In this document: positions 1-64,000 of the stretch, one piece after another
How positions within the stretch are numbered: position 1 is the stretch's first letter
Layout of the letters: each line of letters opens with the position of its first letter
DNA from: Parelaphostrongylus tenuis
Lineage: Eukaryota > Nematoda > Chromadorea > Rhabditida > Metastrongylidae
Assembly (NCBI GenBank): GCA_019055375.1
Contig: JAHQIW010003841.1
Span: forward strand, 62,001-126,000
Direction: 5' to 3'
DNA length: 64,000 nt
The notes under the pieces: generated by a model
What the model was told of the DNA's origin: nothing
The model's database searches: none
Seen by the model: only the letters and a program-made list of their open reading frames with translations
Position numbers and translations under genes: made by a program

Positions 1-516
1 TGAGAACCGAATTCTCACCTATTTTCTTCCCCCTGTACAATTTTGAACGCAACCACAATGATGATGAGATATGAGCATGACTCGAAGCTCTCCAGTTGGG
101 CTACGAATTCGCATTTACTCTTTGCAGAGGTTGACATGCTATCTATTCACTTCAACAACCGACAATGTTCCATTATCTTTGCCTCCATATTCTTCTTTCT
201 CTCATCGCCATATTTGGTTACCTGAATAGATGACAACTTTTTTTGATTGAAATGGTGTTTTGTGATGTACCACAATCATCACCACAAGTTGATTTCAGTG
301 TTCAAGAAATATAAGTATACTTCTGCTGCCTTTGGGTATAATTAACTATGAGTGCTCAAAAGTTTCAAAGAAATCGAAATTCAAAAGACTGTATTCTCAT
401 TGAGAACCTAGAAGAAAAAAATTCTGGAGCTCATGACATGAACCTATGACCAAAAACAAGGAAATGTTCGATAAACTATCGACCAACTGGTTGACGAAAG
501 TTAAATGTAGTTCTAC
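1..516. other. No confident gene; AT-rich flank
   Basis: I see no supported coding exon, RNA gene or repeat here. A short open frame at 43-225 has no splice or start context that separates it from chance. Confidence 0.4.
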
Positions 517-839
517 CTGACTTCACAATAGACTTTCCACAGTGCTGGACGTCTGCAATAGGTTTTATTTAGCATATTGCTCTGAAAAGAAAGTTGAAGT
601 CGATTATTATGAGCAGTTGTTTGAAGGCAACGACGATAATAATTTTCTCGGATCGAAATTCCGTGAAATTTCTCACCGTCATAAGCCACCGTTAAAAAAG
701 GCCTAATATTTATTTGAGTATCTCTATCGATGCTAGATGAAGCCAAATGCCTGGCGCACCCTAACTTATGAGCTTCATACTTTATCTTTCTATAAGTATG
801 CAGCAGGATTTTTATTTCCAATCTTTCTTTGACACACAT
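517..839 (-). CDS. Candidate exon pair of an unidentified minus-strand gene
   Basis: A minus-strand frame is open across the interval. Within it, 517-581 is bounded by a strong acceptor (TTCTTTTCAG) and a CAG|GTAGAA donor and encodes 21 codons starting SNMLNKTYC. A second donor (TATGACG|GTGAGA) lies near 675, so the upstream part (EAHKLGCARHLASSS...) could be a separate exon with an intron of about 100 bp. Joining the two puts the downstream exon in another frame that stops at once, beside an AATAAA. The alternatives are therefore a terminal exon or two unrelated exons. I do not recognise the protein. No start codon or promoter is evident. Confidence 0.25.
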
Positions 840-1537
840 GATGCCATATCGCTACCATAATTAACTCTCTCAGGGCCACGTGTATCACACATGACACAGG
901 CGTACTTTCGTGTTTTTCTCATCGAGCATAAGTTTCTCATTATACTGCTAGCAGTATTCTACAGTTGAAAAAATTACGGTTCTGATGACATGCCAGGCTT
1001 TTGCAAACGCTTTCTTGGTGAGCTGTAGCAACAAAGAGTAATTTATGTTTTTTTTTCTCTAAAGTGCGTGGTGTGATTTGCTCATGTGTTTGCTTGTCTT
1101 CTTCGCCAAACAAAGGTTCTTCCCAGAAGTTTTACTAATCGTTAAATAGTCTGTGAAATGGCGATTGTATTATATACATATTATATATATATATATACAT
1201 ATATATACTTAAATCTTGGATTGATTCTCGATCGAACAATGAACAGAAATGACGTTTCGCTTTTGGAGTGCTTTGCTATCGCGCATCCTCGGCTTTACAG
1301 CAAAGTTTTGACATTTAACCGATAGCTCAGAAAGTGTGAATTTTGAAAACAAATTTGGTTTTCGAACTGATATTTGAGTGTGCTGTAGCATCGGAATTAA
1401 GATCACGTATCACACTCTGACTAATCAGCCCTTCGATTGAACTTTACAGTGGGTCTAATGGTACTTGTACAGTAAAATTCGTTGGAGACAGTATATAATA
1501 AAGAGGATTGAGTGAGATGCAAAGTATTTAACCTCAG
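840..1537. other. Non-coding stretch with TA tract
   Basis: No gene seen. An alternating TA/TATACA microsatellite lies at about 1168-1208. A TATA-like string (TATATAATAAAG) occurs at about 1492-1503, upstream of the first candidate exon of the next gene, but nothing else supports a promoter there. Confidence 0.4.
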
Positions 1538-2587
1538 ACGGAAAATGAACTCGTGTATCACGCATACAGAAGGGGAAACACTGCCACTACATCACCAAAG
1601 CCATCACTTCCTACAACTCTTTCTTCGATATTATCCTATCGCACCTATCAGCAGCCAACCATCAACTGGTATGATCGGGTAAGCACATATCGGCATCAAA
1701 CCCAGTCAAGCAGACAGCTATCCAAAACGTATAATCTAACGAAACATTTATTTCAATGCCTTTTCAAAGCGGTGATACAACGATATAACCATGAACCTAG
1801 GAGTCTGAGAAATGTATATCATTCGACCTCAAGGAGAACTGAACCAGCGTCCCATCCATACCGAGGGCACGTGCAATCACTACGCCACCAAATCCACCGC
1901 TTTAAAACCACCCTTCTTTTCCAGACTTCCATAACAACCTCATATGCTCAAAACAATAGCAGTTAGACTGAAGCCTGATGTGATCCACCGTTGAGCGGAG
2001 CAACCGCACTCTGCATTGCACTTCTATGCACATCTCATGTCGTCAACAGATTATCGCCCAACCAACAGCTATAAAAGACGGCCGCACAGGTATGTTGCTC
2101 CATTTAAACGATGCTATACTCCAAAAGGTACGACTGAACCTGACTACAAGAATTCAAGTCGAGAGGGAGACCGATTGTGCCCAACTGACTGGAGCTGTCA
2201 CGCTCAGAAGGAAGCAAAGGCGCCTCATCGTGAGCAAGGTAAGACTTGTACACGAATCTCCTTCGAAACAAACGTAGTCACATCGCGCTGTTTCAACTGA
2301 TGTGAACCATCACATACAGAGCAACCTCATTGTGTATTACGCGTTTAAATACGACGGTTGTGGAATGGCTGCTCACTGAAAACAGTTTAGGTCAGTTTAT
2401 ATCAGTGGTGTTCCTCTCCGGATAATGAGGATCGACGAGAGCACGTAGACCCAACTGGAAACAAAGTACTATTGTGGACAATCAACTGGGACCGTCCGCG
2501 GACCAAGAAATGAAAATACTTCAATTCAACGGCGCCCACGTGCATATTGACTCCACGCAACTACGCAGATTCAAATCAAGGAAATAA
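1538..2587 (+). CDS. Multi-exon coding island, product unknown
   Basis: This kilobase is visibly richer in GC than its flanks and holds three coding-like segments on the plus strand. The best exon is 1538-1678: acceptor TTTAACCTCAG, donor CGG|GTAAGC, 47 codons, phase 0 at both ends, starting TENELVYHAYRRG and ending TINWYDR. A second open segment (1984-2238) ends at a strong AAG|GTAAGA donor and includes KDGRTGMLLHLNDAILQKV. A third (2429-2587) runs open to a TAA and includes NQLGPSADQEMKILQFNG. The middle stretch (1740-1966) is also open in the first frame. I do not recognise the family. It could be a host gene or the decayed 3' part of an LTR-type retroelement. Splicing between segments was not resolved. 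Confidence 0.35.
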
Positions 2588-3437
2588 GCGAAGAGGGCGA
2601 AAACGACCACCGGGGAGATTTTTTCAAGAAGCCCCTGAGTCGAGACACTGTCAAAGAGCATCGTAATTATAACGAGTTCAACATCGACATAATATACATG
2701 TAATCATAAGTAATAAATACCATAAATCGACGATTCAACAGCATTGGCCGCGAAGGCTTAATGACAGTAAATGAATAGACATTAGTGCAGAAAAAGGTTA
2801 TAATACTGAAACGTTTGTCGAAAAATTTGACAAACTTACCACTTGTGGATTCGTTGATAAACGCATAATCGCTCGACCCAGCAAAGGAATTACAGTACAA
2901 CTCCTGATCTGAAGAAAACAAACTTCCTGAACAACTGGAAATGAAAAAAATCCAGATTCTTTACGAATGCTTGACCAAAACGGACCTGAACGAAAATTCG
3001 ATAAGGCTGTGACATCTTGATAGATGTAGAACCAATAACCTTTGACTGAGTTCCATTCAAAAGCGCAGTCTTGAAAGTAAGAGAAAAAAGGGTAGCAGAG
3101 ACGCCAAGCTAAAAAAAATGGAACGAACAGGAATTTGCCTTTACATTAAAATAGTTTTCGTTGGTTCAATTCGAGCGATTACTCTTGGAGTCAAAAACTA
3201 TACCGTTAGGTGACGCATATTGATCAAGCGTCATCTAAATCGGATTAAAAAGATCTTTAAAAATGATTTCGATAAGATTTGACATCAAATAGACAGCTAT
3301 GACAAGGAATAGGGCAACTTAAAATCGAGGCCGCAACATCCCCCCAAAGAAGACAAATGACAGGCGTAATAAGCCCCGCAAATTAGGGACAACGGCCAAA
3401 AACGGAAGCCGAGTATCTCAACACAGGCACCACAGCA
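2588..3437. other. No feature recognised
   Basis: AT-rich, with no supported exon or repeat. A short minus-strand open frame (2667-2921) has no splice support. Confidence 0.4.
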
Positions 3438-3438
3438 C

Positions 3439-3489
3439 TGATACTGCTTCATCGGATTATTATCTCTTATGCATTCTGAAGCAGTATCA
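3439..3489. repeat. Short perfect inverted repeat (hairpin)
   Basis: A 13-bp perfect inverted repeat (TGATACTGCTTCA and its complement) spans 3439-3451 and 3477-3489 with a 25-nt spacer. The stem is shorter than a typical microRNA precursor. Its role is unknown and it may be the end of a small repeat. Confidence 0.5.
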
Positions 3490-3517
3490 ATAAGAGAACA
3501 AAAACAAAGAGAAACAC

Positions 3518-3645
3518 TTGAAAGGTTACAACCAGCTCAATGGTGAGCTTCTGCTGATCGCTACCTCAATCTTCGTGAGAGCGAGGCACACAATCTTTGT
3601 ACAGAAAATGGATGCATACCTCTGATCATGGTGGTGACTTTAGTG
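3518..3645 (+). pseudogene. Neprilysin-like N-terminal exon fragment, copy 1 (decayed)
   Basis: This stretch aligns by eye with 7085-7215 and, in reverse, with 60040-60160. All three share the nucleotide core ACAACCAGCTCAA or ACAAGCAGCTCAA and an end region encoding C-x-x-[DN]-G-C. Here one frame reads YNQLNGELLL and another reads NLCTENGCIPL, so the reading frame is broken. The Cys-x4-Cys ending resembles the region after the membrane anchor of M13 metallopeptidases (neprilysins). That family assignment is tentative. Confidence 0.3.
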
Positions 3646-5039
3646 TTGATTGATTGATTTCTTTAGATGAATACCAATCAATTCATTAGGAAATTTGAAA
3701 TGTGAAAAAAGCAATCGAACAACCTAGTGCATCTGTTGTTTGCTAGTACATGACCCGGCACCACATGTACCTTATTGCAAGGATCTGTGTACTTCTTCTA
3801 CTCAGTTCATTTTCAAAACTCCGGTTATCTCTAAGCCTCGACATGATTAAAAAAAGACAAAATTTCTCGCGAGTTGTAATTTTCTTTATTTGAAACTTGC
3901 ACGAGGTTGGTACTTTCTTTTTCTCAAAACTCGATGGCTAACGTTTCAAAGGCAACGACTTTGTCAGAGCCTAGGCGTATATATCACACTATACCTGATT
4001 ACTCGGCGAATATTCCGCATGCATCAAAAATCCTATAGAGAAAAAATCGGCAGTCTAGTCAATCTGAATATACCCCATAATTGTTAATAAATCGAGATTT
4101 TCGGACTGACTGTCGATTTCTTTCTATTGGATTTTGATGTATGCGAGCAAGTTTTGAATAAAGAGAAGGACAGTTTAATTTATTACCTAGCACCCACCAT
4201 CAACGTGGTCTTCGAACTTTCTTGCTTGTGGCTTCGACCGCTGCTTGAAGTTTTTTTTTTTATTTCGTCCAAAATGTTGTTGATTGCAGATCAAGTCCTA
4301 AAAGTCTTCGATAGCCGTGATAGGAATTTCCCCCGCCTATTGAAGGAAGCCTACTCCCGGGGAAATGAGAAGCCCTGTTGGTTCACAGCAGCGTCGAACA
4401 GCGCATGGGTTTTCTGAGGTGTCCTCGTAATGAGCGGTGTCACTACCGCTGATCTACCTGTTCCCGGATGTGTCTTATTAGAAGAAAAGAAATAGATAAA
4501 GGACGGATTTTTGTAGAAGATGAATGGCTGACTTAGTCCCGAATGAAGAAGTAAACTCAACGATTCGGATAGATTTGAACATTTGTCTGTTTCTCAATAG
4601 CATTTTCGAAAGTTTTGTGCAAATCTATCTCTGAATTCAGTATCTTAATAAGAATTCTTTTCGTGTTTGGTTTAGCAAATCATTTTGGCATTTTGTTTAT
4701 TTAATACTCTATTTTCTACGCACACATCAGTAACATACGAAGTTGGCTTGCTTATTGCATGATTAACGGGGGCCACGTAAACGTTCGTTCTTCTTTAGGT
4801 AATCTCTTCGAAGGGAACTCTCATCATCTTCTGGCCTACTTCACCTTTACCGATATCCAGCTATTATGTATTGGTTTTTCCCATGTTTCATTTTGTTCCA
4901 TTTTTTTTCTCATACATACGCTTTACGCTAATAATCGTGGTATGCTTGAGAATGTTGTGGTAGCATTAGCGAGAGGATAAAAGGGCACAAGCGCCGAAGG
5001 TTGATCAATTGAAAATTGAAATGTATTAGCGCCAGTCAC
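3646..5039. other. Mostly unannotated; motif copy and minus-strand open segment
   Basis: At 3938-3975 the minus strand carries a copy of the dispersed motif ending GAAACGTTAGCC. A minus-strand open segment (4351-4560) encodes a proline/threonine-rich stretch (SAVVTPLITRTPQKTHALFD). It is followed on the same strand by an AATAAA running into an A-tract near 4250, as at a poly(A) end. It may be a retroposed 3' end, but I cannot identify it. Another motif copy lies at about 4975-5003. Confidence 0.3.
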
Positions 5040-5054
5040 ACTCGATCATGCTTC

Positions 5055-5525
5055 AGTGAGAATAAACTGGACACCACTACAAGAAGGGCGGTCGCAGAGA
5101 TCAAGAATATCAACACAGCGTTTGGGCAGGTACTACTGCCAACGGACTATGAGCCACTGGTCTGAGCGCTCCGACGGAGGCAATACGAGCTGTCGTAGTC
5201 AACCTTAATCTGACCTGGTTCCACTTTTGACGAAGACGGTCTGCACAACAGCTGGTAATTCATGTGTGTTTTAAAATCGGGGATCTGGGGTAGACCCTTA
5301 AGTGCGGCAGTAGCATCATCTCTCGCTATCTAGGTAAAATGGGCTAGCGTTAAGCGATGTCTATATGCACACCTCATGCATTGACCGACCACGACCACAC
5401 TGTACAAATGACAATCGGCAAAAGTCTTCTGTTGCGACAGCACAGGCGCGACTTTCTTAGATCGATCATCACGAGCGACAAGACCTGCATGTACTACGAG
5501 AAACATGCGTCACGCCTGCTAAGGT
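5055..5525 (+). pseudogene. Decayed mariner transposase fragment (helix-turn-helix and first catalytic block)
   Basis: The plus strand encodes a broken mariner-family transposase. Near 5070-5125 the residues RRAVAEIKNINTAFGQ match the mariner helix-turn-helix (NINxAFG). At 5405-5520 KSLLLRQHRRDFL is followed by IITSDKTC, which sits where mariners have the VTGDETW block holding the first catalytic Asp. The Asp is kept but its neighbours are altered. Stops and frameshifts separate the blocks, and the middle and C-terminal parts are absent. The piece ends at 5525, where a minus-strand RTE remnant begins, so it is a rearranged insertion. Confidence 0.55.
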
Positions 5526-6870
5526 GTTTATTTCGTTATGGTGCTCTCTATTGACCCCATATTTACCGCTGAAGGTGAAATTTTTGGAAGTGTGAATTAC
5601 CACGGATGGTTTTGGTCGTCATTGAGACCAGATGGCCTCTCACTCTGTTTGTTCCATCCCAGTTAGTCGTCCCTACTGTGAAGTTTTTCAAGCGTTCCTT
5701 TATGATTGATTTTCGTGTTCAAATCTTCAATCCCCTTGAAGAATGTATTGTCGTCTTTGAAGAGCTTCTTGGTGTTCATACAAAATGGTCAAAAATGGTC
5801 TTATTTGGCAATAATCCACATCGATTCAACCGCAGTCGCTCGATTCGGGCTACTAGTTCACCAAATAAATCAATGTTCATGGTCAGACTCGCTTTGACGG
5901 TAATTCTAACGCCGACATCTCTACTATCGCATGTTTCAAAAAACAGTCATTCGGTGTCATAAACAATGTGAAATGGGTTACCTCTTATCATGTCAGCCAG
6001 CCCTATGATGTCGTATTTTTCCTTCTTACTTTCATTTAGAAAATTTCCTTAAAAACGATTTATATGTCAAGTGCACGTGCGTCATAGGTGCAAGTCATCA
6101 CTTGAGTCCGTCTCGATTTTGGCAGCTAAATTTGGTTCTGAGATTTTAACAGCCTCTCCGTTTTCTTCGTACCCGACGCTGCCGTAGTGAGAGCTCCCGG
6201 GTGGTTGGGGAATGGGGCCCGTTTTTTATCACTGTTTTTGGCATTTAATACCCAATATAGAGCTTGCGAAAGCGCATGTAGCGCAGTGGTTAAAGGTGCC
6301 CTGCGTCGCACACGAGGTCAATGGTTCGAACTTACGCTCATGGCTCACCAAGCCATCCATCCCTCCGGGGTCGGTAAATTGGTACCAGACAGGTCTCAGA
6401 CTTGTCTGGGAGGATAAGCAGCACTGACTCGGTTCAGCGGGGGGCCTCCACGAGTCATTGTAAAGGCCAGATATGCATTCAGTCACCTCAAACGTAGTTA
6501 AAAATTGAAGTCGAATGCATGGCGCATCCCTCAGGGATTGATCAACGCCGAGAGCGTTAGCGTCATAGAGTTTGCTGAGCTACAACGCGGAAACTGGGTA
6601 GTCACGGGTAGCTTGCCAGTTTTTCTCAAAAGAACATGAGGAACCTGTTCATTGGGAGCGACTCCTAACCGCCCTCTGTGTACTTCACAGCCACTTAACT
6701 ACAGACGTTTGGCCAATTTGGCTCGTCGGAATAAGGTTATCTCAAATTGGCGCACTAGAAATAGAACTTATTCTTTGAATCCCGACGCGTCTTTTTTAGA
6801 AATACGCTATCGTTTTTGGTTTTTGTTCGGTTTCCCTGACCACTATCTGGGGACTCCAACGTTCGCTTGT
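5526..6870 (-). mobile_element. RTE-type retrotransposon remnant B (5' leader and endonuclease), with nested SINE
   Basis: This runs parallel to element A (16339-19480). 5530-5640 matches 18415-18560 and 6120-6245 matches 19020-19140, and after the SINE insertion 6590-6860 matches 19180-19450. On the minus strand the EEP endonuclease is recognisable in pieces (MTCTYDARAL near 6080, ETCDSRDVG near 5935, ARIERLRLNRCG near 5845). The frame is broken repeatedly and everything downstream of the endonuclease is missing. A tRNA-derived SINE (6271-6555) interrupts the leader. The element is clearly dead and older than the SINE. Confidence 0.7.
6271..6555 (+). mobile_element. tRNA-derived SINE, copy S1 (most complete)
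   Basis: The head has RNA polymerase III promoter elements: box A TAGCGCAGTGGTTA at 6279-6292 and box B GGTTCGAAC about 40 nt further on. The body (AGCCATCCATCCCTCC, TACCAGACAGGTC, GGCCAGATATGCATTCAGTC) and tail (GGCGCATCCCTCAGGGATTG) recur in other copies at 25401-25642, 48412-48580 (-), 55496-55765 (-), 58700-58835 and 59705-59823 (-). It is inserted inside the 5' leader of RTE remn B. It encodes no protein; open frames here are chance. Confidence 0.75.
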
Positions 6871-7065
6871 GACTTTCCGAACATTTCTCGAGGACGGAGA
6901 TCAGTGATCTTGGAAGATTATGTTCTTGGTTATATGGGATTTTTAGGGTATGATGTGTTGAGAACTGCTCGAAAACAAGCAGGCAAGATGACGCCATCTT
7001 CGGTAATAAGTCCACCGCATAGTCTTGATACTGCTCCATCATATTATCTTCTTCGCGCTTTGTAG

Positions 7066-7196
7066 CAGCGCTGCGGAAAAATACAATTCGAAGACTACAA
7101 CCAGCTCAAAAGTGACCTCGCGTATATCTTTGATTGTCGGCCTCAATTTTCAGTCGAAAAGACATCCAACCTTTGTACAACGGATGGTTGCATATC
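7066..7196 (+). pseudogene. Neprilysin-like N-terminal exon fragment, copy 2 (best preserved)
   Basis: An acceptor (CGCTTTGTAG) opens a clean frame encoding QFEDYNQLKSDLAYIF and, 20 residues on, SNLCTTDGCISVYDG, ending at GATG|GTAATT. The Cys-x4-Cys end fits the start of the ectodomain of M13 peptidases, which are expanded in parasitic nematodes. In another frame directly upstream (7025-7085) a hydrophobic stretch MILLHHIIFFALCSSAA looks like a signal or membrane anchor. If the two belong together, a frameshift separates them. No zinc-binding HExxH domain is in the window, so this is a gene fragment. The family call is tentative. Confidence 0.35.
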
Positions 7197-7259
7197 TGTT
7201 TATGATGGTAATTATGCTGCTGAATAGATGGTTTTTACGATCAAATAACGATTGATTCA

Positions 7260-8529
7260 ATAAAAATATGAAAGTCGGCTACGAAAATTCACATCTCTGC
7301 GTGCTTACGAACATTAATCTAACTGCTACAGTATTCCCGCAAAGGAAGTAGATATTTGTTGAATAACCAAACAGTTCTTTTAGGAGGATTTCGATGGATG
7401 TTTCATCATTACTTCGATATATTCGGCACACTGCGACTGCGAAGAAGAACAAATTTCAAAAGAAACTGTGTTCTGGGAGCTTGATTTTTTCACGTGGCTT
7501 TTGGAGACAGCGATATTGTCTAAGATTTATCCTCATCAGAATTTTACCTCTTTCATGTTGACCATTCCCTTTTATAACTTTACTCGCTGCTTAGATGTTA
7601 TTCTTGCAACAGCATCTATACCGCGATCATTTTTGTCTAACTTGCCACGCCTTATGTAAAGCCTTTGTAGTGAGCGGCACGATAGTTCTGATCTAATCGT
7701 ACAAAATACAATCAGCAAGTCAATCGAATTCAAGTTATAAGTACCCGTTCCCTCACCTCTGTTTCTTTCGTGATTATGGAATCGTAGAACGCGATGCAGT
7801 AGTCCAAAGTTTTTTTCTTCCGTTCAACATGTTGACGTGTGGTTTTTGAATGCTGCGTAAATCTCATTATTTTGGAGTTCCATTATTCGTATTTAGATGA
7901 TCATAGGTGGACACCGCTGAGATGAAAATGAATACCACACTAGCAAGATAAAGCAAAAACTCATCGCATGACTTTTTTCTAATGCTTATACGATGTATGA
8001 TTCTCATAGTCTCTAATCATGCTTTGAATCACTTTAGTCCTGCTGAGCTTTCGATCAACGATTAACCTTGATTCTTATGAAAGAGAGCATAGTCAAATAG
8101 GGCTGGAAGTAAAACTTGATTCAATAGTAGAAAGCTCTTATGCCTTGTTTGCTTTCAGTTGTATCAAAAGAATCTTTATGTTGAGAATGAATACCAAAAA
8201 CACGGGAAAGATTTTTGCAGCAACAGCGCAGTGATGCAAGATCCTGAGAGATGCTTTTATTTTCCTTACCAGTAGTAGAGATCATGTGACGACACATTAC
8301 ATCTGCATTTGGTTTTTTCATGCAGTTTTCGATAAAGTACTCTATTCTGCAAGAAGTAAAAAGATCTGTGCACAGAGTTGCATCTTTCGTTTCGTTTCTT
8401 CTAACTAAAGAATTCTTCATAATGACCACTTTTTATGGTGTGCAAATTTCAGCAGTTATGGGGCAGCTGGGTTATAGCATTGCTAACACAGTGGACTTTT
8501 CCTGATAGCAGTTTCGGGATTGGTGATAG
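7260..8529. other. No gene recognised
   Basis: AT-rich sequence with short open frames only. I could support no exon, RNA or repeat here. Confidence 0.4.
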
Positions 8530-9265
8530 CAGTATCTAGTGAATATAATAGTAATGCAGTACAATAACACAGCACAGCACTGCAGTACAACCGCACAACA
8601 TCATCGTAGAGGCTGACGTTTTGACAAGTCTCGCCCTCTTCAAGGCCTCAAATGATCAAATCGAACTGCAATTCACTCAGTCAAACGATTTCGGAACTGC
8701 GGTAGAACGACGTTATAGAACAAATTTTAAACACATGGAGAAGGTTTCACTCTGAAACACTTACTGTCTAGATGTTTTAGGTATTCCAATATTCATTACA
8801 TATCAGCCGCTCAGACTGAATACATAAGTGAGTTTTGTGTGTTACTCAGATAGGGAATATACCCAGCGGTTGATGCGAGATCACGCAAGAACAAGAGGCG
8901 CTCCTTTTTGCAGTTCACTTTTGGGCCCTTCACTGTTTACAGACAAATATTTAGTATATTTACTTGTGCACTGACTTTGAGCGGCGGGTCTCCAATGAAT
9001 AATTGAAGGACCTAAAACATCTAGAAAGTGAGTGTTCTGAAATGAAGCTTTTTACTATGCGATCAAAATTTGCTCTCTACGTCTTTCTGCTGAGTTGTGA
9101 AAGTGTATGGTTGAGAAGTTATCAGTTTGATTTGACCTTCTCAGGCCCTGAAGAAGGCGAGACTCGTTTGAACGATAGCCACTGTACTATCATTAAGCTG
9201 TTACACGCATTATTGTACTGTGTTATTGTACTGTGGTGCTATTGTATTTTCTCTTATTACTATTA
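8530..9265. repeat. Large foldback element (about 735 bp, imperfect hairpin)
   Basis: Sequence 8530-8850 is matched, in reverse complement, by about 8950-9265. Matching blocks include the CTAGATGTTTTAGG block (left 8768-8782; right complement near 9010-9025), the GAAGAGGGCGAGAC/GAAGAAGGCGAGAC block (8625-8640 and 9146-9160) and the outer TGTTATTGTACTG blocks. The spacer is about 100 bp. Each arm carries a copy of the dispersed GAAGGC motif. The open frame at 9003-9302 lies within the right arm and is not credible as a gene. Confidence 0.65.
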
Positions 9266-10904
9266 TTACCAACCTCTTCACAGCTTCACGAAGAGCCACT
9301 AATTTATTCCAGCTATGCCGAGGTTAACAGATAGTTGGCCCTGGGTGTCACTTCCAAGTCGACACCATAGAGAAGTATAATCTTAAAATCACGAATAGCC
9401 TCGCAAGTCAAGTCTGACATTACTTGTCCCACCAAAAGCACCCAAAGACGGCAGGGTCTGTCAGCTTGGGAACATGGTCAAGCCCAAAGAAGTAATATAA
9501 AAAGGTTAGAGCAATTGCGTTAACAAGTTCTTTGAGAATATCCTACGAAATCGGCTCCATAAGTAGCCTTGCGGTGTCTGAGTGGCATTTGCTCAATACA
9601 ATTTATACGCGAGCCCGTCGATGTACTACGTTAATGTTCTCAACACTTTAGATTTGGCATCATTATGCCGATCTGTGAATGAAGGGCTAACTTGCAGACC
9701 AAGAAAAATCATACATTTGTCGTTCACGACAGATGTAGATTTCAGATTTGCGTGTCGGCATTCATCGAAACGAGAAAGGTTGGTCAATCAACATCTCACG
9801 TAGTTTCAAAGGAACATCATTCAGCTGTCGAATTCACTAATATCAATACTGGCACACTTGAAATGTGAAGCACCATAAAAAATAGGAATCTCGACCTTTT
9901 TTTTTGTTTCGCTTTTTTTTCTTCGTTATACTGTTTGCACACATATTGTATTGATTTCAATGGTTCTTTGTTCTCAGCTATTCACGTGTATATGTGTTCT
10001 TTTTTTCGAAAAAGTAAAGGTTGTATCCGCTTATAGAGAAAGCATTGACTTTTTTAGCCAAGTCGAGATTTCCAAAAATCATAAAGTGCGCAGATATTTT
10101 TTTATATTGCAGCTATTGAATGTGCGCCGGACTAAAGTGAAAGAGTGTGAAGGAGTAAAAGGGGGGCAGCGTGAAAGAATTAAATTTTTTGACAGAAGAT
10201 CACGCTACAAGTACTTTCTTTCTAGCGAAAGTTTGGGAGAATTCATCACATTCGGAGGGTATGGCTACGAGTAGTATAACTTTTACGTAGAATGATTAAA
10301 CATGACGAAATACAACATGAGTGAATGATGAAACCAGGTGGAAATGACTTGAATCCAATGAGAGGAGATTAAGCTAAAAGTACTTCTTCTTGAGAAAAGA
10401 TGAAGAGATCCATAGAATTCCTAACCTAGACTGGTACGCGTAACATAAAATTAGTATAATAGCTAATAGAACCGAGAACAAAGCCCGCTTTAATAGTACA
10501 TTTAGTTTTGTCTCATGATAATCGCTCTATAATGAGAAATTATTAAATATAAAGCAATAACTTTCTAACACCAAAATTAAGTACTGTCATTTCCAAATGG
10601 GTTTCTTCACCTCATCGATTGCCCTCACGACCAATTTTCGAACGTCCGTCATGAACAGTTTCTAGAAATCGACTTTTTGCTAGCGCAGGACGACGCTTTA
10701 AAGACCTGCCACATAGCTCGCTGAAGAGGGAGGAAATGGTAGAAAGGATCTTGGGTCACAACATATTTCTCCCACCCATTCACTGCTGCAGTAAAAGTCG
10801 AACCGCTTTGTATTAGATTGGGGAAAATGTTGTGAGAAAATGCTTGCTACTTTTTGAATGTCTGCCATTTTTTGTGTTTTTGAGCTCATTTGAAAGCCCG
10901 TCTT
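9266..10904. other. No gene recognised; poly-T tract
   Basis: A T-rich run lies at about 9897-9922. The open frame 9951-10274 has no splice or family support. A minus-strand open segment (10698-10928), overlapping the start of the next mariner fragment, reads SKTQKMADIQKVASIF and is unidentified. Confidence 0.35.
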
Positions 10905-11205
10905 CTCCCACGTTGATTGGTATATCACACCGCAAAAGTGACAAAGAAATGGTTGAGCGATGCTGGTTGGACCGTTTTTGAATACCCTCCATACAGTCCG
11001 GATTTAACTCCAAGCGACTATCATCTGTTTCGTTCAACGGAGCACCGGTTGCGCGACAGAAAGCTTGATACCGATATCCAATTCCATAATTTGGTCATTC
11101 ATTTCTTCAACAGAAAAATCGGGATTTCACGTTCGCGGAATCGGTTTTCTGCCGGAGAAGTGGCAAGAAGTGCTTGAAGTTGAAAGGGAGTACCTCGACT
11201 ATTAG
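10905..11205 (+). pseudogene. Mariner transposase C-terminal fragment
   Basis: The plus strand encodes HTAKVTKKWLSDAGWTVFEY, then YSPDLTPSDYHLF, the block with the third catalytic Asp of the mariner DD34D triad, here intact. A frameshift near 11140 moves the reading frame. The tail LPEKWQEVLEVEREYLDY then ends at TAG 11203-11205, which matches the normal C-terminus. The N-terminal two thirds of the gene, including the first two Asp residues, are missing. No inverted terminal repeats were located. Confidence 0.75.
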
Positions 11206-12640
11206 TTTTGCCTTTGTTCGGGTGTAATAGGTGTATAAATAAATGTTTTACACGCGGTGAAAGTGAAGGGGTGAAGATGCCCATCTTCGTTTGAACCCAA
11301 CAGCCATTCTTGGATAATCAATAACCTAATTTGCTCGTTTGCTAACTCCATTCTGAAACAAGTAGATAAACTATAAACCAGTCAGCGCGGGAGAAGACGG
11401 GCTTCGAATGAGCCCAGAACACAAAAAATGGCTCTCTCCCAAAAAAGTTATAAGCATTTTCTCTGAATTTTTTCCCCAGCCTATTACTCGACTGTCTAAG
11501 TCACTAGCCCCAAAAGACAGCTGATATAAATGACTGAGAAAAGAAGTTACAATGATATTAGTCGAGGTTGAAATGCGTCGCAGAGAGGTGATTAATCAGG
11601 AGGACTCGGTCAGCTGATGAAAGACGGTAGCTGGGTGAAAATGGTCTTATTCAAGTTATCTGAGATGTGGGAAGTGCAAGGTACATGAAAGCACGGTTGG
11701 CTTTGACTATAAGCAACTACGAGGGCGGGTAAAATCGGTGCGCTATGTCCATTATCAAGACAGCCACGATAAATTACTTATAACACAGATATAACGGATG
11801 AAATGTCAGCACACTCAGAACGAGAGAACAAAGCTTTATCTAGTAATTAATGAGGGCCTCAACTTATGAAGTACACGATTAGCCGAAAATTATTGAGAGT
11901 TACCGATGAAGTACGATCGCATGCAATGAGCTGCTTGCTCATCTGATATATATCATTCATTGTCTAATATTCAATTACTTTTATGAATTTTGCGCACTAT
12001 ATGCAATGAGAACACATACAAATTGAAAGATTTATGCTGACATTTGAAGTAGGCAGTGATGATATGATTGATTATTCGACTATTTATTCTTTTGTGGCCA
12101 TGAAAAAGATGATTCGTTGTTGTCATAAGAATTGAAAGATAAATATGATTGAAGTATGGATAAATATGAACAAGCCATATACATCTCGTTCTTCTCTTTG
12201 AGAGTATGGCTTAGAAAGAAACATTAAACCGCTTCACAGTCGAAATATTGAGCTCCGCAAAGGGATATATGAGCACGTCGACAAAACCGCGTTCTATCCC
12301 ACACCTACCTACAGATTTAAGATAGCAAATATTCTCTAAATTTGAGTCCAACTGGATTTTCCATCATTCTAGCCACATATTATGAGGGACATAACCATAA
12401 TTGAGAAGCAATATACCAAAGACACGAGAGGATTGAATACTTTTATTTGGTAGTATTGATCTCGAATGGTGTATGAATTCAGGATTTTGTGGTCAACTAT
12501 TGTGAAAAACGGAGGACAATGATCTATCCAACATGAGCACTATTTGTTTCAAATGAAGTAATTTATTAATATGCATATTAAATGAATAAATCTAGTGAAC
12601 GTAGACGGTCGGAAATCTTGCATACCACTGAGCATTTGCA
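11206..12640. other. No gene recognised
   Basis: AT-rich sequence with no supported exon, RNA or repeat. Confidence 0.4.
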
Positions 12641-12644
12641 GGTG

Positions 12645-13190
12645 TGTAATTTTCAGAAATTCTTTCTGATCAGGAGTGAGCAAATGGAAAACCGATCTCA
12701 TTCGTTGCAGAGGAACATTTAACAGGAGTGTTAGCAATCATTCGAAAGCGGAGACTTCGGGCTACAGTCTAACGCTGCAGGTTTTCCAAAACACTCCTTT
12801 ATAATGCCGTAGCATTCAGATCAAAAATTATGTCTTGCACTCGCCTTTCGATTTCTTTTTATCATGCGTAATATCGATCGTTCCGCCTCGCCCTGGGTCA
12901 ATTCTCTTAGGTATACAGGAAAAATAATAACACCGCGAAATTGCAGCAAATATCAGAAATTTTGAGTATTAGTGTATGCCATAGTTTGGGTACGAGCACG
13001 CTAAGGAAGGAGTTTTGTTCAGCGAAATGTGAGATGAGAGATAAACAACACGTGGTTATAAAAAATATGGTATCACTTTGGAGGTTATAGCATTATAAAG
13101 GAGTGTTTTGAAAAACCGGCAAAGTGAGGCTGTATGCTCGAGTTTCAGATTCTGAATGGTTACTAACACTCCTGTGAAATTTCCTCTCCT
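12645..13190. repeat. Foldback element of the AACACTCC family, copy 1
   Basis: Left arm 12712-12825 and right arm 13082-13190 are imperfect reverse complements (shared blocks AACACTCCT, TTATAAAGGAGTGTTTT, GGTTTT). The left part (12650-12900) also matches 63590-63850 in the same orientation over about 250 bp, including TCAGATCAAAAA and CACTCGCCTTTCG. A shorter relic occurs at about 58885-58935. It behaves as a dispersed inverted-repeat (MITE-like) family. Confidence 0.6.
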
Positions 13191-13701
13191 AAGAGTGAGA
13201 TTGATTCTTCATTTGTTCCTTATTATCAGAAGAATCCTTTTCAGAGTCATGAAACAGTTTTAGACGGCTAACGTACAACAGAGGAAAAAACTAAGAAAAT
13301 TAGTACACGATTAATGACCCAAAAACTGAACAAAATTGCCCTTAACTCAAGATCTCATGCAGAGCGGCGACATTCTCTAACTCTCGGCATAGACAATTTC
13401 TATGTGGGTTATACGTTCTGCCGCCTACACCTTCAGAGGATTCTTTCGTCACGCCTCTGCTTTGTTTTCAGCAGTAAGGAAGACTTCTATGAAATAAACT
13501 AGATAGATTGAAGACGTAAGATTGTTCTTAAAAATGAGAAGACTGCGAAAATGTAGACGAGCTATTCCCACAGAAAAGTATCTTCATAAATACTTCCAGG
13601 AAAAGATATACACTCAACTCTGCGTTTTCCTCAAATGCACGCCCTGCCCGATGGCGACTAGATTCCTCACCACTCGTAATTAAATTGATTCCATCAACAT
13701 A
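13191..13701. other. No gene recognised
   Basis: Short open frames on both strands (13314-13502 plus, 13528-13713 minus) lack enough support to call. Confidence 0.35.
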
Positions 13702-14048
13702 ATGTGTGGACATTCTTCTAAGCCTCTTCCTTCGAGCGCCTTGAGTCGGTCAGAGACTGCTGATATAATAGTTGTGGGAAGACATGCTGCATTTCATAAG
13801 ACGTTGAAGAACTGTCAAGAGTACATAAATAGAAATTCAACACCCCTCTATCTTTCAGCCGCTTATTGCAGGCGTTTTCTTTTGATTACGCAACGATCTC
13901 AGATGAGCAGCAAGTTTCGCTCTCATCGCCCTCAGCGACATCAAAAGGGAACCGAGTTAACTCACATAAAACAATTCCCATAAATGCTACTGATATAGCA
14001 CTTCTTCTCACGAATAGCTGCTATTTTTATCATTGCACATACTCATAA
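13702..14048 (+). CDS. Candidate two-exon gene, strand uncertain
   Basis: From ATG 13702 a frame (MCGHSSKPLPSSALSRSE...) reaches a possible donor after 13820. An acceptor CTATCTTTCAG at 13858 opens a frame (RLLQAFSFDYATISDEQQ) to a stop at 14046-14048. The phases agree, giving about 102 residues. The implied intron is only 38 nt, which is very short, and an unspliced 93-codon frame also exists. The minus strand has competing splice-like sites (ATATCAG acceptors at about 13767 and 14000) and open segments such as SDRLKALEGRGLEECPH. I see coding character but cannot decide strand or product. Confidence 0.25.
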
Positions 14049-16338
14049 ACAAGTACTTACAGATAATTTTATTAGGTAATCGATAGACATTAAGTCATAG
14101 TAACAAAATCGAGGTTGTCACAGTGCCGGCCGTCTTCAGTATGGCACACAGCCGTTGTGTTCGTATGAGCAGCAACTGCTTCGCGTACCAGATGTCCAGT
14201 GTTGTGTTGGTGGAAAATTCACAGCGCAATGAATGGTCTTAGGGAAAGACGTATTTCCCATGATAGCTGGCCAGTGTTGTGCTGGCAAACTATTTATAGG
14301 TTAATGCAAACAAGAATATTGGAAATCGTCACGGTCACAGAAGTGCCACTTGAGTATGGACGCCACTTGAAACTCGGCTGCGATTTCCACCTCTTTCAAG
14401 GAACCATGTTAATGCTTACTCCTGGAGCCATGCTTTGTCAAAGGTGAAGGATACTCAAGAACAATAAAATTTCGATCTGTTATTGAACATTTTTATGTTG
14501 TCTTGTCCATTTCGACTTATAATTCGATCATAATAAATTCAAATCTTTCATTTATTACGTAGACAACAGTTCACCTTCAAACACTACCGCAAATAAATAA
14601 ATAGTCAAATATTTATTTCGTCAATGAATGAAAATTAAGTATTACGACTTAAATCTTTCAGTTTATATTTCTCAATTCATATGATGTACAAAAGCCCTCA
14701 TAGTTAATGGTATACCTCTTACGGAACTGACTGGACGGAAAGGCACCGCGCACCGATGAGGTTGGGAAGCTGAAACACGTGTCTAGCACTTTATAAATAC
14801 TCCTAACAAACCTCCTGATAGTCAAAATATTCTCCCAAAAAGTGTCAACCTTAAGGTTTCATAATAATTCATTCAAAGTGTTAATATATCTTAATTATTT
14901 GTGTACCTTAGTGAGAAGGCTATTTACCGTTGAACACTTTGCCACTGGTCATGCTCACCGATTATATGGGCTCTCCGGATTACTTTCAGAATGAACGTCA
15001 ACAGCCAATTTTGTGCATCTCCTCTAGTTCTCACCTTCCAAATCGCCTCAAGGTGATCACTCTTAGGTGACTTCGGAGAGATAGGCGTATCGAAAACCTC
15101 ATGATCCGTTCACTGCTTCCGATGAGTGCTCTCGTCCACTGTCTACACAAACTAATGCAAACCTACTAGACGTAAAATCATGAGAAAGAACATTTCCAAA
15201 TAAGTCTTTTGAGTAAAAGGTTTATTCATGTCTACAAATAAACGGTAGGAAATCCGAATCAATCGTTCTGCAGGCAGTAGCGATGAGGAGGCCGGTAACG
15301 AAGTCGAAAACGTACTTTTAACCAGATGCTGGCTCTGGGTAGTGTCTCGGGCGACGACGAACAATATAGTACGAAAGATGTGTATTGATTAAAATTTTAA
15401 TTACTTTTGGTGAACAAATTTGGTGTTTATGCTCTAGTGCTAAGCTTATAGAACGGCCTAATATCATAAAAAACCTCACTTCTCTCAGTCGGGATAATCG
15501 TGCCCTAATGGAAGCATTTGCGCCACTCTACTTCCTCTCCAAATTACTCAGTCAGTTTAGCTGCTGCTTGCTGTCAGGGCAGTGGACCATCCACGATCCC
15601 ACACGTTATGTTCCAGTGAATGCTAATTGTTTCTCACACTTTTAGAAGAATTTTGTTTATTCAGGATTCAACAAAAACAATCAGATCGCGTGGAAGACCA
15701 AAGACGAGCGCTACGAAGCAGCTAAGTGATGGTTTAACTGGCTAGTCATAGTATTCTCTTGCTCGTACGATTTCAAACAACTATTTCCTTAATCAATGCT
15801 TAGTCAATTTTTCAGTAGGACTTCAACAGAACTGATCCAAAACTAGAACTTTTTTTAGAAAACTTCTTAAACATGTTTTAGCACTTTCACATTTTTCGAA
15901 CGATGTGCTGACTTTTAAATCTACTTCTTTTTATGGTAAGGATCGTCGTTAAGGTGAACTCCCGATAAAGGTATTCACGGACTCGAACATTCGATGTTCC
16001 AGAATATTCCCAGATCTCAGCATCTTTGCGATTGCCGTTCATAGTACTTTGAAAATTCATTCCATTGGAAAATAAACTTATTAGCGTCGCAGTGCGCTCA
16101 GAATTGAGGTAACGCCTCTTGTAGGTGGAAGTGATAAGGTGATCGCAACAGTTAATGGGCTCGTGGTATAGTTCTACCTCATTCGTACCGCCTCAGTCAT
16201 AGATGACTCACTCATTGTAGCGTCAGGCACAGCAGGCGATAAAGAGGAAATATAAGATTTTATTTGACTAACTGAGGTTCTGAGGGAACTTTATTGTCAT
16301 TGAATGATATAATATCACAAAAGGGGCCTTTTGAAGGA
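14049..16338. other. No gene recognised
   Basis: Low-complexity AT-rich blocks alternate with unremarkable sequence. Open frames at 14199-14447 and 15385-15645 have no splice or family support. A box A-like string (TCGTGGTATAGTT) near 16150 lacks a partner box B. Confidence 0.35.
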
Positions 16339-19300
16339 CTGTATCACCTGTTCTCCCGTTGATCATCAAAAGGCTGGAGCGGGCACCACCAACACTTCTA
16401 TTTTTTCCTATCGCGTACAAGAGTAGCCTAATGGGTCCTCCTCGCTCTAGGGATTCGCCGGGCATCACATCGTTTTTCTATACCTTTCGTGAAGAAGCCG
16501 ATCAACGGATCGATGGTCTTCCTGTGCATCTTGATGTTCCGAAGAATCCAGTCGGTAACGGCTCTTGCCCATCTGATGTCGTTCAAATGCATCACGTGTC
16601 TGGCCCACTGCATTTTGATATCCTGGCGTGTACAACAGCATCTTTAATCTTCGATCGCTTAGATCGTAGATCGGAACTACGGATCCTTTCTCTTATTTGC
16701 GAAACACGGGTACTCTTAGTACCGACCTTTCCAAATGATTGTTCATCCTTATTATGTAGGGACCAAGTTTCTGCTTCACACGTTAGGGCAGGGAAATCGT
16801 CGTGTCGAAAAGCTCGGCACGGAGTCGAACGTTTTTTGCCTTCTTTGCTACATCTTCGATGCTCTTAAACGTTCCCTTAGCCGCTCGTTTTCTCCTGCGC
16901 AACTCTAAACTTAGGTCGTTCATCATATTGATTTCACGACCTAGGTAGACATGACTCTTGCATTTGGAGATGTTCGTTTCGTTGAGTATGAATGGGTCAT
17001 TCAAAATCCATTCGTTCCTAATAAACATTGCTTTCGTTAGATTTAGTTAAAGACCAATCTTTCCACAGGCAATGTCGAAATCGATCAACATCCGTTCCGC
17101 TTGGCTGATGCTTGGTATTATCACGACGATTTCACCAGCAAAGCAAAGATGGTTTAATTGTCGGCAGTTATTTTCATTCCCATATCGCCTCATTCTAATG
17201 CTCGCATAGCGTTTTGGAGGTTGACAGTGAATAATTTTTGCGAAATTGTATCACTGTGTCCAACACCTCCTCTCACGCCGATGGTAATGTTGTTGTAGAA
17301 TGGCGATACTGTGGTCGTGAAGTTTTTATGCAGCTCACGAAGGGTCGTTATGTACTCATTAGGGATGCGCTGGCGAGCCTCTATAACGCCTCTAATTCCA
17401 CTGAATGTGTTCCATGATGCTAAATTCTTTTCAAAATCCTGCTTTTTCGCATGGATGACCTTTGTCCAGTGTTCTGTCAATCCTATTTATCAAGGCTCGA
17501 GTGAAGGGTTTATAGACAACGTACAACAAGCAGACTGGGCGATACTTGCCTATCTCGTGGAGGTCTCTCTTTTTGAAAAACAACACGGTCTTCCTGGTTT
17601 TCCATTGAATGGGTATCCCGCATTCTGGCAGACAGCGAGTGAAGAGCCGAGTCAGGGTGTTGATGAGAACTGGCTGTACGTTGCTCAGTGTCCTGATCTA
17701 ATCCTGTCTGGACCAGGTGATGCTCTATTCTTCACCGACGACATAGCATGTCGGATTTCGGAAGGGAAGACCGTTGAAACGACAGTTCATCCTATTTCAA
17801 ATCATATGACGGTAAGAGGACATGGCTATTAAAAAGACCCGAATAGTATCCACCGTCCGTCTGGAAACTGTAAGTGTCCCGTCAGGGCATCGCAGTACAA
17901 TCATCATGGTCTTACGATTGGCGAAACTTCACTGGGCTTTGCAAATGCCTTCCCAGCTTCTGCAGTTTCTGCCATAATTACTTCTTGTCTCTATTTGAGG
18001 TCTTATTTTATCGCTACTCTGCAGCGTTTACGAACTTTGGACGTATGGTTTGGATTGTCTGTAGCTCGCGCGATTCCACGTTGACGTATCTGCTGGAGTG
18101 TCTGCGGAGACAAGCGTGTATTCTTCACTTTAGGACTCTCGGCTTTCATAGCGCTAATGTGATGATATTTGATGAGCCAGTCGTATTCTTCGTCGATGTT
18201 GTCGGCAACGGTATCTTCTCAAGAGCTAACTAGTGATTTGAATACATCCCAATTTATGATGGTTCTTTGACTTCGTTGTTTGAATTTAGCGACTTCTTTG
18301 CTTTCCGCTAAAAACGGAACGTGGCGTGAAGGAGGCGATGGTCTGGTTTTGTGTAGAAGTCCATAATAACAACGACATTGGTCAGGCGGAGTCTTCGATT
18401 TACTAAGATGTGATCTATTTTGTTATGGTACTATCTATTGATACATTCCCACGTCCATCGTTGAGAGGGAGGATTTTGGAATTGTGAGTTAACATGGATG
18501 GTTTTAGTCGTCGTGATAAACTCAGATAGCCTCTCACCCTGTTCACTCCACTCTAGTGCGTGAGTCCTAATGTGACGTTCTTCAGACGTCGTTCTCGGTC
18601 CAATTTTCGCGTTGAAGTCTCCAGCAATGCTTGAAGGATGTTTGGTTTTCTCTGAAGATTTTTTCGAGGTACTCATAGAACGCTTCGACTTCGCCTTCGT
18701 CATAGCTTGGTGTTCGTACATAAGAAACGAAGATGGTCAAGCTGGAATTGAAACACATCTTTTCAACTGTAATCGTCTGATTCTGGCTGTTAGTTGTTCA
18801 AATGGATGTTCACAGTCAAATTCGATTCGACGAGGATGCCAGGGCTGCCGAGTAAACAAAGTGAGAAAGATGGAGTCCTCAGTCTCAGCCAAGCTATTGT
18901 CGTCGCACCGTACCCTTCTTGTTTCAATCAATAGATCTTCTGCAGCGGATAGGTGATGAAGTCTTCGTGCATTATAGGTACGGATTGCTATTTTAGTACA
19001 TTTTGATTTTGACAGCTTAGTTAGGTTTTGAGATTTCAGCAGGCTCTCCGTACCGTGATACCCGGCGCTGCCGCACCGCGAGCTCATTCGGTGTCAGGGA
19101 ATGAGGCTCATATTTTTGTTGTTTTTAACATATTGATACCCGACATATAGCTTGCCAGGCTTCAAACGTGGAGGCTGGTATTCACGAGTAGCTTGCCAGT
19201 CTCTCTCGGAAGAGTGGGAGGAGCTTATTTGTTGGAGGTGACTCCTAACCGCCTACAATGTACTTCTGAGCCGCTTGATTACAGGCGTTTGGCCAACTTG

Positions 19301-19480
19301 TCTCGCAGAAGTAGAGTTTTGTCAACTCGGCGCTGCAGAAGCAGGGAGCTCGGCCTCTTGATCCACCTGCGTCTCTGGGAAGCATGCGGTCGCTTTTGGT
19401 TCGCATTGAGTTCGCCTATACACCACCTGGGGAGGGGCCCCGTGCTCTCACGATCAACTCGGCAAGATCTCTCATCATTT
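16339..19480 (-). mobile_element. RTE-type non-LTR retrotransposon A, near full length
   Basis: The element reads 5' to 3' on the minus strand: leader (about 19480-19030, shared with remnant B), EEP endonuclease (about 19010-18400), reverse transcriptase (about 18300-17030) and the conserved C-terminal tail (about 17030-16360). It ends at GGTGATACAG near 16338. About 3.1 kb is the normal length for RTE elements. The same GGTGATACAG end is found in copy C (46853), fixing the 3' boundary. Target-site duplications could not be recognised. Long plus-strand open frames here (16359-16868, 17311-17832) are antisense shadows. Confidence 0.85.
16360..19060 (-). pseudogene. RTE endonuclease/reverse transcriptase polyprotein, inactivated
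   Basis: Endonuclease blocks are visible: KIAIRTYNAR near 18990, FEQLTARIRRLQLKRC near 18770, AGDFNAKIGP near 18610 and IDHI near 18415. A compensating pair of frameshifts flanks TIFVSYVRTPSYDEGE (about 18735-18640). In the reverse transcriptase, TTTVSPFYNNITIGVRGGV and DTISQKLFTVNLQNAMR are clear. The stretch before them seems to lack the segment holding catalytic motif A. The FADD catalytic motif reads FAGE at 17131-17142, so both aspartates are lost. An in-frame TAA lies at 17047-17049. The tail (YLGREINMMNDLSLELRRR, IRWARAVTDW, RIPRARRTH) is well preserved but also interrupted. It was once an autonomous element and is now dead. Confidence 0.85.
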
Positions 19481-19711
19481 ATTTTCTTTTCCCTTCCTTT
19501 TTCTTCCTTCCTTTTTTCTTTTTTCCTCCTTTTCTTCTGTGTTTAGGAAAAACCCCTACGTGTACAAAAGTTTCCTGTGTTTCAGCTGAAAACCACGATC
19601 TTCCAATAAGGAGCATTTTACAAGTTGATACTAGATCTCCTCATAAGTTTTGCCACTGTAGCATCAAAGACCAAATTATCAACGAGAAGTAATTGAAATT
19701 GCTTCACAACA
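19481..19711. other. Pyrimidine-rich spacer
   Basis: A T/C-rich run (about 19485-19545) follows the RTE 5' end. There is no gene. 19600-19711 continues the 3' flank of the mariner fragment on the minus strand. Confidence 0.45.
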
Positions 19712-20350
19712 CTATTTAAAGTATGCGCCATCAGCCTGAACACATTTCTGCCGTCTCTCACGCAACAAATCAATACCGCGCTTATAGAACTTGTCATCCT
19801 TGGATTCAAAGAAAAATGTCAATCATCAACGCAGATGTTTGATGTCACGGATTCTTTATTGATTAGGAAGTGCCCCGACGACCAGAAGAGATGACAGTAA
19901 GACGGCGGAACGTCACGATTGTACGGCAGATGGTCCAGCAACTCCCAACCCATTGCCGTCAACTTCCTCTTTGTCACTTTGGCGACATGTAACATTGCAT
20001 TTTCTCGAAGCAGGATGAGATTGCGACTATGTCACCGTGACAGAGCCCGATTGAAGTGGTCCAGATGCTCACAGTAGCTCTTAGCATTGATCACCTCTCG
20101 GCTAGCAGAGAGCCTCAGTTAATCGGCCGACCTGTTTCTAAAGGACGATGAGTATAGCCTTGACCAACTTTGCGTAGGCGTCCAGAGCACACCTGGTTCT
20201 TCATGTTGCTGTTGCCGGCTCGAAACTCAGCAAGTAATTGGAAAGCTGTTCTTCTGGCAACAAGCCCTTGAGCCTTTGCACGATTCATGCTTTGGAAGGC
20301 GGTCTGTTCCTCGCGTCCCAATTTGTACTCGTAATTGTGATAAAGGCCTC
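19712..20350 (-). pseudogene. Internally deleted mariner transposase
   Basis: On the minus strand the N-terminus (YEYKLGREEQTAFQSMN at about 20335-20280, then LLAEFRAGNSNMKNQVCSGR) matches the mariner helix-turn-helix region. It jumps to REVINAKSYCEHLDHFNRAL and LHVAKVTKRKLTAMGWELL, so about 100 residues carrying the first catalytic Asp block are gone. The third catalytic block, normally SPDxAPSDYHLF, reads NRDVPPSYCHLF, with the catalytic Asp lost. The C-terminus continues after a frameshift to ADGAYFK-like residues and a TAG at 19712-19714. Confidence 0.8.
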
Positions 20351-20384
20351 GTTAAGCCTCCATGATGGAGCAACTGTGGACACA

Positions 20385-20605
20385 TTTCGTACGAAAAGGA
20401 GGCTCAGAAAATTCTGCACAAAGAGGTATCAATTCGTTGCCTAAAAGATGGCAAAGGCATGTTGAGGCAGGATTATGGCGCATACTCTGAATAGTGTTGT
20501 TAAGCAATTTCAATCACTTCTGGTTAATTACTTTAGTCTTATTTTGCTCTAATCTCAAAACTTGTGGGAAGTCCCAATATTGAAGGAACGAAGATCACGC
20601 CTCGC
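20385..20605 (+). pseudogene. Second mariner C-terminal end, opposite orientation
   Basis: The plus strand encodes AQRGINSLPKRWQRHVEA (about 20398-20440) followed by a 3' flank (AATAGTGTTGTTAAGCAATTTCAATC) that mirrors the flank of the neighbouring minus-strand fragment. Only the last 20 or so codons and the 3' non-coding part are present. It lies directly next to the N-terminal end of the minus-strand copy, giving a head-to-tail inverted arrangement of two elements of the same subfamily. Confidence 0.65.
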
Positions 20606-21471
20606 TTTTGCATTTTGTTGTTTTAAGTTTACAGCGTATTTTTTGTTATTTCTTTAGTAAAATTATTATCCTGAGTAGGTTAAATAGAAGAAAATATAGA
20701 CTATTATATGGAGGACTTCGTCAAGCGTATTTTTTGTAGAAAGAACTTTCGCATAACCTTGAGTATCTCGCTTTTTCAACACGGAAGATTTTTCGACCAT
20801 ACCATAAAAGAGATTAAAAAAATTGCTTTTGTTTGAGATATTATTCAGCAATCAAAAATTCATAAAACCGGCATCGCTCAACAGCAATCTACCTTTATCA
20901 ATAGCTTACCACCGGTTAACAACTTATCGTTGTTCCGTAAAAATTGTACTACTGACGATCAAAAGTTGGTTCCTTCTGCTTTCATATTAGTTAATCAAAA
21001 ATTATTGGATTTGTTGAGTAGTGAACATTCCACAGCTCGGTCTGACTTTTGAAAGTGCTTTCTTTGTGCAGGTTCCTGTAGTTGTAATATTAAAGTCGTC
21101 TCCTCGCTTGCTTGCAATTTCACCTTCTTCACAAACGCTGTAGAATACTAGTCGAGCAGTTGTCCTTGCAATCTCGAGGATAGCCGAGACGAGGCATTCC
21201 ATCAAGGTGGTTATTGATTGCTGGAGATTGCTGAACTGTTAAAGATCAATCGCACGTCGCGTCAAACATCACTAGTCATTCGGCAACAGACCTCCTAAAG
21301 ACATTTTTGTGTTACAGAAATAGACTATCATTAAAGCGATTTCCTAAAGTCGAAGGATTTCCTATATTTCAATTTAGTTACGCTTTCTTGTCATTTGTAC
21401 GCTAAAAATAAAACCGTCCTTTTTTTATGCGACATTCTTGTGATCGCCTGAGATAAATGTCTATTCTATAG
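20606..21471. other. No gene; diverged repeat near 21000-21300
   Basis: Sequence at about 21110-21295 (TTTCACCTTCTTCACAAACG, AACATCACTAGTCATTCGGC) resembles 50840-50940 (TTTCATCTTCTTCACGAACG, AACATCACTATTCACTCGGC). It is therefore a dispersed repeat of unknown type. Confidence 0.4.
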
Positions 21472-21576
21472 TCAGCTCCTAATTATCGGATGCACACAGT
21501 TCATATTAGAAACATCGACAAATCCGAAGTGTTTATCGGATCTCGTGGTGAGAATATCAGACGTCCACGCAAACAG
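21472..21576 (+). CDS. Isolated candidate internal exon
   Basis: A 105-nt open segment is bounded by an acceptor (CTATTCTATAG) and a CAG|GTATGC donor and is phase 0 at both ends. It encodes 35 residues, starting SAPNYRMHTVHIRNIDKSEV and ending RRPRKQ, with a charged, non-repetitive composition. Neighbouring exons were not identified and I do not recognise the family. Confidence 0.35.
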
Positions 21577-23825
21577 GTATGCTAGTTCTATACGTTAACC
21601 ATTGTGTATCATAAATTACGACGCAAATAGTTTAGGTGGTCTTGGACATTGAGGCTCTTCATTTTTTTCTTCATTTTTCCTTTTTTTTCCCTATCTCTCT
21701 ATCCTATACCTATCTTTCTTTTCTATTACTTTCTTTGTTTCTTTTATCCTATTTGCTTATCTTTGTAATCAAGGAATGTCGATTCAGTAACAAAGCGTGC
21801 ATATTCAATTTTTCCTTAGTGTTTGCACTAACCCGCCGATTTTTCAAGCGTCACGAGGCGCGATTGCTCGGCGAACGCATCGACCGCAGCGCGTTTTGAC
21901 AAAACAGTTTTTTTTTCGTCACTAAAAGAGGTATTGTCATTAGTAAAAATAGAGTCAAATGAAGAAATCAATGAAGCTTTTTTTTGTAAGAGCATGTTGA
22001 AAAATCACAAAGCCAATGAATTGTTTGTCAAAAAACATACTGCACCTTGTAGTGTGATGCCACTCCATCGATTATTGTTGTAACTTTTGTTATTTTCTAT
22101 CAGGAGTTGGAACTCTTATAGATTAGCAGAACAAGTTTTCTTCTATGGAGTTATGAGTAGTCGCTTCCCATATGTCCACTTAACTCAGCTCTGAACATCA
22201 ACTGTGAAGGTGAAACAACGCACTCTGAAAGCAAAATTTTTTTTTTCTTGATAACATGCCGTAGTGTGCAGGTCATTTACGAATGGAACAATAGCAGAAT
22301 CGATGCTTTTCAAATTGTCAAATAATTACAAGAATCAAGGACTTAAAGAGGGTTGAATGTTACATAACAGTGTGGATTCATTAAATCATGAAATATGGAT
22401 TCAAACTTTATTCTGATCAAATCTGCAATTAGCAGCTTTATATTACTCTACGGAGAGTTATCCTTCTTGCTCGAATCGTATAAATTCCTCATAGGAACAT
22501 AACTAATATAACAATACACTTCCGCCTTGTAGAGCATCACTATCTCGCATGTATTATAGAAAATGTGGGATCACCGTACATTGCGTACTTGATATATCAA
22601 CCAATCCAACATACTCTCCAGGTGCGCATCATGTTGTCAGGTGAGAAGAAATGTTCACACCCAAACTGTGTGGCAAACTTGGTATGCCAAAACAAGGACA
22701 TTCGATTGGAAGCTCTAATTTTCTGTCAGAAGGTGTAGAGGAATAAGCGAAACGAATCAGGCAGAAGAGTGATTACTTACACTGATAGAAGTGGAGGCGG
22801 ACACCCATTGGAAAAGGTTTTACAGACCGGGAGGTGTCTGGTTTACTATAGCGTGGCCACAGCCACCTGCACTTTGTCATGTTAAATTTATTGGAGAGGT
22901 GGAATCTACAGAATACAAAAGATAGAGGCAATCTTCTTGGATGCTTTTAACTGAAAAAGAACTACGTAGAGCACTTGAAATTAGTGCGTATGAGCAGTGC
23001 ATATGGCAAAGGCTGCAATGAACGACGATGCTCACGTCAGAGTAAAAGTAGATATGAAGATATAGCGATGAAATAAAGTTTGTCCCAGAATTCTACTTAT
23101 ATTTCAACTCGTGTAGTACACTAATAATCAAAAAAAAAAATTCCAAATCGTAGATGAGGTGGCATCCCGTCCAGCGTACAGCATCATTTTACCAAACCAC
23201 TCATTGTTTTCTTATATTCAGCACTATGATGTCTTTTAAGTGTTATATAAAAGTAGATTACACGAAAATAAAAGTTTGTATGAAATATTTGTCTTGGAAG
23301 AAGTAATGATGTAGGTAATTATTGACAATATACTTCTTCATGACAATAAATTGAGACGAGTTCTCGCTGGCATAAGAAATCATGTGATTGAAATATGATT
23401 CAGTGGAATTAGCATAGCATCGAACTGTTCGAAACAGTTCGAAATATGACATCTTTGTAAGCGTCTGGCTTTCCCCTTAAAAAATGCGGAGTTTTGAAAG
23501 AGACGTTGGTGCTGTTTCCAGATTGCAGCAATAAAAGATGCTCATAGTTAATTATATGTAAATACATAGAAAAATTTTGGTACTTTCCGCTATCCTTGCT
23601 CTGTTTTAGCCCCTGGAACAAAACGTAATTTTCGTCGTTTTCGAAGTCTTAGTGGTGATTGGATAGCTTAAATCAAGACATTTGAAAAGCATATTTTATT
23701 TTCACAATGGCTTCAATATTGCATTATATTGGAAGATTACAATAAGCAATATTCTTTTATGTGATCGCTTTTAGCGGTGGTACGATGGAATAATATACCT
23801 AAGATGTAGAGTGATGTGTAAAACT
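21577..23825. other. No gene recognised
   Basis: AT-rich sequence. A pyrimidine tract lies at 21655-21765. The open frame at 21636-21899 is driven by this T-rich run and is not credible. Confidence 0.4.
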
Positions 23826-23829
23826 TCTG

Positions 23830-23905
23830 CGGTAGTTGGTACTGGAACCCACACTTCACCTATACGGAAGCGCGTGCTCGAACCGTTGCACTACCGATGC
23901 CCGTT
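23830..23905 (-). repeat. tRNA-like relic (second tRNA-derived family)
   Basis: On the minus strand a D-arm with perfect stem GTGC/GCAC around AACGGTTCGA is followed by a box B-like GGGTTCCAGTACC. The D-arm core GCAACGGTT is shared with the tRNA-like unit at 50419-50489. The acceptor stem is poor, so I treat it as a tRNA-derived repeat, not a functional tRNA. Confidence 0.45.
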
Positions 23906-23994
23906 TTGACACCACTCTTCACATCATCACCAAAAAATCATGATGATCATTCAAACATTTCTCGCTGATCAAGGCTTTTTCGTTAGACTTTTAT

Positions 23995-24625
23995 TAAACA
24001 TTCGATAGCTTCAATCTCGCTTATTCCAATGATGCATTTGGTTTATGGAAAGAATTTTTTGTTACGATGTGACAGTCGGAAGAAGAATAAGTTTCGCAAA
24101 TTTGACACTGGAAAGCACGATGGCTAAACGGCCATGTTGCGAAATCTCTATTCACATACGGGCAAAGCAGTGTGGTTTGATGTCGATATTGTGCTGCGCG
24201 AAACTTATTTTTCTACGTGCTACTCTGCATTAAAAAGTTTTTTAGAAGCTAAGCGCATTATCGGAATCGACGCAACTCAAGTTATCAAATGACAATCAAA
24301 TGTTCAAAGGCAGAGCTTTGTTTTAAAGAGAATTATTTGAATGAGGAACATAATCTTAATCCTGCTATTAGGGCGCAATAATAAAGCTATAATAAGAAAA
24401 CTACATCCTTGAAATCTTTAAGATTTGAGTTCTCAAATAAATGTCTAGCTTTGGAAAAAAAGCAAAAAGCGCGTTTTTCTCAAGGGATCGGAAAAAGTGC
24501 GTATGATGGAAATTATCTAAATTTGCGAAACCCAATCTTCTTTTGACTGTCACAGTGCAACAAATAGCATTTTTTTTGAAACCATATATTCCATTGAAAT
24601 TCTTGAGATTTTATCTACTGATCAG
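23995..24625. repeat. Foldback element with a half copy at 27180-27400
   Basis: 23995-24130 and 24480-24625 are imperfect reverse complements; the clearest block is GTGACAGTC(A/G)(A/G)AAGAAGA followed by GTTTCGCAAATTT. The right half also matches 27180-27400 (CTTTTGACTACCACAG, GCAAGAAATCCTGAAATGTG). No coding capacity. Confidence 0.5.
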
Positions 24626-25400
24626 TTATTGAAAGTCTAAACAAATAGCTTTGTACAGCAAGAAATGTTTGAATGAGAAACAAATTTTTATTTTTGTTGT
24701 TTCAACACAATAATGGAGCAATTTTGAAAATACATTACAATTTCAATTACTTCAAATTCAAACTAGCGAACGATTACTAGAACTTCAAAAGAGCCCGAAA
24801 ATTGCTCAAATCTGCCAATGTTTCGATAAATCAATGGGCATCCCACTGCAATGTACGGTATCATTTTTGCAAACAATTCATTGTTTTCCAATTGCTTTAG
24901 CATATTTCAATCAAAAATAGCTTTAGTAAATTACTTTTGTCATAATAACCGAGTTGCCGATAATTTAACTCAATTCGGTGGCGATGAATATCTAAATTTC
25001 ATTAGAAACTTACCACATCGTTATTGCACTATTCCTACCCGTTCTAAACGTAGTAACTCAGTTCATTCTAAGAGAATGCGGCTTCCAATGGCATTTTCTA
25101 GTTCCTCGCATAGAATCTATCTAAAAATGCTCTCACCTTGGCTTAACTGATTGAAAACGCCGACAAAATATAAGTGGAATCTCCTATGGTTTCACCCTAA
25201 GATAGTATCAAAACAGTATCAGTAGCCAATACTCAAATGATTCCATCTTTGATCGCTACCACGACATACCTCCATTTGCGATCTGTTGCACAGTTGGTGA
25301 ACACGATACTTTCCGTGGGGTGAAGTTTTATATATTTTGGAAACCTTTTTTTATTATTACTTTTTAGTTGTCAATACGTGAAAGTAGAGCCGTCTTGAAG
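24626..25400. other. No confident gene
   Basis: The open frame 24851-25150 lacks convincing splice sites. Nothing else is recognised. Confidence 0.35.
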
Positions 25401-25642
25401 AGCGCGTGTGGGGCAGTGGTAAGATGTGCTCTGTTGAGCACACCCAGATCAGTGGTTTTGATCCCGCGCTTATAGCTCACCTATCATCCATCTCTACCAA
25501 GTCGGTCAATTGGTTTAGACTGATCTCAGGTTTGTTTAGGAGGACAAGCTGCATTGAATCGATACAGCGCCAAGCCAGCGCGAGTTTTTATGAAGGCCAG
25601 ATATGCATTCAGTCACCTCATGCGGAGTCAAAATTAAAACAA
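25401..25642 (+). mobile_element. tRNA-derived SINE, copy S2
   Basis: The head AGCGCGTGTGGGGCAGTGGT and body (CATCCATCTCTACC, AGGAGGACAAGCTGCATTGA, GGCCAGATATGCATTCAGTC) follow copy S1 throughout. Box B is degraded to GGTTTTGATCCC. No protein. Confidence 0.7.
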
Positions 25643-25934
25643 GTCTTCTCACAACATGTGCTCATCGATGTGGGCAAGTTCGCATGATGATATTTACAAG
25701 ATCTGCATCAAGAAGGAGGCACTAGCCGGAGCTCAGCCTGTTCCTATGATTTATGTGGCGTCAGTACAACTGCCTAATTTGCCGCCTCTCATGTATCAAA
25801 TCAGTTTCTCATCGTTAGTCGTCAACTAACTGTAGGGCGCGCCGTTAAATTTTACATTTTTCATTCGTCATAGGTATAAGTAGCAGTGTGTATTCTTCTT
25901 TTTTTTAGGAATTGCCTAACTTTACAACGTTCGT
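25643..25934. other. No gene recognised
   Basis: Short spacer between a SINE and a candidate minus-strand exon; nothing supported. Confidence 0.4.
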
Positions 25935-26156
25935 TTAAGTAATCATTATGTCGTCTTCCTCGATTATTAATCTGAAGAACTTATGTTCTTTCACTATCCT
26001 TGTGCCGACGAAGTCTTCAAAGCCGCCAACGCTTCCTGTAATCGCCTGATTCGAGTCATAGTTACTCTCCGATGTAATTTGACCCTTCATTGACTGTGCT
26101 AAGCGACTTTGCCTTTTCGAAGACTTTTCGAGGTGGAGTGAATGACGACCATTCAT
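25935..26156 (-). CDS. Small open frame, 73 residues, unidentified
   Basis: An ATG-started minus-strand frame encodes a soluble, charged protein: Ser/Lys/Arg-rich at first (SSKRQSRLAQSMKG), then GSVGGFEDFVGTRIVKEHKF and an acidic end LIIEEDDIMIT. A possible acceptor (GCGATTACAG) inside suggests the last 35 codons could be a terminal exon. I saw no AATAAA close downstream. Unknown product. Confidence 0.3.
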   Translation of the reverse strand: MNGRHSLHLEKSSKRQSRLAQSMKGQITSESNYDSNQAITGSVGGFEDFVGTRIVKEHKFFRLIIEEDDIMIT

Positions 26157-29100
26157 TTCAATGTGTTTGAGTTTATATGTAAGCGTCTCTTAGAGCTCTC
26201 AGCATAACGATGGAGTATGATCACGCATAATTTTTCGGTCTCTTCTAGAGTTTTGTTCGACTATTTGCCCGACACATCATGATCACTACATCAGAAGGAA
26301 GCGTGAGAAAGTGAAAAAGCATTTCAGCTATAATGAGCGGTCCTATCTTGTTGCATCATTTTTTAACAATCCCGGTTTATGTTTAACCTACTCTTCATGA
26401 ATTCGTATGAAATTCTTGGATTAAGTATTTCTTGGCAGTAGTGATTTGATAGCTTACTCTTATAAGAACTATGATGCTTATCCTTGATGGATTCAAATAT
26501 CAGTAGTTGAGGCAGAGGGGAATTTTTGGTGGTGTGTGTGTATACACTGTGACAATTTCTATACTCGTGACTAACTAGCAATTGTCTGGAGAATAACTTG
26601 AAGGCTAACTTTGACTTGACAATTTACCTAATTTAAATCACTGAGGATTAATTCCAACACCATCTAGTTCAATATAACTGTGTAATCATAGCAACATTTT
26701 TGATTTTTGGTTGTAAATTACTGTGGTCATATTTAGAAACGCCACGATTTTATACTAGAATGCAAGCGAATAGTTGAGTATTTGATGAGAGCAGATATGG
26801 ACGGGCTCGAAGTGGAAGTGCTTGATAAGATTAGTAATGCCTCAGTATATCATGCATAGGGTAATGGAACGATTCAAAAATAATGGTGAAAATCTGATTT
26901 CTCCTAATATTTTCCCCTCGTTCCATAGGCATCGACGAAATCTTAAGATTGGAATGCAATTACCACGCACATCGAAACCAGTTTATATCTCCCGGGTAGC
27001 CCAAAAAGATGAAACTCTTTGGGTTTTCCCAGGACAGTGTTTCTGTTACTCACTTCCCGGAAAAACGGAAGAATATAAGATAAAGGAGAGAAAGAGCCAA
27101 TTATTTGGCGCCTTAAAAAGACTGTACAGTCATATATCACCACTATGTTGTCTTTACTGGCCCACCCTTTGGAGTGCTAAACCTAATTGTTTTCTTTTGA
27201 CTACCACAGCTCACTAAGAAAACCTCTTCAAAAATAAACTACGTCCTCGAAATCGCTGAGTTCAGTGCTATCGAGTGGTTATCATTTGTTCATAGGAAAT
27301 ACCTTATCCGGCAAGAAATCCTGAAATGTGAAACGAAATTTTATTTCGGCTGTTATAGCGCAAAAACAAGCCATTTAAGAAACACACTTGTGTCACCACT
27401 ATGTCTTACTTACTATGTTAACAATGTGGAAACAACTAGATTGCGAAAGTTTCTTTATAAAACAATCAAAATACATATCGTTTGCTCATTTTATGCGAAA
27501 TTTTCAAGAGATAATGGCAGTCGTTCCTTTATAGATTTATGATGGAAAGGGCAAGCTGAAAGTAAGCTGACTCATTTCGGTAGAAGGGAAGTATGCATTC
27601 CGGCCTACCTCATCTAGGAGCAATCGCTCTTTCTGGAATAAAACTCCTTTAGTGCTTACAATTTCAATGTTCGTTCATGGTAGTATAACGTTGAAAGCTA
27701 TACGGTTTGAAATGAATCTCGTTTTAAATTCTAGTAGGCTGGTTTTTGATGTGCCATTCTTTATTGCACACTGTAGCTCGTCAAATACTAGGTTGGTGCG
27801 AAACTGAGTGCGATTCAAGTTAATTGAATAATGTATAATATAACTGCGTGTATTGAAGAATACGTATCCCAAATATCAAGCGGAAAATTCCCAACAATGC
27901 ATAAGCTACAGTTATTTTTATAACAGTCTGGTATTTCATTTTTGATGCTGTGCCGCAGCTGTTTCTATTTTAGCAAATGTGATTATGATGCAATATTTTT
28001 GTTGGTACTAGAATAAATCATTCTTATAACTTGTAGAACGCCTATGTTATATAAAAACTCAGCAGCCTGCCGAAAGCTTACCGTGTCATCATGACTGTTG
28101 TATACACCTTTTCACAATCTTATAGGCGTTGAATTCCAGAAGAGTAACGCATTCTCTAAATTGAAATTAATCACTGATTATGAAGACCTTTTAATAATTC
28201 GTTGAATGATATTGAAAAGACTGGCATTACCTACGCTGTTCTGCTTTCCTTTACTGACGTCGCCAACAACGCAAGCTACAGGCTTTCAAAACGACAGACA
28301 ATAATCATTCGTTCAGTTGGTCAATCTTGTGAAATCTTCGATCGCATTTGCCACTTGACTATTCTTGCTCTTTCCATTTCTCCATGAGTCCTACCTTTTG
28401 CTGCTCCCATATTTTTCAGAGGTATATCAACGGTCTGTATTGTCATATCTGATGTTGTGTTTCCCGACTGTGTTCTTTAAAATGTTCACACGCTGTATAA
28501 GTGATGCTCACCAACGACTAGCTTGATCAAGGTCGCCTGTGCAAAGTTTCGGAATCGGTAAGGACAGCAACGTTAGTAATATGATAGCCTCATTAATGCT
28601 TGATACGATTATTTTGTAAACCATATATATGTTCTTAATCACGGCTTTGTACTTTTCTTGTTAGACTTACGACGATTTCTGGCTTTTGTGTATCAGTTAC
28701 AATTCCATTTGCTCAAACTTTCTTTCTAAGGTCTAATAAAGTCGTCCTACAGACTTGTTTCTAATACTAGTCTTATAATGGTTTTTCATGCAAACGGTAT
28801 AAGATACAGCGGCTATAACACTTCTAATAAATGAAACACGTATAAGATTTCTTTTACTGTTAATTTTTTATTATTATACAGTGTTATATACCACCTGAAA
28901 TGGCTTTTATATGCTAACCATGTGTGTAACATAATATTATCTGCAAATCAGAGTTTTTAGTGAATAAATCATAAATGTGCTATAGTACGGATATAGTGTG
29001 TAGGTTCTGTAATACGACGCGTGGTTAAAAAAAGAGATTTGGTAGCGCAGGCGGCTAAGGATGCATGAAATAGCTGAACATCGCTTCCGTGGATGGAAAT

Positions 29101-30504
29101 ATAGGCATACACAGACCAAAATCGCTAGATTTTTCGTCAATGCTTGCGAATGTAAGTTTCAGAATAAGAAATACCTAGATTTCTTGCAGATTTCAGCAAG
29201 AAAGAAGGTGAACGATCCACTTTCCAAGAAATTCTTAAACATTCCGTCGCAGCTATTGTTGTTCCCATGCAAAGTTGAGCAAAAGGTAAACCAAAGGAAT
29301 GGTACCTATGGAAATAAGAACTTCAGCGAGAGCTATTTCTTTTGATTCTTCAGCTTCCTGAAAAAGGCTGCTAGCTAAGAGTTTATATGGGTAGGAAGTG
29401 TATGTGTCTCACGTGAGAATATTCACCTCAATTACACGTAGAGGTAATTCGCAATTGCAAGGCATCCATCTTCGCTGATTGGCTTCGAAGTCTTCCGACA
29501 TATCAAAAAAATGGTTCAAAGCTTTTGTGTGCAGATGCTTCAGATTCCTGTGCAAAAATAGTGATACTCAATAAAAATCTCATCCTCACACTTCCGCTCA
29601 TTTTGCATGCTCGTTGGAGTATTTTATCTAATTTCAAGTTTCTCAACTCGATACATATACGAACGGGAAATGGTCTACCCGTTTCGTCTACGTCCTCTTT
29701 CCCAAATGCCTCAAAAGAAATTAGATTCCACCGACACCACCTTTTTCAAATCATAATATACTTTTTGATGTACAGATAGATAAGTGCGGCTATGAAGTAA
29801 CTGGCGTCTTAAAGTGTTTGGTGGTATTTCAGTCACTGCTAACAATAAATCTCCAAGGTGGCTTTTCTAAGTACTCTATCATAGCTGAACTTATTTCGTT
29901 CAAAGTGAAAGAGAGAATCAATGTATCCTAAGTTTTGGTAAGCGTATCCTCATCTTTCACTGCCCGTCGTGCACCTTCTGCAAAGGTGAGAAGAGCAACC
30001 ATTTTCCAAAACTAGGAAAGGGTATTTCAACACTTTTTCCTTCTGTTCTTTTCCTATTCACACACTGGTGGTTGTTTGAGTTTCGCTCCCCGTAAATATT
30101 TCGCGTTATGAAAGATCAGAATTAGTGTGTTTTTGTCACTAAGTATTCGGCAACAACTGATGACGTAGCGTTTTCGAACTAGCTAATTCGAGCTTCCAAA
30201 TACAAGTGCCAGTCCTTCTCGGCGTCTTTCCGCTGAATTCATCTACTTTGACCATTTCATCGAAGGCACAAAGTGTTTTTCCATCTTTATTTGCGTTGAA
30301 CAGATGATAGAACAGTCAGCTATAATCTCAGAACAGTCTAATGGCCAGAGATTGAAAACTGGAGGTCACACTTCAGACATGAAGGTAATGGAAAGGCTTG
30401 GTGGCATTGAGTGTTTCAAATCCAATCAACTAACCAGTGCAGATTAGCTCAAAAGATTTCAATTTTTTAAAATTTTTACAAGACCGGTGATCACTCTCTT
30501 GGAA
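26157..30504. other. Large stretch without a supported gene
   Basis: A half copy of the foldback repeat lies at 27180-27400. A box A-like string (GGTAGCGCAGGCGGCTAAGG) occurs at 29041-29060 without a clear box B. Open frames at 26822-27217 (131 codons) and 29061-29345 show no recognisable motif or good splice context. Confidence 0.35.
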
Positions 30505-30550
30505 GTGTAAATTAGACTCTGACGAAGGCGTTGCCGTCGAAACGTTAACC
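30505..30550 (+). repeat. Dispersed hammerhead-like motif, best copy
   Basis: The string reads CTCTGACGAAGGC, GTT, GCC, then GTCGAAACGTTAACC. Related copies are at 3938-3975 (-), 4975-5003, 8625-8660 (-), 9142-9180, 35697-35729, 44655-44687 and 45950-45985. The GGC/GCC stem is conserved while its loop varies. It resembles a hammerhead core with an extra A before stem II, so self-cleavage is not claimed. Confidence 0.45.
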
Positions 30551-30777
30551 GCCAAATGTTGAGGAAGAAGAAGTACCAACCTTGTACAAGTTTTAGATGA
30601 AGAAAAGGACAGTTGGTGCAAAACAGTGCAGAACAATTCGTGGACTAATTCGAGACCCTTTAAGATAGCTGTAGACTGTCGAGCCGCGAAGCCAGATACA
30701 TTTATAATTTATGTGTGCCTCTTAGAGAGCTCCACTCCTAGCATGTCGAAATCAATTGACAGGCTTTTAAAACTTAC

Positions 30778-30885
30778 CATAACATCAAGCGACTTACTCT
30801 CGTACCTGATCTTAGGAGGCGCGCCACCTACTTGATGTTGAAACATTTTGTTGCCCGTCAAATGAGCCAGAGTAAGCTCCAGCAT
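30778..30885 (-). CDS. Candidate first or internal exon, unidentified gene
   Basis: The minus strand runs from ATG (30885-30883) for exactly 36 codons to ATG|GTAAGT, a strong donor. The peptide starts MLELTLAHLTGNKMF and ends KIRYESKSLDVM. A stop lies just upstream of the ATG, supporting a start exon. A downstream acceptor near 30740 would add a short tail ending GTHKL, in phase. Product unknown. Confidence 0.35.
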
Positions 30886-31400
30886 TTAAATAAGCATTGG
30901 ATCCGTAAACTACGTTATCCTAAACGTTTTGCCGTCTATACAACTCAGAGTGGGCGGATCGATAAATCTAAGGTTACCAATCGATACAAACTTATGCATT
31001 TTGTTAGGTATGTAGAAAGAAAAATGCTGTTAGTTCAATTTTCTGTTGCTAAACAACTGGAGGTATCAAATCTGTAGCACTTGTCCTTCAAAAACACTTC
31101 ACACGTCACAATCTTCGTAAGAGAATAAAAAACGAAGATATATTTCAATATATCCTTTCATTATTATTTGAGCCAGCTTGTCATGTGCTCTGGTAAGGGC
31201 TCTTGTACAGCCCGATACACGTGCTTCGTCCTTACAGTAATACCAATAAAATACCAGCAAATGAGCAATCGAGTGCACAACACTCTGGGTTAGGTGAAGG
31301 TTTCACTTGACATAGAGTGTAAAGCGTATCGTCGTCGATGACTCTGTCTAAGGAGTGTAAGGCTCCCGAGAGAAGTAACTATAAAAGATTGAAAGACGAC

Positions 31401-31467
31401 GGGTTCTGCACGACTGACGAGTCTGTAAGGACGAAACACGTGTATCGGGCTGTACAAGAGCCCCTAA
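31401..31467 (+). ncRNA. Type-I hammerhead ribozyme (HHR-1), complete
   Basis: In order: outer stem I GGGTTCT pairs with AGAGCCC; inner stem I GCACGA pairs with TCGGGC (one mismatch); conserved core CTGACGA (31414-31420); stem II GTCT/GGAC closed by a GTAA tetraloop; GAAA (31433-31436); stem III is the palindrome CACGTG; cleavage dinucleotide TA with predicted scission after 31444. The strand-exchange bulge TGTACA sits in stem I opposite loop II, as in natural fast-cleaving type-I ribozymes. Every invariant core base is present. Stem III has no loop, so cleavage would be expected in a dimer, as in other short-stem-III hammerheads. Confidence 0.8.
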
Positions 31468-31718
31468 CAGACCACATGACTAGTTGGCTCAAATAATAAT
31501 GAAAGGATATATTGAAATTTGAGCGTGGTCTTAACAAAGCACTCGAAATAAAGGTATAATATGATAAAAATACCAGCCAACGAGCAATCGAGTGCGAAAA
31601 CACTCTGTGTTAGGTGAAAATTTCGCTTGACGTAGAGTGTAAAACGTTCGTCTTCGATGACTCTCTGTAAAGGAGTAGAGCTTCCGAGAGAACTGACTAT
31701 AAAAATATTGAAAGACGA

Positions 31719-31778
31719 CGGGTTCTGCCCGACTGACGAGTCTGTAAGGACGAAACAATCGGGCTGTAGAAGAGCACT
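31719..31778 (+). ncRNA. Hammerhead relic (HHR-2), stem III deleted
   Basis: The same unit one repeat downstream. Inner stem I is perfect (GCCCGA with TCGGGC), the core CTGACGA (31733-31739) and stem II GTCT-GTAA-GGAC are intact, and GAAA is present. However, CACGTGTA is shortened to CAA, which removes stem III and the cleavage-site U. This copy should be unable to cleave. Confidence 0.7.
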
Positions 31779-31880
31779 TGTCAGACCAGATGACAAGATG
31801 ACTCAAATAAAAATGAAAGGAAAACGAAGAGATATTGGAAGATTTTAGCACATTTGAATGCGGTCCTAACGGAGTTTTGC

Positions 31881-33820
31881 AACACTTTTTCCGAATAAGT
31901 CATTTCGTGATAAAGTTAGCTGACAAAAGAGGCTGCTTCATAGAGGAATTTAATGCTGCCTGTACCATTTTCAATCTGTGGACAGTGACCTCATGATAAA
32001 TTTTTCAGGAATGCTGTAAATGAAGCTTTGGACGACTTTATGATACTATTAATCATTGCGATTAATACAGCATTGCTTTTGTCGGATAAGGAACGAAATG
32101 ATCGTTTCGTTAAGTTTTATGTTCATAGACTTCATAGACTATCAATACAAAAAAAAATGTCGTGTTATTGGCAACCAGAATCTCTGACTTTCACAATTTC
32201 CATTATATATGCATTTTTTGATATGATATTTTTGTGATTAACTCCGAAGAAGATGAAATTCCACTGTGATCAAGGGATCCTAATGGACACAAGGTGAAAT
32301 AATCTTGACTGCACAATGGCTTGCCTATCATTCTGACGACTTTGAGAAATAAATCACGATAACTTCACGCATCGTTCTTTCATGGGTTTACATCTGACCT
32401 GGGCACGAAATAGTTCACAAAATAATTATTACCAGTGGAATTTCTCTAAATTAGCCATAAAACTAAACCAACTTGAAAATGAAGTCAATTCGGCTGAAGC
32501 GGTGCTAAGCTAGGTGGGAGCAAATTAGTATCTGAGAAATTACTGGAAGAGCACCGTGGACATACGTTTTTTTTTAGTACCTATCAAATACGCGCTTTGT
32601 GAACAGGTTACTCAACGTTTACGTGACAACGTAACATCCGTATGGAAAGTTTCTCAGGCGACATAGTGAGCCGTATCACCTTCCAACTGATTTTTTTTTA
32701 CATGAGAATGTTCACTGTCGTCCTAATCCTTTTGCACTCTAGTGAAGGTCTTTCGAACAAAGGTGCTGTAGCAATACCGCGTAGAAAGCTTTTCTCCCAA
32801 TACTTCTTAACTTGATGATTTACAAAAGACCTCATATTTTGAATGATGAGTAGTAATAATAATAATAATAATAAAAGTGTTGACGAAAAAAGGGAGCTGG
32901 TAACAAAGAGAATGTTATTCCTGTAGAAGGCAGAGGAAACGTTCCTCTGATTTTGAGCATGGACGATTTGCATTGAGAAGTGGATTCTTATCGTGTCATG
33001 ATACTAAATCATTAGCTGGACTTCCTTAGAATTTCACACTATATACGGAGTATATATTTATCAGTATAAGCCCAAGTATGTCAAGTTCGTCTTTGTAGGC
33101 TTCAAATTAGATTCAGTCCCCCAACCACATCTGATCTGTTTGATACTGTTTGTCAGACACTGCACAACAATCTGCAATTTGTAATGTTTATAAGCATAGA
33201 TACACTTTGACCATCCTATATCTGATTTCTTGCACTTACATGCAAGTGCAATATTTGCAAACAAAATCATTTACGGAAAGCTTATAACCTACACCAAACC
33301 TCAACAGTTTTGGGAAGATTGTGATGGATCTATATTCGGCTGCACCAAGGCTGCACTATCCATGAGAGGGCTGCGACTCCGTGATAGCGTTTTCACATCG
33401 GATCTCTTGTTTTTCAGCTCTTATTCTCATAACACTTCAGTGATGTTATAAACATCATAAGTGTTCAAAATAATTTTTTTCTGACAACAAAGACATTCAT
33501 GGCGGTGAAATTTGAAAAATTATACTAATATGCACGCTTTATACCTTCTAGAATCTAAGCTCTGTACGCATAATTTACACTTTAACGAACACAGTTCGAA
33601 TTAGCACGTTTTGCATACAAATTACTATCATTGCAACCTAAAAGCTCAGAAGTTGACAAGTTTCACATCTGACTGCAGTCAGTTCTCGTAAGGCGCGTTA
33701 TCACAGTTAATTGCCTTATGTACCATCTAAAGTCACTATAGTCTTTCCGCAATTTTGCTTTTCGAGGGTCACTAATAAAAACAACTAAACAGAAACCTTC
33801 CTTTTGCTGATCGTATTCAG
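31881..33820. other. No gene recognised; TAA microsatellite
   Basis: A (TAA)n run lies at 32851-32874. Sequence near 33085-33130 resembles part of 35655-35715 in the same orientation (TTTGTAGGCTT and CTCTGTAGGCTTTA cores), a small dispersed repeat. No exon is supported. Confidence 0.4.
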
Positions 33821-34514
33821 TTTTATCCTGCCTGCGTTGTAGGCCAGCTGATTTGGAAACCTGGATTCATGCTACAAAAGGTACCGGGAGATATATATAA
33901 CGATGTCGAAGAAAAATTACTCGCCATGGCTTTGATGGAGATTAAATCGGAACCAGAAGAACAAACATGTACACGGCACCCTGTAGGTCCGCTAAATCAA
34001 AAATTTAGCTTGGCGTTATAAAAATTGTCCTCCAAAGTTGTGCAGCGATTGGAAAGCAGCTAATACCACTTGGACTAGAAGCGAATGAGAATAAGCGATA
34101 TGCTCGAGTGAGTGAACACGAATATCTGCACATTTCTTAAACTTTTTTTCAACGTCTAATACTGTCCACTTAGATATACTCCGCGGAAATAAAAGGTGAA
34201 AATCTTTGTGGGTTGATATATGGGCCTCAAAAAAAATTGAGAGACTCTTTACGCGCAGATTACCCCGGCTACATTTTCTTTTGCTTTTGCTCTTCCAACT
34301 GAGATTCTCTCATCACCTATTCTTAACATCACGTAAAGGAATTTTGCACTAGAGTCGCGAAACAAAACGATTTCTTTACTTATTCGCAATGATCTGTTCG
34401 GATGTAAATGTGCGCACAGAGAAGATAATTGAGTATTTGGAGCTCAGACGAGCAACAAGTAAGGAATTCTTCTAGAATCTGCGAAGCTTCTCCTTCTTAG
34501 ATACGATTACGTAG
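33821..34514 (+). CDS. Five-exon gene model (3' end), product unknown
   Basis: Five exons agree in phase: 33821-33986 (acceptor GTATTCAG, phase 0 in, 1 out), 34046-34107 (GTTGTGCAG; donor CGA|GTGAGT), 34174-34195 (22 nt, CCACTTAG; donor G|GTGAAA), 34420-34458 (GCGCACAG; donor A|GTAAGG) and 34501-34514 (CTCCTTCTTAG, then stop TAG). Exon 1 encodes FYPACVVGQLIWKPGFMLQK and an acidic stretch MEIKSEPEEQTC; later exons give GKQLIPLGLEANENKRYAR and KIIEYLELRRAT. The first donor (G|GTCCGC) is the weakest site; the better CCT|GTAGGT breaks phase. Introns are 59-224 bp. The 5' exons were not found. The family is not recognised. Confidence 0.45.
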
Positions 34515-36517
34515 TAGAGATTAGAGACGGGAGTAAATGACAGAAATTCATCGAGACTTAAGAGTTTCACGTAGATGTTTCGACATATCCACAGTCACAT
34601 CACAGAGAAACGTCTCTAGCACTATCACTGAAAAGACTTCGAGATCATTCACTTTGTCTGACGCAGTATCGAAACATAACTTTGCTAGTCTACACGGCAT
34701 CTACAGCACTGCCCTACCCATGCCACATCAACCACTATAGGAAAATAGTGCAGTTAACCCTCCGAGGAGCTGCGTTGGCAAAAAAGCGGCGTCGCGTCAT
34801 CGCTTACGTGGCACTCGCCAAGAACGGCACCTACGAGTCTTTGCAGAGACGTCATGGTGTATGTGCCTTCCACTTGAATCAGATTTGATGTCGTGCGACA
34901 CGCCACGGAAGGTACCGTTTAGGTCTTAGAAGATGAAATAAAGCAAATGCAGCTTCTGCTGAATTTTCGACGAGATTTTCAGGCGGGATAATGCAATTTT
35001 GTTACATATTTGATTCAAATATATTTTGTACTCTGTATTTAATCGGAAATCTAAAGTATTTCATTTAAGAACTTTTTTATTGAAAAAGCAGCCGTTTGAC
35101 CGTACAGCTTCTGCGCTCTCTCAATAAATTACTGCTCTGAAACAGCCGCGGAGAAATGTGATCTTGCTAATAGAGATCACCATCGTTCCAGTGCCATATT
35201 TGTCTCGAAGTGATAGATACCTTTGATTCGACAGGCCGGTGACTGCCTGTGCTGACAATGCAAGCAAAATATCATCTAAGAAACTTGTTGAACAGAATGA
35301 CCCAAATAAAGTAAGTATATGGCAGTGTAAAGTCCTATTTTCCAAAATGACTCAGAAATTCTTATTAAGTAGAAATCTGAACCAGATACTTACCTTTCAA
35401 AATTTGGTACAATTGCAACTCGTTCGTCAACGCTCGTGCATCAAATAGTAATCGAAATGAGAGCGATATTATTATTGCTCAAACACCACAGCTTTATTCA
35501 TGGGAATAACATTCGTTGAATTCACATTTCATCCACGGGACTTTGGTAGCCATACTGTGGCCATTCGGTTAACCGGTTGCCTGCCACGGGACCCAGGGGT
35601 GTGCCTCGCCCCGCCTCCTTTTCGCGACCCCTATCTACTTGCCAGAGAGAAGAAAGTCTTTGGCTGGGTGGACTGCGAATCAGATTGGTCTCTGTAGGCT
35701 TTAAAGAAGGCAAAAGCCCCGAAAGTTAGCCATGATCATTATTGTGCTCTACTACCATGAAATTCAAAAAATGCTAATACAATAACCTTGGATATTCTTA
35801 TCAAAAAAACACCGACTTAGTTTTTCTTGTTAAGTTTCACTAGCAAATGTCACCATGCGTCAGCTCATTTCTCTAGAAACGATGTGCCCCTTCAAATTAG
35901 TTTGATTTTCAGTGATAAAAATGGAAGTTTCTGCCCTATAAGTGCTCCTCATTCTAATTCATTTGATGTAAAAGAAGAAAGTTTTGAAAAAAGGGCCAAA
36001 GAGAAAAGAATTTTCGTGCTAGAAAACCCAATTTTTTTATGCAGGTTGGGCAGACTTCCGTGCTGTTGAAGAGAACTTGCATAGTCCAGAGTAATTCATT
36101 CATTTTAGTCCATTTACGAGAGTAGAGCGGTAGCTAAAGGCATTCTCCTGCACTGGCACATGTAGCTGTTGCTTCGACATCAACCCTTGAACATAATAAG
36201 TCCACGGACTTCTAATGGCTTTTATCTAGGCGATAGAAACACTGACGTGATAGGTGAGCAGCACAGCAAAAGTTACTGTGCAGGCCAAAAAAATGTTGAA
36301 AACCTTTTTCATCATATTATGGCAGTGAAATCTACCTTGATTTTGCTCTTTCTCTCATCTTTTTTTCGATTCTATGGTCGTTTTGTTCATCCAGAGTTTA
36401 CGTTATGACTATTTTGATTCATCGAATTATAAACAGAATGTTGCTCCCCGGTCGATAAAAAAGTTGAAATTACATGTAGAAAACCATGCGAAATATATTC
36501 TATATTTATTTCAGACC
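34515..36517. other. Mixed stretch: open segments, motif copy, dispersed repeat
   Basis: A GC-richer open segment at 34735-34888 (RGAALAKKRRRVIAYVALAK) could be coding but lacks splice support. At 35500-35740 a repeat includes CGGTTAACCGGTTGCCTGCC and a GAAGGC motif copy at 35697-35729. No confident gene is present. Confidence 0.35.
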
Positions 36518-36785
36518 ATGGATAGGTCGCCAACTGTAGAACAAATTCGAGCGATTTTCCCGGACGAGTCTAAAATGGATCGTAGCGCAACAGCGACATC
36601 CCGCAAAATCAGCAGGTTATTTGGCCCAAATTTGCTGAAGAACGTACAGTACGGTGATCGTTTCAGTCCGCAGAGGAGATGAGAGCCTTGAGGCTGAAAA
36701 TGAGGAACGCAGTGCTCGGCCATTGAAAGTTGACTACGACCAAGTGAGAGTAATCATCGAAGCTGATACTCACAGAAATACATGA
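36518..36785 (+). pseudogene. Mariner transposase N-terminal fragment
   Basis: From ATG 36518 the plus strand encodes MDRSPTVEQIRAIF, the usual mariner start, then degraded helix-turn-helix sequence. After a shift of frame it reads GDESLEAENEERSARPLKVD and QVRVIIEADTHRNT before TGA at 36783-36785. A TGG-to-TGA change and a frameshift lie near 36640-36675. Nothing downstream of the DNA-binding region remains. The TTTATTTCAG just upstream of the ATG is probably coincidental. Confidence 0.75.
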
Positions 36786-37281
36786 TTAATATTTCCTATT
36801 TTGATTAGTGGCGGCGTCTTTGAGCCTATCTATGATTATTTAAAAATTTCCGGCCCGAAACTACCATTACTGTTGCACCACCCTAATAGAAGTACTGATG
36901 TTATTAGCTGCCACGGCACTGTGTAAAGTGTAACGGGATATTCAAGTCGACTTTACACTTTGGGGACATGTTTCCACGTAACATGAGTTATTTTTCAACA
37001 ATAATATATTTAGCAGTAGTCTTAAAGAGCTGGATACAGATCTAAGGAAGCTAGTATTTCCTGGCAGTAATGAAATAAGAAAAAGATTTTGTCCTTTTTT
37101 CTTACTGGCAGTAACGAATTTCATTTTCTCTTACGTAAGGAATCAGGTCAGGATGGATAGATGTGCTATTCGCAGTGAAAAGCAAGTGTTGATGAAATAA
37201 GTTATGTGAGAAGTAACGAAGCTGAAAAATATGACATTAGGCAATAGTGGTGAAAGAAATCCTCTGCTAAGGATATAACTT
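36786..37281. other. No gene; small hairpin
   Basis: A short inverted repeat (GTGTAAAGT near 36921 and ACTTTACAC near 36950) is present. Nothing else was recognised. Confidence 0.4.
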
Positions 37282-37303
37282 TTTTTGAGCCGTTAGGTCT
37301 AAT

Positions 37304-37347
37304 GGCATACAGGCGCCTGTTTCGTCCCATTGGGGCTCATCGGTACC
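37304..37347 (-). ncRNA. Type-I hammerhead ribozyme (HHR-3), one core change
   Basis: On the minus strand: stem I GGTA (37347-37344) pairs with TGCC (37307-37304); core CCGATGA (37343-37337), which differs from the consensus by T-to-C at the second position; stem II GCCCC/GGGAC with one mismatch and loop AAT; GAAA (37323-37320); stem III is the 10-nt palindrome CAGGCGCCTG; then TA with predicted scission after 37308. The architecture is complete but the core change is expected to weaken or abolish cleavage. Confidence 0.65.
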
Positions 37348-37399
37348 ACCCTTCCCCGGTTCGGATAGGGATCGGGGATCGGCTGAAAAGAGTTAGAGT

Positions 37400-37440
37400 G
37401 GTACTGATGTGTCCCAAAAGGATGAAACAGGCTCCTATCC
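37400..37440 (+). ncRNA. Hammerhead relic (HHR-4)
   Basis: Plus-strand counterpart of HHR-3 in the right arm: stem I GGTA, core CTGATGT (last A changed to T), stem II GTCCC-AAA-AGGAT, GAAA, then CAGGCTCCTA with part of stem III lost. Here the second core position is the consensus T, so the two arms carry different lesions. Confidence 0.6.
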
Positions 37441-37466
37441 AAGACTAGACCTAATAGCTCAAAATA

Positions 37467-40400
37467 TATTCTAATCGATTATATCATTTTGAGCGGGTCT
37501 ATGAAAAAGCAGTCGACAGAGGAAATCTTTTGTGACATATATTTTTCAAAGTGCCAGAATTTTTTTTAGCCGCGCATTTTGAGCCAAAATGATTATATGG
37601 CTTACTGAAATTTGAGCATTGTCCTAATGAAGCACTCGAAAGGAAAGGTGTGATTTTTCAAAGTATTTTAAAAAAAACCGAAGTTATCCACTGTGTATTC
37701 CTATATGTTTTATCTACCCGTAATGGTATATAGCAGCTCTTTGAAATTCATTGCTATTGCTACTTGAATGATCCTCTGTTCGTCCACCTCCTAACAAGAA
37801 TTAGTATCATCCAGTTTCACTGTGATTACGCGCTAACATAGTAACCTACATTATATATACACATATATATACATATACATATGTATATATATATATATAT
37901 TCGGAGAATATCATGCCAACTTATCCTTCAAACTGTCCTCAACAAAAGGTATATTCATTTCTACTTCTCTCCCACCACATAGATTGATGGACGCAGCGAA
38001 AGACGTGATATGAATTGAACAGTGGAGACGTCGTTTCATGTATCACGTAATCACTCCGTTTTCTAAAAATTCTGGTACCATCAATAATCCTACTTTTGTC
38101 TTTGCAGATATCGATATTCTTGTCCGTTAATGCTGATGATCTGTAAAAAAATCATTCCTATCGTGGAATGATCATCAAACATGTTCAAATCGAAGCTTCT
38201 TTTATAGGAAACAAACTCAGAAAAACACCAGATTTTTGATTGTTTGCTTATATGCAGATTGGTTTTATTTGGTGTGCAAATGTAACGTGTTAGACGACTC
38301 ATAATCAGTTAGTAGCACATTCAATGGCGATGTTGCGATGGCGTCATCCTTGAAAGTTCGTCTTTTTGAAAATTCCTCACTTAATTCTTATTTTTAACTG
38401 AAGACTTATGATGTTTTAGAGTGTGCGTCTAAGAGAAATCGCTAACTATGATCACTACGCAGGCGCAGAAATGTTTCTATCCCAACTATTTGGCATCGCA
38501 TACGGCATTATTTTTGATAAGCGATTCGTTGTTTCCCGATTTTAAATCGCCATTGGCTTTTGTCTTGCTTGGAATGAGAGGATACCGACCTAAATGTACT
38601 CCAAGTAAGCTTTACATAATCTGCGCACCTTCGTTCGGATGTGGGAGCATTATGTGAGAGCTACAAATGTCACAGAGAACACAACGAGAAATTAGGTGCA
38701 ATCCACCTAGCAAGAAAGCCCAATTTAGATATTTTGAAAAGAGTAGTAACATTTCATCTTCCTCTCACACGGCCATTAGCTGCAGTTTATCTGATTTCTG
38801 CCTAACAAATTCTTTAGTAATCCTTATTTTTTTTCTTGCACGTCTCGGTCAACGTTCTTTTCCTGTAACGGACTCTCATCAAGGAGTACAGTGGGCACCA
38901 GTTGTCAGCGCAGGTGTATCCGCCGCCACATAGTATCTCGTCATGAGGTCCATCACAACACCATTGCCTTCCGCACCTTAGATGCTCGAATTAACTATTT
39001 GACATAAATCTTAGTACTCATGAGCACATCCAAAATATACTACACGGCCAATATATACAAATGAACAATGCCTGCACTCCTATGCAGTGCTCAGCTGCAA
39101 TATGGAATGTGCATTTCTTACTGCTTCCATCCCTTACAGTGTTCGACTAGCATATCTTTAAGGAAATTTGAATTCAACTTACTTTGTGAGCTTAATGCAG
39201 CGGCCAATCCAACAAAGTCCTTGTCTGGGAGGAACAGTTAGGCACACATAATATGCAAATGAAAGTTGCTATGCTGAAAGATGACATATGCAGTACTTAC
39301 TAGTTCTCCTGGAACGCTATTGCTCCTCCAAACGCAGAAATCTTCCGCAGTCTGTAAGTCGCCATTTTTTCCTCGTAAAGGTCAACTTTAAACAATTGGA
39401 AATAATTAGATGAGTGCCATAAATTTAGTTATAATGAGAGTTATTCAATTATTGGTATTGCATGCAACATGCATCAGGATTTTTGACGAACCGTTCATTG
39501 CTTTTTTTTTCCCCTTGTATGACATCTCTTGGGCTCTATATAAAATAAAAGAAGGTCAGGACTAAGACATATTGTAATATTCCTCGTACAGTTCACTACA
39601 AGTGATGGAACGTCAAATACAGCATGACTGCGTAGTAAACTAGTGTTTTCACAAAAGACATGTATGTGTATATATGTATGTATGTACATATATACACATC
39701 ACAGAGGAGATCAATTGCTCGTCTTTCCTATACAGTGACTTGTGTTCCAAATTCATTCATGGTGTGGGTACTACTACTATATTACACAAGTTTTGTAGGA
39801 GTTTGCAAATCCCTAAGTGACTTTGGTGACTCAGGAGCACGGCCTGAGCAGACCAGAGTCACGTGTGTATTGTAGACCGCATCGCACTGCTACACCTTTT
39901 CCTTGGGAAAACGTCGAGATGAATAAAGACCTTTTTGTGCTCACACTTTTCATCCGTTTCCATTGTAATCAAATAGAAAAATTACTCAACCCGAGGTTTA
40001 TCGTAATATCATTTTACATCTATTCGTTAGGGCGTTAGCAATACACATTTCTTCGGTTCATGGAAACACCAGAGCATCTGTGTATGAGACCTGTCGAATG
40101 GCATTTTTGAGCTGAGCGAAGTGGAGATCCACGGGCTCACTCATGTCTGAAAAGAAGTGTATCAGTGAGTACTTACCATTTCTACATTCTTTGTCGATAT
40201 ATTAGGACTAATCTAAGAAAAAAAAATAAGATTATAAGACGATTGATAGTAGAATATGCTCTCACTTGCAAATCTGAATTCAGATACCCTTATTTACGAA
40301 CTGCAATTAGCTGTAACATTTGTTTCTTAGAATCAGTCACCATGAACAAACGTAATCCTTGATATTGTAATTTCAATGGAGAGATCACGTACACTCTTGT

Positions 40401-41149
40401 GGAAACTAACTCCAAATTTGCGGTTTTAGGTGTTAATTGGCGGCTCGTTTCGTTATAAGACATGCTTGGAAACCCATCGACGCTTGTGTTTTCTGCACTA
40501 AAACGAATCATCTATGGAGAATAACACTAAGGAGCGGGGCAAGTCAAGCGAAATACTCGACCTTTTTCCTTGTTCATTCCATTTGTATACTGAAAACTAT
40601 GCTTTCTAGAACTTTCACGGTATGCAAATATAAAATTGTGTTGATTGGCATAACCTTGTTTTGTAAAATTCAGAAAGTTCTACAGATTTTCTGGGCCATT
40701 CATTGTCGCCGGATAATGCATTATCTAATATTCGCACTGTGGTCTGTTTTGTTTTCCATCAGTGTGGATATCATTATTGACGCTTAATCTTTTGTAATTA
40801 CTCTTCAATCGTTTTGACTTGAGGCTCCTACATTGAGAATCATTCGCTTGAAATATATTTTCAACATAATTCGATGTGCGGATGTACATCGCAGTTCTTC
40901 AGCATGCCAGGTTTAGCTTATCGTTTGATTTCCCAGTAATTTTTCTTGTTAGAAAATCTCTGTGATTTGAGTTTGTCTAGACCTTCATTGTTGAACACGA
41001 TCCTTTCGATTTTGCGTGCTGCTAAAGATTGTTCTGAAGAATTTTCATGGAACATGACTTAATATAGCGATGATGTGAAGCAACGAAGCATTTTTCAACG
41101 AATTCACAGGTTATAATTCAACAATCTAGTAACATAATAACGTGTTTTG
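37467..41149. other. Long stretch without a supported gene
   Basis: A TA/TACA microsatellite occupies about 37850-37901 and a TGTA/TA-rich tract about 39660-39698. 37610-37660 repeats part of the 31-kb hammerhead unit. Open frames at 38448-38657 and 38667-38933 have weak splice context only (CCAA|GTAAGC near 38606). No family is recognised. Confidence 0.35.
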
Positions 41150-41153
41150 AGCC

Positions 41154-41290
41154 TTTTATGAGATCTGCAGCGGTACATATACAGTACTAGACAGCTGGTG
41201 TTTCGCCCTTGCAGGCTCATCAGCAACTCGGTGCCTTTCGACTTAGTCGATCCGTCGCAGAGCGATAAACCACGAAATGTTACGCAACTT
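41154..41290 (-). repeat. Hammerhead-bearing repeat, copy at 41.2 kb
   Basis: The plus-strand blocks GAGCCTTTTATGAG, ACAGCTG, TTTCGCCCTTGCAGGCTCAT and CCTTTCG(A/G) are shared in order with 42366-42480. Spacing is conserved, so these are two copies of one element. Confidence 0.7.
41180..41232 (-). ncRNA. Type-I hammerhead ribozyme (HHR-5), intact core
   Basis: On the minus strand: core CTGATGA (41223-41217), stem II GCCT/GGGC with a GCAA tetraloop (41216-41205), GAAA (41204-41201), stem III CACCAGCTG with two outer base pairs, then TC, with predicted scission between 41190 and 41189. All invariant core bases are present. Stem I next to the core (GTTG with TAGT) relies on G-T pairs and is weaker than in the sister copy at 42.4 kb. 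Confidence 0.65.
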
Positions 41291-41634
41291 TGAACAAAAA
41301 GTCCAGAGATATTAGCGAGAACAGTATACTGAGTCGCTCATCATGCTGTGAACATATCATGACACCTGATCGCTAACGGCTATTACCAAGGTCTCACTAC
41401 TAACGAGCACTGCGTGAGTGACACTACTGTTTTTTTTTTGTGATTTTATGACGCGTACCTGGACAAAACGATAAAATATTCGGTCGAGGGTTGGCAGAAG
41501 TTGTACAATATCTATAATATTCATTGAACGAAGTAACCCTTGCAATACTTATACCATTCTTGACACCATGCTTAGTGATATAACCGCTCCGTCATATCCT
41601 GCTTGATCATGCTCAGATCTCCAGGATACCTTTA

Positions 41635-42063
41635 GTGGCAAGAAATTTCATGTATTTAAGAGGTTGGCGCTATAGCAGGTGTAATTCTAGATGTGATCAT
41701 TGTAAACTACAGAACCGTCTTCATATGCAGGTCGAAAAAACAAGAATTGTTCACATCTTATACAACCACTTTTTTATAATTGTTCACGAGCCTTCGATAC
41801 AGCCCCTTTCTTTTATAACAAAAGGGGATCGTCCATTGCTAACTTGCCAAGAGACCCAAATTTCTCAACTAGTTCAAGAGTCTTATGTGTGTCCTGTTTC
41901 TTTTACAGCAACAGGTAGTCTTGTACTGACTAAACCTTCGAATTCCGACCGACAACATGAGGAAGTGCTGGCCAATGCGTTGAAGAGGATGGTCATAAGA
42001 TGTCTAGATGCTCAATCTCTTACTATCCTAAATACGAACTGTACGATTTCTTACCAACGATGA
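41635..42063 (+). CDS. 142-codon open frame, doubtful
   Basis: The longest undisturbed plus-strand frame outside repeats in this part of the window, but its first codon is not ATG. A good acceptor (CCTGTTTCTTTTACAG) near 41911 precedes ATGSLVLTKPSNSDRQHEEV and CLDAQSLTILNTNC, so the last 50 codons could be a terminal exon. No motif, signal peptide or family is recognised. Confidence 0.2.
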   Translation: MARNFMYLRGWRYSRCNSRCDHCKLQNRLHMQVEKTRIVHILYNHFFIIVHEPSIQPLSFITKGDRPLLTCQETQISQLVQESYVCPVSFTATGSLVLTKPSNSDRQHEEVLANALKRMVIRCLDAQSLTILNTNCTISYQR

Positions 42064-42365
42064 TTTTCTCTGTTTCCTTTCCAAAGGAACTTTTTCATTT
42101 GAGCGCCAAAGCTGGGTATCTCCGGCTTTGCAGTAGAGATTCTGACAAACACTGCGATTCTCTTATTTAGCATTTGTGATTTTCACTACTGTGTTTTTGA
42201 TAATCATTTCTTTTCGTGAGTCGTAAGTATATGACCGTGTTTGGCACAAAGGTTTGCCAGCATATTTGCTCTATAATCTCTAAAATTACCTTTACTCTCA
42301 ACTGCCTGTAAAGAGCTCGTTCAGAAAGAGTAGCAATTTGATAATGTGATGACATGATCACATGT

Positions 42366-42650
42366 GAGCCTTTTATGAGGTCTGGTTCGACACATTTACA
42401 ATTTAGACAGCTGCTGTTTCGCCCTTGCAGGCTCATTAGTAAACTGGTACCTTTCGGTTTGGTCAATCCCTAGAATGGAGATATACCTGTACTTATGAAG
42501 GAATTAGCGACTTCGCCTTCGACGAAATAGGAACGACGAACCGACGAAGTAAGGTGTAAGCCCTTGCGAGGAATCGGTTGAAGCGAAAGGCATCATGCTA
42601 CTCATAGACTTAAAGAGGAAAACAGCAGCTGTTTAGTACTGTATAAGTAC
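42366..42650. repeat. Inverted pair of 41-kb-type hammerhead repeats
   Basis: Left copy 42366-42480 matches 41154-41290. A reversed, more decayed copy lies at about 42545-42650; it shares ACAGCAGCTGT, TAGTACTGTATA and GCCTTTCG blocks with the other two copies. No protein. Confidence 0.65.
42399..42446 (-). ncRNA. Type-I hammerhead ribozyme (HHR-6), one core change
   Basis: On the minus strand: stem I CAGTTTA (42446-42440) pairs over 7 bp with TAAATTG (42405-42399); core CTAATGA (42439-42433) has one change (G to A); stem II GCCT/GGGC with GCAA loop; GAAA (42420-42417); stem III CAG/CTG with loop CAG; then TC, with predicted scission between 42406 and 42405. The fold is complete and better paired than HHR-5, but the invariant G is lost, so it is probably inactive. 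Confidence 0.7.
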
Positions 42651-43924
42651 CTTACTAGCCGTCAAATAATTCTTGGAATATGTTGTCATGCTACCAGGTT
42701 ATCAGATTGTTCCCGGAAAAGTCGTTTCCTCACTTCGGTTACCCCGTTAGTATTTACTTGAATTCGAACAAGCCCCCCCCCCCCTCATTAATGCTGCCAT
42801 CAAAACCTAGTTTGTGTTAGTCTTGAGACCTCGTTTTTTGAATTTGGCATCTTTTTGTGCTTTTTTAGAAAAAGATCTTGTGCGAATGAGACGCTGGTCT
42901 AATTAGGTGTGAAATTTTGGGTCTATGATGACATTGGTTAGGTGAAATCGTCTGTCTACGGCATACTGTAGGGTACAAACTGTTGCATTTTTTTATTGGA
43001 AATTTCATACGTTGGACTTCAAATGATTACACAATAATTAGAGCTTCCAGGACTCAAGATTTTGCTCATCACTGCTAATCGAAGAATCCGCTTACCTTGT
43101 TAATCCCGCTTTCAACCGCAGATCTCAAGGTGACGCTCATCAAGCATTTTCACTGAGCCAAACTTGAATGAAGTCACTGTTGATGGCAGCCGATGTATAT
43201 GGCAAAAACTCTGGAAAATTTTATTAATTTTATTAGAACTCTTCAACCGCTTCTTCATGGAATCTCGTGTCGTAGACATGTAAGGGTAGATTCTACGACT
43301 TGTTTTTTTCCATTGATTTCCATTCGTAGAAGTCCAATTTTGGTCATTATTAATTCGAAGAAGTCGGTTCTTTGGTCAAGCTAATGCGGACGAGGGCACC
43401 AATATTTTTCTACCAGATCTTAATAATAGTTTAACTCCATTTGTATAAAGTGCTCCTATTGATCGGTGTTTTCTGGCCTCGACTAGGCCAAAACCACATA
43501 TATAATCCCTTAGCCTGAATTTCTGGATACTCAACAAACGTTGGAAACGAGAGTACATGGGTTGTAAATACGTGATGTCACCATGGTCGCTTAATTAAGA
43601 CTGCCTTTAGTAGGCCTTCAGGTTCTAGCTGTGTATTTATGCACGAATTTACTTTTTGCAACTTATCGAGGCCTCTCTCTAGGTTAACAAAAAGATACCA
43701 ATCATCTCTATCATTCACTACGAGTAGTATTCGCAAGAGTTTGGAGAGCTTTTGCACACATGTTGAATATACTCACAGGCACATTGTAGGCCTTTCACAG
43801 TGCTGATAAAAAGCACATTTCTTCGAAGACAACGCATCGCGTCCCTATCAGCTGCGTAGACTCATATCCATACATATATATATATATTATTATATATATA
43901 TATATATCCATCACTGTTGAGTGA
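42651..43924. other. No gene recognised; C homopolymer and TA tract
   Basis: A run of 12 C lies at 42773-42784. A TA microsatellite occupies about 43872-43908. No exon is supported. Confidence 0.4.
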
Positions 43925-43929
43925 TATAA

Positions 43930-44005
43930 GGAACGTCAGAGGGGATTCGAATCTGCATTTTCCCTTTGCGGGGGCGCGTGCTAACCATATCGCAAAAGGG
44001 GTGGT
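43930..44005 (-). repeat. tRNA-like relic (second tRNA-derived family)
   Basis: On the minus strand a box A-like GCGATATGGTTAGCACGCGC and a box B-like AGATTCGAATCCC are about 40 nt apart, and the downstream CTGACG matches the acceptor side of the unit at 50419-50489. The T-stem does not pair well, so this is a decayed tRNA-derived repeat. Confidence 0.4.
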
Positions 44006-45200
44006 AGTGATGCCGCACGTTTACTTCAATGTTGCGCTCAAAATTTCCATAGACATCTTGATTAACTATGTTAGCTAGCTTGTCTATGCTAAGATGCGAA
44101 GAAATGTAGATTGCATTAGCTTATCCAATTGACGTTTCGCCTCCTCTACTTTATTCACAGCACGATTTCTTCTGTTTTGAAAAAAAAATGGAAGATGTAA
44201 ATAATAGAATCTGCGCAATGAACGTGGTTATTAGACAACAAAGGATGATTTTTAGATAATCATGGTACATAATCAGGAGCTAGGACAATAGATTTATAGG
44301 ACACCTTCGATCCTCTCAGATGTCACTCGTTAAAGGAATAGATTAGTGTCATAGTTGGCGATCGTGTGGCAAAAATACAAATAGGAATATGGCAGGGTTT
44401 GAGCTGTTGCTGATGATACTTGTTGAACAATATTACAATTTTAGGGCATTATCTAGCGAAATAAATAGACTGCCAAAAAACTAACAAACATCTTTTTACA
44501 TCACAGTGGGGCTTCACAAAGGCTCAGCTAACAAACACTTGCGCTTTTCACTTCTGCATATCAAGGAGTTTTCTTTTTAGCAGGTGCAAGGTTAGTTATT
44601 GTTGTTGTCCCATTACTAGTAATAGCAGTCCAGGCCTAAGTACACGTACGTCCACGTTCTCAAGAAGGCGGTGTCGCCGAAACGTTAGCCAGTGTTTTGC
44701 TGTCACTACCATTACAACTACAGTTGCCAACCTAGCGTTAGCTGAAAAGATGAGTCTTTGATATTTATATGTATTGACTTTGATGGCGAGGTAAGAGAGA
44801 GTCGATTTTTTGGATCTATAAGGTTTCAGCATTTTTTTTCTACTGATGAATTCCCTTGTTGCTATGTGCTACCTTTGTTTATTAAGACGTTGCTATTTAC
44901 ATTCCCATCATCGGCGTGACATTCTACATATCACCGTATTATCACTGTTGTGTCGATATCGTTGTTTGTGAATTTTTTTTAGATTTTTTGAGTTTTCTGA
45001 ACCACTACGACGGAATTACCCAATCAGTGTTATGTATACTTACAACTGCGTTGATATTAAACTTTTATATTAGTTGATAAAAGTCTTTTCCTTTCATTAA
45101 AACACAGTGGTCAATCAGGCTATCGAAGGAAATACCAAAAACCTTAATATACGAAAATATAAAAAGGATGGATAAAATTTTTTTCACTCATGCTAAAAGC
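44006..45200. other. No gene; GAAGGC motif copy
   Basis: 44655-44687 carries AAGAAGGCGGTGTCGCCGAA followed by ACGTTAGCC, a motif copy with a 4-bp GGCG/CGCC stem. Nothing else is supported. Confidence 0.4.
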
Positions 45201-45204
45201 TAAT

Positions 45205-45212
45205 ATATCATA

Positions 45213-45243
<31 letters not shown>

Positions 45244-45272
45244 GCATAATATATACATTACATATATAATAT
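45205..45272. repeat. TA microsatellite
   Basis: Alternating TA with interruptions, visible directly in the sequence. Confidence 0.9.
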
Positions 45273-46379
45273 AGCTAAAAAGACTACAAAAATAAGGAAA
45301 AAAAACTGAAAGACGTTGTAGGCCAGCAATGACGATTATTCAAAAGCACTGCACGTATGCCCAAGGTTTCTTTGAAAAATACACAAAATTTGTAAGTCCA
45401 GAAAGAATTCATAGCACAGTACGAGAGCAACAATAGATACATTGAAAGAATCCGATTACTTACTTTACATCGCCCAATAAATTTTTCCCACTAGCCCGTC
45501 AAAAAGCGCATCAAACCTAATACATTCGAATGGAGCATCAATACCGACATACACCCGACTAAGCGCGCACAGGAGACATGCAATAATACAGAAGATTTCG
45601 ATGTAGAAGTAATCAGCGCAGCTTAGAAACGTAAAACCAAATCAAGCAGGACTATTGAGAATTTTTGAATTTATAACGAAAAAATTGAAAATGAAGGGGT
45701 GGAATGAGTCGCTGTCATCCCAAGGGCATCAGACCGCTTTCTGAACTTAAACCGGGTTTGGTACTCGCCCTTGTAAGACGAGGTACGGGAGGTCCGAAGC
45801 AGGACTAGAGAGCCATTAAGCACTTTTAAAATGGTGAACACTTGATAGAAGCTTATCAGTATGCGACTCAACATTTACGATGAATATCGTCCAATCTATT
45901 TATGAAAGTTTTCGGCGGAGAAATGCACGTCAGTTTCATTCGTCCGGGCCCTGAAAAAGGCAATCCCGTCAAAGCAGCGACTTCCACTGGACAGTTTGTG
46001 TCTGCCCATCACGAAGAACGGGTGCGAAACACCAGAAATCCCTCACTTATCTAAGATAGCCATGTTACTTCATTGTCGTTCGTTTCACATTATACCAGTG
46101 ACTTATTACAAGCGATATTCACCTCCCAATTCAGTTGATTTTCACTCTTCACTGGTAGTTAAGAATGCCACCTGTGTAGACGCAAGTTTGCTTCTCTTTC
46201 CAGTATTCAGATGACGTCTCCTTCAATAGACAGCAGCGGTGACGGACGTGGAGGAATCAACGACGTAGGTGAAATCTTAAATACAGGCCCTTTTTTCTCT
46301 ATATTAAGTCTCTGTTTCTTTGTACATATACTATACTATATACCTATTATATATATATATATATTATTATATATATATC
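45273..46379. other. No confident gene
   Basis: A minus-strand open segment near 45690-45870 (SSYKGEYQTRFKFRKRSDAL) has coding-like composition but no strong splice sites. A GAAGGC-type motif relic lies at 45950-45985. A TA tract begins near 46330. Confidence 0.3.
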
Positions 46380-46853
46380 CCTGCCCTAACGTATGCAGCA
46401 GAAAGCTGGTCGCTACGTAAGCAGGATGAAAGATCACTTGGAGTTATCGAACGCGCAGTCGAAAGGTCGATGCTAGGAGTATCCCGTATCTGGCAATTCT
46501 TAGAAAGTATCTCAAGTTCCGACATACGTCAACGATCGAAGATCACAGACGCCGTTCTACACGCTAGGATATCGAAAATAAGGTGGGCCGGACACGTGAT
46601 GCGCTTCAACGACAACCGATGGACGAGAGCCGTTACCGACTGGATTCCGCGGAACTCAAGCGCTCTAAAGGAAGACCACTGACCCGTTGGTCCGATTTCT
46701 TCACGAAAGCGATGGAAGGAAGATATGATGCTCAGCGAATCCCTAGAGCGAGGAGGACTCACTGGGCTACTCTTACACGCGATAGGGAAATATGGAAGAG
46801 TTGCTGGCACCCGCTCGAGTCACTCGACGATCAACAGCACGACAGGTGATACA
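46380..46853 (+). mobile_element. RTE-type retrotransposon C, 5'-truncated (C-terminal tail only)
   Basis: The copy starts inside the coding region at PALTYAAESWSLRKQDERSL and continues through VIERAVERSMLGVSR, KIRWAGHVMRFNDNRWTRAV and, after a frameshift near 46650, SKGRPLTRWSDFFTKAM and RIPRARRTHWATLTRDREIW to the stop and a GGTGATACAGGTGATA end. Severe 5' truncation is typical of incomplete target-primed reverse transcription. It is better preserved than element A, so it is younger. Both flanks are TA microsatellite. Minus-strand open frame 46529-46810 is a shadow. Confidence 0.85.
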
Positions 46854-46854
46854 G

Positions 46855-46896
<42 letters not shown>
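46854..46896. repeat. TA microsatellite at the RTE 3' end
   Basis: A (TA)n run begins directly after GGTGATA. It may be the simple-repeat tail of the retrotransposon or part of a pre-existing TA tract split by the insertion, because TA repeats also flank the 5' side (about 46330-46378). Confidence 0.8.
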
Positions 46897-46897
<1 letters not shown>

Positions 46898-48411
46898 TGT
46901 TAATGCTTAACGCCTTATCTCAACGTAATCTTTTCTCGATTTGTGAAATGTGCATGGTGGTCTATTCTGCTACCAAGCTTAGCTTTATAGTCGGATTTCT
47001 CCTTCTGTTTTTAAGTTCTTTTGAAGGCTTTCTGAAGGTTAAAGTGAAAAAAAACCGCTAACAAGCAGGTCCACGACTCATATGGTTTTTTTCAACTAAC
47101 CTTTGTTTGATGACATGGCCAGACGCAAGATTGGTGATAACAAGGTTTACATAGCGCAGTAGTAAATCATGATTTGATAATTGCGCTTTAGAGCCCACAG
47201 AGGTCAAACTGACTCTCTGTGTACTCATATGCAGGTTTTTCAGTAAAACACTTTCACAGCCTTAGTAGAAAATCTCGACAAACAAGTTCTGGTAGGCGTA
47301 GTTAACCGCTTTATCTGAAAGTTCACCGTTCTCCTCTTTGGTAAGTACTTGAATAATTTGCTCGAAACCAGACGCATAGTGTCTGGCTGAGGGCACAACA
47401 AATTAGCTTTAGCTATGGGAGTGATTAGGCGTATTCACTAGACAGCCTCTGTCTATCTGATTAATGGATCTTTGAGATTTATTTGTTGCAAGAGTCTCGC
47501 GCAAATGTTGTCTATTTCAATGCGGGAATACTGACCTATGCCTACATTCCTTTTGCCATGCCTTTGTGACCCACATGTACCTAGTATAGTGTGGTTTGAG
47601 TTTCACAATCGTGTGCTTTTGAAGGTAGAGCGATTTCACCTATTCTACTCATTTTACCAACGCATTTGTGCATCTGCATGCTCTACGAGAGATTGAGTGA
47701 CTGCCCTTATGCTTATGTAATCGCTCTTATTCTCTCTACTGTGTTCACACAAGAAGTTGCTTGGAGCATGATACTCACGGACGAGTGCTTTGTGTATTAA
47801 GATTGAGAGAAAATGTGATATGCCAGTACTTCATATCACTTGTCTTTCGATACGACGTTGTTTTGTAGAAGCATTCGGGTTCCGTATGAGAGAATTTTAT
47901 GTATTCTGATCTTTGCCTAACGACTCAAACATGTGTGCGTCTACTCTTGTGTGGAGCGAATTACAAATTAATCATACGGGTATATGCAGTAGAGCCGCTG
48001 CCTGGAATCGAGTTGCAGCTTCCCTCTTATCACGAAGCTGTAGTAAGGTTTCATGACAATCTCTGCTGTACTATTCACTTTCCTACTTTCACATAATGAC
48101 AAAGGCAACTAAACGCAGACCAACGTGATCCTATGCATCTCGAAGGTGCTAATGGATCCAAAAATTAGACTACTTATTACCGGGTCAATCAGGAATTTAA
48201 TCTCCTTTCTATACGTTAAATCAGCTAAAACATCTCAATCAAGTAGTTGAGAAAATAAAGCGGGTAACGGCTTCCGAAAAATAACCTCGTTCTTGCTCAT
48301 ACAGAAGAGGTTGGCAAGCTATCCGTGAAAAACAAGTCTTCACGTTTACAACTCAACAATACATGTTGGGTATAAGAAGCTAGGAGAAAGAAGAAGATAA
48401 AACTCTTGGCG
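46897..48411. other. No gene recognised
   Basis: A weak tRNA-like head (CATAGCGCAGTAGTAAA near 47152, GGTCAAACTG near 47205) suggests another decayed SINE. No exon is supported. Confidence 0.35.
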
Positions 48412-48580
48412 TTGGTCAATTATCCAAGAATGCGCCACGCATTTGTCTTCAATTTATAGTTTTGTCTGAAGTGGGTGAATGCATATCTGGCCCTTACAAT
48501 GGCTTGCTGTAGCTCGCTGAATTATCAGATCAGTTTTGCTGTCCCTCCGAATAAGACTAGTGTCACAATGACTCCGGAGC
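48412..48580 (-). mobile_element. tRNA-derived SINE, copy S4 (3' part)
   Basis: The minus-strand sequence follows the S1 tail (CAATTGACCAACG-like end, ATGCGTGGCGCATTC, GGGCCAGATATGCATTCACC). The tRNA head is absent, so the copy is 5'-truncated. Confidence 0.6.
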
Positions 48581-49917
48581 GACAAAAGGCTTTGTGAGTG
48601 TTCGACGCGAGGTCAAACATAAATTATCGATTGATTTAGCGCGTGTATGCCCAGAGCACCTATAATACAAGCTGAAAATGCAACCTAGATACAGTAGAAC
48701 ACAAAAGGTTTCGATTCCATGACCAATCAGCGCTTTTTCCCTCTTCCTTTCATAGGACCAAATTGGAAATAACGGTTACATGCACGAATGCGTAGGTGAA
48801 CCACGTCAGAACTGGTCTGCATCCTCATCAAACAGCATTTAGTTAGCAGGCTAAATCTGAAAAGGATGCTTTTCTAGGCAACCGCAATTCACAAACACAT
48901 GGCGGAAGAGTATGATGTGTGGTCAGTTAATCTGTTTGAATTTGAAGCATGAGCAGAGATTTTCGAATCGTATGTATTACAATTATCAACAAATAAAACG
49001 TGGATGTGTAGTGAATACGTATGGCCTCGCGTTGTAGCTCGAGATGATCTGTTATGACCGAGTCAGACACAGTTCCTGACAATCCACGTAAGATTGTGAG
49101 ACCGATCTCCAGAATTTTACTCAGAGAGAAGCATAAGTCACTGACGTGTTGAATAAGTAGCCTTTTTCAAGTTCATTTAAAAGGCATTTCAATAAGTAGT
49201 CACATGCACATGAATCGATACTCATTCAAACCAGGAATGTAAGTACTCAAGTAAAGAACTGAAGATGCCCTAGTCGAGTCAGAATACTTGAAATAAATTT
49301 GATACATGATAGAGCAGCTTACGGAATCCTATGCAATTGCCAATTAACTGATATTATTCTCGGAGCGCAAAACATTTTCTTTTTTATGAAACGTCAATGA
49401 GGATGAGTGACAACGCCCGTCGCTAGTCATCGGTCATTGTGGACGGGATGGGAAATCGGCTGATACTGTTCAAACTTTTTCCATGTTCGCAGCCATTTCT
49501 AACATTTGCTTACTTTTTGGTTCGATTTGCGGATAAAATTGTCGACATACTCAGCGGTGACCGCAGTCAGAAGATAAATTAATCACACACATTTATAATC
49601 CCAAGGAGATCCCGTTTCAACACGGCAATTTTTCACCTTCTAAATGCATAATTTTCATGATTATATGATGTGAAATCACATGTACGACTATCATTTGCTA
49701 GCTCAGATTCATCATGGACAACTAATTATTCTCCTTAGCCATAACGACAACAAGAATAATGACGGGGCCTCAAGTAGGACTTTCTTTGATAGCCGCATAA
49801 AACCACGAAGTTGAGAAAATGTTTGTATGTTAAAAAACGACATTCTTTTGACTTTTGCATTACCGGTCAATCACATAAATTTTATTGACCGAGCATATAG
49901 CACGAAATCAGTAAAAA

Positions 49918-50041
49918 TTAACCTATTTCGCAACATTCGATGTGTTCATCTTCTCCAAAGCAGATTCTAGTCGATATCCACAGTGGAATGTCCTCGCTGC
50001 GGTCTTCGTCATCTATATCTTCATCAAGTGTTGATGAAGAA
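49918..50041 (-). CDS. Candidate terminal exon with poly(A) signal
   Basis: The minus strand has an acceptor (CTGTACTATAG) followed by 41 codons ending in TAA (49920-49918). The peptide is acidic (TLDEDIDDEDRSEDIP) then LWISTRICFGEDEHIECCEI. An AATAAA (49886-49881) lies 32 nt beyond the stop, a normal distance. Upstream exons were not found. It sits inside the large inverted repeat, so it may belong to that element. Product unknown. Confidence 0.35.
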
Positions 50042-50182
50042 CTATAGTACAGTATTCAGAGATCTAAGCTTCGAATGATTGCCAACATTCTTACGAAATA
50101 CCCAATAATGTGGAGTACTGGGCAAAAACGTTTGCGTCAGCCGGGATTCGATCCCAGATCTCACTGAATATATTGGGTATCA

Positions 50183-50572
50183 ATAACCAATTGAAATCCG
50201 TTTATTTGACCTCCTCTTGCGGTATTATGGGCTTACAATATATCCAATAATGTGGAGTGCTGTGTAAAAACGTTTGCGTCAGCCGGCATTCGCACCCAGA
50301 GCTCACTCTGTCAACATGAGTAAGTTCAATGGTGGTAGCAGTTGCCCCGCCAGACCGTCGACGGTTGGCTGTTGACAAATAAGGCATTGTCACGTAAAAA
50401 GAGTGGGGTGCAAAACGAGCGTCGATGATGCAACGGTTAGCATACGCTCCCGGAAAGAATGGGATCTGGGTTCGAATCCCGGCTGACGCAAACGTTTTGC
50501 ACAGCACTCCACATTGTCGGGTATATTCTAAGACCATAACATCGCAAGAGGCGGCCAAATAAATGAATTTCA
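50183..50572. repeat. Foldback element around a tRNA-like unit
   Basis: Arms 50183-50320 and 50430-50572 are reverse complements (blocks CCTCTTGCG, AATGTGGAGTGCTGTG, CGTTTGCGTCAGCCGG). A third, shorter copy of the inner block lies at 50100-50172 in the left-arm orientation. The right arm contains most of the tRNA-like unit; the left arms carry only its 3' half. The open frame 50202-50573 (minus) is a product of this palindrome. Confidence 0.75.
50419..50489 (+). ncRNA. tRNA-like cloverleaf (tRNA-derived, probably not functional)
   Basis: 71 nt fold into a cloverleaf: acceptor GCGTCG with the GACGC side, D-arm ATGC/GCAT, anticodon arm CGCTC/GAATG with one mismatch and loop CCGGAAA (GGA at the anticodon position), T-arm CTGGG/CCCGG with TTCGAAT. 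Box B GGTTCGAATCC is perfect. GGA would read serine codons, but serine tRNAs need a long variable arm, absent here. It lies in a repeat with partial copies alongside, so I read it as a tRNA-derived repeat head. Confidence 0.6.
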
Positions 50573-50592
50573 ATTCTTACAAAATGTTCTTG

Positions 50593-52215
50593 TCAAGCGA
50601 ATGGAGTCGCATATTCAGTTGTCTCCGGAGAAAAAAAAACCATTTGTCCTAATGAACAATTAAAAAACAAGGAATAGTTCTTTAAAATGATGTTGCACAG
50701 TACAGGAGATTGTAGGTCATCTACAACTCCCACTGTCACCTTCGTCTCTTTCCCTTTATCTGAGCCGTAACACAGTATTTTAGCTTTTAGTGTGAAAATA
50801 TCAATGCCTTTAGCATTTGTTTTCTCTCCTCTCTTAAATGAGAATTTCATCTTCTTCACGAACGCCGCAGAATGCGTTCATTTCCGCAGCAAACTGCGCC
50901 GAACATCACTATTCACTCGGCCATTGGTCTCCTCTCACTGTTATCATTGATTCGTTTATTTAACTGAAGCATGGTGAAAAGAGTAAGAAGCTTGCGAAAT
51001 GGCTATAAATCATATGCGAGAAGAGTCAGTTGTCTCATAGTTGGATTAATAAATTGTGCAGGTCTCCTGTTTAATCGTTGTTCCACCATATCATATTTCA
51101 TCGGAGCTTTGGTGTACACACTCTCCTTACCCGACAATGAAAGCCTAGTATCTCGACAATCCATGTTGATCGTTTTACATCATATACTAGACAGTCTATA
51201 AAACAGATAATTTATTTCTATAATTACTTGTACATTTTTTAGTGATTCGACTTTGTTATCTTCTTAATAATGACTGTAGATCATATTTTGGAAGTGCTCT
51301 GCGTGTGCTAATAGGAAGAATTATTGTGAATACACGCAAAAATTGTCAACTTTTTGCTGACTGTGCTAAACCCGCTAAATTTAAAAAGTTGTAAAAAGAA
51401 TTATTGATACCATTAGAGTGTTATCACTCATTATAGTAGAAAAATAAGTATAAATCATGTCGCTTCACACTTCAAACAATCACTGATTATTTCTTATGTC
51501 CAACAAAGAATGTGTGCCTGCTAGAAGAGCATGATCTGTAAGAATCCTTTTCAAGACTCCAAGCTGTCAAATGTTTTTATCTGTTCAAATGCTTACGACA
51601 TTTTCAGTATTGTGGAAGTAATTTGATTATGCTTCGCTTTTCTTGGCATAACTACACTTGGCTCTGGGCGGTGAAAATGAGGAGAAGCGGCAATCATCAA
51701 TGAACTGCGGTCATATGAGAACGAAATGAGGACTAGCACGGATCCTGACTATATTTCAAGCATTAAAACGTATAATGCGTTGCTCAAAACTCCTCCTTAA
51801 ATCATAAGTACCACTTTTTTTCTTTGTAAGCAGTATGTAAGGCAAGCTCATATAAGACGCATTGATTATCATGTCATTGCTACAGGTGGAGTGATCCAGC
51901 ACGAAATGTGGCGTGTGAGAAGGTTTGAATGGGACAGATGATAACGCCGCCAGTGTCCGTTTGAGCCTGTTATTTTTGCGAAAACTCTATACAAATTATA
52001 AGCATTAGGACATTTGAGCTGGTGTCCAAATCAAATGTAGATCAAATATAAGAAAAAAACTTACATGGAAAAAATTTAAATAACGGTCATGAAGTTGAAA
52101 CTTGTGAAACAAAAATTTTTGATGTTGCGATTGCAGCCGATGATAAAACCACGAGCAACAGATTTCTGATCTATCTAGTTTGTCTGCTTTTTATTAACCA
52201 ACACGCGCAAAATTG
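50593..52215. other. Interior of the large inverted repeat, unidentified
   Basis: A minus-strand open frame (50593-50859; KMKFSFKRGEKTNAKGIDIF) lies in sequence partly shared with 21110-21295. A plus-strand open frame (50971-51201) is hydrophobic and unsupported. No transposase motif could be recognised. Confidence 0.35.
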
Positions 52216-52889
52216 CTAATAAGGCTACTTATTCAACACGTTGGTGACTGATGCTTCTCTATGAGTAAAATTCGGGAGATCGGCCTCACAATCGTACGTG
52301 GATTGTCAGGACTGTGTCTGACTCGGTCAGAACAGATCATCTCGAGCTACAACGCGAGGCCATACGTATTCATTACACATCCACGTTTTTCATTTATTGA
52401 TAATTGTAATACATACGAATCGAAAATCTCTGCTGATGCTTTAAATTCAAACAGATAATTGACCACACGTCGAATTCTTTCCGCCATGTGTTTGTGCTTT
52501 CGGGTGCCTGGAAAAGCAACCTTTTCAGATTTAGCCTGCTAACTAAATGCTGTTTGATGAGGATGCAGACCAGTTCTGACTGGATCGCGGGTTCAATTTC
52601 TTTTCGGAGTCTAATCTCTTACATATCACGATTGCTTTATATTCTCCTGTTAAGGTTTTGCAAGTGTTCTACCGATTGTTAGGAAGGTATCTGACAAAGT
52701 CCTGTGTTAATTTCACCTTTCACGCTAGTAAAAAGCAAAAGCTGTCGCTACCACTGAATAAATATTGTTTTAAATATGATTCTGTTCACTAGGAAATCAT
52801 AAATTTTTTGAAAGTTGCCATTTACTGAAACAATAGCCTAATTCTCTTTATGTGAAAAATGGCGTTGTCGCAATGTTTTAGTCTTTCAG

Positions 52890-53177
52890 AATGATTTCGG
52901 ATCACTTGAGACAATGCAAAAGAGGTTTTTCACTACTGCAGTTGGCGTGGTAAGTCTCCGCTTGGGGCTTGCTTGGTTACCGCCGTGTCGGAAAAAGTTG
53001 AAGATGGTTAAGCTTTATATTTACTCATGATTTATTACATGACCCGACATTACATGTGTCAGTGTTTGTAGGTCTCAGACTTTCTTGCATTATAAATGTT
53101 CGCCGCATCTTTTATTCACGAAGCCCTTTTTTGCTTGTGACTTTAGATGGTGCTCAAGATTTGCCATCGTCTTCCAT
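52890..53177 (+). CDS. Two candidate exons, unidentified gene
   Basis: Exon 52890-52949 has a strong acceptor (GTCTTTCAG) and donor GTG|GTAAGT, is phase 0 at both ends, and encodes NDFGSLETMQKRFFTTAVGV. Exon 53147-53177 has acceptor TGTGACTTTAG and donor CAT|GTAAGT. Further acceptors (TTAACTTCAG near 53296, CACACTTCAG near 53449) head open segments, but no phase-consistent join through all of them was found. The splice sites are good. The model is incomplete and the product unknown. Confidence 0.35.
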
Positions 53178-53940
53178 GTAAGTGTCGTTGACTGGTGGTC
53201 GATTTGGTGTTCCCTTGAATCTTGTGATAGTCGGACTAGGCCATTCCCTATGGATTGGAGTTAGTGATCAGATTGCGGACATGCAACATTTCATTAACTT
53301 CAGAGAAATGAGAGGTGTGGCGTGCCCGTACACGGCAAAACTAGCGCTTGAGTAGGTGAAATTGACCTTCCAATGAATGGGATCTTTACCTGTCGCTATC
53401 CACTTCTTTCGCGATGTTAGGCCTTCTTTCAAATAATGCTTTCACACACTTCAGTTGTTATGCTACTATGTTCAGATTGCAATGTGTGCCAACTAAGACC
53501 CTCTAGAGCCGACAGCTGGATTGATTCCACTGTTTGGAATTGACGTTTAGGAACATGCGTATTATTTGCGCTGTAGGAACGCTTGCCCCGATTATGTGAA
53601 AGCGATCTGGGAATTTGCTAATTGGTAGATTATTGGCGAGAGATTTGCTAAAGCGAAACAGTAGATTTGACGTCGACAACAGTACTCCATTATTTCGTGC
53701 ATGTTAGTTATGAGGCATGTAGCGCAGTGTATAAAAAACTTTTACAAAGTGTACGTTAGATTTTTTTGAACTTCTGCATTAAACTTCTTCATGCGGTCGA
53801 GATGGGGTTCGAAATTTTTTGAACAAATGTAATTCTATGGAGTGACTGAGAAGTATAGTCTGTTGTGAACCGAAATTTCGGTGAAAGCACTTGTTTGTTT
53901 ACCAACACATTAGCACCATTTATTAAGTATCATCCACAGG
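53178..53940. other. No confident gene; possible further exons
   Basis: An open segment after the 53449 acceptor encodes LLCSDCNVCQLRPSRADSW. A SINE-like box A (GCATGTAGCGCAGTG) near 53716 lacks the rest of the element. Confidence 0.3.
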
Positions 53941-54079
53941 TTAAGGGCTCAAAGTCGGGCGATATGGGTCCTCCCACCAAGGAAATGGATCTACGTAGTC
54001 TTCATTGCTAGGGTGGCGGTGGGCGTAGATCTGAAACAAGGAGTATTTATGAGCCGTTACGAAGACGTTCCCATCACTG
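53941..54079 (-). CDS. Terminal exon of an unidentified minus-strand gene
   Basis: After an acceptor (CTGAAACCCACAG at 54080) the minus strand is open for 46 codons to TAA at 53941-53943. The peptide includes SDGNVFVTAHKYSLFQIYAH, then HPSNEDYVDPFPWWEDPYRP and TLSP. A later acceptor (CTCCTTGTTTCAG) inside would give a 30-codon exon in the same frame. AATAAA lies about 15 nt past the stop. The aromatic, proline-rich end looks like real coding sequence, but I do not recognise the family. It faces the plus-strand exons at 52.9-53.2 kb. Confidence 0.45.
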
Positions 54080-54560
54080 CTGTGGGTTTCAGAAAAATAA
54101 TCAGTTTTCTTCACATATTTCATTGAATGTCATAATCATTACTTATATTCCTTAGTTGTTTTTTGTTTTTGAAAATTTGAAATTTACATGTTTGTGAGGA
54201 GGAAATTGCGCGATTCATAAGATTGTGAGGCACTGTGATCTAGTTCCATTATATCATACATTTGTTCAAGCGTTCAAAAATAGTAATGAAGTATAATTAG
54301 AGTTACGTTTGGTTTCTTTCAGATTTAAATAGCGTTTATGCAAAAGTAAGGTAGAACAAATTAGAAGACCTGGTAGTATCTGACAAGGTGATCGAGGCTA
54401 AGATGATAGATAGGGTGTATTTCATCTCTTTCCACATAGTAATACGTCGATCCTGCCATGGATCGCTTACGAATTGGATAATGCCTGAAAGATTTGCTGA
54501 CCACTTAATGCCTGAAACTGTGTCAGATTCTTGTCAACATTTATATTTTTACAGAAATTC
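54080..54560. other. No gene recognised
   Basis: The next upstream exon of the minus-strand gene should lie here or beyond, but no convincing donor was found. Confidence 0.35.
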
Positions 54561-54564
54561 TATA

Positions 54565-54800
54565 GGAATATGAGAGTAGGCAGCGCGATGATAGTAATGC
54601 CGTTCATAACGCGTCAGAATGCTGGCTCGATCCTGCACCTGATTTGAAACATTTCCCACCTCTTTCTCAGATCGACATTGATTTATGAATAATGTCTGAG
54701 ATGACAGCACCAGTGGTTTGGTACACTTGATCGATGACCTACGCAATTCGTTGTATATGCAGCATATGCATTCAATCACCTCAGTGCATGGGGGAGTGGA
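54565..54800 (+). mobile_element. Diverged SINE, copy S5
   Basis: The head GGCAGCGCGATGATAGTA and box B-like GGCTCGATCCTG precede a body ending GCATATGCATTCAATCACCT, close to the S1 3' region. The middle is heavily diverged. Confidence 0.45.
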
Positions 54801-54924
54801 AACATAATGCATCACTGGATTTGATCAAGTAAGAAGCTTCAATCGTTCGACCTAGATCTGACAGTTTAGGCAGACGTACAGTTGAAAATAACAGTATCCT
54901 GGGAAGTTATCTGGTTAACCGACG

Positions 54925-55205
54925 CCGCTAAAGTAGTAGTAGTAGCATTGGTATTAGTATTAGTAGTAGTAGTAGTACTAATAGCATTGGTATTAGTAGT
55001 AGTAGTAGTAGTAGTAGCATTGGTATTCATAGTAGTAGTAGTAATAGTACTAGTAGTAGTAGTAGTAGTAGTAGCATTGGTATTAGTAGTAGTGGTAGTA
55101 GTAGCAATGGTATTAGTATTAGTATTAGTAGTAGTAGCAGTAGCATTGGTATTAGTAATAATATTAGTATTGGTATTAGTATTAGTATGAGTATTAGTAT
55201 TAGTT
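54925..55205. repeat. TAG trinucleotide microsatellite
   Basis: An imperfect (TAG)n array of about 280 bp with GCATTGGTATTAG interruptions recurring within it. An open frame (54882-55190) encoding only Val, Leu and Ala repeats is produced by the array and is not a gene. Confidence 0.9.
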
Positions 55206-55495
55206 TTAGTTGTCTGACGTTGCAGAGATCTCGAATTTTCAGAGCTCAGGCGTACGTTGTATAGGACTAATTTGAAGACACAAAGAATTCAATTATTTGA
55301 CTAAGACAGAAAATTTGAAAGATGAGAATAATTTGACTCAGCACTCGCCCAGGCTTTGTATAAGGCGTCATCACAAAAACGTCAACCATTCAACTATTAC
55401 TACTATTACTGCTACTGCTGCTGCTATTAACCCCCTCGTTTCTTGATCAGAATAGGAGCTCAAGATTCATATAAAAAGATAATGGATGAAGCTTC
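55206..55495. other. Short spacer with a second triplet tract
   Basis: ACT/GCT triplets at about 55395-55430 are the complement of the TAG array. No gene. Confidence 0.5.
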
Positions 55496-55765
55496 CGGCG
55501 TTGATCAATCCATGAGGGATGCGCTCTGCATTTATCTTCAATTTTTTACTTCACTTGAATTGATTGAATGCATACCTGACCTTTACAATCACCCACGGTT
55601 GCCTCTCGCTGCGTCCAGTCCATGCTGCTTACCTTCCTAGACCAGCCAGATACCAGTTTAGCGACCTCGCAGGCATCGATGGCTTGGTGAGCCATAAGTG
55701 CGATATCGGACCATCGACCTCGTCTGCGACGCAGAGCACCTCCAAGCGTTGCGTCGAATGCGCCC
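55496..55765 (-). mobile_element. tRNA-derived SINE, copy S3
   Basis: Near complete on the minus strand: head with CTCTGCGTCGCAG near 55735, body GGCTCACCAAGCCATCGATG and a tail ending GGGATTGATCAACGCC-like sequence at 55500. The tail match fixes the 3' boundary of the family. Confidence 0.7.
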
Positions 55766-56073
55766 AAGATTTACATATATTGTAATAATGCCGAGATTGA
55801 TAGAAAATTGGTATTGTGGATTCCCTAGCATCCGTTCCGTCTCCTAGATGATGCTAAACCACCATTTTTGATCACTATGCATATTCCCCGAAGGAGCACG
55901 AACAGTTTAATTTATAACAACTTTTTTGGCGTGTTCCTATCCCATACTGCTAAGAAAAATTTGCGATGCTCATTCGTGGAGTAGGATACGTTATGACGCA
56001 TAAGCTAGTGAGTTCAGTCCTCGTACACCGAGATATCAGACTGCAAAATGACAAAAAACTTCGGTTCTTCCAG
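55766..56073. other. No confident gene
   Basis: An open plus-strand segment (about 55980-56075; YVMTHKLVSSVLVHRD) precedes the next candidate exon in a different frame; it is unresolved. Confidence 0.3.
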
Positions 56074-56246
56074 CACACAACAACGAGGTTTCTGCTATTG
56101 CTTTGTATCGTGCTGCATCCGCCAGTTTACCAGTTATCATAGTTCCTGGTAAAAGTAGTGCTGCACTTGATGTTATGAACTCTCTACGTCTGCCCTTTTA
56201 TATCGCCAGTATAGGCAATCATATAGGCTACATGGAGAATCTCTAA
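56074..56246 (+). CDS. Candidate terminal exon, unidentified gene
   Basis: An acceptor (CGGTTCTTCCAG) opens 57 codons to TAA at 56244-56246. The peptide reads HNNEVSAIALYRAASASLPV, then IIVPGKSSAALDVMNSLRLP and ends GYMENL. Composition is strongly coding-like. No AATAAA was found close by. A competing open frame continues across the acceptor. Family not recognised. Confidence 0.35.
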
Positions 56247-58699
56247 GAAAACGTTCTTTTTTAAAGACATGTATGGTCGGTTTTCAATAGTCCTTAACTT
56301 AACAATGTAACCACTTACCTGTAAGAGCCATGTGATGTTTTGTAGACGAGAGTCAAAACTAACTCTGGTTGGAGTTCGTCAAGCAGGAAATTTCCTATTA
56401 TCTGCAACTTTAGTGTTAATGTTGCAATATCAGAGGCCTCGCCATACTATTATCTGCTCATTTAGTCTAGAAGCAATTTGTAGTTCCTACAGGAAGTGTT
56501 GTAAATGCAGTTTAGTTTTGAAGCCTGCAGCTCGTCTCACAGATGTTAATAAATAACAAGATATGTACCTGATGGTACAGTTTGAAAGTCGCTCGTTCCT
56601 TCACATCTTCTTCTGCTTGAGCAAAATGACAAATTCCAATATAGATGCCCCTGAAATCTCACAGACATTATGTGTCATCATGGGTTATGAGCAGTCAAGG
56701 GGTTATCATCAAGACGTTTTGAGTACCCACTTTGCCAGTCCTTGGTGAGGTGCATTGCTCACGCTTGAACTGGAGTTGTAAAGTGTTTTGAAATGGTTAT
56801 TCGCATAATCAAATCCGATGACAGATAGAGACAAATGAATTTTGAAAGTGGTTACACCAAAATGTTATTTCACACTAGATAGCTTTGAGGGAGAAGTAGA
56901 CACCAGCGACAACTGTATATGGCCAGTAGCGATTCTTTTCTCACGTGCAAAGGAGACAAATGTAAGCAAGACATGAGCAGTGTTTCCCACGGGCTAGCTA
57001 TCTACCAGGATCAGCATTATTCGACAGGTCAGTATTTTTTTTAAGAAATACTCGCGGCTGTCAATAAGAGTTGTTCAATTCTAGGTGACGTCTCAGATCC
57101 TTCCCTTTTTCAGAGCTTGCAAACTCAAGTTGACAGGCAACATACTTAGCCAAGCATTCACAATATTAGCAAAAAGCTTATATAAATTGTGAATACGTAA
57201 GTTCCCGCCTTTATGCTAAATTCAGGGTTTTTTGGGGAGATGAATACGATGACGAGTATTTTTTGAGAGCAAAAATGATGAAAGGGGTAGACCACTCGGC
57301 ACCCACGCAGTACAGCACAACTTTGGAGGCTTTCAGTCAACCAGAACACTCTCTAGATAAGCATAAGATAAAGAAATATTGGAGAAGAATTTGAAATAAA
57401 AGCCACTGTCCTTGATCTTTAATCTAGAGCATGTGCATAAAATTTTTCGAAGCATTTTGCTCAATTTTCAATAATGAACTGTGGACTATATCGCTATCAT
57501 GCGTGACTTCGACCTTATGGTGACTGCTCTCCATAATAACTACGAAACTTATAAAGAACAATACAGTGACGATTGAAGAAAAAATCTGCTTTCCATAGAA
57601 TTGGAATTTAGGACATTATGAAAGTGCGTGGCTGTTTGAATTTTTGTCAGTTTGACCATTGAGAGATCTCAAGAAGGCAAAATCGTTGATACGTCAGCAC
57701 AACAAGATATTGACATGCTCTCAAATCTTCAGCCGCACTCGCCTGCATAGAGGCTTTCCACCGGCTTCCACAGGTCAAGCAAACCCTACCGATGTACGGC
57801 TGAACTGCAGAATTTTTTCACTTTACAGTTCGAATGATTGTTTTCAGTAATTTTATACTAGAAACGAGGTTTTCAGAGAGGTGATTTCCATTAGATATTG
57901 CATAAACTATGAGGCACTACTGGCCATTGTATATCTAAATAAGGCTACCTCGCTCTTCTTTGAGATCAATTTCAGAAGGTATTTTTATTTATGTTTAGAC
58001 AAATCTACTTGTCAACTTGGAGTCATATATTATTTAATTCTCGAAGATACGATGTGGAATGGACTAGGAATCTATTGACTCACTACTCGGCTTCTCCCTT
58101 CTATTTTTCAAAGGTCATGGCGATGAAATAGCTATATAACGCAAAGAAAATGTGCACTAATATGGTGACAGAAGACATGTTTTTTCACAGGTGGTACTGA
58201 CTTATTAATAGAAGTAAGTTTAACCTTTTGTGCAGTTCTAGCCATACCTAAAGTAATACCAACGAGGATGTGCAATGTAAGTTGCAATTATCATTGTCAA
58301 TCAACCAGCCACCAGGTATGCCTCCATTTTAGGGCGAAGCTTCGAGAAATTTAAAACCAAATAGCAATCAAAGCCATTTACACCACTTTGCTTTTCATCA
58401 AATTCACTAGACAAAAGGAGTTAAATAGTGGGCGAAGTTTGCTTGAATTTCTTATTATCTTCGCAAGAAATTCTTAGATTTCTTGATTTCTTCTGCTAGA
58501 AAAAGTTATTCTACCGTGCGGCCTCTTAGAAGAGCACAAATGAGATGAGAGTTTGGTTAAGCAGCTAATAAGTTTAGAAACCAGCCACTCGTCAGTAAAT
58601 GATAAGAAAGATTAATTCAGTAAATGTTTCTTGTCACTTGATTGTTGAGGGTAAAGGTCCCCAGCGACACATAAAAGTGATCGATGAATCGATTTCGCA
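56247..58699. other. No confident gene
   Basis: An open frame at 56563-56748 includes NIDAPEISQTLCVIMGYEQS and may be an exon, but splice sites are unclear. On the minus strand a CAG|GTAAGT donor lies near 56319. Nothing else is supported. Confidence 0.3.
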
Positions 58700-58835
58700 T
58701 CCTAGGATTGTCAAGCTATCCATCCCCCCGGATACATGACTTAGTACCAGACTTGTCTGAAAGATAGCCGCACTGACTTGATACACCGCTAAGACACTGC
58801 GAGATATTACAAAAGCCAGACATGTGGCTCTTTTC
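58700..58835 (+). mobile_element. Diverged SINE, copy S6 (middle part)
   Basis: CTATCCATCCCCCCGG, TAGTACCAGACTTGTCTG and GCACTGACTTGATACA follow the S1 body in order. Head and tail are not recognisable. Confidence 0.55.
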
Positions 58836-59704
58836 GTTATCCGTAACATCTGAAAAGACGACCTCCTCCTCTGGACAAAACTCTTCATGGGAATGTTAGC
58901 AAATATTTGAAAGCTTGAATCACTGGCTACTGCGCTACGTGCTCTTTATTTAGAAAAACCCTCTTGTCACGCCGTGGAAAAACAGAATAAGACTATGTTT
59001 TACACCGGCCACTCTTTCAATATTACTTCGCTGGTAGCACGAAAAGCATATGGACGTGTAAAGGAAATATTGCAGTATTAGAGCCATACGTTATATTTGC
59101 AGTTTCTTTCAAAATGGAGAAAAAAAACCACAATTGAAATGACGAAATTTTACTCCACATGCGAGACGCGCCAATGCGATTGATCGATCGCCGCACCAAA
59201 TCCACGGCCAGTCCACAACCATGCCACGCCCAGCACATACACTAGTCAGCAAACAAATGCACCGTGTATGTGAAACTCAATATTATTTTCACTGATACAC
59301 TGCAATAAAACCGTTTTTCCAGAAAATAAGCACGCTGTTGGAATCGTCGAAACTTACGCTATTGAATAATCACTAACTGTCCAGAGAAAGGACTTTTTTC
59401 TCACGTTAAATATGCGTATGTAAAACATTAATGTTTTTAATCCGCTACAGCGTTCTAAGAAGGATTTTCAAAAAAAGAACTGAATAGCGCAGTAACCAGA
59501 GATTTAGACTTGCCATTGATTACTAACAGTCTTATGAAAATTTCTTGTACATAGTAATTAGTTGCTTTTTTTTCTTGGATAGCAAAAAAACAACCGATAT
59601 GCATTCAGTCAGTCCTGACAGTGCTTAATAAAGTCGATTGCATGACGTTTTTTTTTCACGGATTAAGTAACGGCAATCTTTATCCTTCTAATTTTTAACG
59701 ATAA
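58836..59704. other. No gene recognised
   Basis: Contains a short relic of the AACACTCC foldback family (about 58885-58935) and isolated SINE-like words. No exon is supported. Confidence 0.35.
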
Positions 59705-59823
59705 CTCTGACACCAGTTCACCAGCCTCAGATAGATGGATGGCTCGATGACTTTTGAGCGCGGGATTGAGCCATAAACTACATGTGCGACGCAGATCACC
59801 TCTAACCACTGCGACACACGCGC
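59705..59823 (-). mobile_element. tRNA-derived SINE, copy S7 (5' part)
   Basis: The minus strand starts GCGCGTGTGTCGCAGTGGTT, continues with CTGCGTCGCACATG and GAGCCATCCATCTATC, and stops near 59705. Box A is well preserved, box B is degraded. Confidence 0.65.
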
Positions 59824-60039
59824 ACTGTCACATAGGTCGAGATCGTCATTGCGAAAATCCAGCTAAAGCATCTATGATTTCTGTGAGACTTTAGTCGCAA
59901 GAATCGTTTCGAAATGAATTAGGGTGGTAAGCTGCTGTATTCCTGTATAATCTGCAAATAATGAATTGTCCCAAAATTTCTTTTGCACTTCGATACTTTG
60001 TCCACTAAATTGCTGTTTATTTGAGGAGATCAATTGGTC

Positions 60040-60160
60040 ACGATAAGCAACCATTTTCTGGACGCAGATGGGATGCCTTCCACCCTAGAAGAATGAAGCT
60101 GGTTATTAAAGAAGTCGCTAATGTCACTTTTGAGCTGCTTGTAGTTTTCAAATTTTTCCT
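60040..60160 (-). pseudogene. Neprilysin-like N-terminal exon fragment, copy 3
   Basis: The minus strand encodes EEKFENYKQLKSDISDFF, close to copy 2 (QFEDYNQLKSDLAYIF). It then loses the Cys-containing end: the other frame still reads LRPENGC. It lies downstream, on the same strand, of the four-exon gene at 60.4-60.9 kb, whose hydrophobic end could be a membrane segment. A single M13-type gene is conceivable but unproven. Confidence 0.3.
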
Positions 60161-60400
60161 CCCGCGGATCGGGGCCGTACGATGGATGTGGTACCGTGGA
60201 TCAGCACGGTTTCTTCGAAATGTGGCGAGTTGGCCTTGTTACGTGACATGGTCGGCCAGTGCATGAGATGTCCGTCGGAATATCGCTTTGCGGTGGCCCA
60301 TTTCCTTTAAATGGAGAGCGATGGTGCTACGGCCGCATTGAGGTGCCTGTCCAAGCTAGTAGAACATGCTTCAACATACTATAGACTTTTGGCAGTAATT

Positions 60401-60935
60401 CTATTTGGAGTATAAAGAAAAACCAAATATAATAATTCTGCAAAAGAAGTTGTGGGGCAACCCAATATCTTCAAATCTTTAATGTAAAAAGAACTATTCT
60501 CTTACATAGCAATATAGTCGGCTCCACCATCAGCACTATTCGGAGTTGGTGACATCTGTAAAGATTCAAACAATATAGTTTCTTTCAAATATGATTAGTT
60601 GCATATTTGAGAAGTAACTTCCTGATCAGTGTTACTAGTTCTTAACGTTTCTTTTTTCAAGATAAGCTCTTCCACATAGTATTTTACTCACTGAATCAGT
60701 TTTTTCGAATTTCATTTCCTCAGCACTTCCCCTTACATCCTGTTCCTTTTCAGGAGTCGATCCCATGTCAATCGCTTGGTCCGCCTCATGGCAAAACTCT
60801 CCACTAAATCCGTGATTTTACTTTAGTCCAGTCAATCATATCTTAATTTTATGTAATGGTGATCTTCTCGGATTCCACTACTGGTGAACACAGTATAGTT
60901 TCTTCTTTCAATTGTGTGCTACGCTGTTTTTCCGA
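60401..60935 (-). CDS. Four-exon gene model, product unknown
   Basis: Exons on the minus strand, all phase-consistent: 60935-60892 (acceptor AATTATAG; donor ACT|GTGTTC), 60803-60692 (acceptor CGGATTTAG; donor TCA|GTGAGT), 60555-60506 (acceptor AATCTTTACAG; donor AT|GTAAGA) and 60437-60401 (acceptor TCTTTTGCAG, stop TAG). Introns are 88, 136 and 68 bp. The joined product is about 80 residues: Glu/Lys-rich (SEKQRSTQLKEETIL), then GEFCHEADQAIDMGS and EMKFEKTDS, then MSPTPNSADGGADYIA and a hydrophobic end IIIIFGFSLYSK. A soluble N-terminus followed by a hydrophobic segment fits the start of a type II membrane protein. The first donor is the weakest site. Further 5' exons are likely. Confidence 0.45.
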
Positions 60936-61346
60936 CTATAATTTACAGATATCACTGAACCAAAAGTATGTTAGCGATAAAAGAGCAACAATGATTAGTT
61001 ATACATGGTCTCCAGAAAATTTGTAAATGCAAGGAGTCTAGAGACGAGATCCTCCAGCGCTAACTAAATTGCTCCTTACCAAAACGTTACGATGACGAGA
61101 TTGTTAGAAGTGTTTTTTACGCGAGCCCTCAAATCATGAGAAAATCAAGTAGAGAGGTTCAACGTGAACGCGCCATTGCTTCCACTCGGCTCAGAGCTTC
61201 GTACCCCACTATTCCGTGGCAGAAAATTGACATTAAACATGTCTGGGGTAGGTTCACTTCATCCAGCCTACGTGAAAACACTTTTACACGACTACGCCAG
61301 TGCTCCAAATAGAATCGGCGCAATCAGCATCCGTCAAAATCCATAA
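60936..61346. other. No gene recognised
   Basis: Upstream exons of the minus-strand gene may lie here, but none could be placed. Confidence 0.35.
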
Positions 61347-61544
61347 TTAACCGGTTGACTTCTCCGGACCCTAACTGGGAGTGTCGGCCAAGGGAACGAC
61401 CCCAGCTCCTCTTCCGCGATTAGCCACCGATTGCACTAACGAAAAGCAGTGCTGTGATTGGCGACTATTCGGGGTAAAAGTGGTGGAGTCTCTCCTCCGT
61501 TTGCGGACACGGCCAGTTAGGGTTCGCGGAAGTTAACCGGTTAA
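61347..61544. mobile_element. TTAA-flanked MITE with terminal inverted repeats
   Basis: A 198-bp element begins TTAACCGGTTGACTTC and ends GAAGTTAACCGGTTAA. About 30 bp at each end are inverted repeats (ACCCTAACTGG and CCAGTTAGGGT inside), and weaker complementarity continues inward, so the whole unit folds back. TTAA at both edges could be a piggyBac-type target duplication. No coding capacity. Confidence 0.7.
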
Positions 61545-63589
61545 GACAGAAATGAAACTAAATAAACACTCGGACCTATGTGCAAAAAATGGCAACCATA
61601 AGTGGACAATAGATGCGAACAAAAAAAAAACCAAATACAACGAGTGCTAGAATCCAAACGGTAAATGTGAAGACGAATCATGTGTGTATTGGCTTTTCAG
61701 TGGAAAGTGCTTTGGATCAGTTTAGTTTTTGTGGTAATTGTACTAAAGTAGTTAGGCTTTGATGTCGATTGAGAGTGAAAGTGTGTTGTGTGCCGTTTGG
61801 TCAGTCGAATGGTTTGATTAATCCTGCCTCACGGGTCTTTCATTATTGATGACAAACAGTCTTGATCCTGGAATCAACGAACATTATCCATCGCCGTAGC
61901 AAACAACCTATAACAAATAACACTTACAACATAATTGCATTAGAAGTAGCAACAATCGCGGTACGCAACGCAATGCTAACGATAAATGATGATGCAATAG
62001 ATGCGAGCCCATGTGTGAGATGCTCCGAATTTCAGATTTCTATATGAATGAGAGGATCTAGCCGTCGTAGGGAGCTGTAACTATACATATGGGCAGTACA
62101 CAAAGACATAAACTACAGCAAGCAATAATTACGATGATGTGGAGTCAAGAGAGGTGAAAGTCACAGCCGAGCTCCGTGTAGCGTGTGTAGGCGGATGGAA
62201 CAGTTGTGGGCGTAACTCTTTTCTAAGACTTTTTTCGTTAGCCTGTGAATAGCTGTCAGCACAATACTGGACAGATTCTATGGAAAACACTTGTTGGTTG
62301 CCAATTGAAAAGCGACACAAGTCTTTGTGTTAAGCGGAAGCACTTCCGGGTGGTGTTTGAAACAGAGTCTGCCTGCTGTTGAGCGAATGCATTGGCCAGC
62401 TAGTGTGAGAAACACGATTCTGCTGGTACGACTCACTAAGAAATGAATAACCATAGTGATTATCTGTGAGGACCATTGTAAGTTGATACATTGATAGCCA
62501 AGAGCGTAAGAGTTGAATGAATACTAGTTATTCGGCTTAGTAACTACTATAATATGAAATGAAAAAAAATTTTAGTTTTTTCAAACAGAAAAATGCTCAA
62601 GTTTTTTCCATATGATTGTGTGAATCAAGAAATATGGTAGGTTTGGTCCCATTGGTTCGAAGATGATGAATCAACAAAGCAAATATATGTGTGTGAGCTT
62701 TAGCATGAGTGAAGGAATTATTAAATTACAGCAGAAGTGAAAGTAGGAACAAATTTTGATGAAAAATGGGCAAAAATTGAGACTTTGACTCTATGTTGGC
62801 AAGTATCCTTTTCGTGGAAAAAATGTTGAGCCGGATTGTTGTGAAGTGATAAACCGCGTCCCGATTTGAGGTTTTGTTTAATAAGAGATCAATATGGGAG
62901 AAAATTTGAAGGGGTCCTTGATCTATTCCTTAGAAGCAAATGGATAAGATTTTCGGTCTCCGCTGCGCCAATCTTACTTATGATCAGGCTAAATGCAATC
63001 ATAAATATGAGCGACTGGGCTTGCCTAAGTATAACATCTCGTGGTTTGACTCAATCGAAACCCAGCTGGTCTATCTCCATGTGCAAAAAAAGCTTTTTTA
63101 GATCTCTTCTGGAAAATAAAGCTAGCTCCACCTTGGTAAGGCTTATTGAATGGTTGGTGATATTCTTTCACCAAATGTGATGCTCATTCGTATCTTTACA
63201 AAGAGCCGAGCCAGCTGAGAAGCTTCAGCGGCGACAGTAACATATGGAAGCCTCACTGGTGGTCGCTACATCTGCTCAATTATGCACCGTCAGAGGATAC
63301 TGCTGATGATTCAAACAGTGGGCATAATTACGGGAGGGCGACGTCCAAGTGGTTAGTGATGCAGGCCATCCGGAAACAAGGTCATGCTAGTTCTATCTCT
63401 TCGCTAAATTCTTTGATGCAATCAATCACAAACACCCTACAGGACGTCTCGGCTTAGGTTACTCCAAACAGCAATTAAAATAAGGCGCAAAATATCGAAA
63501 GACCTCTTTCAAGAGTATGTGTGAGGAAATATCGAGTGTTAAAATGCTTGCATTGCACAATAAAATGGGAAGACGGGTCATGTGAGATA
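61545..63589. other. No confident gene
   Basis: Open frames at 62129-62320 (minus) and 62866-63180 (plus, 104 codons) have no motif or convincing splice sites. A weak tRNA-like head (GACGTCCAAGTGGTTAGTGA) lies near 63350. Confidence 0.35.
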
Positions 63590-63850
63590 AATAAAACAGG
63601 TTCTTTCTGATTACGGAGGATTAAACGGGAAATCCGGTCTCATTTGCTGGAAAGAGACTTACCATAGAAGTGTTAATAAGCATTCTAAAGCTGAGACTTA
63701 GGGTTACTACCATACATCGTCGATTTGTCAAAACATCCCTTCATAACGATGTACCATCAGATCAAAAAGTATGTATTACACTCGCCTTTCGTCTTCATTT
63801 TTAGTAGATGTATAATTCGCTGGAATCCGAAAAGCTTATCAGTGTGCAGA
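63590..63850 (+). repeat. AACACTCC-family repeat, copy 2
   Basis: Follows 12650-12900 in the same orientation (TTCTTTCTGAT, CTCATT, GTGTTAA(G)CA, CATCAGATCAAAAAGTATG, CACTCGCCTTTCG). Only one arm is in the window before it ends. Confidence 0.55.
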
Positions 63851-64000
63851 GAAATTTTTGTAGTACCTTACTCAATCGTTTTATCCAAAGTTTCATCCAA
63901 AGCGGAGGGAAAATTCATAATTGAATATCAAACTATCGATCGCCATGCCTGCGCCTTGGCGCTCGCGTTGCAGAATAGCTGCTAAACAACGTTGTCAAGA

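Follow-up and report, generated by a model that had tools for sequence, protein, structure and literature searches.

We conclude, with a probability of roughly 0.8, that the hammerhead motif in the DNA above lies within a single inserted retroelement, non-autonomous and of the metazoan retrozyme type, whose RNA would be cleaved by hammerhead dimers and which probably entered the genome by Penelope-like two-sided priming. The window, i.e. the whole stretch of 64,000 nucleotides that was analysed, corresponds to positions 62001-126000 of contig C2512 in the searched Parelaphostrongylus tenuis genome (481.5 Mb, 5105 contigs). Retrozymes are already known as a kind of element; what is new is this family, with an insertion signature resembling that of Penelope-like elements (PLEs).

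A type I hammerhead within a 682-bp insertion

In strand order, the motif reads GGGTTCT GCACGA, CTGACGA, GTCT-GTAA-GGAC, GAA, ACAC-GTGT, A31444 and, beyond the predicted cut, TCGGGC TGTACA AGAGCCC (Table 1). An earlier note on this DNA had described it as a complete type I hammerhead ribozyme, and this description is borne out for the core, the GAAA and all three stems. Stem II is GTCT/GGAC with a GTAA loop, as proposed. Stem I indeed consists of two helices and a bulge: the outer helix is paired in all seven positions (as read off the sequence), the bulge is the 6-nt TGTACA, and the inner helix forms five of six pairs, with one A.G mismatch that the earlier note did not record. Stem III is palindromic and loopless, and amounts to ACAC/GUGU once the pair A15.1-U16.1 is counted. 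The conserved core, CUGANGA ... GAAA with a nucleotide other than G at position H17, is found both here and in the related loci elsewhere in the genome.

Since hairpin closure of an 8-nt stem III is limited to two pairs, the active form of this type of hammerhead should be a dimer, in which two hammerheads are joined by a shared 8-bp stem III. That such hammerheads cleave as dimers had been put forward as a known trait, and passages in three papers describe it as such (PMC6155905, PMC3088659, PMC7761336). Given that the octamer ACACGTGT recurs in 37 of the 46 hammerhead-like motifs of the loci fetched from the genome, the loopless palindromic stem III is a trait of the family.

The hammerhead sits inside a 682-bp insertion, 31139-31820, which the earlier note had not described and which is composed of an inverted copy, a 319-bp unit and a second unit, in this order. 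Its boundaries follow from the 10-mer AAAACGAAGA, which abuts the insertion on either side and has no other occurrence in the window; in a random control, 1 of about 5000 pairs of 26-mers shared 10 bases. The inverted arms, 31142-31237 and 31423-31518, are 94% complementary, and the first 3 bases of the inverted copy are assigned by the repeat boundary alone. An extension of unit 2 past 31830 was discarded, as the likeness to unit 1 is weak there (30 of 2000 shuffles as good).

The hammerhead of unit 2 has lost its stem III through a 5-nt deletion, CGTGT, and judging from this sequence it is probably inactive. A dimer formed within this locus alone can therefore not make stem III as the family does. 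The mismatch in stem I and this broken neighbour also make it doubtful that the copy at 31401-31463 itself cleaves; relatives with full stems exist in the genome, as found by a motif scan of the fetched loci.

Eight hammerhead copies can be aligned within the window, at 14.7, 31.4, 31.7, 37.3 (-), 37.4, 41.2 (-), 42.4 (-) and 42.6 kb, and local searches add a ninth piece, the inverted partial copy at 31.1-31.2 kb. Head-to-head pairs are likewise present at 37 and 42 kb. Stem III of the better copies reads ACACGTGT, ACAGCAGCTGT or ACAGGCGCCTGT, all self-complementary or nearly so; the latter two are longer and could, by their sequence, also close as four-pair hairpins, so that a monomer may suffice there. 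One further candidate, 30519-30543 (+) with the sequence CTGACGAAGGCGTTGCCGTCGAAAC, passes the bare core pattern, but the first pair of its stem II would be A-C; its fold is ordinary, it looks like a different repeat motif, and we rejected it as a hammerhead.

Table 1. The insertion, its hammerheads and diverged relatives, in window coordinates
Feature	Position	Strand	Remarks
Candidate target site duplication, left, AAAACGAAGA	31129..31138		10-mer only at 31129 and 31821 within the window
Inverted truncated unit copy, head-to-head with unit 1	31139..31237	-	starts within hammerhead stem II; stem III GCACGTGT
Unit 1, 319 bp	31238..31556	+	84% identity to unit 2; relatives genome-wide
Type I hammerhead ribozyme, unit 1	31401..31463	+	core intact; predicted scission between 31444 and 31445
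Palindromic stem III without loop, ACACGTGT	31436..31443	+	also in 37/46 genome motifs
Predicted monomer RNA, from cleavage at both hammerheads, 314 nt	31445..31758	+	cuts at 31444 and 31758
Hairpin region GGCTCAAAT...ATTTGAGC	31486..31524	+	loop contains terminus A, ..AATGAAAGG, ending at 31506
Terminus B, ..AAATAAAGGT	31545..31555	+	ends at 31555; based on the ends of L004, L009, L015, L024, L027 and L028
Unit 2	31557..31820	+	84% identical to unit 1; ends at terminus A (..AATGAAAGG)
Unit 2 hammerhead (31733)	31720..31777	+	core and stem II intact, inner stem I perfect
Candidate target site duplication, right, AAAACGAAGA	31821..31830		exact repeat of the left copy
Diverged hammerhead relative	14745..14791	+	U4 to C; stem I decayed; stem III ACACGTGT
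Diverged hammerhead relative, inverted arm of head-to-head pair	37300..37351	-	U4 to C; stem III ACAGGCGCCTGT
Diverged hammerhead relative, direct arm	37396..37447	+	A9 to U; stems I and III decayed
3' part of another unit, diverged; no hammerhead	37575..37663	+	
Diverged hammerhead relative	41182..41231	-	core intact; stem II GCCT/GGGC
Diverged hammerhead relative	42398..42447	-	G5 to A; stem III ACAGCAGCTGT
Diverged hammerhead relative, core decayed	42593..42641	+	head-to-head with 42398-42447

The window also holds other repetitive sequences. The segments 14552-14714 and 11968-12131 share an inverted similarity of 62% over 166 bp and apparently represent another dispersed repeat, and 54932-55204 is a long array of AGTAGT-type repeats, with frames open on both strands. 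Pfam was applied to 20 of the window's open frames of at least 80 aa. It gave a trace of DDE_3 at 10917-11174 (+) (20 bits, cut-off 28.6), which looks mariner-like by eye, and two other weak matches (E 0.012 and 0.087). Two sets of short frames, at 16786-19093 (-) and 46308-46846 (+), had no Pfam match at E 0.001; we take them to resemble nematode RTE-type non-LTR reverse transcriptases.

Comparative evidence for the ribozyme and its predicted RNA

The earlier note had named an Rfam match above threshold as a check, and none was obtained: at relaxed thresholds, RF00163 gave 23.9 bits for the unit 1 hammerhead (cut-off 34; E 0.015 in 4 kb) and RF00008 gave 27.1 bits for the second copy, in unit 2 (cut-off 48.5; E 0.0094), both below the gathering cut-off. 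RNA folding, the other computational check, answered in two ways. Stems I and II form in the second copy. For the copy at 31401, single-strand folds choose another structure in both of two stretches tried, and so does a further calculation, in which the hammerhead, stem III left out, has -13.1 kcal/mol and the minimum -19.4.

Such sub-threshold scores would speak for a chance resemblance to a hammerhead; the case against chance is made by controls and by comparison. A descriptor combining core, stems and cut site, composed after the motif had been seen, finds two sites in the window (31414 + and 41223 -), compared with three in 300 dinucleotide shuffles, or 0.01 per shuffled window. Furthermore, we examined covariation in the eight divergent window copies, excised around the motif by hand. 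Standard pairs make up 86.1%, against 71.7% (sd 2.8) in shuffled and 27-44% in slid alignments. The covariation score is 0.497 against 0.251 in shuffles, and there are 17 doubly changed cells, compared with 7.2; none of 500 shuffles reached the one or the other. Pairs with a double change number 8 against 5.2, a value reached by 21 of the 500. Counted by stem, pairing is retained in 37 of 48 cases for stem I (P 0.006) and in 30 of 32 for stem II (P 0.004), while stem III alone, with 26 of 28, is not above shuffling (P 0.14); stem I is poor in two of the eight copies, p14 (1/6 pairs) and p37 (3/6). Three helices with an open stem I, and covariation between their strands, hold for the structure as a whole. 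A covariance model built from the eight copies recovers the same eight, as expected by construction, and finds no further match in the window below E 0.09. It is this comparative evidence that settles the reality of the hammerhead, despite the Rfam scores and the rival fold; together with the shuffles and the 46 motifs in 30 genomic loci, it leaves a chance match with a negligible probability, and we reject it.

Outside the genome, the IMG/VR contig IMGVR_UViG_3300013125_000012 (L001) contains an identical 24-nt hammerhead core at 552-575 (-), with a longer stem III and an RF00163 score of 23.2 bits (cut-off 34). A link between this contig and the element was discarded, as no other match was seen and the contig reads like a GC-rich phage stretch; its core is probably independent of the window family. 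An exact scan of a collection of genome contigs gave no match.

Cleavage at both hammerheads of the insertion would release a monomer of 314 nt (Table 1), which folds with -95.5 kcal/mol (z -5.5 against 100 shuffles). Compared with 628 other windows of the same DNA and corrected for GC content, it ranks 9th of 629, as eight windows do as well, some of them inverted repeats. The fetched loci provide 29 distinct monomers, from cleavage site to cleavage site, of 315-322 nt; 27 of them surpass every one of their 60 shuffles in folding, one loses to three and one to a single shuffle. In an alignment of 30 monomers, 97.1% of the consensus pairs are kept against 96.5% in shuffles (maximum of 200: 96.9%). 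Double changes in this close family (89% identity) affect 2 pairs against 2.1 in shuffles, which is no excess, and doubly changed cells number 11 against 5.8. Pairs between the two 5' halves, broken in 4 of 48 cases against 7.8 expected (P 0.035), said little.

The strongest fold of the window is formed by 50089-50575, which contains a tRNA-Ser (GGA)-like gene (50419-50490) next to the arms of long inverted repeats. Overlapping its 3' part, 39 nt recur inverted at 50125-50163, and the region is possibly a tRNA-derived mobile element.

Genomic relatives and the ends of their insertions

A genome-wide search yielded 80 matches, from 40 scored of 6715 first-look candidates. The best 30 of these 80 were studied as loci, of which 24 are distinct once six overlapping or 98-100% duplicates are removed: L003 duplicates L002 (99.6% over 3.6 kb), L005 overlaps L004, L016 overlaps L015, and L021, L026 and L029 are 98-99% copies of L017. 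The members of these two duplicate groups (L002/L003 and L017/L021/L026/L029) lie on separate contigs and are 98-99.6% identical over 3.5 kb; from their sequences, they seem to be uncollapsed haplotypes or recent duplications in the assembly.

The fetched loci consist of roughly 2-3.5 tandem units of ~320 bp each and are spread over many contigs. In a loose scan of all 30, we found 46 distinct hammerhead-like motifs, a count in which near-duplicate loci are unmerged and at least three motifs look like chance; H17 is A in 27 and C in 19. By a strict rule (CTGANGA, GAAA, four pairs in stem II, at least three in stem III, at least 5/6 in the inner stem I, H17 not G), 38 of the 46 are complete, a proportion that overstates intactness because only the best-scoring copies are included and motifs with decayed cores escape the loose scan.

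With matches at most 80 bp apart merged into one insertion, repeats of at least 10 bp (10-13 bp) are found at the boundaries of 12 of the 24 distinct loci (L002, L004, L011, L013, L015, L018, L019, L023, L024, L025, L027 and L028). No end repeat of this length was found at the other 12, among which L009 has one of 9 bp. In a random control, unmatched in composition and with two overlapping pairs set aside, such repeats occurred in 3 of 2998 window pairs. The family is dispersed, and its target duplications, where present, exceed 4 bp. In 14 of the 24 loci (L002, L004, L007, L008, L009, L012, L013, L014, L017, L020, L023, L024, L025 and L030), an inverted copy lies upstream in head-to-head orientation, and in none tail-to-tail. 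The longer sense was taken as direct; in L013, both are about equal in length.

The 3' ends of these insertions fall into zones rather than on single points. By alignment, 12 of the 24 right ends lie at unit positions 268-284 (zone A), 10 at 317-319 (zone B) and two (L014, L020) outside both. The outer ends of the 14 inverted copies behave likewise, with 6 at 267-284 and 8 at 309-319, and the left (5') ends of the 10 direct-only loci are spread over positions 9 to 270. Where repeats fix the ends exactly, six loci fall into zone A: L002 and L011 end precisely on ..AATGAAAGG, L018, L023 and L013 (which reads AAAGA) 4-6 nt beyond it, and L025 a few nt before. Six others fall into zone B, with L009 ending precisely on ..ATAAAGGT and L004, L015, L024, L027 and L028 2-5 nt beyond; the inverted sides reach up to about 15 nt past the same terminus words. 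Zone B coincides with the end of the 319-bp query, and L006, L008, L012 and L019 are placed there by alignment only; L019, whose repeat word occurs three times, is excluded from the exact set.

Comparing both ends of the 14 head-to-head loci, we find different zones in 10 (L004, L007, L009, L012, L013, L017, L023, L024, L025, L030) and the same zone in two (L002, L008), with L014 and L020 unassignable; an independent choice of the two termini is not borne out by these 12 assignable loci. The outer ends on either side usually lie close to one of two AAAGG sites, which makes Penelope-like two-sided priming probable. As far as sequences can tell, the ends and the order of the copies fit a model in which both ends of the target are primed and reverse transcription begins close to one or the other 3' site. 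At the exact ends of the fetched loci, the 5' ends of the insertions do not coincide with the hammerhead cleavage site, and hence the ribozyme cut does not set the end of the cDNA.

The units might also be regarded as a satellite-like tandem repeat with a fossil hammerhead, spread by unequal exchange or rolling-circle DNA without any RNA stage, which would agree with their tandem arrangement and with the broken hammerheads of unit 2 and several window copies. However, the arrays are short and scattered over many contigs, repeats of 10-13 bp are found at their ends, their 5' ends vary while their 3' ends favour two zones, and 38 of 46 motifs in the best-scoring loci are complete. Short arrays, end repeats, variable 5' ends and preferred 3' zones are the marks of reverse transcription, and we consider a satellite origin improbable.

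Proposed mechanism and comparison with known systems

For the retrozyme-type element that we favour, the following course of events may be proposed. Tandem copies would be transcribed into an RNA of ~320-nt units, in which two type I hammerheads would pair through their self-complementary stem III (ACACGUGU) and cut after position 17 (A or C). This would free a compact, highly self-paired RNA of ~320 nt with half a hammerhead at either end, which, by analogy with studied retrozymes, could be ligated into a circle. A reverse transcriptase supplied by another element would then copy the RNA, starting near one of the two AAAGG-ending sites, and the cDNA would be linked to a target whose two strands are opened about 10-13 bp apart. 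In many cases, priming would take place at both target ends, each time on an RNA 3' terminus, and the two cDNAs would meet head to head, with inverted copy, unit and unit as the resulting order.

As candidates for the source of the enzyme that moves animal retrozymes, two papers of 2020 name PLEs, on the grounds that they occur in the same genomes as retrozymes and that both carry type I hammerheads (PMC7229834, PMC7761336, in the passages on this subject). Tentatively, and at somewhat less than even odds, we suggest that the genomic copies of retrozymes record the insertion process itself, with both ends of the break primed on an RNA 3' terminus, as in PLEs, at two alternative AAAGG termini. 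If true, two-end priming would link metazoan retrozymes with the PLE-type machinery structurally, and no longer only through their occurrence in the same genomes. With its dispersed copies, complete dimer-type ribozymes, end repeats and head-to-head order, the family makes this link testable by sequence analysis and biochemistry.

Two-sided priming is our own proposal. Bdelloid rotifer PLE insertions are described as two direct pseudo-LTRs (pLTRs) with an adjacent inverted one, mostly head-to-head; the examples presented have target duplications of 8-10 bp, palindromes occur at the junction, and solo pLTRs are found as well (parts of PMC3846280). The authors attribute the head-to-head arrangement to self-priming on an antisense template, which is the published alternative. 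For the lizard PLE PAc, by comparison, reverse transcription is reported to start inside an RNA stem loop, and both target strands are cleaved and extended (PMC11167929, in the sections on PAc).

These likenesses raise another possibility, namely that the units are pLTRs of a PLE without the coding region, and that an autonomous PLE shares their ends. Since the retrozyme may descend from such pLTRs, this overlaps with our preferred explanation and does not exclude it. The pLTRs of PLEs bear tandem minimal type I hammerheads that may cleave as dimers (PMC7761336, in its account of PLEs), and the head-to-head order and 10-13 bp repeats found here match the rotifer insertions and PAc priming as described above. 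However, full units abut, with at most about 15 unaligned bases between them in the locus clusters, no reverse transcriptase frame is seen in or beside them, Pfam finds no PLE domain in the 20 window frames (eight of them at 29-32 kb), and a four-pair stem III together with a stem I bulge facing a GNRA-like loop II is nearer to the canonical than to the minimal form. We regard this origin as unlikely, albeit well ahead of a satellite.

Among described ribozymes, Rfam RF00163 (Hammerhead_1) shares the core and stem II with the present motif, and its consensus stem III is likewise loopless; it differs in that the stem I bulge and outer helix found here are fitted by the model as a 5-nt insertion. 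The two-hammerhead form sharing stem III has been described for newt and viroid hammerheads (a passage of PMC6155905).

Metazoan retrozymes are characterized as low-GC sequences of ~170-400 nt, arranged as dimers to multimers with type I hammerheads, which in amphibians act as dimers (retrozyme sections of PMC7229834). The family described here shares with these non-LTR retrozymes its tandem units of ~320 nt, non-coding as far as seen, with a type I hammerhead in each (315-322 nt between cleavage sites), short multimers, a compact monomer, end repeats longer than 4 bp and a GC content of 42% (0.421, below the 45-50% mark). For most invertebrate hammerheads, a stable helix III has been described (PMC7761336, in the part on these ribozymes); by contrast, the loopless 4+4 palindromic stem III brings ours nearer to the dimeric amphibian type, and the family provides a natural set of such hammerheads outside amphibians. 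The head-to-head copy (14 of 24 loci) and the two AAAGG zones are not met in these retrozyme sections of PMC7229834. The phyla listed there are cnidarians, molluscs, chordates, rotifers, platyhelminths, annelids, crustaceans and insects, 'among others', and words beginning with nematod- do not occur in it; judging by their titles, none of the open-licence papers found on the subject reports a natural nematode hammerhead or retrozyme.

Compared with PLEs, finally, the units abut without a coding region, and neither a reverse transcriptase nor a GIY-YIG frame is seen near the locus. In addition, stem III is longer (4+4 nt) than in the minimal PLE hammerhead, which, in the wording published, 'usually' lacks non-conserved helix III nucleotides; these are present here. 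What the family does share with PLEs, as far as the published accounts cited describe them, is the combination of direct pLTR-like repeats with a head-to-head inverted copy, which 14 of the 24 loci have, duplications of the target site of about 10 bp (about 8-10 bp in PLEs), a short stem III and an internal initiation of reverse transcription near the 3' end.
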